Position numbers and translations under genes: made by a program. A DNA stretch of 64,000 nt from an uncultured Victivallis sp. (GTDB lineage: Bacteria; Verrucomicrobiota; Lentisphaeria; Victivallales; Victivallaceae). The stretch lies in NCBI GenBank assembly GCA_944389815.1, contig CALXNS010000125.1, positions 1 to 64,000 of the forward strand, written 5' to 3'. The notes beneath the pieces were generated by a model that searched no databases, had not been told where the DNA came from, and saw nothing but the letters and a program-made list of their open reading frames with translations. This document shows, one piece after another, positions 1 through 64,000 of the stretch (position 1 is the first letter of the stretch; every line of letters starts with the position of its first letter).

Positions 1-25
1 GATTCGACTTCTTTGTGATTTCGTA

Positions 26-38
26 GTAAACTACTATT
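26..38. promoter_or_regulatory. inverted repeat TAGTA-aac-TACTA
   Basis: A 13-base inverted repeat with 5-base perfect arms in the leader region downstream of the minus-strand promoter. It could be a regulator half-site pair; short palindromes occur by chance in AT-rich DNA, so support is weak. Confidence 0.25.
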
Positions 39-45
39 CTCTCAA

Positions 46-65
46 ATGTAATTTTCAGGTTACAT
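46..65. promoter_or_regulatory. inverted repeat ATGTAA-N8-TTACAT
   Basis: Perfect 6-base arms around an 8-base centre, close to another palindrome at 26-38 and one at 135-151. Possible operator for the gene off the left edge. Confidence 0.3.
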
Positions 66-134
66 CGCACTATTCAATTTTCAATCAGCAGCACATCCAA
101 CATCGGACGCAACAGAGTTTTAATATATCATCAA

Positions 135-151
135 ATTTGCGTTTTGCAAAT
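135..151. promoter_or_regulatory. inverted repeat ATTTGC-gtttt-GCAAAT
   Basis: Perfect 6-base arms around 5 bases, resembling LacI/GntR-type operators in size. It lies downstream of the promoter at 242-270 with respect to minus-strand transcription. Confidence 0.35.
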
Positions 152-241
152 CGAATTCTCGTTTTTTTCGCTTTTTTTCAACCTGTACTCTTTTCCGCCA
201 ACCTCAACATAAGGCCGTCACCAAAGCGTACAACATCGTCT

Positions 242-270
242 AATATATCACAAACACGATGGATTGTCAA
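242..270 (-). promoter_or_regulatory. sigma70-type promoter, TTGACA-17-TATATT
   Basis: On the minus strand a perfect -35 TTGACA (265-270) is followed, after a 17-base spacer, by TATATT (242-247). Transcription would start near 235 and run off the left edge. A second TTGACAA lies at 375-381 but has only a poor -10 partner. Confidence 0.6.
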
Positions 271-410
271 GCTTACTTTCTGTTTTTTATCAACTTTTAC
301 GCACTCTCTTCCTTATATTTCACTTTCGGCCTCCCGAGGCGTAACAGGATCTTAAAATACATCTTTTTTTTTATTTGTCAAGCTCATTTTACCTTTTTTC
401 CGGATAAAAT

Positions 411-444
411 AACACCGGATCCCTTTCCTCAGGAATCCGGTGTT
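411..444 (-). terminator. terminator of the locus A glycosidase
   Basis: A perfect 10-bp stem (AACACCGGAT with its complement ATCCGGTGTT) around a 14-base loop lies 17 bases past the minus-strand stop at 462. It is followed on the minus strand by a short T-rich run (ATTTTAT), so it is a moderate intrinsic terminator. Confidence 0.6.
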
Positions 445-461
445 AATCCTGGTTCAACTAT

Positions 462-3155
462 TTATTCAAATACCAGGAATGGGAACTTGTCAGGGTTCTT
501 ATTCGCCCCGATCCCAGGCGCAATATGAATCCAGCCATCCCGACCTTCGCCATCGTTGTCGTTAACCAAGAGATTGAAGCGGAAACCACGATGCAGTATC
601 TCCGGAGTCATCCCGACCAGCTCGTCGGAGAATTCCACATCATATCGCGTCACATTTCCGTTGCGCTCCGTGGTCAATTTCATCCCGGCGGCCACCTTCG
701 CCGCATCAAACCCGTCCGGCGTCTGGAAGACGAATACTTCCGGCTTCCCGGTGTCCAGACGCGACAACCCAATTTCCCAGTAACCACTCTGACCCGGCAA
801 CTGGAAACAGAACTGAATGTTGTCCCCCTGCCAGACCGATACTCCGTTATACGGCTGCGAATGAACATCATCCGTTACATCCGCCCGCAACCGGAAGATT
901 CCATCCGACGCGCCCAGCCAGATTTTCGCACTCAGATCCTGCGCGTTCCGCCAGACACGATGGGCCAGCGCCGGATCCGCTCCCGTCAACGAAATGACCT
1001 GATTCTGACTGTTCAGTTCAAAATCCGGCTTCCGATCAAACGTTCCCCGCGGCACGGAAACTGCGGTATTCAACGGAATCAACGATGAACCACGCCATTC
1101 CGTCCCGTCAACCGCATATTCGATCCGCAACAACCCGGCATTCCCGTAATCCGCTCGGAAATCCGCACTTACCGCCACGTCGAACCGCACCTCCGCAGTG
1201 CCGTTCGCCGGAACGGCAACGGTCCGATCCGCCTCTTTCGCCACAAGCCCGGCGGGAAGATTCTTCAGCGACAATTGGAATTTCCGTTCCGTCGACAACG
1301 GATTGCGCAACTTCAGGTCAATCGCAAAACTCTTGCCGGGAACCGCCACTCCCGCTGCGTCCACCGTCAGAATACGACCGTCGATCTCCGCATTCGCCGC
1401 TCCTGTCAGTTTCAGCGTCGCCGGCATCCGATCCAGCTCCAGAATCACCATTCCATCCAGCAATGCCGCCGGACGCTCATTGCCCATGATGTCCACAATC
1501 GTCGCTTTTTCCGCATCGGTTTTCACCAGATAACTCTGCGTCGCAGCAAAACCCGACTCATCCCATGCCGGAATCAATATCGTATCCCCGTCACGAAACT
1601 CAAATGCCCAACGATTTGTCCCCAGATCGAATTGACGAACAAATTCCGCCGAACGATACAAGCCGGCAAGATGATTGAACACCGAATAAACCGGCTTCGG
1701 CTGGAAATCATTGGTCACCATCCCGTAATGATGCTCGGCATTCGCCGGTTCCCAGCCGTCGTTGCGCAGATCGTACCACGTGTAACCGATCGCTCCACGC
1801 GCCCACGCAAAAAGCAGCTTCTTGAACAACGTCACCGCCTGATTCTTTTCAGAACCATTCATCGAGGCTATCGCCGTCTCATTGGCGTACCAGGGAACTT
1901 CCGTCCCCGTCTCCGCACGCATCGGCAGAAAACGTCCGTCCACCAGCTGCGCATACTGCAGAAACGATCCGTGCTCGTGGTAGGCGTGCACCTCGAACGC
2001 CCCTTTGGCCAGCTTCAGATAATTCCGGTGAAAATCCTTGTCCTTGCGACCGGGGTGATCCGACATCGTCGCAAAACCGCCGCTCATCACGAACGCCTCG
2101 GGCGCGACTTTCTGAATCTCTTCGTAAGCAGCTTTCTGCAACTCCACATACTCTTCCAACGACATCCCGTTGAACCCGGCCAGATCCGGTTCATTCCAGA
2201 CCTCCCAGTAACGAATTCGACCACGGTAGCGCTCCGCCATCGAACGCACATAATTGCGCCACGCATTCAAATCCGGCTGACAACGGCTCCAGTCCAGCCA
2301 GTTTTTGGAGTTCTGCTTTTCCAGCGGCGCCGCCCATTTCGCCGTAAACGCCAGAAGCGACTGCAATTCAATCCCGACCGCACCATACGAATTCACCAGA
2401 AAATCCATCGGCTCCCAGTTCCATTCGCCTTCGGCCGGCTGCAACCCTCCCCATTCGATGCTCTCGCGGATCACCTTCGCGCCGCACAATGCCGCAGCTT
2501 CCACTTCGCGGATCTGGTCGGCTTTGCTCCAGCGCCCCGTGTGCGTACAGATACTGAACAGAAATCCCGGCGCACGATCCGGCGTCGGACCGGCAGGTTC
2601 CAGATACGCGAACGACTTCGTTTTGCGGCAGCTGAGTTCCACACTGCCCTGCTCCCGAACCGTCGCCGTCACCTGCCAGTGACCGAAGGAATCCGGTTTC
2701 CACGACGGCGTGAACTCCTTCACCTCGCCAGGCTGAAGCGCGGCGGAAAAACTCTCCTGGAATTTTTCCCCGTCAAAGTTCTCAAACTCAAGATCGAAGG
2801 TGAAATTCCCCGGCTGGTTCGAAACATTGCTGAAACGGAAGCGCAACGCATTCTCCGAACCCTTCCGCAGCACCCCCACCGTCGTGTCGGTCAGAACATC
2901 AAAATCCACCGCCTCGATGATCGGTTGCGCCAGCGCAAGCTGCGAGCCCCGCAGAATGACCGAACCTGGTTCGTTCCCGACCTGGCCGAAATTGATCCGT
3001 TCCACCCGCAGCGGCAGCTGCGCTTTCGCCAATGTCTCCTTGAGGTCGATGTTCAAACGCTGACGCCCGCTCTTCAACACCACCGGCGCACTCTCCAGCA
3101 CGTTGTTGGCCGCGTCGCGGAATGAAATCGAGAAATCCAGCCCGCCCTCAATCAA
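462..3155 (-). CDS. secreted glycoside hydrolase, catalytic part (downstream half of a frameshifted gene)
   Basis: This open frame of 897 codons has no convincing start: the first in-frame candidate is a TTG overlapping the stop of the upstream frame, with no ribosome binding site or signal peptide. It carries a beta-sandwich, then a (beta/alpha)8 glycosidase domain of clan GH-A style (GH39-like), with WNEPD as probable acid/base and Glu in ANETA as probable nucleophile. A C-terminal sugar-binding-type module begins near VTDDVHSQPY and ends with PGIG-KNP. The same C-terminal module ends the glycosidase at 19591-23496. The frame is continuous with the upstream one if a single base is added in the T8 run (A8 on the plus strand at 3194-3201), giving about 1475 residues. 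Substrate unknown; family assignment is from motifs only. Confidence 0.8.
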   Translation of the reverse strand: MIEGGLDFSISFRDAANNVLESAPVVLKSGRQRLNIDLKETLAKAQLPLRVERINFGQVGNEPGSVILRGSQLALAQPIIEAVDFDVLTDTTVGVLRKGSENALRFRFSNVSNQPGNFTFDLEFENFDGEKFQESFSAALQPGEVKEFTPSWKPDSFGHWQVTATVREQGSVELSCRKTKSFAYLEPAGPTPDRAPGFLFSICTHTGRWSKADQIREVEAAALCGAKVIRESIEWGGLQPAEGEWNWEPMDFLVNSYGAVGIELQSLLAFTAKWAAPLEKQNSKNWLDWSRCQPDLNAWRNYVRSMAERYRGRIRYWEVWNEPDLAGFNGMSLEEYVELQKAAYEEIQKVAPEAFVMSGGFATMSDHPGRKDKDFHRNYLKLAKGAFEVHAYHEHGSFLQYAQLVDGRFLPMRAETGTEVPWYANETAIASMNGSEKNQAVTLFKKLLFAWARGAIGYTWYDLRNDGWEPANAEHHYGMVTNDFQPKPVYSVFNHLAGLYRSAEFVRQFDLGTNRWAFEFRDGDTILIPAWDESGFAATQSYLVKTDAEKATIVDIMGNERPAALLDGMVILELDRMPATLKLTGAANAEIDGRILTVDAAGVAVPGKSFAIDLKLRNPLSTERKFQLSLKNLPAGLVAKEADRTVAVPANGTAEVRFDVAVSADFRADYGNAGLLRIEYAVDGTEWRGSSLIPLNTAVSVPRGTFDRKPDFELNSQNQVISLTGADPALAHRVWRNAQDLSAKIWLGASDGIFRLRADVTDDVHSQPYNGVSVWQGDNIQFCFQLPGQSGYWEIGLSRLDTGKPEVFVFQTPDGFDAAKVAAGMKLTTERNGNVTRYDVEFSDELVGMTPEILHRGFRFNLLVNDNDGEGRDGWIHIAPGIGANKNPDKFPFLVFE

Positions 3156-4888
3156 ATCCGCATCAAGCGTGAACCCGACCGGACGGGCGTGATAAAAAAA
3201 AGGCTGTCCTTGCGCTCCTGCAATGAAGTTTTTCCCTGAATCCCGGTCAACGTCAACGCTCCGTCTCCCGGTGTCACTACCGCCGTGCCCCAGAGCTTGC
3301 TGAACCGGTTCTCGCCGTTGAAACGGTAGAGCGGACGGACGGCGGCCGTCTCCGCTCCCCCGGAAATCACCGCATTGATCTCAAGAAAATAGAATTTCCC
3401 TTCCGTGACACTCTGGTCGTAATCCACTCCGAAACCGTACACACGCGCCGGCATGTCGATCTGATGATCGGCATTCGCCCCCCAGGAATTCTTCGTTCCA
3501 GTCGCCGGAACTTCCCAGATCATATCGAATACGCCGCCGCTCTTGAAATCCACCGGCTTCGAGAACTGGAAGACTTCCCCCTTCGCATCCATGACCCGCA
3601 AGCCCAAACTCCGTACCGGACAACCTTCCGGCGCATACACCCGGGCCGAAACCGTCATCGTGGTGAACTCCGGCACTTTCAATCCGGAATTGAACACCAC
3701 TTCAATATATTTAGTACGCGCCGTCTCCCAGCTTACTTCGATGCCCTTCTTCCCGGCATCCCCCGGCACGGCGACATACGGCAGATCCGTCGCGCCCTGA
3801 ATGCCAGGCAGATATTTTTTCCCGCCGGCCGCGACATCCAGCTTCAAACCGGCCTGCGCGCCCGCAACCGAGATCTGCGCCGTCAATCCCTTCAACGTGA
3901 ACTGCGCCGAGTTTCCGGTCTGCGCGTAATCGACCCCGAACGCCTGAATCTTCGCCGGGAAATCGATCTTCTTATCATTGTTTCCTCCCCAGCTGCCGCC
4001 TTCCGACGCCGGCGTCAACTGCCACTCCACATCAAAATCGCCTCCAGTTTTGAAGTCGACCGGATGGGAGAATTGAAACACTTCACCTTTCGCGTCAATG
4101 AGCCGCAAACCCAGACTCCGCACCGGACAACCCGCCGGAGCGCTGAACTTCGCCGTCACCGCCAACGACGAAAATTGTGGAACCGGAATCTGATTGTTGA
4201 GCACAACTTCAATGAATTTCGACGCCTGCGGATCGAATTGCACCACCGCGCCGTCGGCCGATCCCGCAATGGGCGTCGGCACACTGCCGTTTCCGGTCGG
4301 CACATACTTGGTTACTCCGGCCGCGCTGTTCCAGACAATCGGCTCGCCCGCCGAGGCATTGCGCGTTTCAGTCGTAAGCGAGAGCAGTTTCCCCTGTGCA
4401 GAAGACGCTTCCCGCGAATAATTCAACCCCAGCGCCACGATTTTTCCCGGCTGGTCAAAACGCTTGTTGTTGTCACCGCCCCAGGATTCCATCTGAACAT
4501 TCGGATCGAGGTTCCATTTCACCTCCACCGTGCCGCCAGCGGCAAAATTCACCGGGAGCGATTTGAACTGAAACACCTCCCCCTTCGCATCCGCAACCTG
4601 CAATCCCACCCATGTGACCGGCGATCCCGCCGGAAGCTCCAGCATTGCCGTCGCCTCGCCGCCGGTGAAAACCGGCAACTCCGTCGTCGGCAATGCGATT
4701 CCGACGAACTGCGATTCCGCTGGATTCCATTGGAACGACAACGTTCCATTTTCCGCTTTGAGCACCTGGGCGGGCTTCCCCGCCGGATGAAGCGTTCCCC
4801 CCTTCGAGAGATCAACCGTCGCCCCCGGCAGCGAAATCACGCCCAGACAGGCCGTCGCCAGCCCGAGAGTCTTCCAAGAATTCATCAT
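3152..4888 (-). CDS. secreted protein with three tandem beta-sandwich repeats (upstream half of a frameshifted glycosidase gene)
   Basis: The 578-codon frame starts with a signal peptide (MMNSWKTLGLATACLGVISL) preceded by AAGGTG. It then has three repeats of roughly 150-160 residues. Each contains DAKGEVFQF, a GG before a Trp, a segment like SWGGNNDKKID, PAKI and G.DY. The repeat matches no module I can name and may be a carbohydrate-binding domain. The last 15 or so residues after LFF are out of register; adding one T in the T8 run continues smoothly as FFYHARPVG into the catalytic frame at 462-3155. It follows the pilin-like gene by 38 bases, probably in one transcript. Alone it would be a secreted binding protein without a catalytic domain. 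Confidence 0.8.
   Translation of the reverse strand: MMNSWKTLGLATACLGVISLPGATVDLSKGGTLHPAGKPAQVLKAENGTLSFQWNPAESQFVGIALPTTELPVFTGGEATAMLELPAGSPVTWVGLQVADAKGEVFQFKSLPVNFAAGGTVEVKWNLDPNVQMESWGGDNNKRFDQPGKIVALGLNYSREASSAQGKLLSLTTETRNASAGEPIVWNSAAGVTKYVPTGNGSVPTPIAGSADGAVVQFDPQASKFIEVVLNNQIPVPQFSSLAVTAKFSAPAGCPVRSLGLRLIDAKGEVFQFSHPVDFKTGGDFDVEWQLTPASEGGSWGGNNDKKIDFPAKIQAFGVDYAQTGNSAQFTLKGLTAQISVAGAQAGLKLDVAAGGKKYLPGIQGATDLPYVAVPGDAGKKGIEVSWETARTKYIEVVFNSGLKVPEFTTMTVSARVYAPEGCPVRSLGLRVMDAKGEVFQFSKPVDFKSGGVFDMIWEVPATGTKNSWGANADHQIDMPARVYGFGVDYDQSVTEGKFYFLEINAVISGGAETAAVRPLYRFNGENRFSKLWGTAVVTPGDGALTLTGIQGKTSLQERKDSLFFITPVRSGSRLMRI
3194..3201 (-). other. T8 homopolymer where the reading frame shifts
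   Basis: On the coding (minus) strand the run reads CTT TTT TTT A in the upstream frame, so it contains the heptamer T TTT TTT of the X XXY YYZ type. A -1 ribosomal shift, a transcript slipped to nine U, or one missing base in the assembly would all join the two frames. Confidence 0.75.
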
Positions 4889-4926
4889 ATCACACCTTAC
4901 TATTTATAGATTGTCGAAGCATATTT

Positions 4927-5748
4927 TCAGAGAGTCTTATAACGAATGCCATGCCAGTTGACCTCGCCGCGGGCAATCGAATCCACATGCAGATCCAGCC
5001 ACAGCACATTCTTGCGGCCATTGTGACGGAACGACGCCGCGAATCCGTTTCCATCCGGCCCCGGATTGCACTGATTGAGATAATCGCCGTTGCGAATCCG
5101 CCCTTCCCGATAACCGGTGTTGTTGTCCGCACCATAACCCATTTCCGAAACGAAAACAATCTGCGACAAGCTCGGTTTGACTTTATCAGCTCCCGCCACC
5201 CGGGTCGCACGCGATTCCGGAGTCACATGATAACTGCCGCTCGCAGCGTTAACCGGATTGGTATTTCCGGCCGAAGGCGCCGCAGGACGAAAGACGAAGG
5301 AGTCGTCGTACAACAGAACTTCAAAGGTATTCATCGAATACAGAAAGTTATCGTTTTTGGCTGTTTCCGGAATATATGCGGCAGGACAGTTAAATGGCCC
5401 GGAACAGCGAATACGTGCTGCGCTTACCCAGTCGGTCGGTTTTTCGGTCACGCCGATGTAGGGTCCGACCTTGAAGTGCCAGAACTGCGTATTCCATTCT
5501 TCGAACTGCGCCGGCTGCGCCGCAGGATAATATTTGTAATCAGCGGCGTACATCCCGAGCCCTGTTCCGATCTGCTTAAGATTGTTCACGCAGGTCGCTC
5601 CCTTCGCCGTCTCCCGCGCCCGGTTCAACGCCGGAAGCAGCATCGAGGCAAGTATCGCGATGATCGCAATCACTACCAGGAGCTCAATCAATGTAAAACT
5701 CCGATGCGACCTGGCGATAATTCTGCGGCTTTCTGCTTCAACAAACAT
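4927..5748 (-). CDS. type IV pilin-like protein, DUF1559 style (locus A)
   Basis: Prepilin-type N-terminus: basic segment (RSHRS) then [16 protein letters not shown], with the conserved Glu at position 5 after the expected PilD cleavage site, followed by [10 protein letters not shown]. The C-terminal part has the FRHNG...LDLHVDS form of the H-X9-DG motif typical of Planctomycetes/Lentisphaerae DUF1559 proteins. The mature protein should be a membrane-anchored or fibre-forming pseudopilin processed by a prepilin peptidase and handled by a type II/IV pilus machine. ATG at 5748 is preferred (273 residues) because AGAGGTGG lies just upstream; an in-frame ATG at 5781 lacks one. It sits between the regulator and the glycosidase, apparently in one operon with the latter. 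Function in sugar use is inferred from position only. Confidence 0.85.
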
Positions 5749-5821
5749 GACACCACCTCTTTTGTTAAATTTATGGGACATTCATTATGGGTAAATGAGT
5801 TACAGCTTTAATTCCATGCAC

Positions 5822-5850
5822 ATAATTGCTGTTGTCATGCAATATGACAA
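5822..5850 (-). promoter_or_regulatory. candidate promoter with overlapping palindrome, locus A
   Basis: The palindrome TTGTCAT-gcaat-ATGACAA (5832-5850, perfect 7-base arms) lies 84 bases upstream of the pilin-like gene start. On the minus strand it overlaps a possible -35 TTGTCA (5845-5850) and 17-base spacer to AATTAT (5822-5827). This is the expected geometry for repression by the adjacent GntR/LacI-hybrid regulator; the assignment is inference. Confidence 0.5.
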
Positions 5851-6024
5851 TTAGGGTGTATCATTCCGGTTACGCTCCATCGTCGTTCCGATTGAATTGC
5901 TGAATGCCGCTCTCCGGGATTCGTCATCATTGAGCCTCCTCCTTTTCCGCATCCTTCTTCTGTCACACACCGTCTGAATCGAAACTGACGCCTTATGCAC
6001 TCTCTGCCTTCCGGCCACGCGGTC

Positions 6025-7194
6025 TCATACACCAATCGTGTATTTTTTCTCGTCGCCTCCCCGCCGACAGGATGCCACGACGTTGCGCATATTTTCCTTC
6101 TTCGAAACTGCGGCAAATGTTTCAGGAGTTCGCGCGGTGTTCCGCAATTTCAAATTGCGAACCGATTCGCGTTCCAACAGTTCCGGCTTCAAGCGAACCT
6201 GGAAAAATTCACTTCCTCCAGCCATCATCGCCAGAAGTTTTTCCACGAGCGTCTCCGTCATCGCAACAATGTCAAGCCCCACCGCAGTCAGCGGCGGATG
6301 CATGAATTCATTGGTCGCAAGCTGATCATGCCCCACGATGCTCACATCTTCCGGGATTGCGATCCCGCGCTCCGCAAACACCTTGTAAACTTCCAGCGCA
6401 GAAGGAGAACTCACCAGAAAGAGTCCGGTGAAATCCAAGCCGTGGCTCTCCACATAACCGTCCAGAGCATCGTACACCACCCGCCGCCAATACGGCAGCC
6501 AGGAGCTTACGCCGGTTTCGATGACCGTCACCTCCGCGCCGGAAAGTTCCGCGAATTCGCGGAACCCGTCGATCCGCATATCAACTCCGACATTATGCGG
6601 CTCCGTCACCAGCACCGCAAGTTTCCGATGCCCGTTGGCGATCAGATGCGCGGCGGCCCGGCTCCCTCCCGCATAAAAATCCTGTCCGACGCTGGAAAAG
6701 GCGATGTTCCCAACCTCATTGTCGACCAATACCACCGGCATCGGCAGCGATGCCGCTTTCCGAACAAAATCCAGACCAATCGGACCGGACGGCAGCGCCA
6801 CGACCAGCGCATCATAACCACTCTGAGGCAAATCCTCCACGAACGCCTCCGTCGACTCCAGTGCATAACTGCTGAATTCAAACGTTCCGTTCTCCTCCGC
6901 CAGACGGAAAAGTGTTTGCTCGAACGTCATGAAAAGTTCGCTCGGCCATTTCGGATAGAACAGTCGGAAATGGTACTTGCGATCCGGCGATACATTCCGG
7001 ACAAAATACCCTTCCCCGGGACGGCGGTAAAGCAATTGCTCGGAAATCAACCGCTCCGCCACGGATTCGATCGTCCGCTGGCTGGTTTCAAAACGCGCCA
7101 TCAGCTTCCGGATCGACGGCAGCCGTGTCGCCGGCGCCGAGCCGGTGATCTCCTGCTTGATCTCCTGATAAATCCTTTCCCGCTTGTCCAGCAT
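6025..7194 (-). CDS. GntR-type DNA-binding domain fused to LacI-type sugar-sensing domain
   Basis: 389 residues. Residues about 5-68 form a GntR winged helix-turn-helix (IYQEIKQEI, LPSIRKLMARFETSQRTIE, RPGEGYFV). The rest resembles the periplasmic-binding-protein fold of LacI regulators (LIANGHRKLAVL, PEDVSIVGHDQLA, HPPLTAVGLD). This AraR-like architecture is usual for repressors released by a sugar. It is probably the dedicated regulator of the pilin-like and glycosidase genes just downstream on the same strand, and probably of itself, since a palindrome overlaps its -10 box. The start is set by GGGGTG upstream of ATG. The effector cannot be read from the sequence. Confidence 0.88.
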   Translation of the reverse strand: MLDKRERIYQEIKQEITGSAPATRLPSIRKLMARFETSQRTIESVAERLISEQLLYRRPGEGYFVRNVSPDRKYHFRLFYPKWPSELFMTFEQTLFRLAEENGTFEFSSYALESTEAFVEDLPQSGYDALVVALPSGPIGLDFVRKAASLPMPVVLVDNEVGNIAFSSVGQDFYAGGSRAAAHLIANGHRKLAVLVTEPHNVGVDMRIDGFREFAELSGAEVTVIETGVSSWLPYWRRVVYDALDGYVESHGLDFTGLFLVSSPSALEVYKVFAERGIAIPEDVSIVGHDQLATNEFMHPPLTAVGLDIVAMTETLVEKLLAMMAGGSEFFQVRLKPELLERESVRNLKLRNTARTPETFAAVSKKENMRNVVASCRRGGDEKKYTIGV

Positions 7195-7220
7195 GAATAC
7201 ACCCCGTGATTGCGTATTAC

Positions 7221-7256
7221 TACATATATTATGATGTATTCACCCACCAATGTCAA
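7221..7256 (-). promoter_or_regulatory. promoter TTGACA-17-CATAAT with operator-like palindrome
   Basis: Minus-strand -35 TTGACA (7251-7256), 17-base spacer, -10 CATAAT (7228-7233). An inverted repeat TACAT-N8-ATGTA (7221-7238) overlaps the -10, as expected for autoregulation of the hybrid regulator that starts at 7194. Confidence 0.65.
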
Positions 7257-7344
7257 GAGTGTTTTCAACAAAATGATGTTTTTTTATTGCCTCGTTCAGA
7301 TACTCTCTTTCATCACCTTTTATTCGCCAACACGGAAACTTCGC

Positions 7345-7370
7345 AAAAAAAAACGCCCGGAGAAGGGCGT
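7345..7370 (-). terminator. intrinsic terminator of the rarA-to-oppC operon
   Basis: Perfect 6-bp stem ACGCCC/GGGCGT with loop GGAGAA, followed on the minus strand by nine T. It lies 31 bases past the OppC-like stop at 7401. Confidence 0.8.
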
Positions 7371-7400
7371 CGTGAACCATCGTTTCTTTCCACCTGCTGA

Positions 7401-8591
7401 TTATTCCCGGCCGACCAGCGCCTTGCGCAACCCCTCCCCGGTGAAGTTGAACGCGAGAACCGCCCAGAACAGCGCCAGTCCCGGGAAGAAAGTCAAATGC
7501 CAGTAGTCGAGCGGATTGTCGAATGCCTGCCGCAGCAATCCGCCCCAGCTCGCCGTCGGCGGCTGCACCCCGAACCCGAGAAAACTCAATCCGCTCTCCG
7601 CCAGAATCGCCCCCGCGACTCCGAAGGTGAAACTGATCAGAATGGGGCCTGTGATATTCGGCAGCAGATGCACGAACATCGTCCGCCATGGCGAAAGCCC
7701 GATCACTTCACAGCATTGAATATACGGAAGCGCGCGCTGTTTGAGCACCTCGCCCCGCACCAGAAACGTCAAACCGATCCAGCCGGTCAACCCGATCACC
7801 GCAATCACCACCAGAATGGATTGTTCAAATTTCCGATCCTTCAGAATCGACATGACGATCAAAAGCAGCAGAAAGGTCGGGAAACAGAGCAATATTTCCA
7901 CCAGACGCATCAACGCCAGATCGAACCACCCGCGATAATATCCCGCCGCCAGCCCGACCGCCGTCCCGATCACCAGCGCGATCAGCGTTGCGAAAATTCC
8001 GACCGCAAGCGACGTGCGCGCCCCGTAAATCATCCGCGATGCGACATCCCGTCCGATGTCGTCCGTACCGAGCCAATGTTCCCCCCCCGGCGCCTCGTAG
8101 GGCCGCCCCACGATTTCATACGGCCCGTAGGGGATCGGCGCAAACACCGCCCGGCGGCCGGTTCGTTCAAGCCGTTCCCGGTAATCGGTTTTATCCAGCC
8201 GCCGCTGCGTCAGCGCGAAAGGAAACAGCAGCAGAAACGCCGCAATGCACAGACACATGCGGCGAAGTTTCACGCCGCGGAGCGTCAGGCGAAGCAGCAG
8301 ATATGCAATCAGAAGCAATAAGGAATAATTAAAAAACTGTTCGATCAGATATTCCGTCGAATCGGGCGCGAATAAATAACGCAGAAACGGCATCTCCACT
8401 CCGCCCGCATCACCACCGCCCCATTCGATCAGCGGCCGACCGTTCGCGAGAAGCGGCGCAAACACCGCCGGCAGCAGCAACAGCAGCACCCCGACCGCGC
8501 CCGCCACCGCGGGCGTATCGGAACAGAAACGCCGTACCGCCCGGCTCCGGAACGATTCCACGGTCGCATTCTGTTCCACTGCGCTGCTCAC
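7401..8591 (-). CDS. peptide/oligosaccharide ABC transporter permease, OppC/DppC family
   Basis: 396 residues, inner membrane. The C-terminal two thirds is a binding-protein-dependent permease domain: GTDDIGRDV, EAA-loop region (EVIGLSPWRTMFVHLLPNI) and FLGFGVQPPTASWG are characteristic of OppC/DppC. The N-terminal third is longer than usual, with extra hydrophobic helices and a loop before the core domain, reminiscent of YejE-type permeases. It starts with GTG overlapping the Nudix stop (GTGA), so the two are translationally coupled. No binding protein, ATPase or OppB partner is adjacent; the only OppB-like gene in the window is at 48103-49314. Substrate unknown. Confidence 0.85.
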   Translation of the reverse strand: MSSAVEQNATVESFRSRAVRRFCSDTPAVAGAVGVLLLLLPAVFAPLLANGRPLIEWGGGDAGGVEMPFLRYLFAPDSTEYLIEQFFNYSLLLLIAYLLLRLTLRGVKLRRMCLCIAAFLLLFPFALTQRRLDKTDYRERLERTGRRAVFAPIPYGPYEIVGRPYEAPGGEHWLGTDDIGRDVASRMIYGARTSLAVGIFATLIALVIGTAVGLAAGYYRGWFDLALMRLVEILLCFPTFLLLLIVMSILKDRKFEQSILVVIAVIGLTGWIGLTFLVRGEVLKQRALPYIQCCEVIGLSPWRTMFVHLLPNITGPILISFTFGVAGAILAESGLSFLGFGVQPPTASWGGLLRQAFDNPLDYWHLTFFPGLALFWAVLAFNFTGEGLRKALVGRE

Positions 8592-9097
8592 AACCAGCCA
8601 CCTTCGCGGAGCAGCTCAAGTTCCGCAACCAGATTCGGAGTAAACTCCGCCTGCCGCTCCGGTGCAAAAAGCTCCATTTTGGTCCAGAACCGGATCTCGC
8701 TGATCTCCGAACGCTGAAACCGGAACGGCCCGCCGCTCACCAGCCCGAACACCCGCACATCCTCGGATTCGATCTCGTTGCGGATGTGCGAGTCGAAAAG
8801 ATGCCGCAGCGCATCCTTCTCGACCGTCACGCCCAATTCCTCGCGCAACTCCCGCAGCGCCCCCTCCAGATACCCCTCGCCGGGATCGAGATGACCGCCG
8901 ACTGCGGTATCCCATTTCCCGGGTTGAATATCCTTCGTCAACGCCCGTTTCTGCAGCAGCACCCCGCTCCCGTCCGGGTGAAACACCACCACGTGCGCCG
9001 TGTGATGCAGCAGCGACGGGTCGCCGTGACACTGCCGTCGCGGCGCCCGCCCGATCCGGTTGCCGGATGCGTCGTAGATATCGAGCAACTCCTCCAT
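8588..9097 (-). CDS. Nudix hydrolase, isopentenyl-diphosphate-isomerase-like / YfcD type
   Basis: About 169 residues. The Nudix box is intact: G-X5-E-X7-RE-X2-EE-X-G within GHLDPGEGYL and ALRELREELGV, which binds the catalytic Mg ion. The N-terminal ELLDIYDASGNRIG and HHTAHVVVFHPDG are typical of the YfcD branch of Nudix enzymes, which hydrolyse nucleoside-diphosphate-linked substrates; the real substrate is unknown. ATG at 9097 and TTG at 9103 are both possible starts, with GGGAG upstream. It overlaps the OppC-like gene by 4 bases and lies near the end of the long operon. Confidence 0.88.
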   Translation of the reverse strand: MEELLDIYDASGNRIGRAPRRQCHGDPSLLHHTAHVVVFHPDGSGVLLQKRALTKDIQPGKWDTAVGGHLDPGEGYLEGALRELREELGVTVEKDALRHLFDSHIRNEIESEDVRVFGLVSGGPFRFQRSEISEIRFWTKMELFAPERQAEFTPNLVAELELLREGGWL

Positions 9098-9161
9098 ACT
9101 CAACGCCGCTCCCGCAACCTGAAACTCATGAATGACAGGACGAAAAGCAATTCACACATCT

Positions 9162-9512
9162 TTACTTTTTCGTCAGCGCATCCTTGTACGCCTCAAGATT
9201 CGCCTTGAGTTTGTCAAGCGACTTGCCGATCTCAACGGAACGCTCCTGAAGTTTGCGCGCCTCCTCGCCGAGCTGATCCTTCAACGGAATCTCCTTGAGT
9301 TCCGCCACAACCTTTTCCAGTTCGGCCGCCTTCTCCTGAATCGCCTCACCGTACTCCTTGATGATCGCCTCAATCTTCGCCGAGTCGAGGTTCGCCGCCT
9401 CCTCCCGGATCATTTCCGGCGTCTTGTTTTCATCGACGCTGCTCCCGCAGCCGGCGAGAAAAAGACACATCATCGATGCGACGACCGCTCCGCCAAACCA
9501 ACGCAGTTTCAT
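9162..9512 (-). CDS. small coiled-coil lipoprotein
   Basis: 116 residues. Signal sequence with a perfect lipobox (LAGC), so it should be lipidated and anchored in a membrane facing the periplasm. The mature part is almost entirely charged, helical heptad-like sequence (IIKEYGEAIQEKAAELEKVV and onward), suggesting a coiled coil similar in style to Lpp-like or spacer lipoproteins. GGGAGAAGG 5 bases before ATG 9512 decides the start over ATG 9527. It follows the phosphomannomutase gene by 28 bases. Specific function not recognised. Confidence 0.8.
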   Translation of the reverse strand: MKLRWFGGAVVASMMCLFLAGCGSSVDENKTPEMIREEAANLDSAKIEAIIKEYGEAIQEKAAELEKVVAELKEIPLKDQLGEEARKLQERSVEIGKSLDKLKANLEAYKDALTKK

Positions 9513-9540
9513 TTTACCTTCTCCCATTTTGATTTGTTGT

Positions 9541-10857
9541 TCAACCGCGAATCAACTGAAGCAGTTCTTCGCGTTTCGCTTCCATCAACTGTTTCGAATT
9601 CGCCTCCACGATCAAACGCAGCAACGGCTCGGTATTCGACGCGCGCACGTTGAACCACCAGTCCGGATACTCCACGGAGACGCCGTCGAGTTCGTAAACG
9701 TGACCGTCGGCATATTTGCGCTTGAGTTCAGCGAGAATCGGTTTCACGTCGGCGACGCGCGAATTGATTTCGCCGCTCGAAAAATATTTCCGCAGCGGCA
9801 TCACCAGTTCGTGAAGCGGTTGGTTTTTCTTGCAGATCAGGTTCGAGAGCATGATCATCGCCAGCCCCTGCGATTCGGCGGTGAAATTCTGCTTGAAATA
9901 GTAGTGCCCGGAAAGCTCTCCTGCGAACACCGCGTCGTTCTCACGCATCTGCGCCTTGATGAACGCGTGGCCGACCCGCGACTGAATCGCCTTCCCCCCA
10001 TGTTCGCGAATGCACTCCGGCACCGCCCGGCTGCTGCGCAGATCGTACAGAATCGTCGCCGGGCCGTTCGAGAGAATATCCTGCGCGATCAACGCCGTGA
10101 AGAGATCCATCGGAATGATTTCTCCACGGTCGTCGATGAAGCCGCACCGGTCCGCGTCGCCGTCGAACGCAGCTCCGAAATCCGCGCCGACCTCACGCAC
10201 CTTCGCACGGATCGCGTCGAGCGTCGAGAGATGCAGCGGATTCGCCTCATGGTTCGGAAACGTGCCGTCCAGCGTGTCGTACATCGGAACGATGTCGAAA
10301 AGATCGGCGATTCCGGCGATCTCGTACAAGCCCATCGCGTTGGCGTAATCGACCACCACCTTGAGTTTACGGTTCATTTTAGCGAACGAACGCAGGAACC
10401 GCCCGTATTCCGGACGGATGTCGTAATGCGAAATCCGGCCCGGATTGTCGCACGCCGGATACGATTTCTCCTCGACGATCTTCTGAATGTCCATGATCCC
10501 GGTCGCACCGGAAATCGGCACGGCGTCGGCTTTGCAGAGTTTGAAGCCGTTCCATTCGCCCGGATTGTGGCTCGCGGTGATCATCACGCTGCCGTCGGCC
10601 TTCAGCGTACCGTTGGCGAAGTAACTCTGCGGCGTCGAACACAGCCCGAGATCGATCACATCGGCTCCCTGCATGGTCATCCCGCGCGCCAGCCCTTCGA
10701 ACAACGGTTCCGAATGCGGACGCATGTCGCGGCCGACCACCACCTTCTTTGCTCCGGTAAACGTCACATAGGCGCGACCGATCGCTTCGGCCAGCTCCGG
10801 ATTGAGTTCGGTCGGATACACTCCGCGGATATCATAAGCTTTGAAAATTCCAGACAT
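9541..10857 (-). CDS. manB: phosphomannomutase/phosphoglucomutase
   Basis: 438 residues, cytoplasmic alpha-D-phosphohexomutase. It interconverts mannose-6-phosphate (or glucose-6-phosphate) and the 1-phosphate to supply GDP-mannose or UDP-glucose for cell-surface sugars. Visible motifs in order: FKAYDIRG at the N-terminus, the phosphoserine loop TASHNP near residue 93, the metal loop DGDADRCG near 232, and the C-terminal phosphate loop RASNTEPLLR. AAGGAGG eight bases before ATG 10857 is a strong ribosome binding site; longer upstream frame is not coding. It is 11 bases behind the aldehyde dehydrogenase. PMM and PGM activity cannot be separated by sequence alone. Confidence 0.93.
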   Translation of the reverse strand: MSGIFKAYDIRGVYPTELNPELAEAIGRAYVTFTGAKKVVVGRDMRPHSEPLFEGLARGMTMQGADVIDLGLCSTPQSYFANGTLKADGSVMITASHNPGEWNGFKLCKADAVPISGATGIMDIQKIVEEKSYPACDNPGRISHYDIRPEYGRFLRSFAKMNRKLKVVVDYANAMGLYEIAGIADLFDIVPMYDTLDGTFPNHEANPLHLSTLDAIRAKVREVGADFGAAFDGDADRCGFIDDRGEIIPMDLFTALIAQDILSNGPATILYDLRSSRAVPECIREHGGKAIQSRVGHAFIKAQMRENDAVFAGELSGHYYFKQNFTAESQGLAMIMLSNLICKKNQPLHELVMPLRKYFSSGEINSRVADVKPILAELKRKYADGHVYELDGVSVEYPDWWFNVRASNTEPLLRLIVEANSKQLMEAKREELLQLIRG

Positions 10858-10868
10858 GAAAAACCTCC

Positions 10869-12248
10869 TTATGAGTTGTGAACCATATATTCCATCAAGC
10901 GTTTCTTCCATTTCCCAAACGGCGGATAACGCACCGGCCAGTCGATGCCGACCGACTGACGCATCACCGGTTTGAAATGGCTGAACGCATTGAACCCGTA
11001 AATCCCGTGATACGACCCCATCCCGCTTGCTCCAACCCCGCCGAACGGCATCGTGTTGTTGACGAAATGCATCACCGTATCGTCGAGACAGATCGCTCCG
11101 GAAGAACACCCCTCCTCCAGCAACTGCTTTTCCGCGCGCGTCGCACCGAAGGCGTAGAGCGCCAGGGGTTTCGGCTTCGTCCGCAGAAGTTTCGAAACTT
11201 CTGCGAGCGATTCGAATTCCAGCACCGGCAGGATGGGGCCGAAAATTTCCCGTTCCATAATCGGGTCTTTCCAGTCGACATGATCGAGCACCGTCGGCGC
11301 AATCCGGCACGATTCCAGATCGTGATCCCCGCCAAGGTACGGCACGCGCCCCTCCAGCAATCCAGTCAGACGCCGGAAATGCGCTTCGTTGACGATCCGC
11401 GGATAATCGGGGTTTTCCAGCACCGATTCCCCGTAGAATTCCCGTACCACATGCCGGATCTCCGCAAGAAGCGGCGCCTTCACGCTCCGCTCCACCCAGA
11501 GATAATCGGGAGCGACGCAGGTCTGCCCGGCATTGGTGAATTTTCCCCAGACAATCCGCCGCGCCGCAAGCTTGAGATCCGCTCCTGCACAAACAATGCA
11601 CGGGGATTTTCCGCCGAGTTCCAGCACTGCGGGCGTCAGAGATTCAGCGGCGTGCCGGAGCACTTCGCGCCCGCCCGACTCCCCGCCGGTGAAGAAAATC
11701 ATATCCCAGCGTTCCGACAGAATTTCATCAAAGGTCATTTCGCTCCCGATGACCGCACCGCCGATGCCGCGCGCGATCTCCGCAACCACCGCCCCGGTCG
11801 CCGTGGATTTGTCGGAACAATAAAGCACCGCCCGATTCCCCGCCGCCAGCGCCGCCGCCAACGGTTCCAGCGCCAGGAGCAGCGGATAATTCCATGTCGC
11901 GATCACCAGAACCAATCCGTACGGTTCCGGCACGATCCGTCCGGTCGCGGGGAAATTATACGCCGACACCCCGCACCGTTTCGGCGCCGCCCAGCGCGGC
12001 AGTTTCCGGATCATCAATTTCAATGCATCCAGCAGCGGCAGATATTCGGTCAGCGCCGCCTCCTCGAATGATTTGCCGAGGTCGGCCTTGAGCGCATCGA
12101 AAATGCGGTCCCGGCTGCCGCGCACGGAATCAAGCAAAGCGCGCAGCACCCGGCGCCGCTCCTTCACCGTCGGAACGGGCGACGTCGTCACCTCCTGGCG
12201 CAACGATTGAATCGCTTCGTGCGCCGCGCACTTTTCCTGCAACTTCAT
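10869..12248 (-). CDS. aldehyde dehydrogenase, ALDH3 class
   Basis: 459 residues. An NAD(P)-dependent aldehyde dehydrogenase of the short ALDH3 type (fatty or aromatic aldehydes). Visible features: the cofactor-binding segment VLVIATWNYPLLLALEP, general base Glu in ELGGKSP (near residue 210), catalytic Cys in NAGQTCVAPDY (near 239), and EIFGPILPV. The ATG at 12248 overlaps the alanine racemase stop; a GTG one codon earlier is possible but sits directly on GGAGGT. The position between alanine racemase and phosphomannomutase gives no clear substrate clue. Confidence 0.93.
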   Translation of the reverse strand: MKLQEKCAAHEAIQSLRQEVTTSPVPTVKERRRVLRALLDSVRGSRDRIFDALKADLGKSFEEAALTEYLPLLDALKLMIRKLPRWAAPKRCGVSAYNFPATGRIVPEPYGLVLVIATWNYPLLLALEPLAAALAAGNRAVLYCSDKSTATGAVVAEIARGIGGAVIGSEMTFDEILSERWDMIFFTGGESGGREVLRHAAESLTPAVLELGGKSPCIVCAGADLKLAARRIVWGKFTNAGQTCVAPDYLWVERSVKAPLLAEIRHVVREFYGESVLENPDYPRIVNEAHFRRLTGLLEGRVPYLGGDHDLESCRIAPTVLDHVDWKDPIMEREIFGPILPVLEFESLAEVSKLLRTKPKPLALYAFGATRAEKQLLEEGCSSGAICLDDTVMHFVNNTMPFGGVGASGMGSYHGIYGFNAFSHFKPVMRQSVGIDWPVRYPPFGKWKKRLMEYMVHNS

Positions 12249-13378
12249 CACACCTCCGGTTCGTTGAGATAACAGCGTTTCACCCGCGTGCCGAACGAAC
12301 AGAGAATATCATACACATGCGTTCCCTTGAGCTGTGCCCAGTCCTCAACGGAAATAAACTGATCCCCCTGCGCACCAATACAGACCACTTCGTCTCCGGG
12401 CACGGCGTCCGGCGCATTTTCCAGCGAAATTGTCGTATAATCCATCGAAATGCGTCCCAGCACCGGACAGAGCGCGCCGTTGACCAGCACATAACCGCGG
12501 TTGGAGAGCGCCAGCGGCAGGCCGTCGGCGTACCCTGCGGCGATCGTCCCGACCCGCGTGGGGCGGGCGAGCTTGTGCATCCGACCGTAACCGATTGAAC
12601 TGCCGCCGGGCAGCGTCCGCACCGCCGCGAGACGGGTTTTCAATTCGACGACCGGCTGAAGCCGCATCGATTGATGCACCTCGTTGTCGTAATACCCGTA
12701 CATATTGATGCCGCAGCGCGAAAAATTGAACGGCGGCCGGGTGCTGTCGGGATAATTGTTCAACGCGTCGCTCGCGGCCATGTGGATTTCTTCAAAATGC
12801 ATCCCCGCCGCCGCCAGTTCGCCGAGCAGCGCCTTGAAGGTCGCCAGCTGCCCGAGCGCGTAATCGTCATTACGCTGGAACGCCGTTGAGAAATGCGAAT
12901 AAATTCCACTTAGACGCAGATTCGGCAACTCCCGCATCGCCAGGATTTCCGGCGCCGCCGCGGCAGCCACCATCCCGAGCCGCCCCATGCCGGAATCGAC
13001 CGTCACCGCACAGTGAACCGTCCTGCCCTGCCGCACAGCTTCGGCACTGATTTTCTTCGCCATGCCGAGATCGTTGACCGGGCAGATCACGCCGTGTTCA
13101 ATTGCCGGTGCGATTTCGTCCGGCAGCAGATTGCCCAGAATCTGCACCGGAACCCCCAGTGCCGTCAACTCCAGCGCCTCATTGATCTCCGCAACTCCAA
13201 ATGCAGCCGCTCCCGCCGCCTTGACGGCCGCGGCGACCGGCTGCACGCCGAGGCCGTAGGCGTTCGCCTTCAGCACCGCCATCAAATGCGCGGGCGCCAC
13301 ACGACGGCGGATTTCATGGAAATTCTCCGACAACTTCCGCAGATCAACTTCCAGTTTGACCCGGTTTTCCAACTTCAT
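12248..13378 (-). CDS. alr: alanine racemase
   Basis: 376 residues, fold-type III PLP enzyme converting L- to D-alanine for peptidoglycan. The PLP lysine lies in LKANAYGLG near residue 34; other family marks are SGMGRLG, SNYPDS-like region, RCGINMYG, IGYGRMH, GYADGLP and GRISMDY. ATG 13378 is chosen because AGGTGGG lies just upstream and homology-like sequence begins there; an in-frame start 42 bases earlier adds an unlikely extension. It overlaps the aldehyde dehydrogenase start and follows RNase Y by 45 bases. Confidence 0.95.
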   Translation of the reverse strand: MKLENRVKLEVDLRKLSENFHEIRRRVAPAHLMAVLKANAYGLGVQPVAAAVKAAGAAAFGVAEINEALELTALGVPVQILGNLLPDEIAPAIEHGVICPVNDLGMAKKISAEAVRQGRTVHCAVTVDSGMGRLGMVAAAAAPEILAMRELPNLRLSGIYSHFSTAFQRNDDYALGQLATFKALLGELAAAGMHFEEIHMAASDALNNYPDSTRPPFNFSRCGINMYGYYDNEVHQSMRLQPVVELKTRLAAVRTLPGGSSIGYGRMHKLARPTRVGTIAAGYADGLPLALSNRGYVLVNGALCPVLGRISMDYTTISLENAPDAVPGDEVVCIGAQGDQFISVEDWAQLKGTHVYDILCSFGTRVKRCYLNEPEV

Positions 13379-13423
13379 TTTCCCACCTGCAAAATAATCC
13401 TTCGCGCAGATCGTCCGCAACTC

Positions 13424-14998
<1,575 letters not shown>

Positions 14999-15072
14999 CT
15001 TCTTGCTTTTCCCCTTTGATTCAGCACATGAATCTCATGCACCAGTTCTTGTTTTCATCCATCAATACGAGT

Positions 15073-15657
15073 TCACCGCGCCCGCGGCGCCTCATATATC
15101 TCACGCTCCGTAACCACAAATCCGACTGCTCGGTCATGGGTCTCCAGAGGTAAAATCCCCTCACTCCACTGACAGTGATAAATCACCGCCAGCGCCGGGC
15201 GTTCCGACAGCGCCAGCAGCCGGTCGTAAAATCCGCCGCCGCGCCCGAGACGCCCCCCCCCGCGGTCGCACGCAACCGCCGGCACCAGAAACAACACATC
15301 GTGACGAATCCGTTCCTCTTCCGCCGCCGGAAGAGATTCCAGCGGCTCCAGCAATCCGTAACGCCCGCGCCGCAGCTGCGTATCCCAATCCGTCACTTCC
15401 ACCAGTTCATACACGCCTTCCGTTGCCACATAACGCGGCAGCAGAAACCGTTTGCCCGGCGCCAGACGCACCAGCGCCGACAGATCCGGTTCGGTACCGT
15501 CGCTCACGTAGAGCGCGATCGACGGCGCCACGCGGAACAACTCCATTTTCAGGAGATTCGCACAAATTTCCGCATCGGCCGCGCGCCGTTCTTCCGTCCC
15601 GAGAGCGGCACGGCGCGCCAGAAATATTTTCCTCAGCTCCTTTTTTTCCGTCATCAT
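15073..15657 (-). CDS. 5-formyltetrahydrofolate cyclo-ligase
   Basis: 194 residues. It converts 5-formyl-THF to 5,10-methenyl-THF using ATP. N-terminal KKELRKIFLARRAAL is the phosphate-binding basic segment; VPAVACDRGGGRLGRGGGFYDR is the family signature. The ATG at 15657 overlaps the rarA stop (ATGATGA) and follows GGAGAGGG, so the two are translationally coupled. A further in-frame start inside rarA is unlikely. Commonly named ygfA/fau. Confidence 0.95.
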   Translation of the reverse strand: MMTEKKELRKIFLARRAALGTEERRAADAEICANLLKMELFRVAPSIALYVSDGTEPDLSALVRLAPGKRFLLPRYVATEGVYELVEVTDWDTQLRRGRYGLLEPLESLPAAEEERIRHDVLFLVPAVACDRGGGRLGRGGGFYDRLLALSERPALAVIYHCQWSEGILPLETHDRAVGFVVTEREIYEAPRAR

Positions 15658-17045
15658 GCCCTCTCCGCTCCGGCGGAAGAGGCGGTCGCCGCACGCAATG
15701 ACTGCCAATACTCCATGCGTTCCCTGATCTTCGCCTCATAACCGCTGTTCTTCGGACGGTAATAGGATTTCAGAACGCTCATGTAATCCTGAACGGCAAA
15801 TCCGCCGCAATCGTGCGGATAAATGTAACCTTCGCCGTGACCGCGCTCCTTCGCGCCCTTGTAGTGCGCGTCGCGCAGCGCGGGCGGAATCGCCTGAACT
15901 CGCTCGTGTTCCACATCGGAAAGCGCTTCGCTGATCGCACTGCACGCGGCATTGCTCTTCGGCGCGGTGGCGCAGTAGGCGACCGCCTGGCTTAAAATCA
16001 ATTTCGCCTCCGGCATGCCGATCATCTCCACCGCCTGCATCGCCGAAACCGCCAGCGTCAGCGCCCGCGGATCGGCATTGCCGACATCCTCGCTGGCGAA
16101 AATCACGATCCGCCGCGCGATGAAACGGATATCCTCGCCGGCGTGAAGCATCGTCGCAAGATGATAAAGCGCCGCGTCCGGATCGCTGCCGCGCATGCTC
16201 TTGATGAAGGCCGACGCCGTATCGTAATGTCCGTCGTCACCGTAAACGATCATTTTCTTCTGAATGGAGGATTCCGCCTCGGCGATTCCGATGCGGACGA
16301 CGCCGTCGGCGCCGGGCGGCGTCGTCAGAACCGAAATCTCCAATGCGGTCAGCGCCCGGCGGGCGTCCCCCTCGCACGCCTTCGCCAGAAATTCCGCAGC
16401 CTCCGGAAGCAGTTCAGCCCGGATCCCGGGAAACGAACGTTCATCGCGCATCGCCCGGTACAAGAGTTCCCGCACCTCCTCCTCGCGCAACGGTTCCAGG
16501 AAGAACAGCAGCGAACGCGACAGCAGCGCGCCCACCACATAGAATTGTGGATTGTGGGTCGTCGCCCCGATCAGCCGGATGTTGCCGTTCTCCACGTCGG
16601 GCAGCAGCGAATCCTGCTGCGAACGGCTGAAGCGGTGGATTTCATCGACGAAAAGAATCGTCCTGCGGCCGTTGATCCGACGGCGGGATACCGCCTGCGC
16701 GATCTCGCGCCGGACGTCCGCCACGCTCGAACTCACCCCCGAAAGACGGATGAATTCCGAATCCGTCGCGGCGGCGATCACTTCAGCCAGGCTGGTTTTT
16801 CCGGTTCCCGGCGGCCCGGAGAGGATGATGGAACTGAAACGATCCGCATCGATCGCGCGCCGCAGAAGACATCCGGGCGCAAGCAGATGCCGCTGTCCGA
16901 GATATTCGTCGAACGAACGCGGGCGCAACCGGGCCGCCAGCGGCATTCCGTCCGGCTCGCCTCCTCCGCCCGCCGTGTCGCCGCGGGATCCAGCACCGGC
17001 ACACGCCGCATCCGGCTCCATTTCAAATAAATTACACTCCACCAT
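15654..17045 (-). CDS. rarA: replication-associated recombination protein A (AAA+ ATPase)
   Basis: 463 residues, MgsA/RarA/WRNIP1 family, acting at stalled replication forks. After a non-conserved N-terminus of about 30 residues come LAARLRPRSFDEYLGQ, Walker A GPPGTGKT (near residue 77), Walker B VDEIHRF (near 132), sensor 1 GATTHNP, and the C-terminal tetramerisation region with YIYPHDC and YYRPKNSGYE. First gene of the nine-gene minus-strand operon. The exact start is uncertain; ATG 17045 and an internal ATG 21 bases on are both possible. Confidence 0.95.
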   Translation of the reverse strand: MVECNLFEMEPDAACAGAGSRGDTAGGGGEPDGMPLAARLRPRSFDEYLGQRHLLAPGCLLRRAIDADRFSSIILSGPPGTGKTSLAEVIAAATDSEFIRLSGVSSSVADVRREIAQAVSRRRINGRRTILFVDEIHRFSRSQQDSLLPDVENGNIRLIGATTHNPQFYVVGALLSRSLLFFLEPLREEEVRELLYRAMRDERSFPGIRAELLPEAAEFLAKACEGDARRALTALEISVLTTPPGADGVVRIGIAEAESSIQKKMIVYGDDGHYDTASAFIKSMRGSDPDAALYHLATMLHAGEDIRFIARRIVIFASEDVGNADPRALTLAVSAMQAVEMIGMPEAKLILSQAVAYCATAPKSNAACSAISEALSDVEHERVQAIPPALRDAHYKGAKERGHGEGYIYPHDCGGFAVQDYMSVLKSYYRPKNSGYEAKIRERMEYWQSLRAATASSAGAERA

Positions 17046-17618
17046 TCACGCCCCCCGCCGCTCATACGGCAGGATTCAAGCGCGTGTCGGGAACGAAGAA
17101 GCCATGTTCCGAAGTTGCGGCCACGCTTCCGCCCTTCCGCTCCGGATGGGAAGGAAGCTCAATCCGTTATTCAAAGACAGCCGGGGCCGTATCATCCGCC
17201 ACTCCATTCCGCCGTCACCGGGCCGGATTGTGATCCGTCCGCGGCGCGGCATTCCGCACGCAACAATTAAAACCACAAGTTCTCCGCACACCGGACCATT
17301 TCGGCCGCGGGAGCGGAACAATATATGAAAGCGAATTTTCGCTGTTTATAAATTATAGCACAAAAAACACATTTTTGAAACTCTTTTTCTCCTTTTTTCA
17401 TCAAAAAAACGGCAAAAAACATCCGAACCACACTCCCGGTTCCTCCGGCGACTTTCACGATGTGAACGAAACGATTCTTTCCGGCATTTTCTCCGGAAAA
17501 CGGATTTGTTTTTCCATCGATGCCGTGACATCGTATCCGGCGGGAATCCGGCGCGGCGCGCAGGCTGCGAATTTCAACCCCGTTGGGGAAATCAACGTGT
17601 TCAAAGGAGTCAGAGGTC
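17046..17618. other. intergenic region between divergent rarA and DUF6259-like genes
   Basis: 573 bases with no credible gene; short open frames on both strands are arginine- and proline-rich and lack family features. The stretch 17335-17410 is distinctly AT-rich and holds a minus-strand TATAAT (17352-17357) that could drive rarA, though its -35 is weak. I see no clear promoter for the plus-strand gene at 17619 and no RNA gene. Confidence 0.4.
17352..17357 (-). promoter_or_regulatory. possible -10 element TATAAT for the rarA operon
   Basis: Perfect TATAAT on the minus strand in AT-rich DNA, about 310 bases upstream of rarA. No good -35 hexamer at 16-18 bases, so this is tentative. Confidence 0.3.
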
Positions 17619-19604
17619 ATGATTTTCACGCTTCAAAACAAATTTCTCCGCGTCTCCGTCGACGAACAGGGCCGCCTGATCGAACTGGTCAACTTGAAAA
17701 CCGCCCGCAATCACGTCGGAAACGGCCCGTTCTTCCGGATCATCTTCCAGCAAGGGCGTCTCCAGGAACAGGAACTCTTCCCGGAAAAGTGCCGCGTGGA
17801 ACGCACCGGAGAAAATTCCCTCCTCCTCGAATACCGGGCGGGAAATTTTCACGTCGCCGTCACCGCCACGCTCGAAGCGGACGAGATCCGGTTCGACGCG
17901 AAACTTGCCAACCGTGACCCGGAGGCGATTCTCCGCGAATTCCAGTTCCCGCTGCTCGCCGGCCTCGAACTCTCTCCGGAAGACGGCCTGATCGATTCCG
18001 CACTCGGCGGACGGCGCATCCGCAACTTCTCCGCCTTCCTCGACACGCAGTCCACCGCCTATGTCGGTCAGGACAACAAGGCGATCGAATCGTGGGTGCT
18101 CTACCCCGGTATCGCCTCCTTCAACTATTTTCTGCTCACCGGCCACGGCGGAGTTCTTTACATGGGCAGCCACGACCCGGATTTCCGCAATACACTCCAT
18201 CTCTACCGGAAACACGACGGAAAAGTCGATGCGGCCATGGTCAAATACCCGTTTCTGAACCCGGGGGAAAACACCTCGATTCCCGGATATGTGCTCGCTC
18301 CGTGTGCCGGTTCCTGGCGCGACGGCGCCGATCATTACCGGCGCTGGATGAATTCGTGGCGCAACGTCGGAACGAAACCTGCCGCATTGCTCGAAAGCAA
18401 CGGCTGGCAGCGGCTGATCTTCCGTCACCAATACGGCAAAATTTTGTTCCGCTACTCCGACATGCCGGAAATTCTCAAAATTGGAATGACATGTGGCATC
18501 GACACTTTGTTTCTTTTCGGCTGGCACCTCGGCGGACACGATTCGGAATACCCCGAATACCGCTTCGACGACTCGCAGGGCGGACACGATGAACTCCGCC
18601 GCAGAATCGCCGTATTTCAGGCCGCCGGCGGCAAAGTCATTCTCTATTTCAACGGTCAATTGATCGACACGGCCACCGAATTTTATCAGCGCACCGGGAA
18701 AAAAATTTCCGCAAAACTCCCCTCCGGCAGGGAACACATGGAATTCTATCCCTTCGGCGGCGACGGCACCGCGCTGCGCCAGTTCGGCAACAAAGCATTC
18801 GTCACCGCCTGTCCGGGATGCCACGAATGGACGGAAACCCTCATCCATCTGGCCGACATCGCCATCGACCTCGGCTGCGCCGGCGTCTTCTTCGACCAGC
18901 TCGGTTATCTCTCCTACCCCTGCTGCGACCCGTCCCACGGCCACCGGACGCCTTTCATGAACGTCTTCAAGGCCAAGGCCGAAATGGTTCGCCGGATCGC
19001 CGCCCACGTCAAGGCCCGCCGTCCGGAAATGATGATCGGCATCGAATGGATCAACGACGTCACTTCACAGTACGTCGATTTCGTCCACAACATCACCGGC
19101 GGCACCGGTCCGAATGATTTCCACGAACTTCTCCGTTACACCGCGCCCGACATCGTCACCACCGACCGCGAAATCCGCGACGACACCGACGTCGAGCGGC
19201 GCGTAAATCACGCCATCCGGCTCGGGTTCCGCAGCGACGTCGAAATCTACCGCTGCCGCGCCACCATCGCGGAAACGCCCCGTTATCAACACTATCTGAC
19301 GACGGCAAACCAGTTCCGCGACCGCCATCGCAATCTGATTCTCAACGGCACGTTCCGCGACACCGAGGGGATCGAATGCGACAACGCTCATGTGGAATAT
19401 TCCGTCTACCATGCGCAACGGCGACGCGCAATCGTCGCCACCGCGCACGAAGCGCAACAGCACGTCCGCTTCCCGATCCCGTCCGGATGGCGGTTCCTCG
19501 GCAGCGACGCGCTCAACGGTGCGACGGCGGAAAAAAACGGGAACGCCGTCACTGCGACGTTCCCGATCGATTCGCTGCTGCTGCTCGAATTCATTCAAGA
19601 ATGA
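17619..19604 (+). CDS. DUF6259-like glycosidase-type protein, cytoplasmic
   Basis: 661 residues with no signal peptide. An N-terminal beta-rich domain (about 1-240) is followed by a (beta/alpha)8-like region with FLFGWHLGGHDSEYPEY, DIAIDLGCAGVFFDQLGY and MMIGIEWIND, which resembles the DUF6259/GH-type barrel proteins common in Lentisphaerae and Planctomycetes. A short beta domain closes the protein. AAAGGAGTC before ATG 17619 sets the start; a 12-residue longer frame is not needed. It converges with the secreted glycosidase, their 3' ends overlapping by 14 bases. Probably acts inside the cell on imported oligosaccharides; substrate and catalytic residues are not established. Family name given from motif resemblance only. 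Confidence 0.75.
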   Translation: MIFTLQNKFLRVSVDEQGRLIELVNLKTARNHVGNGPFFRIIFQQGRLQEQELFPEKCRVERTGENSLLLEYRAGNFHVAVTATLEADEIRFDAKLANRDPEAILREFQFPLLAGLELSPEDGLIDSALGGRRIRNFSAFLDTQSTAYVGQDNKAIESWVLYPGIASFNYFLLTGHGGVLYMGSHDPDFRNTLHLYRKHDGKVDAAMVKYPFLNPGENTSIPGYVLAPCAGSWRDGADHYRRWMNSWRNVGTKPAALLESNGWQRLIFRHQYGKILFRYSDMPEILKIGMTCGIDTLFLFGWHLGGHDSEYPEYRFDDSQGGHDELRRRIAVFQAAGGKVILYFNGQLIDTATEFYQRTGKKISAKLPSGREHMEFYPFGGDGTALRQFGNKAFVTACPGCHEWTETLIHLADIAIDLGCAGVFFDQLGYLSYPCCDPSHGHRTPFMNVFKAKAEMVRRIAAHVKARRPEMMIGIEWINDVTSQYVDFVHNITGGTGPNDFHELLRYTAPDIVTTDREIRDDTDVERRVNHAIRLGFRSDVEIYRCRATIAETPRYQHYLTTANQFRDRHRNLILNGTFRDTEGIECDNAHVEYSVYHAQRRRAIVATAHEAQQHVRFPIPSGWRFLGSDALNGATAEKNGNAVTATFPIDSLLLLEFIQE

Positions 19605-22600
19605 ATTTCCGGTAGGCGTAGGGGTTTTTCCCCTCGCCGATTCCCGGCGTCAGCCCCATCCAGTAATTGCGTCCGTGACCGTCGTGATCGTTGGCGATGA
19701 AGTTCATCCCGAACACCATCCCCGGTTTCGGCGTCAGCTTGAGCACCCGCCACGGTATCGCAATCCGGTAACAGGTCCGGTCGCCGGAACGGAAGATGTC
19801 ACTGCGGATCTCCGCCAGCGACTCCGCCGAACGGCCCCGTTCGTAGATGTAATCGAACTGCCGCTCCGGCCCGTCACCCGTCAGACCGAAGGTCAATTCG
19901 TAATCGTCACGCGCAAATCCGAAGACGTTCGGCAGCGCGTCGGCACGCGTGTCGAGCGCAAGCTGAATCGAGTCGCCTGCCCAGAGCCGCCCCGGTCCGT
20001 AAGGCTGGCTGTGAACGTCGTCCCGCACGTCGATCGCAAGATAGAGATTGTCCGCATCGTATCCTGCGGCGCTCTCGATCGAGAGATCCTCCGGTCCGTC
20101 GTAACCGTTCTCCGGGTCGTTCGGAATGAGGTAGTCACGGCTGTCCATCACCGGAAGCCGTCCGATGGAGGGCAGCGTCCTGCCCATGAATTCCGCCGCG
20201 CTTCCCGCCGGGCAGGAGAGCAATTCCGCCCGGTAGTTCTCCGCAACCATCCCGAGATCGGATTCGACCTTGAGCGTAAGCGTCCGGCCGTTGAGCGATC
20301 CAGTCGCATCGAACCGTTCGATCGTTGATTCTCCCGGTTCCAGCGTGAGCTCCCGTTCCGGTGCGTTGAACTCCGCGCCGGAGAGCGTCAATTGCCCGGA
20401 AAGCGGCGCTGTACGCAAATTGCTCAGCGTAAGTTCCACACTCGTCCCGCTGCTCAGTCGCCACCCGACTCCCACCGGCGGCAGATCAAACTTCGTTTTC
20501 CGCATCGCCTCGGCGAGGCGCGCCGCGTCACCATCGAGCAGCCGCAGATAAACCGGATACCCGGAAATTTTCACCCGTGTCTTCCCGTCTCCCGCTTCCA
20601 GCGACATCGGTCGATTGAAGAAATCCGCCGCCTCCAGCGCTTCCGCCCGCAACGGGATCTCCGCCGTCGCCTCGACGCCGTCCGCCGTCCATAACGCCGC
20701 GAACGGCCGGCCGTCGCGCCCCCGATAGGTGAAACACTGAATGTCCGAATCGGAAATCGTCTCTCCGGGAGCTGCGCCTTCGAGCCATTGAGCCGAAGCG
20801 GCATACGCGATCGCCGCCGGCAGCGGCAGCGTGTTACGCCACAATCCGTAATAGAACCGCTCCTTCTCGATGCAGAAATCGGCGAGAAAATACATCACGC
20901 GCTCCACTCCCGCCGCTTTGCCGATCAACATCAACCGCGACAAATACGCCGCGTGCCGCAGTGCCGGTTCGGAGAGAAAATCCTCCTCCACGTCCAGCGC
21001 CCAGCCGATCTCGCCGTACCAGACGGGTTGATTGCCGCCGTTTTCCCGGATCAGCTGCTGCAGGTCGCGGGTTTTGCGATAGACCGCGTTCGCCTCCGGG
21101 CCGATGTCGCTGTGCCCGGCATCGATGTAACGGGCATTCGCATACGGATGCACCGGCACGACGTCGATGTTGTGTCCGGCCCGTTTCAAAACCGTCCGGG
21201 TGAATGGGAATCCGGTGTTGAAATCCACTCCGGAAACTCCGGAACCGTGCAGACGGAAACGCCCCCGGAAAAGCGGCGCCACCGCGTTGACGCAGTCGGC
21301 GTAACATTCGGCCGCACGCTGAAGATCTCCGGAAAAAAGTCCCGGAAACACCAGATCCGGTTCGTTTTCTATCTCCCAGTCGTCAATGACATTCCCCCAC
21401 GCCGCAATCGCCTGTTTCAGGAATTCGGACACATTGGTCATGTCGGTGAACGCCTCCCCTTCCCTGCGATATTTCGGCGGCACCAGAGCAACCTTCACAC
21501 TGTTCATCTGCTTCATGCCCGCCGCGCCATACCGGACATCATACTGCGAAAACCGATACACCCCGTCCTTCTCCGGAATATAACGCCATCCCGGCATGTG
21601 CCGGGTCGCCCCGACGCCGATGCGCCGGAGAATTTCCACCGACGTCGGCCCCATCGGATGCAGCCCGAAAAACGGATTCTCCGTCTTCACCGGCGGCTGC
21701 GTCACCGCGAACGGATAATTGAAATGATATTCCTGACCATTCGCCTTCGCAGCCAACCGCAGTACGTAATATCCGACCTCCCGCGACGGCGCAAGCGTCA
21801 AAGGTTCCAGAACCGTCTTCCCCGGGGCGATCTCCTTCGTTCCGGAGGCGATCTCCCGCGACGGTACGCCGAACCCGTCCAGCCGGGCGGAATACTCCAC
21901 CGTCAACGGTTCTTCCGAATTGTTATGCAGCCGCAATGTCTGCGTCAACGGCGCATCTTCCGTAAACAAAATTTCGCCCGGTTCCCCGGAGCGGTCCACG
22001 CCCAGCGCCAACGCCGCTCCCGGCGTGTAAATTCCCGGATTCGTTCCTTCCGCCAGCTGAAACCCGTCAAAACATACCTCCACACCCTCCGGTTTGGAGA
22101 ATTGCAGCTGGCAGCTGCTCACCTGGCTCTGCGGTCGGAGCCGGACGATCAGACGCTTCCATTCGCCCGGAACCGCGTCCACGGAACCGGAACCGATTTG
22201 TTCGTAACGCTGAGAGTTGACGTTGAGCCGCACCCGCCCCGGACGATCGGAGCGGACATAACAACTTAAAGTATAAGAACGATTCGGCCGCATCACCCGA
22301 AAGAGATACCCCGACGTGAACCCGTTCGCCGCCGCGTCAAGCCGTACTGAACGCCGCCCGTGAAAGGCTACCCCCTCAACGGGCGGCAATTGAAAAAAAC
22401 AACTGTCTCCTTCAAACGAACCGTCGCCCGGCCACAGATTGGCGACCGGTTTCAACTCCTCCGGCTTCAGCGCCTCCACCCGGAATTCGTCGACGAAAAC
22501 CTTGCCCGCTCCATTGTCCACGCGCCGAATGTAAAAGAGAAGCGACGCGACGTCACTTCCGATCGCATCCGCCGGAATGGTCAATTCGAACTCCTTCCAG

Positions 22601-23496
22601 TCGAAACTCCCTCCCGCGGAACCGAGCACGTTCACCCCGCTGCCCGGAGGCATCGCAACCCAGCGTGTCTTTTTATCCGTGGTATTGGCCAGAATCTGAA
22701 ACGTCACATCCTTTTCCGGCACATTTTCACATTTGAGATAAAATTTGATCCGCACTCCTTCGCCCGAACGATACGGAATTTTCCGATAGATCAGCGCCCC
22801 CTTCTGGTCGGGCGCGAACATGCAGTAACTGCCCGCCCCGCTCCGGCTCACCGCCCGGTCAACCGAACCGGGCACGGGAATGTTGCGCCACGACTCATAC
22901 TCCCACTGCGGCGGCAATGCCGGCGATGCGCCGGAAGCCGTTTCCGCCGGAGCGGCGGCCACCGGCTGAACCGACACTTCGTCAATCCAGAGATTGCCCA
23001 CACTGTTGTTCTTCCGTTTGAAATATAAAATTGCGCTGGTCAACTCGGCGGGAAACTCCGAACCGTCGATGACGATCTTCACCTCTTTCCAGCCATGCGT
23101 CCCGCCGGTGGATGCGAGTACATTCACTCCGCTTCCAGCCGGATTGGAGGCCCAGCCGACCACCTGTTTTCCGGCGTTGCGGAGCAGCCGCACTTCCACA
23201 TCCTTCTCCGGCACGCCCTCGCATTTCCACATCAATGAAATCTGATGATCGCGACCCGCTTCCGGTTTGAAGGAGATGTAGAGATCATTGTTCGTATCGC
23301 CCTCAAGTCCCATCCGGTAACCGAAATTCCCACCATACACCATGTCGGAAACCACCGCGCCGGGTTCCGGTTTGCCTGCGTAATCCGGATAATGCCAATC
23401 CTTGAATTTCTGCTCGAAATCCCCGTTCGGCAGCAGTTCGGCCGCACCGGCGGTCAAACCGGCTGCCGCGCCCAACAGCAGAAGAAGCCGTTTCAT
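19591..23496 (-). CDS. large secreted multi-domain glycoside hydrolase (locus B)
   Basis: 1301 residues. Signal peptide MKRLLLLLGAAAGLTAGA. Then three CBM4/9-like jelly-roll modules: the first at ELLPNGDFE, the second after an Ala/Pro linker, the third near LWPGDGSFEGD. The first two share the segments VPEKDV and GSGVNVL with each other. The catalytic (beta/alpha)8 domain has WEIENEPDLVFPG (probable acid/base Glu) and WYGEIGWALD (probable nucleophile), clan GH-A style. A C-terminal sugar-binding-type module with VRDDVHSQPYG and TPGIGEGKNP matches the one in the locus A glycosidase. Preceded by the pilin-like gene and GH130 gene on the same strand. Exported; likely attacks a complex plant or mucin glycan, but the substrate is not readable. 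Confidence 0.87.
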   Translation of the reverse strand: MKRLLLLLGAAAGLTAGAAELLPNGDFEQKFKDWHYPDYAGKPEPGAVVSDMVYGGNFGYRMGLEGDTNNDLYISFKPEAGRDHQISLMWKCEGVPEKDVEVRLLRNAGKQVVGWASNPAGSGVNVLASTGGTHGWKEVKIVIDGSEFPAELTSAILYFKRKNNSVGNLWIDEVSVQPVAAAPAETASGASPALPPQWEYESWRNIPVPGSVDRAVSRSGAGSYCMFAPDQKGALIYRKIPYRSGEGVRIKFYLKCENVPEKDVTFQILANTTDKKTRWVAMPPGSGVNVLGSAGGSFDWKEFELTIPADAIGSDVASLLFYIRRVDNGAGKVFVDEFRVEALKPEELKPVANLWPGDGSFEGDSCFFQLPPVEGVAFHGRRSVRLDAAANGFTSGYLFRVMRPNRSYTLSCYVRSDRPGRVRLNVNSQRYEQIGSGSVDAVPGEWKRLIVRLRPQSQVSSCQLQFSKPEGVEVCFDGFQLAEGTNPGIYTPGAALALGVDRSGEPGEILFTEDAPLTQTLRLHNNSEEPLTVEYSARLDGFGVPSREIASGTKEIAPGKTVLEPLTLAPSREVGYYVLRLAAKANGQEYHFNYPFAVTQPPVKTENPFFGLHPMGPTSVEILRRIGVGATRHMPGWRYIPEKDGVYRFSQYDVRYGAAGMKQMNSVKVALVPPKYRREGEAFTDMTNVSEFLKQAIAAWGNVIDDWEIENEPDLVFPGLFSGDLQRAAECYADCVNAVAPLFRGRFRLHGSGVSGVDFNTGFPFTRTVLKRAGHNIDVVPVHPYANARYIDAGHSDIGPEANAVYRKTRDLQQLIRENGGNQPVWYGEIGWALDVEEDFLSEPALRHAAYLSRLMLIGKAAGVERVMYFLADFCIEKERFYYGLWRNTLPLPAAIAYAASAQWLEGAAPGETISDSDIQCFTYRGRDGRPFAALWTADGVEATAEIPLRAEALEAADFFNRPMSLEAGDGKTRVKISGYPVYLRLLDGDAARLAEAMRKTKFDLPPVGVGWRLSSGTSVELTLSNLRTAPLSGQLTLSGAEFNAPERELTLEPGESTIERFDATGSLNGRTLTLKVESDLGMVAENYRAELLSCPAGSAAEFMGRTLPSIGRLPVMDSRDYLIPNDPENGYDGPEDLSIESAAGYDADNLYLAIDVRDDVHSQPYGPGRLWAGDSIQLALDTRADALPNVFGFARDDYELTFGLTGDGPERQFDYIYERGRSAESLAEIRSDIFRSGDRTCYRIAIPWRVLKLTPKPGMVFGMNFIANDHDGHGRNYWMGLTPGIGEGKNPYAYRKFILE

Positions 23497-23552
23497 TGCA
23501 AAAAATCCTCCTGTCGTTCTGTATTACATCCATATTTACGGAATGAAAACTC

Positions 23553-24323
23553 TTACTGCAGATCGGTCCACTCCAGATAGTTGTCCGGTTTCCCCCACCC
23601 GGAACCGATCGTTTCGACATGGCCGTCCACCAGTGCACAGTTGATCATGTTGTTGTGCCGGAATGCGACATTCTGAAGCGTCGGTGCAAAACGGTTCCCG
23701 GTAAAACTGCTCCCGTCGTCATCATAACGGTTGTAGAGCAGTCCGCCCTGCACGCTCGTTGATTCCGCCTTCATGCCGTTGCCGTCCATGATGAGCGACG
23801 CGGCCGAGGCGTTTTTCACCTTGCTGATCTTCTTGGGGCCGTATTTCTTCGCCCAGCCGTCGCCGTTGGCTCGGAACCAGTCGATCCGCCCGCAGCGCGC
23901 GTAATAGACATAATTGGACTGCAATGCCCAGCGGCTGCCTTCCGGCACAACCGTGACGATTTCAGACGGATCCGTAGACGGCGTCACATAATTTGTCGGA
24001 TCCCCCGGGCAGCGGAAGAGCGTCATCTGATGCGTCGGCATGATGTAACCGGTCACGTACCCTCCGTTGTAACGCATGATCTGACTCCACCACACCTTCC
24101 AGCCGTCGTACAGTTCACCGAACCCCATCGGCAGATAATCGGTGTAATCCTGAGCGTAGAGAATCGCCCCCTGCATCATCTGACGCATGTTGCTGCGGCA
24201 GACTCCGGCTTTGGCGGAGTCGCGCGCCCGGTTCAACGCCGGAAGCAGCATCGAGGCGAGAATGGCGATGATCGCGATTACTACAAGCAGCTCGATCAAT
24301 GTGAATTCGGAACGCTTCTTCAT
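23553..24323 (-). CDS. type IV pilin-like protein, DUF1559 style (locus B)
   Basis: 256 residues. Very short leader MKKRSE followed by [16 protein letters not shown] and [13 protein letters not shown], a classical prepilin signal, then [12 protein letters not shown]. Near the C-terminus FRHNNMI and ALVDGHVET form the H-X9-DG motif. GGAGAAGG before ATG 24323 decides the start; a longer frame reading into the GH130 gene is not real. It lies 31 bases behind GH130 and 56 bases ahead of the large glycosidase in the same direction, so one transcript is likely. Role with the glycosidase is inferred from the same gene order in loci A and C. Confidence 0.88.
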
Positions 24324-24354
24324 GACCTTCTCCTTTCCTGTTGTTTCATAATTC

Positions 24355-25266
24355 TCATGTATTGAGACAAAATGCCACAAGTTCGGGAATCGTCGTGCGC
24401 GCCAGGCACATGCGCGTGTCGGCGCCGCCGTAATAGAGAAAATAGGAACCGTCTTCCATTTCGCAACCGCCTCCGGTGAACACCACATTCGGCGTCTGAC
24501 CGACGCATTCGTAAATCTCCTCCGGGGCGAGAATGAAACTTTTCGGCGCCGCGACCACCCGCCACGGCTCCTCCAGATCGAGCAGGCAGACTCCGAGATA
24601 ATAATTCTCCGTGGAAGCAGTCATCGCCGTTGCGTGATAGATCTCCAGCCAGCCGTGTTCCGTCCGGATCGGAATGCACCCGGCCCCCTGTTTGTGCGGC
24701 CCCCAGTCGGTCGCCGGCAGCATCAGCGGCATCGACCGTCCCCAGAACTCCAGGTCGGGGGATTCGCTGTACCAGATGCCGCCGCGGCCGTCGATGTTGA
24801 GCGGTCGTTCGAGCCGGGCGTAACGGCCATGGATTTTTTCCGGAAAAAGCACCGCGTTGCGGTTCGCCGGAACCGAATGCGAAATCGATTCGAAATGCAC
24901 GAAGTCCGTGGTTTTCGCCAGATTGATCAAACTTCCCCACGGATCGAGCCAGTTCGCGTGAAATACATAATACACGCCGTCCATCTCGGTGATGCGCATG
25001 TCGAAGCGGTGCGGACGCGTCCCCATTCTGTCCAGTTCGGTCAGCGGATAATCGATCGGTTCCGGGTTGACGGTGAAATCGATCCCGTTGCGGCTGCGGG
25101 CCACATGGAAACGTGTCTTCCGCTCCCGGGTCTCCACACGCAGCAGCAGCAGCACGTCGCCTTCGAACTTCGTCACCCCCGCATTGATCACCGTGTAGCA
25201 GTCGAACGGCATCATCGCCGGAGTCAGAATCGGATTTCGTTTTTCACGGATCAGCGGACTTTTCAT
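24355..25266 (-). CDS. GH130 family phosphorylase (mannoside phosphorylase type)
   Basis: 303 residues, no signal peptide, five-bladed beta-propeller family that phosphorolyses beta-mannosides (or related beta-linked sugars). Supporting segments: KRNPILTP at the N-terminus, [25 protein letters not shown] (Asp in the position of the catalytic Asp), [20 protein letters not shown], and [11 protein letters not shown] with [12 protein letters not shown] near the end. GGGAG precedes ATG 25266. It follows the LacI gene by 55 bases and precedes the pilin-like gene. It would process oligosaccharides after import, sparing ATP by giving a sugar-1-phosphate; the phosphomannomutase at 9541 could use such a product. 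Exact specificity unknown. Confidence 0.9.
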
Positions 25267-25285
25267 GATTCTCCCGGTGTTAATA

Positions 25286-25312
25286 TTTTATTTTGTAACA
25301 TCAAAAATAAAA
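25286..25312. promoter_or_regulatory. AT-rich inverted repeat with shared GTTACAAA motif, locus B
   Basis: TTTTATTTT (25286-25294) and AAAAATAAAA (25303-25312) flank GTAACATC. On the minus strand the segment GTTACAAAATAAAA recurs almost unchanged as GTTACAAATAAAAAA upstream of the LacI gene (26398-26412 region). A shared site before both the regulator and the GH130 operon suggests the LacI operator. Confidence 0.45.
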
Positions 25313-25321
25313 AAATCCCTG

Positions 25322-26371
25322 TTACGCCCCGGATTCACGTCGGGGAGCGGCGATCGAACCGCCGGCGGTGAATTCGTTGCGGATGGCGACGCCGGCCGGC
25401 AGGACATCTTCCGGCGCACGCAGAAGATTCTGCAATTCCGTGACGGCGCGTGCCGCCAGCAGCTTCAAGTCGAACCAGACCCGCGCCAGCGGCGGGTGAT
25501 GGAAATCGAAAAGCTCCAGATTGTCGTAGACGATCAGACTGAAATCCTCCGGGATGCGCCAGTTGCGGGCGCCGAGATAATCGGCCAGAAAAATTCCGGC
25601 GTAACCATTGGGGACGAAACAGGCCGTCGGCAGCGGGGAAGCTGAATTGAAATATTCATCGAGACGCCGGCGGCGGATATCGTCATCGAGCGTCTGTTCA
25701 TGTTTTTCCTGAAATGCGATCAGATCGACGCGCCCATCCGGAACCAGCGCCTGAAACTCCGCGACGAATCCGCCGTAACGGCGCCGGAACCCATCCTCAT
25801 TGAGTGTCGCGAAAACCGCCGTATGGCGATGACCAAGTCGGGCAAACATCCGCGCCGCCTGGCATCCACCTTCGTAATCGTCCGGCCCGACTTGAGTTAC
25901 GCCGTCCACTCCGCCGAATACGGAAAGAATCCGCAACTGCGGGAAACGCTGTCTCACCTCGGCCAGGCGCGCCTCACTCAACGGGCCGAGCAGAATCAAG
26001 CTGCCACAGAAATCCAGCGCCTGGCAAGCGGCTTCGAAATGCGACTCCAGATCAATCAACTGCCCGCGAAAGCCTCCGGCTTTCAGCCGCCGCTGAAAGA
26101 GGAAATGCAGCCGCATGTAAAAGTTGAGCGCATGATCCTCGTAAAGTTTCTCATCCGTGCAATGCACCGCGACGTTCCGTTCCCGTTCCACCCGGAGCGT
26201 CCGCGAATGCGTCCGGAAATCATATCCGACCTCCTTGACTTTCGCCAGCACCCGTTTGCGCGTCTCATCGCTCACCTTCGGGTGTCCGTTCAACGCGCGG
26301 GTGATGGTCATCGCACTGACGCCGAGCTCGGCGGCGATGGTTCGAACGGTCGGTTTTACCCGGTTGATCAT
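25322..26371 (-). CDS. LacI-family transcription regulator (locus B)
   Basis: 349 residues. N-terminal LacI helix-turn-helix and hinge: VRTIAAELGVSAMTITRALN and VSDETRKRVLAKVKEVGYDF. The C-terminal sugar-sensing domain has ARLGHRHTAVF, TACFVPNGYAG and IPEDFSLIVYDN. Probable dedicated repressor or activator of the GH130, pilin-like and glycosidase genes that follow it on the same strand. Its own promoter and the downstream intergenic region share a GTTACAAA(A)TAAAA motif. No strong ribosome binding site is visible before ATG 26371. Confidence 0.92.
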   Translation of the reverse strand: MINRVKPTVRTIAAELGVSAMTITRALNGHPKVSDETRKRVLAKVKEVGYDFRTHSRTLRVERERNVAVHCTDEKLYEDHALNFYMRLHFLFQRRLKAGGFRGQLIDLESHFEAACQALDFCGSLILLGPLSEARLAEVRQRFPQLRILSVFGGVDGVTQVGPDDYEGGCQAARMFARLGHRHTAVFATLNEDGFRRRYGGFVAEFQALVPDGRVDLIAFQEKHEQTLDDDIRRRRLDEYFNSASPLPTACFVPNGYAGIFLADYLGARNWRIPEDFSLIVYDNLELFDFHHPPLARVWFDLKLLAARAVTELQNLLRAPEDVLPAGVAIRNEFTAGGSIAAPRRESGA

Positions 26372-26397
26372 GGCCGATTATCTTTTCGATGTAAACT

Positions 26398-26412
26398 TTT
26401 TTATTTGTAACC
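26398..26412. promoter_or_regulatory. candidate operator near the LacI (locus B) promoter
   Basis: TTTTTTATTTGTAAC on the plus strand, equal on the minus strand to GTTACAAATAAAAAA, lies just downstream of the -10 at 26420-26425. It is nearly the same as the site at 25286-25299. GTTTACA follows as a possible second half. Confidence 0.4.
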
Positions 26413-26419
26413 CTGTTTA

Positions 26420-26448
26420 ATTATACCGGATTCCATCTCCAAAAGCAA
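26420..26448 (-). promoter_or_regulatory. promoter TTGCTT-17-TATAAT for the locus B regulator
   Basis: Minus-strand -35 TTGCTT (26443-26448), 17-base spacer, perfect -10 TATAAT (26420-26425). The same TTGCTT-17-TATAAT pair occurs upstream of the locus C pilin-like gene. Confidence 0.6.
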
Positions 26449-26502
26449 GAGTCGAATTTATTTTTTTTCGATTTTTTCGGCGCGTCTACCTCAAGACAAT
26501 CA

Positions 26503-26530
26503 AAAAAAACGCCGAAGGTTCCTCCGGCGC
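26503..26530 (-). terminator. terminator after the tyrA-ABC operon
   Basis: Stem CGCCG/CGGCG (extended with one mismatch) followed on the minus strand by eight T. It lies 65 bases past the ABC ATPase stop at 26595. The plus-strand side has a weaker TTTTG run. Confidence 0.7.
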
Positions 26531-26594
26531 TTTTGTTTTCGCATCACCATGCATATTTTCCCCGCGCGACGCGGATGCGGAGGCGCGGTCTTTC

Positions 26595-27386
26595 TTATTC
26601 GAGCATCGCCCAGAAACGCCCGGCCTTGTTGCGCCAGAGCTTGATCGGCATGCCGAAGGCATGCGAGAGGCTCTCTTCATTGAGAATCTCCTCGCGCGCC
26701 CCCGAACTCTCAATCCGTCCGTGCGCAAGAATCAGCCCCGAACGGAACACCGGCAGAATGTCTTCAATCCGCTGCGTGATGAAGATAATCGTCACCTCCG
26801 GCAGACTTTCGGCGATGTGATTGATTTCTCCCAGCAGGAACTCCCGCCCCGCCATATCCAGATAGACGCTCGGTTCATCCAGAATCACCAGGTCGGGCTG
26901 CGTAAGAAGCGCCCGGGCGATCAGGATCTTCACCTGTTCGCCGCTGGACATCGTGAAAATCGGCTGATCGGCCAGATGCGCACAGCGGAAACGCTCCATC
27001 AACGCCCGCGCCCGCTCGATTTCCTCCGGCAGCATTTTCCGGAACAGTCCGAGCGTCCCGTCGATTCCGGAAAGCACCATCTCCAGCCCGGTCCATTCGG
27101 TGTCGGTGAACTGCTGCATACAGGGACTCACCCAGGCGATCCGTTTCCGCAGTTCCACCAGGTTGGTCGAACCGAACCGGTTCCCCAGCACGCTCACGTA
27201 TGCGCCGAATTTCGGCCACGCATACCCCATGAGCATTTTAACCAGCGTGGTTTTTCCCGCGCCGTTGGCTCCCAGAATGAAACAGCGTCCCCCCTGTTCC
27301 ACCTGCCAGTTCATGTCGTGAATGATCTCGCGGCCGCCAAGATACACCGATGCACCGCGAACGTCAATCGCCAGTTCGTTCGTCAT
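26595..27386 (-). CDS. ABC transporter ATP-binding protein, stand-alone
   Basis: 263 residues, one ATPase domain: Walker A LGANGAGKTT (near 38-47), Q-loop region, signature MSSGEQVK in place of LSGGQ, Walker B DLVILDEP, D-loop SVYLD. The H-switch position, usually TH, reads ITQR, so the histidine seems replaced by Gln. It resembles YlmA/ModF-type soluble ATPases that lack a permease in the operon. AAGAGG precedes ATG 27386. The 3' end of tyrA overlaps its start by 23 bases, so it is co-translated. Partner and substrate are unknown. Confidence 0.88.
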   Translation of the reverse strand: MTNELAIDVRGASVYLGGREIIHDMNWQVEQGGRCFILGANGAGKTTLVKMLMGYAWPKFGAYVSVLGNRFGSTNLVELRKRIAWVSPCMQQFTDTEWTGLEMVLSGIDGTLGLFRKMLPEEIERARALMERFRCAHLADQPIFTMSSGEQVKILIARALLTQPDLVILDEPSVYLDMAGREFLLGEINHIAESLPEVTIIFITQRIEDILPVFRSGLILAHGRIESSGAREEILNEESLSHAFGMPIKLWRNKAGRFWAMLE

Positions 27387-28281
27387 TTTCCTCTTGCCTT
27401 TTGTATTCGATCCAGCTGTCGCGCAACAGCTTTCCGCGCGCGAACTCCCGTTCGAAGGCGTCGAAGTCGCCGTCGGCGATCAAATCGCGCAGCCGATTGC
27501 AGCAGCATTCAAAATCCCGGAGCGCGCGCAGCACGGCGGGACGGTTGTTCTCAATAATCTGGCGCCACATCAGCGGCGAACTCGATGCGATCCGCGACGT
27601 ATCCCGGAAACCGGTCGCACACCCCCTGAAACGTTCAAGCGTCGTCTCCTCGTCCGATGCGTCCAGAATCGACAGCGACAACGCCGAGGCGATGATGTGC
27701 AGCACATGACTGGTGTGCGCGACCAGATCATCATGCCGCAGAGCGTCAATCCGCGAGAGCCTCCCTCCGCCCGCCGCACGCCAGACCGACGCGACAAGCT
27801 CCACCGCCTCCGCCGGAACCCCCCGCGCCGGACAGAGAAAGACGTCGGCATTTTCATATAACTCCGGAAACGCCGATTCCGGTCCGCTCTTCTCCGTCCC
27901 GGCCATCGGATGACCGCCGACAAAATAAACTCCCCGCGCGGCAAGCGGCGCCGCCGCGCTCAAAATACCGCTCTTGACACTGCCGGCGTCGCTCACCACA
28001 CTGCCCGGCCGCCACGCCGTTGCGTAACGGCCGAGGAATTGAATGATCTGCGGGATCGGCAGCGTCAGAATCGTCACGTCCGCAACGGCAAACGCCTCCT
28101 CCGGCGTCTCGAAGCAGACATCACATACATCGCAGATTTCCGCCCAGCGCCGAACCGTCTCGCGCCGCGCCCAGCCGATCCGCCGGAAGGGCTTCCCGCG
28201 CAGAGCCATGCCGAGCGACGCCCCCAGTAGTCCGAGCCCGGCGATCGCCACGGCGACCGGTTTTTCCTCCTGATTCGCCAT
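27364..28281 (-). CDS. tyrA: prephenate dehydrogenase
   Basis: 305 residues, NAD(P)-dependent enzyme of tyrosine synthesis. Rossmann motif AIAGLGLLGASLG at the N-terminus; SDAGSVKSGI and the signature GGHPMAGTEKSGPESA follow; a helical dimer domain with HVLHIIASALS and RDTSRIA completes the family pattern. ATG 28281 is preferred to an upstream in-frame codon because homology-like sequence begins there, although the ribosome binding site (GGGG) is weak. It is the first gene of a two-gene operon, divergent from nusA. It makes a precursor of the aromatic amino acids whose keto acids the downstream ior genes handle. Confidence 0.93.
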   Translation of the reverse strand: MANQEEKPVAVAIAGLGLLGASLGMALRGKPFRRIGWARRETVRRWAEICDVCDVCFETPEEAFAVADVTILTLPIPQIIQFLGRYATAWRPGSVVSDAGSVKSGILSAAAPLAARGVYFVGGHPMAGTEKSGPESAFPELYENADVFLCPARGVPAEAVELVASVWRAAGGGRLSRIDALRHDDLVAHTSHVLHIIASALSLSILDASDEETTLERFRGCATGFRDTSRIASSSPLMWRQIIENNRPAVLRALRDFECCCNRLRDLIADGDFDAFEREFARGKLLRDSWIEYKRQEENDERTGD

Positions 28282-28312
28282 TGCTGTGATTTCCCCGAAT
28301 TGAAAATTGAAT

Positions 28313-28341
28313 AATATACCGCATGTTGGATTTTCTTGCAA
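28313..28341 (-). promoter_or_regulatory. promoter TTGCAA-17-TATATT for tyrA
   Basis: Minus-strand -35 TTGCAA (28336-28341), 17-base spacer, -10 TATATT (28313-28318), about 25 bases upstream of the tyrA ATG. Confidence 0.6.
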
Positions 28342-28411
28342 GAAAACAACGCAAAAAAAAATCGGCTGTCGCGGAATTGGTTCAAATCCCGGAAAAAGAT
28401 TCTTTCATAAC

Positions 28412-28439
28412 TTGATAATCCGGCAATTTATCCTATATT
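28412..28439 (+). promoter_or_regulatory. promoter TTGATA-16-TATATT for the nusA operon
   Basis: -35 TTGATA (28412-28417), 16-base spacer, -10 TATATT (28434-28439). Transcription would start near 28446, giving a leader of about 175 bases before the nusA ATG at 28622. Confidence 0.65.
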
Positions 28440-28470
28440 ACTAGATGTGATTGATTGTGTAGACAGAATC

Positions 28471-28601
28471 GGTGCCGTATGAGGGAAGTGGGTGCGATTG
28501 CCCGCTTTTTTGTTTTAAGATGGTACGCACTCCCGCCGGGTGCGTTCCGGATGAGATGCGGACGCCTCGGCACCGGGAAACGAAACGCGATGCCCGGCGG
28601 G
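28471..28601 (+). promoter_or_regulatory. structured leader RNA upstream of nusA
   Basis: GGTGCCG (28471-28477) can pair perfectly with CGGCACC (28568-28574), closing a domain. Inside it a GTGGGT/GCCCGC hairpin followed by TTTTTT (ending near 28511) looks like a terminator, and ACGCAC/GTGCGT (28525-28545) forms a second hairpin. CCCGCCGGG (28532-28540), part of that hairpin, is also fully complementary to CCCGGCGGG (28593-28601) just before the ribosome binding site. Alternative pairings of this kind suggest transcription attenuation, reminiscent of rimP-nusA leaders; not identified as a named family. Confidence 0.55.
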
Positions 28602-28621
28602 AAGAAAATACGGAGGTTGTC

Positions 28622-29869
28622 ATGGCGAATAACGAATTGTTGACCATTCTCGAATATATCGAGCAGGAACGCGGCATCAGCCGCGAAAGTCTGATCCGCG
28701 CATTGGAAAGCGCCATTCTGACCGCATCACGCAAAAGCATTCATCCGGCCAGCGAATTGAAGGTGCGGATCGATCCTGTCACCGGAAACATCCAGGCGTG
28801 GGCCATGCTGGAGGTCGTCGAGGAAAATCCGAACTGCGACCAGTTGATCATCGCCCGCGCCCGTGAGCGCTTCCCCGACGCGAAGCCCGGCGACGTTCTC
28901 GAATGGGAGGTCACGCCACGCAATTTCGGACGAATTGCGGCGCAGACCGCGAAGCAGGCGATCATTCAACAGCTCCGCCGGGCGGAAAAAGAGAACGTCC
29001 AGGAGGAGTTCGCCGATCGAGTCGGGCACATTCTCAACGGCACCGTGCGCCGGTTCGAGGCGGGTAACATTATCATCGATTTCCAGAAAGCCGAGGGAAT
29101 CATGCCCGCAAAGGAGAAGGTGCACGGCGAACAGTACATGCCCGGCGACCGGATCAACGCACTGCTTCAGCGCGTCGACATCAACACCGCCGGTCCGAGT
29201 CTTATTGTTTCGCGGGCGTGTCCGGATTTCGTCCGGAGTCTCTTCGAGCGCGAAGTAAGTGAAATTCACGACGGCGTGGTCAAGATCATGGGCGTTGCAC
29301 GCGAAGCGGGCACCCGCTCCAAAGTGGCGGTCATGAGCACCGATCCGCGCGTCGATCCGGTCGGCGCGTGCGTCGGAATGCGCGGCATCCGGGTGCGCAA
29401 CATCACCAACGAACTCGGCGGCGAACGGATCGATATCATTCCGTATGATCCGGACATCCGCAAATACGCGATGAATGCACTGCTGCCGGCAAAGGTGCAG
29501 TCGGTTGAAGTCAACGAGGCCAAACACGAGCTGACAATCCATGTAACCGAAGAGCAGTCGAAGCTGGCGATCGGCAAAAAGGCGCAGAACGTCCGGCTCT
29601 GTTCCAAATTGATCGGCTGGAACATCAATATCCGCAACGAAGGTTCCGCCGCCCGGGATTCGAAACCGTCGATCGAAGAACAAATCGGCGTTGCGGCGGA
29701 AAAACTTTCCGACCGGTTCGGATTTTCCGATGAAACTGCCAGGTTGCTGGTGATGAACGGATTCGTAACCGAGGAAGGCATCCGCGCCGCCGGACGGGAC
29801 GCGTTGCTTGAAATCGACGGCGTCGATGCCGGAGAAATCAACCGGGCGTTCGAAAAACTCGAAGATTGA
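28622..29869 (+). CDS. nusA: transcription termination/antitermination protein NusA
   Basis: 415 residues. Domain order: N-terminal RNA polymerase-binding domain (ELLTILEYIEQERGISRESL), S1 domain (ILNGTVRRFEAGNIIIDF), and two KH domains (DPVGACVGMRGIRVRNI; KLAIGKKAQNVRLCSKLIGW). A C-terminal helix-hairpin-helix-like segment (LLVMNGFVTEEGIRAAG) ends the protein. ATG 28622 follows GGAGG by five bases. It normally lies behind rimP; here it is the first gene after a structured leader. Followed 23 bases on by infB. Confidence 0.96.
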   Translation: MANNELLTILEYIEQERGISRESLIRALESAILTASRKSIHPASELKVRIDPVTGNIQAWAMLEVVEENPNCDQLIIARARERFPDAKPGDVLEWEVTPRNFGRIAAQTAKQAIIQQLRRAEKENVQEEFADRVGHILNGTVRRFEAGNIIIDFQKAEGIMPAKEKVHGEQYMPGDRINALLQRVDINTAGPSLIVSRACPDFVRSLFEREVSEIHDGVVKIMGVAREAGTRSKVAVMSTDPRVDPVGACVGMRGIRVRNITNELGGERIDIIPYDPDIRKYAMNALLPAKVQSVEVNEAKHELTIHVTEEQSKLAIGKKAQNVRLCSKLIGWNINIRNEGSAARDSKPSIEEQIGVAAEKLSDRFGFSDETARLLVMNGFVTEEGIRAAGRDALLEIDGVDAGEINRAFEKLED

Positions 29870-29892
29870 GCGCCGGATGAGGAGGATGCAAC

Positions 29893-32001
29893 GTGAAAAA
29901 TCAGAAAAATGAATTGAAAGTCAAAGATATCGCCGCCCGTTACGGCGTCTCCGTCAAAGCGATTGTCGAAGAACTCGAAAGTCAGGGCATCGAAGCGCCC
30001 GACGCCGGAAACAGCGTCATTCCGGAGGATATGACCGAGCTGGTTGAACTCTATTTCGCCGACCTCTACGACGAAAGTGAAAACGAGCCGCGCGACACGA
30101 AGAAAAATTCCAGGAAAGGCTCGCAGAAAAAAGGCGAGGAGAATTTCAACCGCGGCAGCCGGCCCGGTAAAAACACCGGACGCAAATCATCCACCGCAAA
30201 TGCCGCCGACGCGCAGTCGGCGGCGAAACCGGCTGCGGGCGGCGAAATCACGCTGTCTGCGCCGATCATCGTCAAGAATCTCGCCGAAGCGGTCGGCAAA
30301 AAGCCCAATGAACTGATCTCCGATCTCATCAAACTCGGCGAACTTGCCGGAATCAACCAGCCGATCAGCGAAGCCAATGCGAAGAAATTATGCGCGAATT
30401 ACGGTTTCACGCTCGTCATCGGCGCGGCGCCGGCCAAAAAGACCGAACCGGTTCCGTCCAAACCGAAACCGGAGGATAATCCGGCATTTCTGAAGGAACG
30501 TCCTCCGGTCGTCACCTTCATGGGGCACGTCGACCACGGCAAGACCTCGCTGCAGGACGCGGTCCGTCACACGCACGTCACCGACGGCGAAGCGGGAGCG
30601 ATCACCCAGCACATCGGCGCGTCGACCGTCACCTACAAAGGCAAATCGATCACCTTCATCGACACGCCGGGGCACGCGGCCTTCACCAGCATGCGCGCCC
30701 GGGGCGCCAATGTGACCGATATCGTCGTGCTGGTGGTCTCCGCGAGCGAGGGATTCAAACCGCAGACGGTCGAGGCCATGCAACATGCGCTTGCGGCCAA
30801 GGTGCCGCTGATCGTCGCGATCAACAAAATCGACCTGCCGGATGCGGATCCGGACAAGGTGCTGTTGCACATGCAGCAGAACGGGCTCACCAGCGAAGAC
30901 TGGGGCGGCGAAGTCGGCACGGTGCGGGTCTCCGCCAAGACCGGACAGGGGCTGTCGGATCTGCTCGAACGAATTCTGCTTGAAGCGGAAATTCTTGAAT
31001 TGAAGGCCAATCCGAAACGTCCCGCCGAAGGGGTCGTGCTGGAGGCGCAGCTGGAGAACGGCCTCGGTCCGACGGCGAGCATTCTCGTGCAGGACGGCAC
31101 GCTGCACGTCGGCGACATCGTGCTTTGCGGAGAACATTACGGACGCATCCGTTCGCTGATCAACGACAAGGGTGAACGGGTCAAATCCGCGGGACCGAGC
31201 ACGCCGGTCAAAGTAGTCGGACTGTCAGGGATTCCGGAAGCGGGCGACCGGCTGGAGATCTGCGAATCCGAGAAGAGCGCGCGGACCGAATCCGAACGCC
31301 GGATCGCGGAAAAACGCAGCCACATGCTCGCGACCAGCGCGATCACCAGCGCCGAGGATCTCTTCAGCAAACTGAACAGCGAAAACCGCAACACGCTCAA
31401 CATCATCATCAAGTCGGACGTCAAAGGTTCCGGCGAAGCGATTGCTCAATCGCTTGAGAAACTGCCGTCGGACAAGATCAAAGCTGAAGTCATCGCCAAC
31501 GGCGTCGGTCCGATCACCGAGAACGACATCACCCTGGCGGCGGCGACCAATTCGATCGTCGTCGGCTTCCACGTGCGGGTCAATCCGGGAGTCAACGAAG
31601 CGGCCAAAAAGCAGAATGTGGAAATCCGGCTGTACAGCATCATCTACGAACTGCTCGAAGACATCACCGACGCGCTCGCCGGAAAACTCGAACCGGAAAA
31701 ACGCGAACGTCCGATCGGCGAAGCGAAGATTCTGCAGATTTTCGAATTGAGCAAGGGTCCGAAAATCTGCGGCTGCATGGTCGAATCCGGTCTCGTGCGG
31801 GTCGGGGCGAAAGCACGCGTCCGTCGGGACAAGGAACTCATTTACAATGGGGAAGTGGCCAGTCTCCGTCGGTTCCACGACGATGTCAAGGAGGTTAAGG
31901 CGGGGCTTGAATGCGGCATCCGGCTGGACAACTTCGCCGACTTCGTCCCGGGCGACGAAATTGAAATCTACGAGATCGAACTCAAAAAGGCGACGCTGTA
32001 A
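29893..32001 (+). CDS. infB: translation initiation factor IF-2
   Basis: 702 residues, GTPase that brings initiator tRNA to the 30S subunit. N-terminal IF2-N domain (VKDIAARYGVSVKAIVEEL), a charged low-complexity linker (about 60-110), a second IF2-N-like unit (IIVKNLAEAVGKKPNELISDL), then the G domain: GHVDHGKT (G1), DTPGH (G3), NKID (G4), SAKTG (G5). Domains II, III and C2 follow. It starts with GTG after GGAGGA. Shorter than the E. coli protein, mainly in the linker. Confidence 0.97.
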   Translation: MKNQKNELKVKDIAARYGVSVKAIVEELESQGIEAPDAGNSVIPEDMTELVELYFADLYDESENEPRDTKKNSRKGSQKKGEENFNRGSRPGKNTGRKSSTANAADAQSAAKPAAGGEITLSAPIIVKNLAEAVGKKPNELISDLIKLGELAGINQPISEANAKKLCANYGFTLVIGAAPAKKTEPVPSKPKPEDNPAFLKERPPVVTFMGHVDHGKTSLQDAVRHTHVTDGEAGAITQHIGASTVTYKGKSITFIDTPGHAAFTSMRARGANVTDIVVLVVSASEGFKPQTVEAMQHALAAKVPLIVAINKIDLPDADPDKVLLHMQQNGLTSEDWGGEVGTVRVSAKTGQGLSDLLERILLEAEILELKANPKRPAEGVVLEAQLENGLGPTASILVQDGTLHVGDIVLCGEHYGRIRSLINDKGERVKSAGPSTPVKVVGLSGIPEAGDRLEICESEKSARTESERRIAEKRSHMLATSAITSAEDLFSKLNSENRNTLNIIIKSDVKGSGEAIAQSLEKLPSDKIKAEVIANGVGPITENDITLAAATNSIVVGFHVRVNPGVNEAAKKQNVEIRLYSIIYELLEDITDALAGKLEPEKRERPIGEAKILQIFELSKGPKICGCMVESGLVRVGAKARVRRDKELIYNGEVASLRRFHDDVKEVKAGLECGIRLDNFADFVPGDEIEIYEIELKKATL

Positions 32002-32023
32002 CTGCGTTGAGACGGGAGGACCC

Positions 32024-32395
32024 ATGGGAGAAAAAGTCGACCGGATGACCCGGGTCAATGAGCTGCTCAAACGGGAGATCGCCAATTTGATCGAACGCGG
32101 TCTGGTGGAGAGTTCCGGCACACTGGTGTCGGTGACCGAGGTGAAAACCGGGGTGGATCTGCGCAATGCGACCGTGCAGGTGAGTATTTTCGGCGGCACG
32201 CCCGGAATCCGTCACAAGGTGATGCGTCAGCTGGCCGAACGTCGGGTAACGTTCCAGCGGGAACTGGCCCGGACGCTCGGATTCAAGCACACTCCGGTGC
32301 TGGAATTCCGGCTCGATGAACGCACCGAGCGCGGCGACCGGGTGCTCGAGCTGCTCAATTCTCTGGAGGAGACGACGCATGCCGACGATGAGTGA
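32024..32395 (+). CDS. rbfA: ribosome-binding factor A
   Basis: 123 residues, KH-like fold protein that helps mature the 30S subunit and 16S rRNA 5' end. VDRMTRVNELLKREIANLI at the N-terminus and VSIFGG, VTFQRELARTLGFKHTPVLE and FRLDE toward the end match the family. GGGAGGA four bases before ATG 32024 decides the start; an upstream frame inside infB is spurious. Its 3' end overlaps the DHH phosphoesterase start by 17 bases. Confidence 0.94.
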   Translation: MGEKVDRMTRVNELLKREIANLIERGLVESSGTLVSVTEVKTGVDLRNATVQVSIFGGTPGIRHKVMRQLAERRVTFQRELARTLGFKHTPVLEFRLDERTERGDRVLELLNSLEETTHADDE

Positions 32396-33407
32396 TCCGG
32401 AAACGACGGCCGCGACCGCGGCGGAAATCGCCGCGGAATGGATGCGGGCCGGTTCGATTCTGATCCTGACCCACGAGCGGCCGGATGGCGATGCCGTCGG
32501 GTCGGCGCTCGGCACGGCGGAATTTCTGCGCGGTTGCGGGAAACGCGCCGATGCGCTGTTCCCGGAAATGCTGCCGAAACGGTATACCGGATTCGCCCGG
32601 GCGGCGCGGTTCGAACCGCTTTCACCGCAGATGTGCGCAACGTACGATCTCATTCTCGTACTCGACTGCGCCAATCCCGCCCGGATCGCGACCGGCGGAA
32701 TGACGCTCCATGATCTGGAACCTGCCTCGTGCCGGGTGCTCAACGTCGATCATCACCGCGGCAACACGGTGCCGGGAGCCGTCAATTTCGTGGATTCGAC
32801 GGCGGCGGCGGCAAGTTTGCTGACATTTGAAATCGCCCGGTTGACCGGGGAAAAAATTCCGCAGGAAGCGGCGACGCTCTGGTATCTGGGGATCACGACC
32901 GACACCGGTTCGTTCCGCTTCGCCAACACTACGCCGCGCGTGCTCTTCGCGGCGGCGGAACTTCTGAAGCTGGGAGCGGAGCAGGAGAAGGTCGTCAACG
33001 CGGTTTATTTTTCGAAACCGCGGAACCAGCAGCTTTTCGAAGCGGAGCTTGTGGAAAAATTCCTCAAGGTCACCGATGACGGAAAAATCGCCTACGCCGT
33101 TCTGCCGGAAGAGTTTCCCGTCCGGCACGGCTTTGACATGCGCGACAGCGAGGGCGTCATCGACCTCCTCCGGGAGATCGACGGCACGATCATCGCAGTG
33201 CTCGCGTATCAACGCGGCGGGGAGTTCAAATTTTCATTCCGCTCCAAGGAGCGTTCCTTCCCGGTCGGCCCCCTGGCCCGGCGTCTCGGCGGCGGCGGGC
33301 ACGAAATGGCGGCGGGCGCGACCATGCTGCTGCCGGATGCGGCCGCGGCGGAGGAATTCATTCTGAACAACGTTCCTGGAGTGCTTCAAATCGAATCGGA
33401 AAAATAA
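32379..33407 (+). CDS. DHH-family phosphoesterase, NrnA-type oligoribonuclease/pAp phosphatase
   Basis: 342 residues. DHH domain: THERPDGDAVGSALG (metal site), LVLDCANPAR, VDHHRGNT (the DHH motif reads VDHH), and ITTDTGSFRF. The DHHA1 domain ends with RSKERSFPVGPLARRLGGGGHEMAAGA. NrnA enzymes degrade nano-RNA and dephosphorylate 3',5'-pAp. Placement between rbfA and truB is the usual context. ATG 32379 follows GGAGGA by 8 bases. Confidence 0.94.
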   Translation: MPTMSDPETTAATAAEIAAEWMRAGSILILTHERPDGDAVGSALGTAEFLRGCGKRADALFPEMLPKRYTGFARAARFEPLSPQMCATYDLILVLDCANPARIATGGMTLHDLEPASCRVLNVDHHRGNTVPGAVNFVDSTAAAASLLTFEIARLTGEKIPQEAATLWYLGITTDTGSFRFANTTPRVLFAAAELLKLGAEQEKVVNAVYFSKPRNQQLFEAELVEKFLKVTDDGKIAYAVLPEEFPVRHGFDMRDSEGVIDLLREIDGTIIAVLAYQRGGEFKFSFRSKERSFPVGPLARRLGGGGHEMAAGATMLLPDAAAAEEFILNNVPGVLQIESEK

Positions 33408-33429
33408 AATTGCGCATTAAGAAGAATTT

Positions 33430-34191
33430 ATGAGATACGATCCCAAAAAACACCGACTTCCGCCCTTTCCAGGTTCCGGCGTGCTGCTGGTGGACAAACC
33501 CGCCGGCTGGACCAGTTTCGACGTGGTCAACTTCGTGCGGGCCCGTTTCAACGTACCCAAAGCCGGACACTGCGGCACGCTCGACCCGGCGGCAACCGGA
33601 TTGCTGGTGCTGGTGCTCGGCAAATTCACCCGCCTCAGTCAGAAATTCAGCGGCGAAGACAAAACCTATGAGGCGCGCATGCAGCTCGGTGTGGAGACCG
33701 ACTCCTACGACGGCGACGGCGAAGTCATTGCAACCGGCGACGTTTCCGGAATCACTGAGGGAAAATTGCGCGAAACGCTCGCCGGGTTCATGGGCCGGAC
33801 GATGCAGACGCCGCCGATGTTCTCGGCGGTCAAGGTGGACGGAAAGAAACTTTACGAACTTGCCCGCAAAGGCGTCGAAGTCGAACGCGAAAGCAAGGAG
33901 ATCGAAATCTTCAGCATCGATGTGAATAAGATCGAACTGCCGTACTGCGATTTTACCATGCACTGTTCGAAGGGGACCTACGTGCGCAGTTTCTGCCACG
34001 ATGTCGGGCAGAAACTTGGCTGCGGCGGAATGCTCGTTTCGCTGCGCCGGCTCCGGAGCGGAGCGTTCGATCTCGCCGACGCGGTCACGATCGAACAGCT
34101 TAAAAATTTCGAACAGGCGGATCTGGAGATCCACATCCGCCGTTATCTGGTGGAAAAACTTTCCAGAATCGCGGGGGTGAACCATGCGTGA
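33430..34191 (+). CDS. truB: tRNA pseudouridine(55) synthase
   Basis: 253 residues. Modifies U55 in the T loop of tRNAs. GVLLVDKPAGWTSFDVV at the N-terminus, catalytic Asp in HCGTLDPAATGLLVL (near residue 51), YEARMQLGVETDSYDGDG, QTPPMFSAVKVDGKKLYELARKG and SKGTYVRSFCHDVG are all present. The end of the gene overlaps the next gene by 8 bases. A short C-terminus, with no clear PUA domain, is normal for many bacteria. Confidence 0.97.
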   Translation: MRYDPKKHRLPPFPGSGVLLVDKPAGWTSFDVVNFVRARFNVPKAGHCGTLDPAATGLLVLVLGKFTRLSQKFSGEDKTYEARMQLGVETDSYDGDGEVIATGDVSGITEGKLRETLAGFMGRTMQTPPMFSAVKVDGKKLYELARKGVEVERESKEIEIFSIDVNKIELPYCDFTMHCSKGTYVRSFCHDVGQKLGCGGMLVSLRRLRSGAFDLADAVTIEQLKNFEQADLEIHIRRYLVEKLSRIAGVNHA

Positions 34192-35653
34192 CCAGTCGGA
34201 GGTTCCCTTTTTTGCAATCGAAGAGGCGCTGGAACGCACCGCCGGGAAATACGACGGCAGCATCACCCGGGAAAATCTTCTCCGGGAACTCGGAACGCCG
34301 GAAAGCCCGGCATTGCTCGACAAAATCGAACGCGCCCTCGCAGGCGACGGACGTTTCTTCTCCGACAACGCCGGCAATGGAATTCTGCGGTCGGCATTCT
34401 TCAAAAATTTTCTTTTTCCGGTGACGCCGGACGCGTGGGAGATTGAAAACGGGATTCTCTTTCCGGGGCACCGGTTCGCTCCGTATCTCAATGAAGAAAT
34501 TTTCCCGTCGGAAGTGACGCTGCTCGCGAAAAATGCGGAAATGCCGATCGAAAAACGGGAACTGACCGCTCCCCTCGGGCAAATTTTTCATTACCACATG
34601 CTGCTCGGTTCGGAGCAGGTGTTCGACTTCTTCGTCGCCGACTCGGCGGCGAACGCCCACCTGCCGCGCGCGCCGCAGCCGGAATCTCTGGTGACGCTGC
34701 AGATCTTCGATCTGGCGGAATTTTACAAACGAAACCGCTTCTCGGAAGGGGATGCGCTGCTCTGTTGCGTCGAAGACTATGAAAAAGGAATCATCCGATT
34801 CGAAATGCTCTCGGCCGACGACCGCAGCAACCGCGACGTCAAAGCGTTCGTGGCGGGATACGAAAAGGCTCTGGAAAAGGTGTTCGACCGGTTCGAAAAT
34901 TATCTCGAGATCCCGGAACAGTTGAGCTGGGCGTTCTATTACGGAGCGGAAACCCTTCCCGCCGGAATCCACGCCGCGTCGCTGGATGAATTCGTCCGAT
35001 TGGCGGAGAATGTCGAGATCGATTTCGAAGGCGAACACACCGTGCTCGCGCGCCGGCACAGTTCCGCCGGGGAAGACGATGCGCCGGAACTCCCGGAGGG
35101 GGTTTCCCTGTCGAAGGGGGAGACGCGGGAACTTCCGGCACTCCTCAAGGAGATCGGGTCGCCGCTCACGCCGGTGGAGATCGACAGTTACATTCTCGAC
35201 GCCGCCTACGCGCGGGAGCTGGAGTTCGAAGATTTCTTCGCGCGGGCATTCGGCCGGGAGAAGTTGCGTTTCACCGACGAAGCGCAGCAGGCGGTGTTTT
35301 ACAATTATGTGGAGGATCGGTTCGAGGATCTGACGGGCAACTACGACCGTTACGGCGACGAAGCGAAGGCGCCGCTGCGCACGTCGATTCTCGAATGCGT
35401 CGACGAGCGGCTGGAATTCTTCGATTACCTCGCCTCGGTGGAAAAAAATCCCGACCAGTTGCCGCAGAAATCGCTGCACCGCCTTGCGGAGATCGCGCTC
35501 AGGTTTGGTGAAGTATTGAAGATGTTGAACGATCCGGCCTGCACTCCGGCGGAAAGCGAACTTGAAGAACTCGCCGATGCCATCGCCGCCCACGCCGAGG
35601 AACAGGCCGAAGTGATCGCCGAATTGAGCGACAGTTTCGCCCGGAATGAATAG
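34184..35653 (+). CDS. uncharacterised acidic protein coupled to truB
   Basis: 489 residues; not recognised. Soluble, strongly acidic, no signal peptide and no membrane helix. The first 60 residues (ALERTAGKYDGSITRENLLREL) resemble a small helical or winged-helix segment. The middle has mixed alpha/beta sequence and the last 80 residues are helical with many Glu (SELEELADAIAAHAEEQAE). The ATG overlaps the truB stop by 8 bases, so translation is coupled. Codon use looks like the neighbours. Being inside an information-processing operon suggests a ribosome- or RNA-related role, but that is only inference. Confidence 0.75.
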   Translation: MRDQSEVPFFAIEEALERTAGKYDGSITRENLLRELGTPESPALLDKIERALAGDGRFFSDNAGNGILRSAFFKNFLFPVTPDAWEIENGILFPGHRFAPYLNEEIFPSEVTLLAKNAEMPIEKRELTAPLGQIFHYHMLLGSEQVFDFFVADSAANAHLPRAPQPESLVTLQIFDLAEFYKRNRFSEGDALLCCVEDYEKGIIRFEMLSADDRSNRDVKAFVAGYEKALEKVFDRFENYLEIPEQLSWAFYYGAETLPAGIHAASLDEFVRLAENVEIDFEGEHTVLARRHSSAGEDDAPELPEGVSLSKGETRELPALLKEIGSPLTPVEIDSYILDAAYARELEFEDFFARAFGREKLRFTDEAQQAVFYNYVEDRFEDLTGNYDRYGDEAKAPLRTSILECVDERLEFFDYLASVEKNPDQLPQKSLHRLAEIALRFGEVLKMLNDPACTPAESELEELADAIAAHAEEQAEVIAELSDSFARNE

Positions 35654-35708
35654 GTGTTTTTTTTGCGAATGATTGCATTTGCTTTTTGACAGGAAGGAGA
35701 TTGACAAT

Positions 35709-37289
35709 ATGACTCAGCGTCTGCTTGCAAGCGGCAACGAGGCGATCGCCATGGCCGCGAAAGATGCCGGAGTGCGGCTCGGCGCCGGTTATCCCGGCAC
35801 GCCGTCCTCGGAAATTCTCGAAACGTTCAGCGCACTTGGCGGCCATGCCGAATGGGCTCCGAATGAAAAAACCGCTCTGGAAGTGGCCATCGGCGCGGCA
35901 TTCGCCAACGGCCGTGCCATCGCGACGATGAAGCACGTCGGGTTGAACGTAGCCGCCGATCCGTTGTTCACGATCGCGTACTCCGGCACGCCGGGCGGGC
36001 TGGTGATCGTCAGTGCCGACGATCCCGGGATGGCCTCCAGCCAGAATGAACAGGACAACCGTCGTTACGCGGTGGCGGCCGGTGTGCCGATGCTGGAACC
36101 GTCCGATTCGCAGGAAGCGTATGACTTCACGCGCCGTGCGTTCGAAATTTCCGAAGCGTACCGCCGCCCGGTGCTGTTGCGGGTGACGACGCGGGTGTGC
36201 CATTCGAAATGCGTTCTGGAGCGCCGCGAGGCGGTTGAACCCAAATCGGTGAAATTCGACAAGGATCCGAAATCCAACGTGATGATTCCCGCCTACGCCC
36301 GGATCGCCCACCGCAAACTGCGCGCGGCGCTTCACGAACTGGAAGCGTTGAATGAAAAAGGAGAATTCACCCGGAAGATTGCGGGTTCTCCCGAACTTGG
36401 CATCATCACCTCGGGAATCAGTTTCCAGCACGTGCGCGACGCGGCGCCGGAAGCGTCGATTCTCAAACTCGGCATGACCTATCCCCTGCCGATGGAAACG
36501 ATCCGCGCCTTCGCCGCGTCGGTGAAACGCTGTGTGGTGGTCGAAGAGGGCGACCCGGTTCTGGCTGACGCGATCCGCGCCGCCGGAATTGCGGTGGAGG
36601 ACAAGGCGGAGATGTACCGTTTCGGAGAATTGAACGTCAACCGCGTCCGCCGCCTGCTCGCGGGCGACCTCTCGCCGGAACCGGCGCCCGCGCCGGGCAA
36701 ACCGCCGCAGCTCTGCGTCGGCTGCCCCCACCGCCGGGCATACGAGGTGCTGCGCGACATGAAATGCATCGTCTCCGGAGACATCGGCTGTTACACGCTC
36801 GGTGTATTGCCGCCCTTTGAAGCGGTCGACACCTGCGTCTGCATGGGTGCGTCGATCACGGTCGGGCTCGGACTGCGCCACGTGCTGCCGGAAGCGGAAG
36901 CGCGCCGGGTGGTGAGCGTCATCGGCGACAGCACCTTTCTGCACACCGGAATCAACGGCATCGTCGAAATGGTGTACAACCGGCCGCCGACCGGACACGT
37001 GGTGATTATTCTCGACAACAGCATCACGGCGATGACCGGGCTTCAGGAACACCCCGGCACCGGACGGCTGCTCGATCACACGCCGGCGCCGACGCCGGTT
37101 TCTCTGGAGAAGATTCTGCACGGAATCGGCGTCGATCACGTCGATGTCTGCGATCCGACGCTCGACAAGGCGTCGTTCGAGAAGATTCTTTCCGAACGGC
37201 TCGCGTCGAACGACTGCAGTGTCATCATCTGCCGCCGTCCCTGCATTCTCGGCGCGGTCAAGGCGAAATCTTATGAAGGGAAGAAGTGA
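35709..37289 (+). CDS. iorA: indolepyruvate:ferredoxin oxidoreductase alpha subunit, lacking the C-terminal ferredoxin domain
   Basis: 526 residues. Thiamine-pyrophosphate enzyme that oxidatively decarboxylates aryl pyruvates to aryl-acetyl-CoA. N-terminal pyrimidine-binding domain (GNEAIAMAAKDAGVRLGAGYPGTPSSE, quoted in part) and a C-terminal TPP domain (CVGCPHRRAYE, SGDIGCYTLG, MGASITVGLG, GDSTFLHTGI, LDNSITAMTG). Family members are usually about 600 residues and end with two [4Fe-4S] CxxCxxC motifs. This one stops shortly after CRRPCILGAVKAK, so those clusters are absent. GGAAGGAG precedes ATG 35709. iorB follows at once, then ACT and paaK genes, the usual company. Confidence 0.92.
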   Translation: MTQRLLASGNEAIAMAAKDAGVRLGAGYPGTPSSEILETFSALGGHAEWAPNEKTALEVAIGAAFANGRAIATMKHVGLNVAADPLFTIAYSGTPGGLVIVSADDPGMASSQNEQDNRRYAVAAGVPMLEPSDSQEAYDFTRRAFEISEAYRRPVLLRVTTRVCHSKCVLERREAVEPKSVKFDKDPKSNVMIPAYARIAHRKLRAALHELEALNEKGEFTRKIAGSPELGIITSGISFQHVRDAAPEASILKLGMTYPLPMETIRAFAASVKRCVVVEEGDPVLADAIRAAGIAVEDKAEMYRFGELNVNRVRRLLAGDLSPEPAPAPGKPPQLCVGCPHRRAYEVLRDMKCIVSGDIGCYTLGVLPPFEAVDTCVCMGASITVGLGLRHVLPEAEARRVVSVIGDSTFLHTGINGIVEMVYNRPPTGHVVIILDNSITAMTGLQEHPGTGRLLDHTPAPTPVSLEKILHGIGVDHVDVCDPTLDKASFEKILSERLASNDCSVIICRRPCILGAVKAKSYEGKK

Positions 37290-37291
37290 AA

Positions 37292-37771
37292 ATGGCTGAA
37301 AAAACGATCAACATCACCGTCGCCGGAATCGGCGGTCAGGGGGTTCTGAAATTCACCGACATTCTCGCGGATCTTCTGTTTCACGCCGGATTCGACGTCA
37401 AGAAGAGCGAAGTTCACGGCATGAGCCAGCGGGGCGGATCGGTGTCGAGCGAGGTTCGTTACGGCAGTTCGGTGGCCAGTCCGATGATTCCGGAAGGCGA
37501 GAGCGATTATCTGGTCGTGCTGGAGAATTCCCAGCTGGAAATCAACCGCCACAAACTGCGCGAGGGCGGAATTCTGATTACGCCCGACGACGTGCCGCTC
37601 GACAAACTTACCAACCCCAAGGCGCTCAACACGATGCTGCTGGGCGCGCTGGCCGCCCACCTGGGATTGGATCCCGAACTCTGGATTCGGGAGTTGAAGG
37701 CGTTCCTGCCGGAGAAGCTTCACGCACTCAATGTTGAAATGTTCCAACTTGGATATCAGTACCGGAAATAA
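37292..37771 (+). CDS. iorB: indolepyruvate:ferredoxin oxidoreductase beta subunit
   Basis: 159 residues, the gamma-type domain of 2-oxoacid oxidoreductases. INITVAGIGGQGVLKF (nucleotide-like loop), KKSEVHGMSQRGGSVSSEVRYG and ALNTMLLGALAAHLG are typical. It pairs with iorA, two bases upstream. ATG 37292 is preferred over the GTG at 37286 that overlaps the iorA stop. Slightly shorter than usual. With the alpha subunit lacking its ferredoxin domain, the electron route of the complex is unclear. Confidence 0.93.
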   Translation: MAEKTINITVAGIGGQGVLKFTDILADLLFHAGFDVKKSEVHGMSQRGGSVSSEVRYGSSVASPMIPEGESDYLVVLENSQLEINRHKLREGGILITPDDVPLDKLTNPKALNTMLLGALAAHLGLDPELWIRELKAFLPEKLHALNVEMFQLGYQYRK

Positions 37772-37787
37772 CGGGGGAGGTCACATC

Positions 37788-38216
37788 ATGCCGATCAAAC
37801 AGTTGTCGCTCTTTGTGGAAAATCGTCCCGGCAGCCTGAGTGCGGTCTGCAAAATTCTCAAGAAGGAGAACTTGAGCATCCGCACCCTGTCACTGGCCGA
37901 CACGCAGCAGTTCGGAATTCTGCGGCTGTTGATCAAGGAATACGATCAGGCGCGCGTCGCGCTGGAAAAGGCGGGGTTCATCGTCAAGGTGACCGACGTG
38001 CTGGCCATCGAAGTGCCGGACCGTCCGGGCGGGCTTTCGGACATTCTGGAGATTCTCGACCGTCACAAGCTCTCGGTGGAGTACATGTACGCCTTCACCT
38101 TCGGCAACGACGACCGGGCGGTGATCGTCTTCCGGTTCGAAGATCCCGAAGGCGCGATCAAGCTGCTGAAGGATGAACCCATTACGATGGTCAAAGCGGA
38201 AACGCTCTTTAAATAA
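37788..38216 (+). CDS. tandem ACT-domain protein
   Basis: 142 residues, two ACT domains: residues about 4-65 (LSLFVENRPGSLSAVCKIL) and about 70-140 (IEVPDRPGGLSDILEIL). ACT pairs bind amino acids and often act as small sensors. The placement between iorAB and paaK is common in anaerobes and suggests sensing of an aromatic amino acid, probably adjusting aryl-pyruvate or aryl-acetate metabolism. GGGGGAGG precedes ATG 37788. The ligand is not known from sequence. Confidence 0.9.
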   Translation: MPIKQLSLFVENRPGSLSAVCKILKKENLSIRTLSLADTQQFGILRLLIKEYDQARVALEKAGFIVKVTDVLAIEVPDRPGGLSDILEILDRHKLSVEYMYAFTFGNDDRAVIVFRFEDPEGAIKLLKDEPITMVKAETLFK

Positions 38217-38231
38217 TGGAGCGTCGGTAAA

Positions 38232-39557
38232 ATGTCACCATTTGTGATTCCCAATCGGATCTTCGACCCCGCCGCGGAATGCATGCCGCGGACTGAACGG
38301 GCCGGATTTCAGGCAACCCATCTGCGGCGGACGGTGGAACAGGCGCGGAAGATTCCGTTCTATCGGCGGAAGTTCGCCGAAAAACACATCACGGCCGATT
38401 CCATCCGCAGCGTCGAGGATCTGCAGCGGCTGCCGTTCACGACGAAACAGGATCTGCGTGAAGCGTATCCCTTCGGTTTCTTCGCGGTGCCGCGCTCGGA
38501 ACTGGCCCGCGTGCACGCTTCCAGCGGCACGACCGGGAAACCGACGTTTGTCGGTTACACCCGCAACGACATGAAGATCTGGGCGGGGTTGTGTGCGCGT
38601 TTTCTGGTTGCGGGCGGCTTGACCGCCGATCAACTTGTACAGGTGTCCTTCGGCTACGGGCTTTTCACCGGCGGCTTCGGGCTGCATCAGGGGATCGAAC
38701 GGGTCGGCGCGGCGGTGCTGCCGGCATCGAGCGGAAACACCCAGCGCCAGATCATGCTGCTGCGCGATGCGAAAATCGATACGTTGATCTGCACGCCGAG
38801 TTATGCGCTCAATCTCGCGGAGGTCATCGCGGCGCAGGGGATCAAGCGCGGCGAACTCGCGTTGAAATTCGCCCATTTCGGCGGCGAACCGTGGACCGAG
38901 GAGATGCGCTGCGCGGTCGAATCCGAACTCGGGATTTTCGCGTTCAACAATTACGGGCTTTCGGAGATCATCGGCCCCGGCGTCGCCGGCGAATGCGCGG
39001 CCCGGACCGGCATGCACATTCAGGAGGATCATTTCCTCGTCGAATGCCTCAACCCGGAAACGCTTGAACCGGTACCGGAAGGCGAAGAGGGCGAACTGGT
39101 CATTACCTCTCTCACCAAGGAAGCGTGTCCGATCATCCGTTACCGGACGCGGGATCTGGCGCGGCTCTATTACGATCCGTGCCCGTGCGGCCGCACGACG
39201 ATCCGCATGAGCCGGATCAAGGGGCGTTCGGACGACATGATGATCATCCGCGGCGTCAACGTCTTCCCGACGCAGATCGAGGAGGCGCTGCTCAAGGTGG
39301 ACGGCACCGCGCCGCATTTCATGATCGAACTGACCCGTCCGGGCAATCTCGACGAAGCGGTCGTCAAGGTGGAAATGCGTCCGCAGGAGTTTTCCGACAA
39401 GATGGAGGCGATGCACCGGTTGCGCGACAACATCTCCCGGGAAATCACCGCGATCACCGGATTGCATTTCCACGTCGAACTGGTCGAACCCAATACGCTC
39501 GAACGCTTCACCGGAAAAGCGAAGCGCGTCATCGACAAACGGAACCTTTCCTGTTGA
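38232..39557 (+). CDS. paaK: phenylacetate-CoA ligase
   Basis: 441 residues, adenylate-forming enzyme. Activates phenylacetate, or in this context indoleacetate/hydroxyphenylacetate, with CoA and ATP, or runs in reverse to conserve ATP from aryl-acetyl-CoA made by IorAB. Motifs: HASSGTTGKPTFVGYT (ATP loop), FGYGLFTGGFG, NNYGLSEIIGPGVAGEC, YRTRDLARL, and GRSDDMMIIRGVNVFPTQIE near the C-terminal hinge. The length is normal. It follows the ACT gene by 15 bases. Confidence 0.95.
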   Translation: MSPFVIPNRIFDPAAECMPRTERAGFQATHLRRTVEQARKIPFYRRKFAEKHITADSIRSVEDLQRLPFTTKQDLREAYPFGFFAVPRSELARVHASSGTTGKPTFVGYTRNDMKIWAGLCARFLVAGGLTADQLVQVSFGYGLFTGGFGLHQGIERVGAAVLPASSGNTQRQIMLLRDAKIDTLICTPSYALNLAEVIAAQGIKRGELALKFAHFGGEPWTEEMRCAVESELGIFAFNNYGLSEIIGPGVAGECAARTGMHIQEDHFLVECLNPETLEPVPEGEEGELVITSLTKEACPIIRYRTRDLARLYYDPCPCGRTTIRMSRIKGRSDDMMIIRGVNVFPTQIEEALLKVDGTAPHFMIELTRPGNLDEAVVKVEMRPQEFSDKMEAMHRLRDNISREITAITGLHFHVELVEPNTLERFTGKAKRVIDKRNLSC

Positions 39558-39573
39558 AAAACGGAGGAGGCGC

Positions 39574-40434
39574 ATGGCGTTTTTGAACAAACCGGCCGTC
39601 CGGAGAATTCTCCGGGCCGTTCTTCCCGGAGGGAGTTCCCTCCGGGGAGCCGCGGCAGGATGCGTCGTCGCCGCGACGATGCTGTTTTTCGTCGTGGCGG
39701 GAACGGGATGCAGTTCGGTGCCGTACACCGGACGCACGCAGCTCAACTTCTACAGTGAAGAAAGCGACATCCGCCTCGGCGAAGAGGCGTGGCGCGAAAC
39801 CCTTGCCCAGGAGAAACGTTCCACCGATACGCGTTACAACAGCGCGCTGCAACGGGTCGGCGCCAATCTGGCGCGGGCGGCGGAACGGGATGATTACAAG
39901 TGGGAATTCGCGGTCTTCGAATCCAGCCAGATCAACGCCTTCGCCCTGCCCGGCGGCAAGGTTGCGGTTTATTCGGCACTCTTTTCGCTGACGAAAAACG
40001 ATGCCGAACTCGCCACGGTCGTCGCCCACGAAGTCGGTCACGCCATCGCCCGTCACGGCGTTGAACGCATGAGTCAGGGGACGGTTCGATCGATCGGCGG
40101 CGTCGCCGTCGAATGCATTTTCGGTTCGGAATGGAACGCCGTCTACGACGGCGGCTCTCAGCTCGCGCTGATGCTCCCCTACAGCCGGACGCAGGAGTAT
40201 GAAGCCGATGAACTCGGCCTCATTCTGATGGCAAAGGCCGGATATGATCCGGCGAACGCCATCACCTTCTGGACGAAATTCGCCGAAATGAACCGCACCT
40301 CCGCATTGGAAGAATTCCTCTCCACCCACCCGGACGGCGGGAAACGGCTGGAGGAACTCCGCAACCTGCTCCCGCGCGCGAACGAATATTATCGCGCCGC
40401 GCCGAAAAAATTGGGTGCGGGAAATTCGATTTGA
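39574..40434 (+). CDS. M48-family metallopeptidase, exported
   Basis: 286 residues. The N-terminus has an Arg-rich segment and a hydrophobic stretch ending VVAGTGCSS. A lipoprotein is possible, but the residue at -3 of the Cys is Gly, not the usual Leu/Val. The zinc-protease motif HEVGHAIARH lies near residue 153 and the third ligand is probably in EYEADELGL. It resembles LoiP/BepA-like periplasmic M48 proteases that act on outer membrane proteins. GGAGGAGG precedes ATG 39574. Last gene of the nusA-led unit, followed by a hairpin terminator. Confidence 0.9.
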   Translation: MAFLNKPAVRRILRAVLPGGSSLRGAAAGCVVAATMLFFVVAGTGCSSVPYTGRTQLNFYSEESDIRLGEEAWRETLAQEKRSTDTRYNSALQRVGANLARAAERDDYKWEFAVFESSQINAFALPGGKVAVYSALFSLTKNDAELATVVAHEVGHAIARHGVERMSQGTVRSIGGVAVECIFGSEWNAVYDGGSQLALMLPYSRTQEYEADELGLILMAKAGYDPANAITFWTKFAEMNRTSALEEFLSTHPDGGKRLEELRNLLPRANEYYRAAPKKLGAGNSI

Positions 40435-40456
40435 AGCGTTTGCAGGAAAAAGATTT

Positions 40457-40502
40457 CCCCGCCTGATCCCCGGATACGGGAACGAGGTCAGCGGGGCATT
40501 TT
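40457..40502 (+). terminator. hairpin terminator after the M48 protease gene
   Basis: CCCCG-c-CTGA (40457-40466) pairs with TCAG-CGGGG (40488-40496), with one bulged C, followed by CATTTT. A-rich sequence on the other side may give some bidirectional effect, but the hairpin overlaps the MoxR stop codon. Confidence 0.55.
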
Positions 40503-41414
40503 CTCCTGCTTCAACACATCCGCTACAATATCCTCCGCCGAAATACCCGCATAATTGGTCTTCACATCGAGCATCAACCGGTGCGGCAGCACCACCCGCG
40601 CCAGATGACGGACATCATCCGGAATCACGAAATCCCGCCCGGCGAGCAGCGCCGCCGCACGGGAGCAATCTGCCAGCAGCAGCGCAGCCCGGGGACTGGC
40701 ACCCAGCCGCAGGCGCGGTTCCTGCCGCGTCGCGCGAATCAGCCGCATCAGATAATCGGTCACTTCGTCCGAAACGGCGACCTCGGCAACCTGAGCTTGA
40801 AGCGCCTTCAATTCCGCACACGAGATCAACGGCGTGACCGCCGCGAGCGGATCACCCCGGCGCCGGTCCGCCAACATGGCGTATTCGGATTGTTCATCCG
40901 GATATCCGAGCGACAACCGCATCGCGAAACGGTCAAGCTGCGCCTCCGGCAATGGATACGTCCCCTGAAACTCCAACGGATTCTGCGTGGCGATCACCAG
41001 AAACGGCTGCTCCAGAATCCGGCGGACGCCGCCGGAGGTGACCTGATGTTCGGACATGCATTCAAGCAATGCCGACTGCGTCCGCGGCGAAGCGCGGTTG
41101 ATTTCGTCGGCCAGAAGAATGTTGGTGAAAACCGGCCCCGGCCGGAACCGGAATTCGCCGTCCTTCGGATTGTAGATGTCCGTGCCGATGATGTCGCTCG
41201 GCAGCAGATCCGGCGTGAACTGAACACGGGCAAAATGCGCCTCGGTCATCCGCGCCAGCGCCTTGGCCAGCGTGGTTTTCCCGACCCCCGGCACGTCATC
41301 GAGCAATACGTTTCCGCCGGCGAGAAACGCGGTCAGCAGATGGCGGATCACTTCGGATTTCCCGCGGATGATCCGATTCAGGGCGCTTTCAATTTGCAGA
41401 ATTTTTTCAATCAT
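40488..41414 (-). CDS. MoxR-family AAA+ ATPase
   Basis: 308 residues. Walker A DDVPGVGKTT, Walker B LLADEINRASPRTQSALLE, sensor region VIATQNPLEFQGTYPLPEAQLDRF are the MoxR signature. The C-terminal helical lid has RLGASPRAALLL. MoxR proteins act as chaperones that insert cofactors or assemble complexes, normally beside DUF58 and VWA-domain genes. Here the neighbour is a U32 peptidase gene whose stop is 4 bases upstream, and no DUF58 gene is in the window. Converges with the M48 gene. Confidence 0.94.
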   Translation of the reverse strand: MIEKILQIESALNRIIRGKSEVIRHLLTAFLAGGNVLLDDVPGVGKTTLAKALARMTEAHFARVQFTPDLLPSDIIGTDIYNPKDGEFRFRPGPVFTNILLADEINRASPRTQSALLECMSEHQVTSGGVRRILEQPFLVIATQNPLEFQGTYPLPEAQLDRFAMRLSLGYPDEQSEYAMLADRRRGDPLAAVTPLISCAELKALQAQVAEVAVSDEVTDYLMRLIRATRQEPRLRLGASPRAALLLADCSRAAALLAGRDFVIPDDVRHLARVVLPHRLMLDVKTNYAGISAEDIVADVLKQEKMPR

Positions 41415-41418
41415 CGCT

Positions 41419-43653
41419 TCAAAACCAGTCGCCGTTGAAATTGAATGTTCCGGTGTCGTCCGTCTTCCAGTGCGCGTTGGTCAGATCGTAATAATCGTAG
41501 ACCCCCGGCAGGCGCGGCACCGAATGAACCTTCCGCGGATAAACGCGCGCCATCCCGTCCCGCCGCGACGTACGCAGCTGGAATTCGTTGGAACGCCCGT
41601 CGCGGAAATCCCCTTCCAGCGGAATCCGCGCCCGGCTGATCAACAACACCGGCCGGCCGAAACGGTACAGTTCAACCGGAATCGGCGATTTGTCGCGCAA
41701 CGCCTCAATCGATGAGCGTTCCAGTTCGAGATGAGCCATCACCCGCGTCGCCCCGAACCGCGTCAGCTCCAGCGCCGCCATCGAATTGCACACCGGCAGC
41801 GGTGTGGAAATCAGAATTTCAATTTGTTCCAGACCCCGGAGCAGTTCCAGCGCGTAAAGCGACGTGACGCGGAAACGCCGGATCCCGGCGGCATACGCCG
41901 ACGCAATCGCCCGCCGGAGAGACTCCACCCGCTCCGGCACGCAGAATTCCGGCAGCAGAACTTCGTCGGTTCGTTTGTTGAAGTCATAGATCGAATCCGC
42001 CCGAACCGCCCGGCGGTTGGCCGGTTCCGCGCCGTCGGGCTTCATTGCGACGGTTTCGATCAGCCGTTCGGGCAGAGTGTAGTGCGGAACAAGCGCCTGG
42101 TAGGCGCGCCGGAAATTCTCCATCCCGACGGCGGATGAACGGAACACCGCCTCCGGCTTGAGATTGTTTTTGACGAATTCCCAGAATTCCCGGCGGAGCG
42201 CTTTGCCCTCGCTCGCCGGAAGGAAGAAATTCCCGGCGATCTTCGCGGAAAATTTCCCGAGCGCGAAACACTCCGAATCCGCCGCCTGAAACTCCTTCTC
42301 CAGCACCGCTTCCGAAACCGGATGCGCCGCCGCCTCCGCCAACGCGACACTCCGGTGCCAGGCGGGCAACGGCGCATTGAGAACATCAACGGTCAATTCC
42401 GTTCCGGTCAATTTCACCTCCAGATCGAGCCGGGTCCGGCGCGGCGGCAGCGCGGCAAGCGCCTTTGAATAATCCGAAAAACTTTCGCCGATCTTGAAAA
42501 TCAATCCGCGCGGCGGAACCGGTTTGTCACAACAGACGAACACCTCCTCCCCCGGCAAAACCCGTCGTGCGGAAGCGTCGTTGACGAACATTTTCGTCAA
42601 CGTCAAAGCCGGCCCTTCATCCCCGGACTGCGGCTGCACCCGGAGACGGTCACCGAGAAAGAGCCGCCGCGTGGCGCGAAAGGCGAAACCGTTGCTGCGG
42701 ATCTCCGCCACCGTGCCGCAGAGCATTCCGGCGGCGCCGAGCGAATCGTGCTGGATGAGCGTCCGGGTCGATTCCCGGGTGAAAAACCCCGCCGACCAGC
42801 GGCGACCGCAACTCCGGCCTAAAAGATTGCGCGCCTCGCTGAGATGTTCCGCGAATTCCTCCTCCGGCGCATCCAGCAGCATCCGGTACGCGGCGACGGT
42901 CTGACGGACGTAATCGGGCTGCTTCAAACGGCCTTCGATTTTGAGTGATTCGATCCCAAGCTCCCGCAGACGCGGCAGGAATTCGATCGAACAGAGATCC
43001 TGCGGCGAAAAGAAGAATCCGTTGCCGTTGCGACTGAAATACCGCCGGCGGCACGGTTGTTTACATTTGCCCCGGTTCCCGCTGTAACCGCCGAGATACG
43101 ACGAGAAGAAACACTGCCCGGAGAGTGATGCGCACAGCGCGCCATGAATGAACACCTCCAGCTCCAGTTTCGTCGAATGCCGGATCGAGGCGATCTCCTC
43201 CATGGTAAGCTGGCGCTCCAGCACCACGCGGCGCAGTCCGAGTTCTTCCGCGATCTTCAATCCCGGCGCGTTGTGGAATCCCATCTGCGTCGAACCGTGC
43301 AGCACGAGACTCGGGAAATATTCGCGCGCCATGCGCAATACGCCGAGATCCTGAACGAGCACCCCGTCGGGTGCAATTTCCTCAAGTTCCGCCAGAATCC
43401 GGGCGACTTCGGGCAATTCGGTTTCCTTAATCAGGGTATTGAGCGTCACGTAAACCCGGCGTCCAAGTTTATGCGCATAATCGACGATCTGCGCCATTAC
43501 CGGAGCGGTGAAATTTTCGCCGCGTTCCCGCGCGTTGAATTTCGACAACCCTGCGTAAATCGCATCGGCTCCCGCCTCGAACGCCGCGAGCGCGCACGAC
43601 GGACTGCCGGCCGGCGCCAGAAGTTCAGGATTTTTCGTCTTCTTCCGCATCAT
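41419..43653 (-). CDS. U32-family peptidase / RlhA-type RNA hydroxylation protein
   Basis: 744 residues. N-terminal U32 barrel: ELLAPAGSPSCALAAFEAGA, YVTLNTLIKE, GVLVQDLGVLRMARE, and the family signature ELEVFIHGALCASLSGQC with Cys-rich CKQPCRRRY. Then SLKIEGRLKQPDYV and a long C-terminal extension (DUF3656-like plus a second barrel part). E. coli RlhA, of this build, is needed for 5-hydroxycytidine in 23S rRNA; whether this is the same function or a true collagenase-like peptidase cannot be told. AAAGGAG precedes ATG 43653. Confidence 0.9.
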   Translation of the reverse strand: MMRKKTKNPELLAPAGSPSCALAAFEAGADAIYAGLSKFNARERGENFTAPVMAQIVDYAHKLGRRVYVTLNTLIKETELPEVARILAELEEIAPDGVLVQDLGVLRMAREYFPSLVLHGSTQMGFHNAPGLKIAEELGLRRVVLERQLTMEEIASIRHSTKLELEVFIHGALCASLSGQCFFSSYLGGYSGNRGKCKQPCRRRYFSRNGNGFFFSPQDLCSIEFLPRLRELGIESLKIEGRLKQPDYVRQTVAAYRMLLDAPEEEFAEHLSEARNLLGRSCGRRWSAGFFTRESTRTLIQHDSLGAAGMLCGTVAEIRSNGFAFRATRRLFLGDRLRVQPQSGDEGPALTLTKMFVNDASARRVLPGEEVFVCCDKPVPPRGLIFKIGESFSDYSKALAALPPRRTRLDLEVKLTGTELTVDVLNAPLPAWHRSVALAEAAAHPVSEAVLEKEFQAADSECFALGKFSAKIAGNFFLPASEGKALRREFWEFVKNNLKPEAVFRSSAVGMENFRRAYQALVPHYTLPERLIETVAMKPDGAEPANRRAVRADSIYDFNKRTDEVLLPEFCVPERVESLRRAIASAYAAGIRRFRVTSLYALELLRGLEQIEILISTPLPVCNSMAALELTRFGATRVMAHLELERSSIEALRDKSPIPVELYRFGRPVLLISRARIPLEGDFRDGRSNEFQLRTSRRDGMARVYPRKVHSVPRLPGVYDYYDLTNAHWKTDDTGTFNFNGDWF

Positions 43654-43674
43654 GATATTCAGCCACTCCTTTGC

Positions 43675-43738
43675 GGCGGTTATTCTTCGTGTCGGAAGAA
43701 AATATAACCTCTCGGCGGTTATTTTTCCTGTGCCGGAA
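43675..43738. repeat. imperfect direct repeat of about 24 bases
   Basis: GGCGGTTATTCTTCGTGT (43675-43692) then CGGAA, and GGCGGTTATTTTTCCTGT (43714-43731) then GCCGGAA, spaced 39 bases start to start, in the region upstream of the U32 gene. Possible regulator binding pair or a local duplication. Confidence 0.4.
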
Positions 43739-43851
43739 ACATTTTTTCCCGGATTTCTTCAGAAAAAACCGCCCGGCAGCCGGAGTGCGATTTCATCGCC
43801 GCTTCGGCCGACGGACGGACTCCTCCTCTCTCCCGGTGCGGTTCGGAATTC

Positions 43852-46101
43852 TTATGGTGCAGTTTCCGGAGCGTGCGGTTCCAATCCATCAAAATCGAGC
43901 GTCAGGAAACATGGATCATTGCCGACCTCGATGCTGTTGCAGAAATAACTGCCCTTTTTCACCTCGCCAAGCGGATTGCCGTAATGATCCACTCCGCCGG
44001 ACAATCCGGAAAGCGTCGCCGTTGCCGTTTTCCCCGGAATCTCCGACCACGCGACCACCACACGACGCCCGCCATCCGAGAACGAGAACGCCCGCACCCC
44101 CTCGCCCGCATTGAGCTGTCCCTCCGGAGTCATTCCGGCAAGCGTCCGGGCCATCGTGGCGAAGGTCATCGCTCCGGGCGTCGGCGTGTAATCGGCATTG
44201 ACCAGACTGCGGTCAGGATAACGCGGCAGATTGAAGATGAAGGGAAACACCTTTTCCGCCCCCATGCTCCAGGTCCAGAGAAAATTTTTGATGCAACCAG
44301 GATCGCGTCCGGCACCGGGGCCTTCGCTGTCCCAATAGGGAAGCGTGCGGCCGTATTCGCGCATCAGACGCTGAAGATCATAGATCTTCGGACTCCAGGA
44401 ACCGGAACCCCAGTGATGAAAACTGACGATGTCGATTTCATCGATCACATGGGGAAGCACCCGTTCGACGAAATTCTCGAAATGCCGTCCCATATCGACG
44501 GCCCGGAATCCGGAAACCATGATCTTCGCCTCGGGGTCGATCGAATGAACCCCCGCGGCCCCCTGACGGATGATTTCGATGAAGTTCGCCGAACTGTCCC
44601 GCCAGAACCCGTTGCTTCTGCCGTTGCGCGGCGCGCCGGGTTCATTCCAGATTTCATAATGTTCGACACGCCCCCGGAACCGTTCGGCAGCCCGGGCGCA
44701 GAAGTTCCGCCAGGAACTGAAATCCCGCGGCGCAACGCACTGCCATTCGCGTCCGGTATCGACCGAGCCTCCGGCGGCACTGCTGCTGGAGGAGGCCCTC
44801 GGCGCGGTATTGACCAGTTCGACGAAGGCGTGCATTTTCTGACGATAAAGTTCGTCGACCAGCTCGCCCATCTTGCCCCAGTCGAAGACTCCCGGTTCCT
44901 TTTCGACGTTATGCCAGTGGAAGTTACAGCGAACCCAGCGGATGCCGAGATCGTGCATCTGGGCGACCGCCTGCGCCATGTAATCGGGTCCGAACTCCGG
45001 ATAAAGTCTGCCGTCGAGCGGGTAGAGAAACGCCCCGAACGGCGAATGGAAAGAATCCTCATCCGCCCCGGCGCGCATCGGCGGCAGAATGCCGAACGTG
45101 GATTCCGACTTCGCCGGAAGTTCGCCGCCGGTCAGAAGTTGGACGGTGTAAAGCCCGTACCGGGTGAAGTTCTCCGCCGGAATCTCCATGACGAACTCTT
45201 CAGCCTTCCCGGCGGTGAGAGAAAGCGCACGTTCCTCTTCGAACACACTCTTCCCGTATCCATCCTTCACCACAAGTTTCACCGGCGCCTCAAGCGCGGA
45301 ATCGTTCGCGGTCACCTTCGCCCGAATCCCCACCTTCTCGCCGGATGAAAAAAGATGTCCGAACCGGCAGCTGCGCACCTCAAGCGAAGGAAAGGCCGGA
45401 TCCGGAAACACTTCCAGATTATCCAGCACGCCATTGCGCTCCTGCTGCGGTTTGCTCCAGCCGACGCTGCGCACTTCGAAGACGCCGACCGCGTCTCCCG
45501 TGTCAGCGGCAAACGGCATCCAGTCGCTCCGGAAAAGCTCCGCCCCGGCCGTACCTGCGGAACCAGCCTTCTCCTGAACGGCCAGACGCCATTTCCCGCC
45601 ATCCGGGGTGAAGCGAACGGCAATTTCACAGCGATACGGCTGATCCGCATGAAACTCCACTCCGGGGAAAGCGACGCCCTTGCCGTTTTCGAGCCGGGAA
45701 AGTTTTCCCGCCGGCATCGCCGGCGGGAAGAGCACCGCCGCCTGAAAATGATCCCACTTCGCCTCCGGCGCCTTGAACCCGATGAAACTCCACATGCCGT
45801 TGCCGGGAGTGAAATCGAACCGGGCGATCAAGCCGCCGCTGTCGCGCGGCGTAAGATAAATCCGGGAGTGATGGCCGTTCTTCGCCGTCACCGCGAGCGC
45901 CTTCCCGCCGTCGATCTCCACAATCGGCAGACTCTGGGACTGAAACCGCCAGTCGTCAGTCCGCCACTTCTCCTGATTATAACTTCCACCGACCCGGAAT
46001 GATTCAAAGTTTGTCTGATACGAGTCCACCGCGGCGATATCGGCGCCCGACACGAAAAGCGGCGTCAGAAAAAGTGCCGGCAACATCCATATTTTCTTCA
46101 T
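43852..46101 (-). CDS. secreted glycoside hydrolase (locus C)
   Basis: 749 residues. Signal peptide MKKIWMLPALFLTPLFVSGA. N-terminal beta-sandwich of about 220 residues with LDNLEVFPDP near its end, like a laminin-G/CBM-type fold. A second beta domain follows, then a (beta/alpha)8 catalytic domain with HYEIWNEPG (probable acid/base Glu) and LPYWDSEGPGAG (probable nucleophile), clan GH-A, GH39-like in feel. A short C-terminal beta domain ends the protein. It lacks the DDVHSQPY module found in the other two secreted glycosidases. The pilin-like gene lies 44 bases upstream on the same strand. A Ser-rich loop (ASSSSSAAGG) interrupts the barrel. Substrate unknown. Confidence 0.85.
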   Translation of the reverse strand: MKKIWMLPALFLTPLFVSGADIAAVDSYQTNFESFRVGGSYNQEKWRTDDWRFQSQSLPIVEIDGGKALAVTAKNGHHSRIYLTPRDSGGLIARFDFTPGNGMWSFIGFKAPEAKWDHFQAAVLFPPAMPAGKLSRLENGKGVAFPGVEFHADQPYRCEIAVRFTPDGGKWRLAVQEKAGSAGTAGAELFRSDWMPFAADTGDAVGVFEVRSVGWSKPQQERNGVLDNLEVFPDPAFPSLEVRSCRFGHLFSSGEKVGIRAKVTANDSALEAPVKLVVKDGYGKSVFEEERALSLTAGKAEEFVMEIPAENFTRYGLYTVQLLTGGELPAKSESTFGILPPMRAGADEDSFHSPFGAFLYPLDGRLYPEFGPDYMAQAVAQMHDLGIRWVRCNFHWHNVEKEPGVFDWGKMGELVDELYRQKMHAFVELVNTAPRASSSSSAAGGSVDTGREWQCVAPRDFSSWRNFCARAAERFRGRVEHYEIWNEPGAPRNGRSNGFWRDSSANFIEIIRQGAAGVHSIDPEAKIMVSGFRAVDMGRHFENFVERVLPHVIDEIDIVSFHHWGSGSWSPKIYDLQRLMREYGRTLPYWDSEGPGAGRDPGCIKNFLWTWSMGAEKVFPFIFNLPRYPDRSLVNADYTPTPGAMTFATMARTLAGMTPEGQLNAGEGVRAFSFSDGGRRVVVAWSEIPGKTATATLSGLSGGVDHYGNPLGEVKKGSYFCNSIEVGNDPCFLTLDFDGLEPHAPETAP

Positions 46102-46145
46102 CTTTTACCCCTCCCGCGGTATCGCTCTCGTTTTCGGCGCCGGTA

Positions 46146-46841
46146 TCACCAGCCTCCAAAGGTGCTCTTTCTGTTGATGGTTTCAGAATACTTGTCCTGC
46201 TCCGTGCGGATGCGGTTTTTGTCGGTGTAACGATCGACATGGCCGTCGACGTAAAGCACATTGAGCGCCATGTCATTCCCGTGGCGGAAGTCGAAATAGG
46301 TGAGAATTCCCTCCCAGCATTTCCACATGCAGGAACGTTTGGTCTGACATTTGAAATCCGTAACCAGCGCCCGGCCGGACGGATTCGGACAGGCGGAAAT
46401 CTTTTTGACCACCGTACCGGCATCATTGGCCAGGTGCCCGTTCATCGCATAGTTGGTCATCGGATTGTTGCCGACGATCCGTATTTCCTGAACATTTCGC
46501 GGACAGATCAGAATTTCACCGTAATTTTCCGTCCCGGCAACCTGCGTCTTGGCAATGTAATTCTTGATCAACAACACCCAGTAATTATTCGCATACTCGC
46601 CCGGACCGAGTTTCGGAATCGGAAACGTGTCGTTGTTGTCCGCGGCGTAAAAAAGAAACGCATTGCCCATGTTTTTCAAATTATTGATGCATTTGATGTC
46701 ATTGGCCTTGTCCCGTGCCTTGTTCAGCGCGGGGAGCAGCATCGCGGCCAGAATCGCAATGATCGCAATTACCACCAGAAGTTCGATCAATGTGAATTCA
46801 TGATAGTTCCGGAGCCGGCAGCACCTGTTTCGCATTTTCAT
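46146..46841 (-). CDS. type IV pilin-like protein, DUF1559 style (locus C)
   Basis: 231 residues. Leader of 15 residues ending YHE, then [16 protein letters not shown] and [32 protein letters not shown] is the usual helix region, and FRHGNDM with YVDGHVDRY is the H-X9-DG motif. AAGGGAAAA precedes ATG 46841. First gene of the locus C operon, with a promoter and a palindromic operator immediately upstream, and a divergent LacI gene beyond. Confidence 0.88.
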
Positions 46842-46882
46842 CGTGATTTTCCCTTTTGCATTCCGGATCGGTTGAAATCTTA

Positions 46883-46898
46883 ACTTTATCGCTAAAGT
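46883..46898. promoter_or_regulatory. LacI-type operator ACTTTA-TCGC-TAAAGT (locus C)
   Basis: Perfect 6-base arms (8 of 9 matches if extended outward) around TCGC, placed 3 bases downstream of the -10 of the pilin-like gene promoter and 42 bases before its ATG: a classical repressor position. A related sequence, TTAAAGTA, lies near 47025-47032 by the LacI gene's own promoter. Confidence 0.6.
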
Positions 46899-46900
46899 AA

Positions 46901-46929
46901 ATTATACTTGAAAATCATTTTAAAAGCAA
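46901..46929 (-). promoter_or_regulatory. promoter TTGCTT-17-TATAAT for the locus C pilin-glycosidase operon
   Basis: Minus-strand -35 TTGCTT (46924-46929), 17-base spacer, perfect TATAAT (46901-46906), followed directly by the palindrome at 46883-46898. Confidence 0.65.
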
Positions 46930-46987
46930 GTTGTTTTGATAAAAAATTTCAAAAATATTTTTTTATGAAGAAAATAAATAAAAATCC

Positions 46988-47016
46988 TTGACATCGATTT
47001 TGTCATGCGGTATAAT
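46988..47016 (+). promoter_or_regulatory. consensus promoter TTGACA-17-TATAAT for the locus C LacI gene
   Basis: Perfect -35 (46988-46993), 17-base spacer, perfect -10 (47011-47016). TTTAA-TG-TTAAA (47018-47029) directly downstream may be an autoregulatory site. Confidence 0.8.
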
Positions 47017-47044
47017 ATTTAATGTTAAAGTAGAAAGGGCGCGA

Positions 47045-48088
47045 ATGGAAAAATCAACCCTGGAGGAAATCGGCGGCGTCTTCGGCGTTTCCGCCATGTC
47101 CGTGAGCAATGCGCTCAACGGCAGAAAAGGCATTTCCCCGCAGAAGGCCGAGGCGATCCGCGCCTATGCCGAAAGCATCGGTTTCCGCCCCGCCTACATG
47201 GCGCGTTCGCTCGGCAGCCGCCGCACCCGCATGATCGGCATCTGCATGCGCGCCAACCTCGGCGACCCGTGGGCGGGTGAACTCATGCACCACCTCCAGA
47301 ACGAATTGCGCCGCCACCGCTTCCACGTCAACATCATCCTCGCCGACGACGGCCCCGAGTCGGAAACGTGGGCTCTCAATTTCTTCAACGAACTGCGCGT
47401 GGACGGCGTCATCATCGGACCGTTGCTGCTGCATCAATACCGGACCATCTGCAGCGCATTCCGGGGACTGCCGTATGTCATGAGTTTCGGGGCGACCGCT
47501 CCATTGCCGATCGATCATGTGAAACTTGACGAATTCGACGGCGCGCGCATGGCCGTCGATTATCTGGTCGAACGCGGCATCCGCCGGATCGGTCACGTCG
47601 GCATCCGGCTCGAACGGCCGCTGGACAACGTTTCGGAAAAATTCAGCAGGCAGGCCGGATTCTGCGACACCGTCCGACGGCATGGCCTCCCGCTCCGAAA
47701 AGAGTGGATCCTCGACGCCGATACCGAGGAGGAAGGCGTCATCGAAAATGTGCTCGACAATTTCCTCTCCTCCGGTGCCGAACGCCCTGAGGCGTGGTTC
47801 TTCCAGAGCGACACCCTCGCGGCACGCTGCTACAAGGTCTTCTTCAAACATAAACTGCGCATTCCGGAGGATGTGTCGATCATCGGATTCGACAACAATC
47901 CGCTCGGCCGCGTCGTCTATCCGGCTCTTTCCACCATCGGATTCGATTCCGCAGAATACGCCAGGTTCATCGTCGAAATTCTCCTCGACGGAATCACTAC
48001 CGGCGCAAACGCTTCCGCCGAAAACAGCACCCCGCTTCGCAGCCGCATCCTTTCTCCCGTCCTCATCGAACGTGACAGCGTGCGGTAA
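47045..48088 (+). CDS. LacI-family transcription regulator (locus C)
   Basis: 347 residues. N-terminal helix-turn-helix STLEEIGGVFGVSAMSVSNALNG (quoted in part) and hinge region GFRPAYMARSLGSRRT; the sugar-binding domain has IGICMRANLGDPWAGEL, VDYLVERGIRRIGHVG, AWFFQSDTLAARC and IPEDVSIIGFDNNPLG. AAAGGGC before ATG 47045 decides the start; a longer frame begins inside the -35 box and cannot be used. It is divergent from the pilin-glycosidase operon, whose promoter carries a palindrome, so it is the likely repressor of that operon. Confidence 0.94.
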   Translation: MEKSTLEEIGGVFGVSAMSVSNALNGRKGISPQKAEAIRAYAESIGFRPAYMARSLGSRRTRMIGICMRANLGDPWAGELMHHLQNELRRHRFHVNIILADDGPESETWALNFFNELRVDGVIIGPLLLHQYRTICSAFRGLPYVMSFGATAPLPIDHVKLDEFDGARMAVDYLVERGIRRIGHVGIRLERPLDNVSEKFSRQAGFCDTVRRHGLPLRKEWILDADTEEEGVIENVLDNFLSSGAERPEAWFFQSDTLAARCYKVFFKHKLRIPEDVSIIGFDNNPLGRVVYPALSTIGFDSAEYARFIVEILLDGITTGANASAENSTPLRSRILSPVLIERDSVR

Positions 48089-48102
48089 GAGAACTGTCCG
48101 TT

Positions 48103-49314
48103 TCACTCCAGCCGGATCCGCGGATCCGCCCACGCATAGGCGATGTCCGCCAGGAGGTTCATCGTCAGAAACAACAGCGCACTGGTCACCACCAGCGCCT
48201 TCAACAACTGCAGATCAGAATTGTACAACGCATCGATCCCGGCAAATCCGAGCCCAGGAATCCCGAAAAACGACTCCAGAAGCAAACTGCCCGTGAAAAG
48301 AAACGGCAGCGCCGCACTCGCCCGCGTGATGACCTGAATCGAAGCGTTCCGCAACAGATGCTTCCCGTAAATGCTCAACGGCGAACACCCCTTCGCCGCC
48401 GCCGTCCGCAGATATTCCCGGCGCAGTTCATTGACGAAAACCGTCCGGTAAAAACGCACGTTCCCGCCGAGACCGCACGCAATTCCCACCAGAATCGGCA
48501 ACCCGAGATTCGCCAGCCCCTCCCAGCCCCAGACCGGAAAAAGATCGTAATAATAACCGAGAAACCATTGCGCGAAAATAATCACCACCAGATAACTCAC
48601 ACTGATCCCCGCCACCGAAAACAACACCAGAAGCCGGTCGATCCAGCTGTCCTTGAACGCCGTCGCCACCAGCGCCAGAATCAAACCGAGAATCAATTCG
48701 CCAAGAAAAATCGGCACCATCAGCAGCAGCGACGGCCCCACTCCGCGTTTCAAAATCTCCCCGATCGGTTCACGCGTGGTAATCGTCCGCCCGAAATCGA
48801 GCATCCGCACATAGGGAAATTCCGGCGTGAATGTGATGATTTCCCCCAGCGCCCGGACAAACTGTGAACGAAACGGCGAATCCTGAAGCCGGAAAAATTC
48901 CACCCGTTTCACCCTGTCCGCGCCGGAGAGTTCCACCGTCATTTCTTCCGGCGCCACCTCGAACTCACGCACCCCTGTCACACCATCCGTCACCCGGCAA
49001 ACAAGCGTATCCCGCGTGGAAAAATTACGCGTAATTCGAAGAATCCCGTCAACGCGCGCCACCCCCGCACGCAACGGCGCACCCAACTCGTAACCGGGAA
49101 ACGCCTCGGTCACGCATTCGCGTCCCCAGAAGAGCGGCAGATCCGCCCCCAGTTCCCGCCGCAGCGACTCCACCTCGTCGGGACGCGCGTTCTTGCCCAG
49201 AACCGCTCCCGCCGGATCCCCCGCCGCCACGTTGAAAAGCAGAAACGTCAGGAGCACCACGCCGAGCAATACCAGTATCGAATAAAACAGACGTCTGATG
49301 ATAAATCGAAGCAT
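48103..49314 (-). CDS. peptide/oligosaccharide ABC transporter permease, OppB/DppB family
   Basis: 403 residues, inner membrane. N-terminal helix (RRLFYSILVLLGVVLLTFLLFNV) and FNVAAGDPAG are typical of OppB. Between it and the core is an insertion of roughly 130 residues, beta-rich and probably periplasmic (VDGILRITRNFSTRDTLVCR region). The core has five further helices, AAAKGCSPLSIYGKHLLRNA (EAA loop) and ESFFGIPGLGFAGIDAL. YejB-type permeases also have a long insertion. No other transporter genes adjoin; the OppC-like gene lies about 40 kb away. Converges with the LacI gene, 14 bases between stops. Confidence 0.85.
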   Translation of the reverse strand: MLRFIIRRLFYSILVLLGVVLLTFLLFNVAAGDPAGAVLGKNARPDEVESLRRELGADLPLFWGRECVTEAFPGYELGAPLRAGVARVDGILRITRNFSTRDTLVCRVTDGVTGVREFEVAPEEMTVELSGADRVKRVEFFRLQDSPFRSQFVRALGEIITFTPEFPYVRMLDFGRTITTREPIGEILKRGVGPSLLLMVPIFLGELILGLILALVATAFKDSWIDRLLVLFSVAGISVSYLVVIIFAQWFLGYYYDLFPVWGWEGLANLGLPILVGIACGLGGNVRFYRTVFVNELRREYLRTAAAKGCSPLSIYGKHLLRNASIQVITRASAALPFLFTGSLLLESFFGIPGLGFAGIDALYNSDLQLLKALVVTSALLFLTMNLLADIAYAWADPRIRLE

Positions 49315-49352
49315 GATATCTTAAAATAATCCAACAACATTCATTCCGCAAG

Positions 49353-49372
49353 CTTTTTTCCATTGAAAAAAG
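49353..49372. repeat. inverted repeat CTTTTTTC-catt-GAAAAAAG
   Basis: Perfect 8-base arms with a 4-base loop in the AT-rich region upstream of the OppB-like gene. Low GC content argues against a terminator; it may simply be AT-rich leader structure. Confidence 0.35.
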
Positions 49373-49426
49373 TTCCGGAAGGGTATAAATTAATATTTTA
49401 TACACAAAAGAAAATTTTAAATTCAG

Positions 49427-49470
49427 TTATCAAGTAATTGTCAAGTAATTGTCAAGTAATTATCAAGTAA
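49427..49470. repeat. four tandem copies of the 11-mer TTRTCAAGTAA
   Basis: Copies at 49427-49437, 49438-49448, 49449-49459 and 49460-49470, read TTATCAAGTAA, TTGTCAAGTAA twice, TTATCAAGTAA. On the minus strand the middle copies each contain TTGACA. The period equals about one helical turn. They lie between the divergent OppB-like and queH genes, 24 bases before the queH ATG. Confidence 0.85.
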
Positions 49471-49493
49471 TTCCCCGGCAATCAACCAGAACC

Positions 49494-50084
49494 ATGAATT
49501 TTCCGTCCCCAAACAACAACCACCACCAGCCCCCGTCGCCGCAGCAGCCGCAATCTCATCGGTCGCCGACACTGCTGCTTCATATCTGCTGCGCTCCCTG
49601 CGGCGGCGGCTGCGTCGAACGGCTGCTGGACGCCGGACGATCCGTCCGGCTCTTTTATTCCAATTCCAATATCGGTTCAAATGAAGAATTCGATCGTCGG
49701 CTCGAGTCCGTCCGGAAACTTGCCGAAATTTTTCACGTGGAACTCGAAGTCGATCCCTATGACCACGCCGCCTGGCGCGAATTCGTCCGCGGCCTCGAAG
49801 ATGAACCGGAACGCGGTGCACGGTGCACGCGTTGTTTTGAATTTTCACTGCGGCGCACCGCAGAACGCGCCCGCGAACTCGGAATGCATTTCGCCACCAC
49901 GCTGACGGTCAGTCCGCATAAATCAAGCAGCGTGCTCTTTGAAGTGGGCGGACGCATTGCTCATGATTGTTTCGAACCGATCGATTTCAAAAAACGCGAC
50001 GGCTTCAAACGCGGTCGGGAAATCGCACGACAATATGGTTTTTATCTGCAGAATTTCTGCGGATGTGAATTTTCATTCCGGTAA
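49494..50084 (+). CDS. queH: epoxyqueuosine reductase QueH
   Basis: 196 residues, DUF208/QueH family. Last step of queuosine synthesis in tRNA, replacing QueG. Family cysteines and motifs: LLLHICCAPCGGGC, VDPYDHAAWREFV, RGARCTRCFEFSLRR, TLTVSPHKSS and FCGCEFS at the C-terminus. The first 26 residues are a low-complexity Asn/His/Gln/Pro tail (FPSPNNNHHQPPSPQQPQ) not typical of the family. No good ribosome binding site precedes ATG 49494; upstream in-frame sequence runs into the tandem repeat, so this start is the best choice but uncertain. Confidence 0.92.
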   Translation: MNFPSPNNNHHQPPSPQQPQSHRSPTLLLHICCAPCGGGCVERLLDAGRSVRLFYSNSNIGSNEEFDRRLESVRKLAEIFHVELEVDPYDHAAWREFVRGLEDEPERGARCTRCFEFSLRRTAERARELGMHFATTLTVSPHKSSSVLFEVGGRIAHDCFEPIDFKKRDGFKRGREIARQYGFYLQNFCGCEFSFR

Positions 50085-50121
50085 AAAAAAACAATTTCAC
50101 TCCTTTTCCAATGGTGTTACA

Positions 50122-51519
50122 ATGATTCAGGACATGACGCAAGGCAGTCCGATCCGGCTTCTGGTTTTCTTCTCGCTGCCGCTGCTGATCGGAAACGTTT
50201 TCCAGCAGTTCTACAACTTCGCCGACACGATGATCGTCGGCCGGACGATCGGTTATGAAGCGCTGGCTGCGGTCGGCGCAACCGGTTCGGTGCTCTTTCT
50301 GGTTTTCGGCGGCTTCTTCGGTCTGACCGGCGGCTTCGCGGTCATCACCGCACAACGCTTCGGCGCACAGGATGACGACGGAGTGCGCCGTTCGGTGACG
50401 ACGTCCGCTTACCTGTGCACGGCAATCACGGTCATCATGACCACCGTATGCGTCCTCTCCGCCCGCCGGCTTCTCGTCCTCATGCGGACTCCGGAAACGA
50501 TTCTGGAGGATGCGGTGGAGTACCTCACGATCTTTTACCTCGGCATGGCGGCACTGGTCTTCTACAACATGCTCGCAAGCATCATCCGCGCGCTGGGCGA
50601 CAGCCGGACGCCGCTCTTCTTTCTGATCATTTCAACCATCATCAACATCGCGCTGGATTTAATCTTCATCCTTCAATTCGGATGGGGCGTCGCCGGCGCG
50701 GCATGGGCAACGGTAATCGCTCAGGCGATTTCCGCCTTTCTCTGCCTCTTTTACGTCTTCTGGCGTTTCCCGATCCTGAGACTGCACCGCCATGACTGGC
50801 GATTCAACTGGCGCTTCGCCTGGGAACATCTGCGCGTGGCACTTCCCATGGCGCTTCAATTCATGATCACCGCTCTCGGAGTTATGGTCGTCCAGGCCGC
50901 ACTGAATGGCTTCGGCACGGAGAAAATCGCCGGTTACACCGCCGGATGCCGACTCGATCAACTCGCCGTTCAACCGTTTTTCTCCTTCGGTATGGCGCTG
51001 GCCACTTACGTGGCGCAGAACTACGGCGCCGGCAATCTGGAACGAATCCGGCATGGCGTAAACCGTTGCTCCATCCTGGCGGTCTCCTTCGCCGTCGCCA
51101 GCGGAATTTTAATCTGGGTGGGATGCGACTGGGGCGTCGGACTCTTCATCGGCGGAGAACAGCCCGGCGTGATCGACAGTGCACGCACCTTTCTGCATTT
51201 ATCCGCCTCATTTTACATCGTGCTCGCACTGCTCTTCATCTACCGGAATGCGCTTCAGGGCATGGGACGCGCCTTCGTGCCGATGATGGCGGGCGCATGC
51301 GAATTGATCCTCCGGGTGGCGGGAGCGGTCTGGTTCGCCCATGTGTGGGGATACACCGGCGTCTGTCTGGCGACGCCGGCCGCCTGGATTGCGGCAACAA
51401 TTCCGCTGGGCATCACCTATTTCTTCGTGATCCGGAAACTCCGGCGCAACGGCATCACGCCTCCGGGGGCGGAAACGGCGGTTTCCAGTTGCGGTACGCC
51501 TCGGCCTGCCGCCGATTGA
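50122..51519 (+). CDS. MATE-family multidrug/cation exporter
   Basis: 465 residues, twelve predicted membrane helices. N-terminal GSPIRLLVFFSLPLLIGNVFQQFYNFADTMIVGR (quoted in part) and the symmetrical second half (WEHLRVALPMALQFMITALG) match NorM/DinF-like MATE proteins. QNYGAGNLERIRHGV is a family segment. Exports drugs or metabolites using Na or H gradients. ATG 50122 begins at the conserved N-terminus, with only a weak ribosome binding site; longer in-frame starts overlap queH. Its 3' end overlaps the lipid A acyltransferase gene by 65 bases tail to tail. Confidence 0.93.
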   Translation: MIQDMTQGSPIRLLVFFSLPLLIGNVFQQFYNFADTMIVGRTIGYEALAAVGATGSVLFLVFGGFFGLTGGFAVITAQRFGAQDDDGVRRSVTTSAYLCTAITVIMTTVCVLSARRLLVLMRTPETILEDAVEYLTIFYLGMAALVFYNMLASIIRALGDSRTPLFFLIISTIINIALDLIFILQFGWGVAGAAWATVIAQAISAFLCLFYVFWRFPILRLHRHDWRFNWRFAWEHLRVALPMALQFMITALGVMVVQAALNGFGTEKIAGYTAGCRLDQLAVQPFFSFGMALATYVAQNYGAGNLERIRHGVNRCSILAVSFAVASGILIWVGCDWGVGLFIGGEQPGVIDSARTFLHLSASFYIVLALLFIYRNALQGMGRAFVPMMAGACELILRVAGAVWFAHVWGYTGVCLATPAAWIAATIPLGITYFFVIRKLRRNGITPPGAETAVSSCGTPRPAAD

Positions 51520-52441
51520 TATCCAGCCAGTGGCGCGGAGCCCACAGCCACTGCTCCGGCGCCTGGCGGATCAATTTTTCCAGTGCGCTGATGCAGAGCT
51601 GGGAAATCGCCTGAATGTCGTGCTCCTTGTTTCCGGTCGGCGTATAACGGATCAATTCCCCGAGACGCAGCGCGAACTTGAATTCATCCCCCGGAATGCG
51701 GAATGTCACTTCCGGCAGAATCGGCAGATGGGTCTTCAAATGTAACAGCGCAGGCGTCATGTGCACCCGCGCCGGATGACCAAAGAAGGCACACTCCACG
51801 CCTTCGCTCCCGGCCGCGTGCTGATCGATCAGAATGGCGATGTTGCGCCCCTGCTGAAGCGCCCGGAGAACCGGGCGGACACCCTCGGTTTTATCGACGA
51901 GTTCATGCATGCTCCCGGCACGGTGCGACAAAATGAGCTGCCCGATCAGCGGATTGCTGAAGGGACGCATGAAGGACGTCATCGGACGATTTGCCTGCTC
52001 GGAAAACGCCGTGCCCGCCACCTCCCAGTTGCCGTAATGCGCAGTTACGATAATCACCTGATTGCCCGGCGTCCCGTCCGGAGCTGCCTTGATATAGTCG
52101 CAGGTGGATTGCGGACCTTCAATACGGATCTTGTCTTTCGTATACAATTGATCCATCTTGACGATCTCCACCAGCAGCTTGCCGAATTCACGCATGGACG
52201 CGTGAGCGATACGCCGTGCCTCCCGCGTGTCGGCAGCCACTCCCGAGTGCATCAGATGCTGGATCGTTCTCACCCGATGCCGCCGGTCGACGATCAGAAG
52301 CAGTTGAAACAGGAAACCGCAGATTGCATACGCCGTCTTCAGCGGCAGAACATGGATGAATTTCCAGAGCAGAAGAAACGGAATGTATTCCGCATAGATC
52401 CGCACCTTGGATTTCTGATGTCTTTTCTTTTTCGCCGTCAT
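51455..52441 (-). CDS. lipid A biosynthesis acyltransferase, LpxL/HtrB family
   Basis: 328 residues. Inner membrane enzyme adding a secondary acyl chain to lipid A. N-terminal membrane helix region (ILLLWKFIHVLPLKTAYAI segment), catalytic motif HYGNWE (HX4E) near residue 133, GRNIAILIDQHA and FFGHPARVHMTPALLHLK. The presence supports an LPS outer membrane. AAGGAGTGG before ATG 52441 decides the start; a longer frame is spurious. Confidence 0.93.
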   Translation of the reverse strand: MTAKKKRHQKSKVRIYAEYIPFLLLWKFIHVLPLKTAYAICGFLFQLLLIVDRRHRVRTIQHLMHSGVAADTREARRIAHASMREFGKLLVEIVKMDQLYTKDKIRIEGPQSTCDYIKAAPDGTPGNQVIIVTAHYGNWEVAGTAFSEQANRPMTSFMRPFSNPLIGQLILSHRAGSMHELVDKTEGVRPVLRALQQGRNIAILIDQHAAGSEGVECAFFGHPARVHMTPALLHLKTHLPILPEVTFRIPGDEFKFALRLGELIRYTPTGNKEHDIQAISQLCISALEKLIRQAPEQWLWAPRHWLDINRRQAEAYRNWKPPFPPPEA

Positions 52442-52512
52442 CTTGCCACTCCTTCCGGTCTTCTTACAGCAATAATATAGTTCGAAATACCGTATTATTC
52501 CAGCCGGAACGG

Positions 52513-52540
52513 TTGAAAAAAGGAAAAATGGAGCTACAAT
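52513..52540 (+). promoter_or_regulatory. promoter TTGAAA-16-TACAAT
   Basis: -35 TTGAAA (52513-52518), 16-base spacer, -10 TACAAT (52535-52540), 41 bases before the ATG of the secreted protein gene. Confidence 0.55.
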
Positions 52541-52580
52541 ATAACGACGCCGACCGGAATCGGCGTACGGAGAGCGAAAT

Positions 52581-53213
52581 ATGTTCAAACGAATTTTACA
52601 GATTCTGTTGATCGCGGCATGTGCCGCGGCGCTTCCGGTTTCCGCCGGATTGGATTTCTTCGTCGCGGAAAACGGTGCGCTCAACATTCTGCGCAACGCA
52701 AAACCGGTCATCATCGGCGAGGATCTCTGGCTCAGGAACGCCACGCTGGACAAGGTTGTTCAGCCGCTCGGCGCCCGGATGGTCCGCAACAATGAGCGCG
52801 GTGGAAAAGTGGTCTGCGTCTGGGGAAGCGGCGACAACTCCGCCACCCGGACGGTGGAGCGCGCCGACGACGGCCGAATCAAAGTGACATGGCGAATGAA
52901 TTTCCCCGCCGGCATCGCCGACGGAGACCATGTGGAGCTGGCTTATCTCATGCCCAAGCATGTATTCAACTATCCCGAAGGCGGTCCGATTGATCTCTTC
53001 AGCGGCAGCCGGGAAATGCAGCTTGATGTCGGAGACGCGCTCCTGGCCTTGGAGTTTCCCGACGGCGGGAAAACGTGGAAGTTTCAGGACATGCGCGCAT
53101 TTCCTCTCTACGGCAACTACCGGTTGTTCTTCGTCCACCCGTATCAATCCGGCAAGGTCAACACCGTGGAGACATCCATTCTGATCGGCGAAAAAGACAA
53201 GGAAGAAAAATGA
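52581..53213 (+). CDS. secreted protein of unknown function
   Basis: 210 residues. Signal peptide MFKRILQILLIAACAAALPVSA with a signal peptidase I-type site. The mature part is rich in beta-strand-like sequence (ENGALNILRNAKPVIIGEDLW, KVTWRMNFPAGI in outline) and contains aromatic pairs (RLFFVHPY) as in sugar-binding or galactose-mutarotase-like beta-sandwiches. No family recognised. The end overlaps the TSCPD gene by 4 bases (ATGA), so the two are coupled although one is exported and the other is not. Confidence 0.8.
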   Translation: MFKRILQILLIAACAAALPVSAGLDFFVAENGALNILRNAKPVIIGEDLWLRNATLDKVVQPLGARMVRNNERGGKVVCVWGSGDNSATRTVERADDGRIKVTWRMNFPAGIADGDHVELAYLMPKHVFNYPEGGPIDLFSGSREMQLDVGDALLALEFPDGGKTWKFQDMRAFPLYGNYRLFFVHPYQSGKVNTVETSILIGEKDKEEK

Positions 53214-53470
53214 CCTACCGTTTCAAAACCGGCGGCGGCGTCTGCAGCCAGGGAATCGAAATTGAAATCGGCGACGACGGCCGAATCCGCAACATTCAAT
53301 TTTACGGCGGCTGTCCCGGCAACCTTCAGGGCATCGGAAAACTTGCCGCCGGCATGACCCCGCAGGAGGTCGCCGACAAACTTGAAGGAATCCGCTGCGG
53401 GGGAAAACCGACCAGCTGTCCGGATCAACTCGCACACGCGCTGCGCGCCATCGCCGAAAAGGAAAAATAA
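53210..53470 (+). CDS. TSCPD domain protein (TIGR03905 type)
   Basis: 86 residues. The TSCPD domain, found alone or at the C-terminus of some ribonucleotide reductases: FKTGGGVCSQGIEIEI, FYGGCPGNLQGIG and IRCGGKPTSCPDQLAHAL place four cysteines that may bind a metal. The ATG overlaps the stop of the secreted protein gene. Cytoplasmic; function unknown in the family. Start is firm because the domain begins directly. Confidence 0.9.
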   Translation: MTYRFKTGGGVCSQGIEIEIGDDGRIRNIQFYGGCPGNLQGIGKLAAGMTPQEVADKLEGIRCGGKPTSCPDQLAHALRAIAEKEK

Positions 53471-53566
53471 TTTCCGCCGTCCCGACCATCCCACTACTCA
53501 TCCCGGCGCGGCCGCGGTTGAAAATCCACACGGATGCGCCGGAACGGGGGATGGGAGTATGTTTCT

Positions 53567-55117
53567 TTATTCCAGAATTCGTTCCGCAGCACGCAATTCG
53601 GAGTCAGCGGAACGACTCCATTTGTGGAATTTTTCCTGAACGAATTTCTCCTTCGACAGAAAAACGCCAATCGCTCCCAGTGCAATCACCACGATCAACA
53701 TTACCGCGATCAACTCCTTCCGGGTGAAGATCGCCCGGTCATCCGGCGTCTTGCGCCGCGCATCATGCCGCGCCCAGATGAAAACCGGAATCCCGAGCGC
53801 CAGCACGATGAACGCCATCAGCAAATACTGCACTCCAGCGGCGTAAATCATCCAGGCCGCATAAATGGTGCCGGCCACGCCGCAGAAGAACGCAAAACCG
53901 CGTTTCACCGGAAGGTGAGCCGGATATTTCCCTGCGGCACAAAGTTTCCAGAGATACGCCGTACAGGCCAGATACGGCGGCAGAATCATCACCGCAGTCA
54001 CCGAGAGCATCGTATTCCAGGCATTGTTGGCGAAATAGACCAGAATCATCGCCAGCTGCATGACCGCACTGGACACCAGCAGCGAAACGCTCGGCATGCC
54101 CGCAGCGTTCTCCTTCGTGAAAATCGCCGGAAACGTCCCGTCCTGCGCCGCGGCATAAGGGATCTGCGCTATCATGATCGTGAACGCCAGCCAACTGGTC
54201 AGCAATGCGATGATCACTCCAAGATTCATCAGCCAGCCGCCCCAGTCTCCGACTATGTCGCTGAGCAGCGGCGCGGTCGACGGATTGCTCAGCGCCGCCA
54301 GCTCCGGCTGATACATCCGGCCGAACGGCAGAATCGACAGCAGCGCGTAAATGATCAGACATCCGAGAAAACCGATCAGCGTAGCCTTCCCCACATCGCT
54401 CTGGCTGCGGGCACGCCCGGACACCACCACCGCGCCCTCGATGCCGATGAACGCCCACAACGTCACCAGCATGGTCGATTTGATCTGTCCGAGCATTCCC
54501 CCCAGCGGATGAGCGTGCCCCGGAACGGTTCGGGCGGCTTCTCCGGTCATATCCGTCGTAAAAAACGACCAGCGGAAACAAAAAAGCATAATCAGAATGA
54601 AAATCGCCAGCGGCACAAGTTTGCAGACCGTTCCGATCGTATTGACCGCCACCGCCTGATGTACGCCGCGCATCACCATGAAGCACATGAACCAGATCAC
54701 CAGCGAACCGCCGATGATCGACCAGAGATTATTGCCGCCCGCGAAGGTGCCCGGGAAAAAATAATTGAGCGCATCCATCAGCAGCACCGCGTATCCGACG
54801 TTGCCGAACACGCTGCTCAGCCAATACGCCCACGCCATCTGGAACCCCGCAAACCGGCCGAACCCGAGACGCGCATAGGCATAAATGCCGGTCGTCGCAT
54901 CGGGACACGCATCTGCCAATGTACGAAATGTATTGGCAATGAAGAACATTCCAACTCCGGTCACCACCCACGCAAGCATGACCGCATCGACCGCGGCTCC
55001 CTGAGCCATGTTCTGCGGCAGACTGAATATGCCGCCGCCGATCATCGCGCCGACCACAATTCCGGCCAGGGCGAATACTCCGAGCTTGTTGCTGTTGTTG
55101 CTGTTGTTGTCCGCCAT
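53567..55117 (-). CDS. APC-superfamily basic amino acid/polyamine antiporter
   Basis: 516 residues, about twelve to thirteen membrane helices. GIVVGAMIGGGIFSLPQNMA is the substrate-binding first helix of APC transporters; the helix with WAFIGIEGAVVVSGRA and VGKATLIGFLGCL resembles ArcD/AaxC-type arginine:ornithine or arginine:agmatine exchangers. N-terminus has a short Asn/Ser run. AAGGAG precedes ATG 55117. No arginine decarboxylase or deiminase gene is nearby, so the substrate is only inferred. Confidence 0.88.
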   Translation of the reverse strand: MADNNSNNSNKLGVFALAGIVVGAMIGGGIFSLPQNMAQGAAVDAVMLAWVVTGVGMFFIANTFRTLADACPDATTGIYAYARLGFGRFAGFQMAWAYWLSSVFGNVGYAVLLMDALNYFFPGTFAGGNNLWSIIGGSLVIWFMCFMVMRGVHQAVAVNTIGTVCKLVPLAIFILIMLFCFRWSFFTTDMTGEAARTVPGHAHPLGGMLGQIKSTMLVTLWAFIGIEGAVVVSGRARSQSDVGKATLIGFLGCLIIYALLSILPFGRMYQPELAALSNPSTAPLLSDIVGDWGGWLMNLGVIIALLTSWLAFTIMIAQIPYAAAQDGTFPAIFTKENAAGMPSVSLLVSSAVMQLAMILVYFANNAWNTMLSVTAVMILPPYLACTAYLWKLCAAGKYPAHLPVKRGFAFFCGVAGTIYAAWMIYAAGVQYLLMAFIVLALGIPVFIWARHDARRKTPDDRAIFTRKELIAVMLIVVIALGAIGVFLSKEKFVQEKFHKWSRSADSELRAAERILE

Positions 55118-55176
55118 GATGAAAACTCCTTATCTATTTTGTGATCTCTCCGAAACGTCACGCCGCATTGCGACCG

Positions 55177-55656
55177 TCAGAGAAACCCCATCCCGAGAAT
55201 CACCTGTTTTCCGTCAACTTCGCCAGTCACCAGCCGGAAAAGCATCTGTTGCTCAATCATGCCGCTTCCGTCCGACGCGGGCCGCTCAAAAGTAACCACC
55301 CATACGTGGTTTTCCACCAGCGGAGTCTGCAATTTCGTCAGATAACGAGAACTTTTCCATTCCCCGAACTCGGCGGAAAAATTTTCCCGCGAGCGGCGAA
55401 ACTGCTCCTCCCCGAGTTCCGCCTCCGGCCAAAGCGTGATGAATGTTTCATAATCCCCTTTCTGCAACGATTCCAGCAATGCATCCCCCAGCCGGACGTC
55501 CGGAGAAGTCTCCGGCATGGATTCCAACCGACCGACCGGCGCCGCATCGGAACTATTCCGCGGCACGGCACACCCCGGCAGAGCGGCAAGCAACACACTG
55601 ACGGCGATCGACGGCAACACGCCCGGAAAACGATGGTGAATTTTCAACAACTTCAT
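55177..55656 (-). CDS. small lipoprotein, possible secretin helper
   Basis: 159 residues. Signal sequence with lipobox LPGC (AALPGCAV). The mature part has a helix-rich segment (GDALLESLQKGDYETFITLW) followed by a beta sheet (ENHVWVVTFERP, MLFRLVTGEV), as in DUF3887/NTF2-like folds. GAGGGGGAG lies inside the end of the secretin-like gene, whose stop is 3 bases upstream. By position it could act as a pilotin or assembly factor for the secretin-like proteins; that is inference, and no pilotin family was recognised. Confidence 0.8.
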   Translation of the reverse strand: MKLLKIHHRFPGVLPSIAVSVLLAALPGCAVPRNSSDAAPVGRLESMPETSPDVRLGDALLESLQKGDYETFITLWPEAELGEEQFRRSRENFSAEFGEWKSSRYLTKLQTPLVENHVWVVTFERPASDGSGMIEQQMLFRLVTGEVDGKQVILGMGFL

Positions 55657-55659
55657 TTT

Positions 55660-57345
55660 TCACTCCCCCTCTACAGGAACGCCGCGCGGATGTTTCCTGC
55701 TCAACGCCACCGCCGTGTTGTCCTCCGGCGAATCCCATGAACATTCGGCCACGACGATCAGCTCAGCCTGCCGCACCGACGTCGACTCCGAAGAGAAAAG
55801 CCATCCCACGTAAGGAATGTCCATCAGATACGGCACCCCGGTTCGGGAACGAACGGTCTCCTGTTTGCGCAAGCCGCCGATGACGAAACGATCCTTGCCG
55901 TGCGGCAGACTGACGCGCTGAGTGACGACGTTGCCCTGCGAAATCCGCGGCTGTCCGTTCGACTCAAACCCCATCAAACTGGTGTTGCTGAGCGTCACGT
56001 CGAAAAGCGTCTCATCCAGATTGACCGACGCGTTGTCGACCGTCATGCGGAAACCGAATCCGTCAAAGGCGGTCGTGATCTGCTGATTTCCTTTTCCGAC
56101 CGGCAGATCATCCCCGTGGGTGAAAGTGTGGTCGAGAATCTCTGAGAGCAGCTCATACGGCCCGACTCCGGTATCCGGCAGCGTGGTCGCGTCCGGAGCC
56201 GGAGTGGAGGTGTCCACATAAAAAATCCGGGTGGTGCGGTTCAATTCGCCGGAGGTGTTGTTGCGGATGCAGATCTCGCCGGTATGGGCGATTTTCGCCC
56301 GGCCGGACGAGGCAAGAAAATCGAGGTAGCGCGTGTTCCATTTCGGATTGAAGTTGTAGAAACTCGTACGCTCCGAACCGAAATCGCGCCCCAGCCCCCC
56401 GCTGTACAACGCGGCCCAGTTGTTGCGATACCGCCCGCCGACGGAAAAGAAATCCACCCCTTCGTTGTTTTTCCACGACTGAAAGTCCAGACCGATTCGT
56501 TCATCGTTCTCGCTGTACACTTCGTAAACCGTCACCTTGAGCCGCACCTGCGGGATCGGTACGTCGTAGAGCGCGAGCATCCGGGCGATGTTGTCGCACG
56601 AATAATTGCTCACATCAAAAATCAGCCAGTTCAAATCCGGATCGTAGGCGACGATATCCTGACCCTGCCACAACTCAGTCACATCGGAAATGTTCATTCC
56701 CATGTTTTCGATCAGCGGCATCAGATTCCGCGCCGGAACGAACTTCGGCAGATAGAAGAACATCTGCGAACCGTAACTGATCGCGCCAAGCGCCGGATCG
56801 TCCAGCATCGCCACAAGCGAATCGATCCCCATGCCGCCTTCGTGATCCTCGAACCGGTAATCCTCCGCGCTGACGATCAACAGCCCGGTGCCGTCGACAT
56901 ATTTCAGGCATTCCACCGCGGTGTTGCTCCCGAGCTGAACGGCCGGATCATACCCGGGCTGGGCGTTTACCGGCGTGGCGAGCACCGGTTCGCTGACCGT
57001 CGAAGTCAAGGGCGCAGTGGTCGTATTCGACGGATATTCCTGCTGGAGCGACGTATTGCCGACCCGTTTCGACTGCACCATCTGCCGCAGGTAATCGCGA
57101 AATTCATAGGCGTCGACATTTTCGAGCAGATAAGTTTTGGTGATGACACGCGGATCGGCATTGTCGCGAATGAAGTGAACCACTTCGGTGTCGTCCTTCA
57201 CCGATACCAGAAGCTGCGCCTCGACGCGGGTACTGTCATAGCCGCCGGTGTTGTTGAAATTCGAATCGCGCGGCACACCCGGAATCGCCGCCGCACGGCA
57301 GAAAAACGCCGTCAGAAAAAATGCGGTGAACAACATTGATTTCAT
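55660..57345 (-). CDS. secretin-like outer membrane protein (second of a tandem pair)
   Basis: 561 residues with a signal peptide (MKSMLFTAFFLTAFFCRAAA). The N-terminal half has N1-type repeat features (ITKTYLLENVDAYEFRDYLRQM; VPARNLMPLIENMGM). The C-terminal half has the secretin beta-barrel signature: RTGVPYLMDIPYVGWLFSS after RFVIGGLRKQE, plus VRLKVTVYEV. Secretins form the outer membrane pore of type II secretion or type IV pili. It follows a paralogue at 57370-58848 by 24 bases. GGAGGGAG precedes ATG 57345. A Thr/Pro linker (TTTAPLTSTVSEPV) lies near residue 115. No GspE, GspF or GspC gene is nearby. Confidence 0.82.
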   Translation of the reverse strand: MKSMLFTAFFLTAFFCRAAAIPGVPRDSNFNNTGGYDSTRVEAQLLVSVKDDTEVVHFIRDNADPRVITKTYLLENVDAYEFRDYLRQMVQSKRVGNTSLQQEYPSNTTTAPLTSTVSEPVLATPVNAQPGYDPAVQLGSNTAVECLKYVDGTGLLIVSAEDYRFEDHEGGMGIDSLVAMLDDPALGAISYGSQMFFYLPKFVPARNLMPLIENMGMNISDVTELWQGQDIVAYDPDLNWLIFDVSNYSCDNIARMLALYDVPIPQVRLKVTVYEVYSENDERIGLDFQSWKNNEGVDFFSVGGRYRNNWAALYSGGLGRDFGSERTSFYNFNPKWNTRYLDFLASSGRAKIAHTGEICIRNNTSGELNRTTRIFYVDTSTPAPDATTLPDTGVGPYELLSEILDHTFTHGDDLPVGKGNQQITTAFDGFGFRMTVDNASVNLDETLFDVTLSNTSLMGFESNGQPRISQGNVVTQRVSLPHGKDRFVIGGLRKQETVRSRTGVPYLMDIPYVGWLFSSESTSVRQAELIVVAECSWDSPEDNTAVALSRKHPRGVPVEGE

Positions 57346-57369
57346 GATGAAATTCTCCCTCCGGAAAAA

Positions 57370-58848
57370 TTATTTGATCCGCACCAGTTCGCCGACCGTG
57401 CCGTCACGCGGCGCCGGCGCCGCGGTATTGAGCATTTCCACCGTGACCGCCAGGAAGAATTCCGTTTTTTCCGTCGTCGTGGTCTGCGTACTGAACAGCC
57501 GCCCGATATACGGAATATCCTTCAGCCACGGAACGCCGATCGTCTGCGTCACATCCTGATCGAGTTCCCAGCGTGCGAGAATCGCCTCCTGATTGAGCGG
57601 CAGCGTTACGCTGCCTGTCACTTCGCTGGTCTCGATCAATTCGGTGCCGACGTTGTTGCGTTCGACCACGTTGGCCGAGGCGACGGCGTAATCGAAACAG
57701 ATCGTTCCGGGATATTTCGCGTATTCTCCGGGCCGGTAGGCGGTCATTGAAAACGCCTCCGTCGCCGGATAGCCGTCCTGCGGCAAACCGTAATGGAGGT
57801 TGACGATCGGCTGGTTGATCTTCAATGCCAGCTGACTGACCGAATCGTCTCCGGATACGGTGCTTGTACCGACGCTGGTCTGATCGTTGTTGGATTTGAC
57901 GATGTTTTCGAACTGCGGATTGAAATAAAGTTCGCTGCTGTCGGAATCGGAGTTGCTGACCGTCATGCTGGCCTGGTTGCGAATTTCCGCCTTGCCGCTC
58001 TGCGCCAGAAGACGGATGAAACTCGCATCGAACTGCGGCGCGGTGAAGAATCCGCCGAACGGACCGGAGACCGCCTGCAACGCCGCCGTCCCGCCCGACG
58101 ATACGCCGAACGCCTCCCAGGCGGTGGCGAAAATATTCAATCCGGGACCGTTCTTCCACGCGAGATAATCGAGTCCTACATCGCGCAGCATGCTCTCCCG
58201 AACCTCATATAACGTAAAATGAAACGTGATCTGCGGTGCGGGACGGTCGATCCAGCCGAGAAATTCGCGTACGTACTCCGTATTCGAACTGTTGTCCTTC
58301 CAGTAAATCTGGTTGGAATTGGCGTCCCATGCGTAAACCGATCCATACGGCCCCTCGCCGATGACCGAATTGACCAGAACGTTGAGCAGATTCTCTCCGG
58401 AGCGGTATTTCGGACGGTAAACCGCCCGGGTGATACCGGTGCCGCGGATGATGTCTCCGGGGGTTTTTCCGTCTATTTCGATGTTGCGGTCGACTTTCCG
58501 GATGAAATCGTCGACGTATGGCATCATGCCGACCGGGCAGGTGACGGTCAGAAGCTGGGTGTTGTCTGCGCCGTATTCGATGCAGCCGACGCTTGAATTC
58601 ATGTTGTAACGTTTGACCATCCCGAGCAGAAACGGCGTCACATCGTTGGACTGCACATATTTAAGGGTGTAGATGCGCGAAACCATATAGTCCTGCGCAT
58701 CATCCTGAACGAAACGCAGTTTCCGAATTCCGTCCTGCTGTTCTCCCGCAGATCGCGGCGGCTTCTCCTCCGCCGGAAGCATGATGTCTGCGCTCAAAAT
58801 CAGCATGACCGCCGCCATGCTCCGGATGGTTTTCACGCTGAACGCCAT
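57370..58848 (-). CDS. secretin-like outer membrane protein (first of a tandem pair)
   Basis: 492 residues with a signal peptide (MAFSVKTIRSMAAVMLILSA). N1-like repeats: SRIYTLKYVQSNDVTPFLLG and SGENLLNVLVNSVIG. C-terminal secretin signature GVPWLKDIPYIGRLFSTQTT and EKTEFFLAVTVEML. It shares the build of the next gene, including a middle segment with FTLYEV and DYLAWKN that aligns with VTVYEV and DFQSWKN in the partner. AGGAGAGGAGAA precedes ATG 58848. Two half-similar secretin genes in tandem could form a mixed pore or serve different substrates. Confidence 0.82.
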   Translation of the reverse strand: MAFSVKTIRSMAAVMLILSADIMLPAEEKPPRSAGEQQDGIRKLRFVQDDAQDYMVSRIYTLKYVQSNDVTPFLLGMVKRYNMNSSVGCIEYGADNTQLLTVTCPVGMMPYVDDFIRKVDRNIEIDGKTPGDIIRGTGITRAVYRPKYRSGENLLNVLVNSVIGEGPYGSVYAWDANSNQIYWKDNSSNTEYVREFLGWIDRPAPQITFHFTLYEVRESMLRDVGLDYLAWKNGPGLNIFATAWEAFGVSSGGTAALQAVSGPFGGFFTAPQFDASFIRLLAQSGKAEIRNQASMTVSNSDSDSSELYFNPQFENIVKSNNDQTSVGTSTVSGDDSVSQLALKINQPIVNLHYGLPQDGYPATEAFSMTAYRPGEYAKYPGTICFDYAVASANVVERNNVGTELIETSEVTGSVTLPLNQEAILARWELDQDVTQTIGVPWLKDIPYIGRLFSTQTTTTEKTEFFLAVTVEMLNTAAPAPRDGTVGELVRIK

Positions 58849-59094
58849 TTCTCCTCTCCTTTGAATGCGTTTATGCTGAACCGGGATTGTTCCGTCTCCC
58901 GGAATGCCGAACATCCTCCGTCATGGCAACTCAGGAACGACACGACACTCGCGTCCGGCCACGAAGAATCTCTTCCGGCACGGAAACACCGCGGAAAATC
59001 GCCGGGACGAAATCACTTTTCAATAACAGCTGCGCGGAAACCGTCGGCTCTCCACAACCGGCGGATACGCAAAATCTTCCTCTCCATACTCTTT

Positions 59095-59122
59095 ATTCTA
59101 ACACGGCGCGACGATTTGTCAA
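59095..59122 (-). promoter_or_regulatory. promoter TTGACA-16-TAGAAT for the secretin operon
   Basis: Minus-strand perfect -35 (59117-59122), 16-base spacer, -10 TAGAAT (59095-59100). Confidence 0.6.
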
Positions 59123-59236
59123 GGCGTCAATGCGATCGAATGAAACTTTTTCCGCAAAAATTTTTTCCGAATTCCCGATTACGCCTCCACGAGGGAGGGG
59201 ATGGCAGATCCGACAATGTTTCTCGCAAAGAGGTCA

Positions 59237-59265
59237 TTGCCTCCGCGGGATTTCCAATGTATAAT
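59237..59265 (+). promoter_or_regulatory. promoter TTGCCT-17-TATAAT
   Basis: -35 TTGCCT (59237-59242), 17-base spacer, perfect -10 (59260-59265), 51 bases before the ATG at 59316. Confidence 0.65.
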
Positions 59266-59315
59266 AATATGAAATGAAATTCCAATTCCAAACCGCACAA
59301 GAGGGAGTCCTTCGA

Positions 59316-60866
59316 ATGAACAACAATAACATCGTCAACATCATCAACTTCATCCGCGCCGTCGAGCCGCGGTTCGCCCCCGGCGAGATCGACCTCTTCG
59401 AACCGATGCGCGAACAAATGGCGCTGGCAAAGAAACATCACCTTCCCACCACCTGGCTGCTGCAATACGACGCCCTCGTGGAAGGGCCGTTCGTCGATTT
59501 CCTGAAACGGGAAATGCCGGAAACTCATGAAATCGGCATCTGGTTTGAAGTCGTCCAGCAGAACGTCGAAGCCGCCGGCATCCCGTGGCACGGCCGCTGG
59601 TCGTGGGACTGGCACACCGACGTTGGATTTTCGGTGGGATATTCGCCCCGGGAACGGGAAAAAATCGCAGACTGCTTCATTGCGAAATTCGAGGAAACCT
59701 TCGGATTCCGGCCGAAATCCATGGGCAGCTGGCTGTTCGACGCGCATCTGCTCGGTTATCTGCACGACCGTTACGGCATCGAAAGCGCATGCAACTGCAA
59801 GGATCAATACGGCACCGACGGATATACGCTCTGGGGAGGGTACTGGGCGAACGGATATTATCCTGCGCGCAACAACGCCTACCTCCCGGCGCAGAGCGAA
59901 GCGAACCGCATTCCCGTTCCGGTCTTCCGGATGCTCGGCAGCGACCCGCTCTATCAATATGACGCCGTCGACCGCGGCAACGGCCAGATCGTCATCACGC
60001 TCGAACCGATCTACGCCGGCGCGGATGGCGGCGGCGGCGATCCGGCGTGGTGCGAATGGTTCTTCCGGGAAAACGTCCGCGAACCGCATTTCGCGATGAG
60101 TTACGCCCAGGCCGGGCAGGAAAACGCCTTCGGCTGGCCGAAAATGGGTGCGGGACTGCGTTATCAGTACGCCATGCTCGAACGCCTCCGTGACGAAGGC
60201 GTGCTCCGGGTCGAAACCCTCCACGAAACCGGTGCGTGGTTCCGGAAAAACTTCTCCGTCACCCCGGTCAGCGCCGTCGTGACGCGCGAAGACTGGCGCA
60301 ATGAAAATCATCAGGGGGTCTGGTATCTCTCGCAAAGGGGGCGCATCAATCTCTTCCGTACCGAAACGCGGGAACTCGTCATCCGCGACTGGCAGCTCTT
60401 CAGCGACGATTATCCGGAACCCTTCCTGCGCGACGTCTGCACAACCAGCAGCTGCACCTTCGATGCGCTTCCGCTCGTCGACGGCATGCTCTGGCATCCC
60501 GCCTCGATCGCCTTCCCCGGCGGCCCCGGCGAACTCGGACAAATCCGGGCGCTCCCGGATCAGAAAACCATGGAGATCGAATGGCTCTGCGCCGACGGAA
60601 CCATCGCCGTCACGCTGACGCCGGAGGGAATCTCCGTGGAATTTCCACGCCCCGGCATGACGCTCCATTTCCGGTACGACGCCGAAGCGGCCGCGCGACA
60701 TCATACGACCATCGGATTTGATTCTTCGACCACTTCACTGCAGTTCAGTCACAACGCGGCCCGTTACCGCCTGAACGCCGTCACCGGACAAATCGTCCCG
60801 GTCGACGGAGGGTGGGATTTCACCGCCTCTGGAACCACCCTTCATCTTACCGGAACCCTCGCCTGA
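59316..60866 (+). CDS. cytoplasmic glycosidase- or deacetylase-like protein, unassigned family
   Basis: 516 residues, no signal peptide. The N-terminal 350 residues look like a GH57/polysaccharide-deacetylase-type barrel: HLPTTWLLQYDALVEGPFV, GIPWHGRWSWDWH, PKSMGSWLFDAHLLGYLHDR and GTDGYTLWGGYW are reminiscent of Lentisphaerae proteins of unknown specificity. The C-terminal part is beta-rich (TIAVTLTPEGISVEF, LHFRYDAEA). GGGAG precedes ATG 59316, with a promoter close upstream. Not recognised as a defined family; function in carbohydrate metabolism is inferred from fold-like features. Ends before a bidirectional terminator. Confidence 0.7.
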   Translation: MNNNNIVNIINFIRAVEPRFAPGEIDLFEPMREQMALAKKHHLPTTWLLQYDALVEGPFVDFLKREMPETHEIGIWFEVVQQNVEAAGIPWHGRWSWDWHTDVGFSVGYSPREREKIADCFIAKFEETFGFRPKSMGSWLFDAHLLGYLHDRYGIESACNCKDQYGTDGYTLWGGYWANGYYPARNNAYLPAQSEANRIPVPVFRMLGSDPLYQYDAVDRGNGQIVITLEPIYAGADGGGGDPAWCEWFFRENVREPHFAMSYAQAGQENAFGWPKMGAGLRYQYAMLERLRDEGVLRVETLHETGAWFRKNFSVTPVSAVVTREDWRNENHQGVWYLSQRGRINLFRTETRELVIRDWQLFSDDYPEPFLRDVCTTSSCTFDALPLVDGMLWHPASIAFPGGPGELGQIRALPDQKTMEIEWLCADGTIAVTLTPEGISVEFPRPGMTLHFRYDAEAAARHHTTIGFDSSTTSLQFSHNAARYRLNAVTGQIVPVDGGWDFTASGTTLHLTGTLA

Positions 60867-60888
60867 AATTGCAATTCCGGCATGACGG

Positions 60889-60926
60889 AAAAACGCCGCA
60901 CCGGGATGTTTCCGGTGCGGCGTTTT
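60889..60926. terminator. bidirectional terminator between convergent genes
   Basis: Perfect 11-bp stem CGCCGCACCGG (60894-60904) and CCGGTGCGGCG (60912-60922), loop GATGTTT, flanked by AAAAA on the left and TTTT on the right. It serves both the gene ending at 60866 and lpd ending at 60947. Confidence 0.85.
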
Positions 60927-60946
60927 CTCATTTCGATACGGTTCCT

Positions 60947-62344
60947 TTACTTTCTCCGCCGGGTCGGCAGATGGGCGCATTCGCCGTGAACGGCGTGAGC
61001 CGCTTCCATCATCGCCTCGCCCAGCGTCGGATGCGCGTGAATCGCCCGGCCCAGTTCGCGGGCGGTGATCTCCAGCAGCATCGCCGGCGACGCCTCCGCA
61101 ATCAGATCGGTCGCATGCGGTCCGATGATGTGCACGCCGAGCACCTGATCGCTCTTCCGGTCGGCGATGATCTTGACGAATCCCTCGGTCTGATTCATCG
61201 CCATCGCCTTGCCGAGAGCCGAAAACGGGAACTTCCCGACGACGTAATCGATGTTGTCGGCCTTGCACTGCTCCTCGGATTTTCCGATGGTTCCGATTTC
61301 CGGAGTGGTGAAGATGCAGCCCGGCGTCAGTTCGCCGGTGAACTTCACCGGTTTGCCGCAGATTGCGGCGACCGCGGCTCCGGCGGCGGCGCTGGCCCAG
61401 TGGGCGAGCATCACCTTGCCGACCGCGTCACCGATCGCATAAATGTTCGGCGCGGAGGTTTTGAAGTTCTCATCCACTTCGATGAACCCGCGCTGATTGG
61501 TCTTCACTCCCGCCGCGGGCAGATTCAACGCGGCCGTCGCCGGTTTCCGACCGATCGACACCAGAAGGTATTCGGCCTTGAGCGTTTCCGTTCCGACTTT
61601 GCCGCTTACGCCGTTCTTCATACACTTGATGTCGCTCAACGGCTGTCCGGTCAGAATGCGGATGCCGCGATCGCCCATCGCCCGGGTCAGCAGCCGGGCA
61701 CATTCGCCGTCGGTCGCCGGCAATATCTGCGGGAGCATCTCCACGACGGTCACTTCCGTACCGAGTTCGGCGAAGAGACAGGCGAATTCGCAGCCGATCA
61801 CGCCGCCGCCCAGAATCAGCAGACTTTTCGGAAGTTTCGGAATGCTCAGAAGTTCAGTGGAAGTGAGAATCCGTTCGCCTGCGGGAATGAATCCCGGAAC
61901 GAGCGGTTCCGATCCAGCGGCGATGATGAATTTATCCGCCTCGATCACGGTTCCGGCCGCCTCGCCCGCGGCGACCAGCAGCTGTTTCCGGGAGAGAAAT
62001 TCGCCGCGCCCGCCGAATACGGTCACGCCGGCGGCCTTGAGCAGTCCGGAAATGCCGTTGCGGAGTTTGCCGATGACTTCGTCCTTGCGGTTGAGCATCT
62101 TCTTCCAGTCGGCCTTCACCTCGCCCTCGATGATGACGCCGAAATCCGCCGCGTGTTTCGCCGCCGCAAAAGCCTCCGCTCCCGCAATCAGGGTTTTGGT
62201 CGGGATGCATCCCACGTTGAGGCAGGTGCCGCCGACGAACGATTTCTCGACCAACGCGGTTTTCAGTCCGTTCTGCCCGGCCCGAATCGCGGCGACGTAA
62301 CCGCCCGGACCGGCACCGATCACACACACATCAAACTTTTCCAC
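60947..62344 (-). CDS. lpd: dihydrolipoyl dehydrogenase
   Basis: 465 residues, FAD disulfide reductase, E3 of 2-oxoacid dehydrogenase or glycine cleavage complexes. FAD motif VIGAGPGGYVAAIRA, redox-active CLNVGC near 40-45, NAD motif LLILGGGVIGCEFA, FAD site NIYAIGDAVG, and C-terminal catalytic HAHPTLGEA are all present. Starts with GTG after AAGGAAAA; longer frames upstream are not coding. No partner E1/E2 gene is in the window, so it may serve a complex encoded elsewhere. Confidence 0.95.
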   Translation of the reverse strand: MEKFDVCVIGAGPGGYVAAIRAGQNGLKTALVEKSFVGGTCLNVGCIPTKTLIAGAEAFAAAKHAADFGVIIEGEVKADWKKMLNRKDEVIGKLRNGISGLLKAAGVTVFGGRGEFLSRKQLLVAAGEAAGTVIEADKFIIAAGSEPLVPGFIPAGERILTSTELLSIPKLPKSLLILGGGVIGCEFACLFAELGTEVTVVEMLPQILPATDGECARLLTRAMGDRGIRILTGQPLSDIKCMKNGVSGKVGTETLKAEYLLVSIGRKPATAALNLPAAGVKTNQRGFIEVDENFKTSAPNIYAIGDAVGKVMLAHWASAAAGAAVAAICGKPVKFTGELTPGCIFTTPEIGTIGKSEEQCKADNIDYVVGKFPFSALGKAMAMNQTEGFVKIIADRKSDQVLGVHIIGPHATDLIAEASPAMLLEITARELGRAIHAHPTLGEAMMEAAHAVHGECAHLPTRRRK

Positions 62345-62393
62345 TTTTCCTTCTTTCCCTGTTTTTGTTTTCCGGAATCGCCTCCGGTCTGAA

Positions 62394-62422
62394 ACAATAG
62401 CACGTTTTCCGTTTCCGGTCAA
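62394..62422 (-). promoter_or_regulatory. promoter TTGACC-17-TATTGT for lpd
   Basis: Minus-strand -35 TTGACC (62417-62422), 17-base spacer, -10 TATTGT (62394-62399), 50 bases before the GTG start. Read-through from the thioesterase gene is also possible. Confidence 0.45.
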
Positions 62423-62451
62423 ACCGTATTGCCGGCTTTTATCGGGAAAAA

Positions 62452-62811
62452 TCAACTTTCCTTCAGCGGCTGCTTGCATCCCTTCTCATCGACATTAACG
62501 AAGGTGCATACCGCCTCCAGCGCCGCGGCGCCTCCGACCCGGCCGTGAACGAAAAACGTCACACTGCAACGCCGGAACTCCTTCACTTCGCCGTAGAATT
62601 CGACGATCTCCCCCTCGCCGACCGGCCGTGACAGCACCACGTTGTCGAACCGGTACCCGGCCAGATGCCGTTTTCCGGTGATCCGTACAGCAAAAACGGC
62701 CGCCTGCTCGGCCAGAAATTCGAGCATGCGACCGCCGTAAAGTTTGCCGCCTACGCCGAGATCGCAGATCTTGACCAGGCGGCTGCCGATGAATTGTTCC
62801 ATTGGTTCCAT
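62452..62811 (-). CDS. hotdog-fold acyl-CoA thioesterase
   Basis: 119 residues. LYGGRMLEFLAEQAAVFAVR is the central hotdog helix, and GEIVEFYGEV and CTFVNVDEKGCKQP match YciA/BFIT-type acyl-CoA thioesterases, which hydrolyse short to medium acyl-CoAs in the cytoplasm. The start at 62811 has only a weak ribosome binding site; ATG at 62802 is also possible. Its stop is 107 bases upstream of the lpd start, same strand. Acyl chain preference unknown. Confidence 0.85.
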   Translation of the reverse strand: MEPMEQFIGSRLVKICDLGVGGKLYGGRMLEFLAEQAAVFAVRITGKRHLAGYRFDNVVLSRPVGEGEIVEFYGEVKEFRRCSVTFFVHGRVGGAAALEAVCTFVNVDEKGCKQPLKES

Positions 62812-62886
62812 GCGTTCCGCGCGTTTCCGTTTTCCTGTTCAAATATGATGATAAAACATACCACGCGGAACACGATTTTCAAGCGA

Positions 62887-64000
62887 TTACCAGTGGATCA
62901 ACTCCTGAACATTCACCGGCAATCCGGTCTTCATCGAGAGATTGGCTCCGATTCCGGTCAGAATCGACTTCGCGCCGTCGTGGTAATCCGCCGCGCGCCC
63001 GAGCGGATCGTCTCCGGCGCCGACCAGGACATCCTGGAGCAAACGCTCATCCCCGCCGCCGTGCCCGGCGAGCGAGTCGCAGCTGTATCCGATCGAGACC
63101 GGCTTGCCCCAGAGCGGCTGCACGATGATTTCGGGCACCATCGCGGCGCGGTCGACTTCGCCGGCGCCCGCCGCGGCGGAATTCTTCTCGACTTCGACGT
63201 TGCCGAAGGTGTTGAAGTCACACCCCTTGTCGGCGTCGCAGAAGGGACGTTCGACCACGTTGAACTCCAACCGGCCGCGGGTGCCGTTGAACACCACGCG
63301 ATACCCTTCCCACGGCGTGTGGGCGCAGAGGCAGTAGGTCATCACCACATTGTTGCGGTAACGGACCATCACGCTCATGTTGTCCTCGATGCTGATGCCG
63401 TCGCCGAACACGCTCTGGTCGCGCTGATAGCCGTCCTCGGCTTCGGCGTTGTAATAGAGTTCATTGAGCTGTTCGTCCTCCGGGAGCGGCTTGACGTGAA
63501 GCGCGAAGGGATCCTTCGCCGCGATCGGGTTGTTGCGGCATCTCTGATAGAATTCGGTCACGCCGCGCTTTTCGGCGTTGATTTTGCCGTAGAATTTGAG
63601 ATCTCCCTGCGCGAAAACCATCACCGGTTCGGAATCGATCCACCAGTTGACCAGATCGAAATGGTGCGTCGCCTTGTGCACCATCAGGCCGCCGCTGTTG
63701 ACCTTGTTGCGGTGCCAGCGCCGGAAGTAATCCGCGCCGTGAAGGGTGTCGAGCATCCATTCGAAATGGACGGTGGTGATTTCGCCGATGATGCCGCTCT
63801 TGAGCAGTTCCTTGACCTTGCTGTTGCGCGGCGAATAGCGGTAATTGAACGTGACGGTCAATTTCCGGCCGGTCCGCTTCTGGGTATCGATGATCTGCTG
63901 GCACTTTTCGGCGTCGATGGTCATCGGCTTCTCGCTGATGACATCGCAACCGAGTTCCATCGCGCGGCAGGTGTAGATGTGATGGGTCCGATCCATGCTC
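62887..64000 (-). CDS. Gfo/Idh/MocA-family oxidoreductase, 5' end beyond the window
   Basis: The visible 370 residues lack the N-terminal Rossmann GxGxxG segment, which must lie past the right edge; an ATG at 63996 is not the true start. Present are the EKP cofactor motif ([14 protein letters not shown]), [40 protein letters not shown] (the H...D catalytic pattern) and a long C-terminal beta sheet. Such enzymes oxidise, reduce or epimerise sugars and inositols with NAD(P). Substrate unknown. Terminal 3' sequence [15 protein letters not shown] is typical of sugar dehydrogenases in Planctomycetes and Lentisphaerae. Confidence 0.9.

Follow-up and report, generated by a model that had tools for sequence, protein, structure and literature searches.

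Indolepyruvate oxidoreductases (IORs) belong to an enzyme type that catalyses conversion between aromatic keto acids and activated aromatic acids in either direction. Two-subunit KorAB/OFOR enzymes (e.g. 6n2n and 5b48) are not known to contain a ferredoxin domain and have a soluble ferredoxin as their partner, and full-length IORs likewise donate electrons to an external ferredoxin. A precedent is provided by the two-subunit, ferredoxin-linked KOR of M. tuberculosis, which has the motif CxGCGXnGDGXnC, described as the cluster site of the KOR beta subunit (PMC2773412). For methanogens, the combination of an Ior with a phenylacetyl-CoA ligase has been interpreted as arylacetate assimilation (PMC6737245). 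Our literature searches found neither a description of an IOR alpha subunit (IorA) without its ferredoxin domain nor any biochemistry of a short IorA.

The IorA of the present study shares with full-length IorA (TIGR03336 / IPR017721) the alpha-beta fusion, the thiamine site, the inner-cluster cysteines and the IorB partner, and both forms often have PaaK and ACT neighbours. It differs from full-length IorA by the absence of the C-terminal 2[4Fe-4S] domain, by a lower TIGR03336 score and by an IorB that is about 35 aa shorter. Its likeness to 6n2n and 5b48 consists, as judged by sequence pattern, in the lack of a ferredoxin domain and a single CxxC...C...C site beside the thiamine diphosphate, and in ferredoxin as presumed partner. 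However, KorAB/OFOR enzymes have an alpha-gamma fusion and a separate beta subunit, whereas the present system combines an alpha-beta fusion with a separate gamma subunit, IorB (PMC13285125).

Architecture of the short IorA and IorB

In the window (the whole stretch of DNA that was analysed, 64,000 nt) iorA is followed on the plus strand by iorB, a gene for a pair of ACT domains and a paaK-like ligase gene (Table 1). The original prediction on IorA was given for positions 35709-37771; this span covers IorA and IorB together, and IorA alone ends at 37289. A 489-aa open frame (34184-35653) lies directly upstream of iorA.

Table 1. Positions of genes and predicted sites of the iorAB cluster within the window
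Feature	Position	Strand	Basis
Short IorA (indolepyruvate oxidoreductase alpha-like), 526 aa	35709..37289	+	TIGR03336, POR_N, TPP_enzyme_C; clade A in trees
Codons of Cys336, Cys339 and Cys361 (three of four predicted inner [4Fe-4S] ligands)	36714..36791	+	Invariance; ligand role predicted
Codon of Cys512, predicted fourth ligand	37242..37244	+	Invariance; followed by 14 residues and stop
Short IorB (gamma-type subunit), 159 aa; ATG at 37292, stop ends 37771	37292..37771	+	PF01558 in two stretches
iorB site without ~35 residues found in long-type IorB	37580..37600	+	Alignment; borders approximate
ACT domain pair protein, possible amino acid sensor	37788..38216	+	PF19571, 89.6 bits
PaaK-like phenylacetate-CoA ligase (AMP-forming)	38232..39557	+	TIGR02155, 518.5 bits (below the cut-off of 646.3); PF14535 and PF00501

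TIGR03336 is the best curated model for the window IorA. The match covers positions 5-538 of 595 with 547 bits, which is below the cut-off of 650.9 of this IOR_alpha equivalog model, and the uncovered end is the region that carries eight cysteines in full-length members. Pfam finds POR_N and TPP_enzyme_C only, both in one chain. The claimed absence of the C-terminal 2[4Fe-4S] domain is thus confirmed. When the entire window was searched in six frames, no CxxCx(2-4)CxxxC/P motif appeared at 36500-39600; it was therefore correctly predicted that no frameshift can restore the domain. In the alignment, the eight cysteines of the ferredoxin domain are present in 78 of 78 long rows and in none of the short rows, and the tail beyond Cys512 has a median length of 18 aa in clade A (the short sequences that group with the window protein, see below) versus 71 aa in the long forms; it comprises 14 residues in the window IorA. 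The window IorA is a real, conserved variant of the IOR alpha subunit and should be kept apart from the regular members of TIGR03336.

Cys336, Cys339, Cys361 and Cys512 are invariant in clade A (80/80), in two further groups of short sequences, types B (4/4) and C (6/6), in the single short sequence L077 and in all 78 long rows. Cys378 is variable; it is found in 73 of the 80 clade A rows and is replaced by Asp in types B and C. No short row deviates at the thiamine-site residues Glu53, Asp407, Asp436 and Asn437. The CxxC motif and the following GC were aligned by profile to the beta subunit of oxalate oxidoreductase (5c4i, E 0.0029), and the cysteine pattern of the window IorA fits the KOR beta site CxGCGXnGDGXnC (PMC2773412). 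We infer that the four invariant cysteines are the ligands of a [4Fe-4S] cluster beside the thiamine diphosphate. Because the predicted inner-cluster cysteines are fully kept, the design matches that of ordinary 2-oxoacid oxidoreductases without ferredoxin domain. Note that published counts for OGORs without this domain and for related enzymes differ, which weighs against a one-cluster reading. About 7.5 Fe per protomer were reported for the C. tepidum OGOR and read as two clusters (PMC9855186), and for the catalytic cluster of HpdF three cysteines, not four, were named (PMC13285125).

An AlphaFold2 model of the window IorA, calculated with 38 aligned relatives, had a mean pLDDT of 87 and a pTM of 0.80. 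Foldseek placed it among thiamine enzymes, with the OGOR alpha chain 6n2n_A in third position (E 1.1e-17). Solved relatives found by sequence were exclusively alpha chains of 2-oxoacid oxidoreductases (E values of 1e-16 to 1e-3; 6n2n_A also by profile), and no solved IOR structure was among the sequence-search matches. Most likely, the short IorA works like the OGOR/OFOR enzymes without ferredoxin domain and keeps the subunit fusion of IORs.

IorB is shortened as well. PF01558 (POR) matches the window IorB in two pieces (1-93 and 120-173), and the best stretches with NF005322 and TIGR03334 end at positions 97 and 91, respectively, and then break. In the alignment, the ~35 aa missing relative to long-type IorB correspond to an internal gap; the motifs GxGGQG and HGMSQRGG are kept. 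Counted from the GxGG motif to the stop, the IorB proteins of clade A, identified at 74 of its 80 loci, comprise 143-172 residues in 73 cases and 535 residues in one IorB-PaaK fusion (median 147.5), and those found in 49 of 78 long loci comprise 180-199 residues (median 183). Outside clade A, the length is 180-181 in type B (4/4), 181 in type C (found in one of six) and 183 in L077. A strict coupling of the IorA and IorB deletions was rejected, as a full-length IorB accompanies the domain-less IorA of type B (L072-L075) and of L077; loss of the IorA domain does not, as type B shows, require the IorB deletion. The two deletions are coupled inside clade A only and may have arisen in one event. 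Natural gene fusions were also observed: a Planctomycetaceae bin encodes a short IorA-IorB fusion in one 712-aa frame (L113:1576-3714), and in a Chloroflexi bin IorB is fused to a PaaK-like ligase (L115:6684-8366, 560-aa frame).

Distribution and phylogeny of the short type

A short orthologue of about equal length and 77-84% identity is present in all eight same-genus relatives. Some kind of TIGR03336 match was obtained for 40 of 41 genomes (the source genome and 40 relatives) and, among 288 genomes of the phylum, for 235, of which 39 exceeded the cut-off. The comparison of IorA lengths across the phylum that had been suggested as a check yielded 77 genomes with the short type (source genome included), 48 with the full-length type and 13 in which the two types occur together. 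For this count, the short type is defined by at least 56% identity to the window protein and the full-length type by a match that reaches position 595; a fragment (G033) is excluded, neither class contains types B and C or the genome of L077, and G010 was counted as short-only although its second copy runs off the contig end. Four genomes of the source genus have both forms (G001, G005, G007 and G008), and their full-length gene is arranged differently, as iorB-paaK-iorA. The window IorA is 44-50% identical to full-length rows of the same phylum.

A recent deletion, a frameshift or an assembly error, which the missing domain taken alone would suggest, was rejected in view of the domain-less orthologues in all eight same-genus relatives and in 77 of the 288 phylum genomes and of the lack of a hidden motif, and its probability is practically negligible. 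Full-domain relatives at the same locus, named at the outset as the sign of such an event, were not what we found: the orthologue is short in all eight same-genus relatives and in a clade that extends across phyla.

In a scan of species genomes, 41 sequences without and 39 with the ferredoxin domain were obtained among the matches listed (80 of 590 relatives); those without it are L092-L131 and L136, and L170, which escaped the motif because of its spacing, is long in trees and residue counts. Among these listed matches, the short type occurs in Lentisphaerota/Verrucomicrobiota, Planctomycetota, Acidobacteriota, Chloroflexota (Chloroflexi), Hydrogenedentota and Fibrobacter, and also in Myxococcota (Myxococcales, Anaeromyxobacter) and purple sulfur bacteria/Gammaproteobacteria (Thiocystis, Halochromatium, Thioalkalivibrio). 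The carriers are mostly metagenome bins; isolates are Thiocystis violacea DSM 207 and Anaeromyxobacter oryzae Red232. The sample leans toward relatives of the window protein because the searches started from that protein, and Bacteroidota lie outside it.

In a tree of 169 rows, calculated after removal of the columns of the missing domain, the 80 short rows form clade A (SH-aLRT 99), with three changes of domain state in total. This tree contains duplicate genes: the 80 clade A rows hold 78 distinct sequences, and the 78 long rows hold 69. A tree of 53 rows, in which 18 of the 80 clade A rows were used, supports clade A with 100/100, and types B and C are likewise supported. A KorA/VorB-like paralogue (L002) and a sequence cut at a contig end (L076) were left out of trees and counts. 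Types A, B and C are placed apart in the best trees, and a single origin of A+B (p-AU 0.126) or A+B+C (p-AU 0.066) is not rejected by topology tests. As the trees are unrooted, the changes may be read as loss or gain of the domain. Type B (44-47% identity) combines its short IorA with the full-length IorB and is placed among the long forms. Type C (L055, L056, L062-L064 and L088; 39-42% identity) is a deep-branching, short IorA-like group, and neither PaaK nor ACT was found near its loci. L077 (2290-3849) is a single long-branch row; its short IorA ends five residues past the last cluster cysteine, and one TGA lies within a longer match. The short IorA is an old, widespread and apparently functional subtype and not a broken gene.

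Electron partner and alternative explanations

According to the original prediction, loss of the domain would make the enzyme dependent on an outside carrier. Electron exit to an external partner holds, but the emphasis has to be changed: full-length IORs also use an external ferredoxin, and the missing part is therefore an internal relay and not the acceptor, with the inner-cluster cysteines being kept. A stand-alone 2[4Fe-4S] ferredoxin of 56 aa is encoded elsewhere in the source genome (L179:1474-1644, contig C93). The check for a small co-occurring ferredoxin gene, suggested at the outset, was made by similarity to this protein (E below 0.01): such a gene was found at 0/80 clade A loci, many of which have only 1.5 kb of flank, at 0/4 type B and 0/6 type C loci, and at one of 78 long loci. 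The source genome has 24 Fer4_7 matches, including this ferredoxin, a 1181-aa PFOR-like frame (C16) and, next to a KorA-like gene (C84), an 86-aa frame with Fer4. As no ferredoxin gene is tied to the operon, the identity of the partner is a guess; the free 56-aa ferredoxin is the simplest candidate and has no specific link to IorAB.

One could assume that the lost domain has been replaced by a dedicated subunit encoded elsewhere, e.g. an Fe-S protein, a flavodoxin or a flavoprotein. HpdDEFG has the ferredoxin part as a separate subunit (PMC13285125), and the PFOR-like C16 frame and the C84 Fer4 frame show that other oxidoreductases of the source genome keep a 2[4Fe-4S] module. However, the C84 frame belongs to its own operon, no candidate occupies a conserved position in the 15 neighbourhoods listed, and no ferredoxin-like gene was found at the 80 clade A loci within the flank available, so that we regard a dedicated partner as unlikely. 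Still less probable is an adaptation to oxygen, by which the domain would have been lost because its exposed outer clusters are oxygen-labile. A COX1 match (E 1e-20 or better) is present in 100 of 288 phylum genomes, and a COX1-type oxidase was detected in 7/64 short-only, 0/35 long-only and 0/13 genomes with both forms (Fisher p 0.049, kinship ignored). This pattern is a weak hint, as the seven carriers come from only three families and a COX1 match is absent from 57 of the 64 short-only genomes, including the source genome. Air stability is reported for the two-subunit KOR of M. tuberculosis, but O2-sensitive KORs are noted in the same paper to have the same cluster site (PMC2773412).

Besides OGOR, the fold model is similar to acetohydroxyacid synthase and benzoylformate decarboxylase, which would also suit a non-oxidative arylpyruvate decarboxylase or carboligase that uses the same thiamine scaffold without oxidoreductase chemistry. 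Such a function is very improbable given the invariance of the four cluster cysteines in 80 of 80 rows, the conserved GxGGQG and HGMSQRGG motifs of IorB and the PaaK-type neighbours, which fit a CoA thioester.

Proposed role in arylacetate metabolism

The short IorA is probably an ancient IOR subtype with one inner cluster that would exchange electrons directly with a soluble ferredoxin and, together with the ACT pair and PaaK, serve arylacetate activation and reductive carboxylation. This assignment builds on the observed absence of the domain, its conservation, the clade, the cysteine pattern and the neighbourhood. The residues of the thiamine diphosphate site are conserved; we assume that a single inner [4Fe-4S] cluster is also retained and that electrons pass between the thiamine intermediate, this cluster and a soluble low-potential ferredoxin, which presumably docks directly on the inner cluster as in two-subunit OGOR/OFOR enzymes. 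PaaK would activate arylacetates, which the short IorAB would then reductively carboxylate to arylpyruvates, leading to aromatic amino acids, and the ACT pair would be consistent with feedback control through an amino acid.

At least 3.5 kb of downstream sequence was available for 50 clade A loci, of which 39 had PaaK and 33 the ACT pair (long loci: 30/40 and 20/40). These neighbours suggest a putative function in arylacetate assimilation, although PaaK was not within range in 11 of the 50 eligible clade A loci, which counts against this assignment. In short-type clusters such as L105, L106 and L097, the ACT gene lies between two PaaK-like ligase frames, which perhaps serve different arylacetates. 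The same gene pairing is known for the methanogen Ior with phenylacetyl-CoA ligase, to which we liken the system from the published description (PMC6737245). AMP-forming ligation spends ATP and therefore suits arylacetate uptake and reductive carboxylation, the direction in which the short IorAB presumably works by analogy. Chorismate synthase was present in 25 of 25 genomes tested, and the source genome also has prephenate dehydratase; arylacetate assimilation would thus be salvage and not a need.

We further consider, tentatively and with some doubt, that the short clade is a distinct old subclass in which the route of electron exit is reshaped by the deletions of the ferredoxin domain in IorA and of ~35 residues in IorB; a soluble ferredoxin would thereby gain direct access to the inner cluster, and the enzyme would be tuned toward reductive carboxylation of arylacetyl-CoA. 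If this were true, genomes with both forms would run oxidative and reductive arylpyruvate metabolism on two enzymes.

Since 13 of 288 genomes, including four from the source genus, encode both forms, related enzymes with one versus three predicted clusters can be compared, and short and full-length IorA represent a natural test of the role of the two outer clusters. The curated TIGR03336 model under-calls the family, with 39 of 288 genomes passing the cut-off versus 77 that have the short type. Recognition of the short type is of moderate value when the metabolism of arylacetates and aromatic amino acids is to be predicted for bacteria from gut and sediment.
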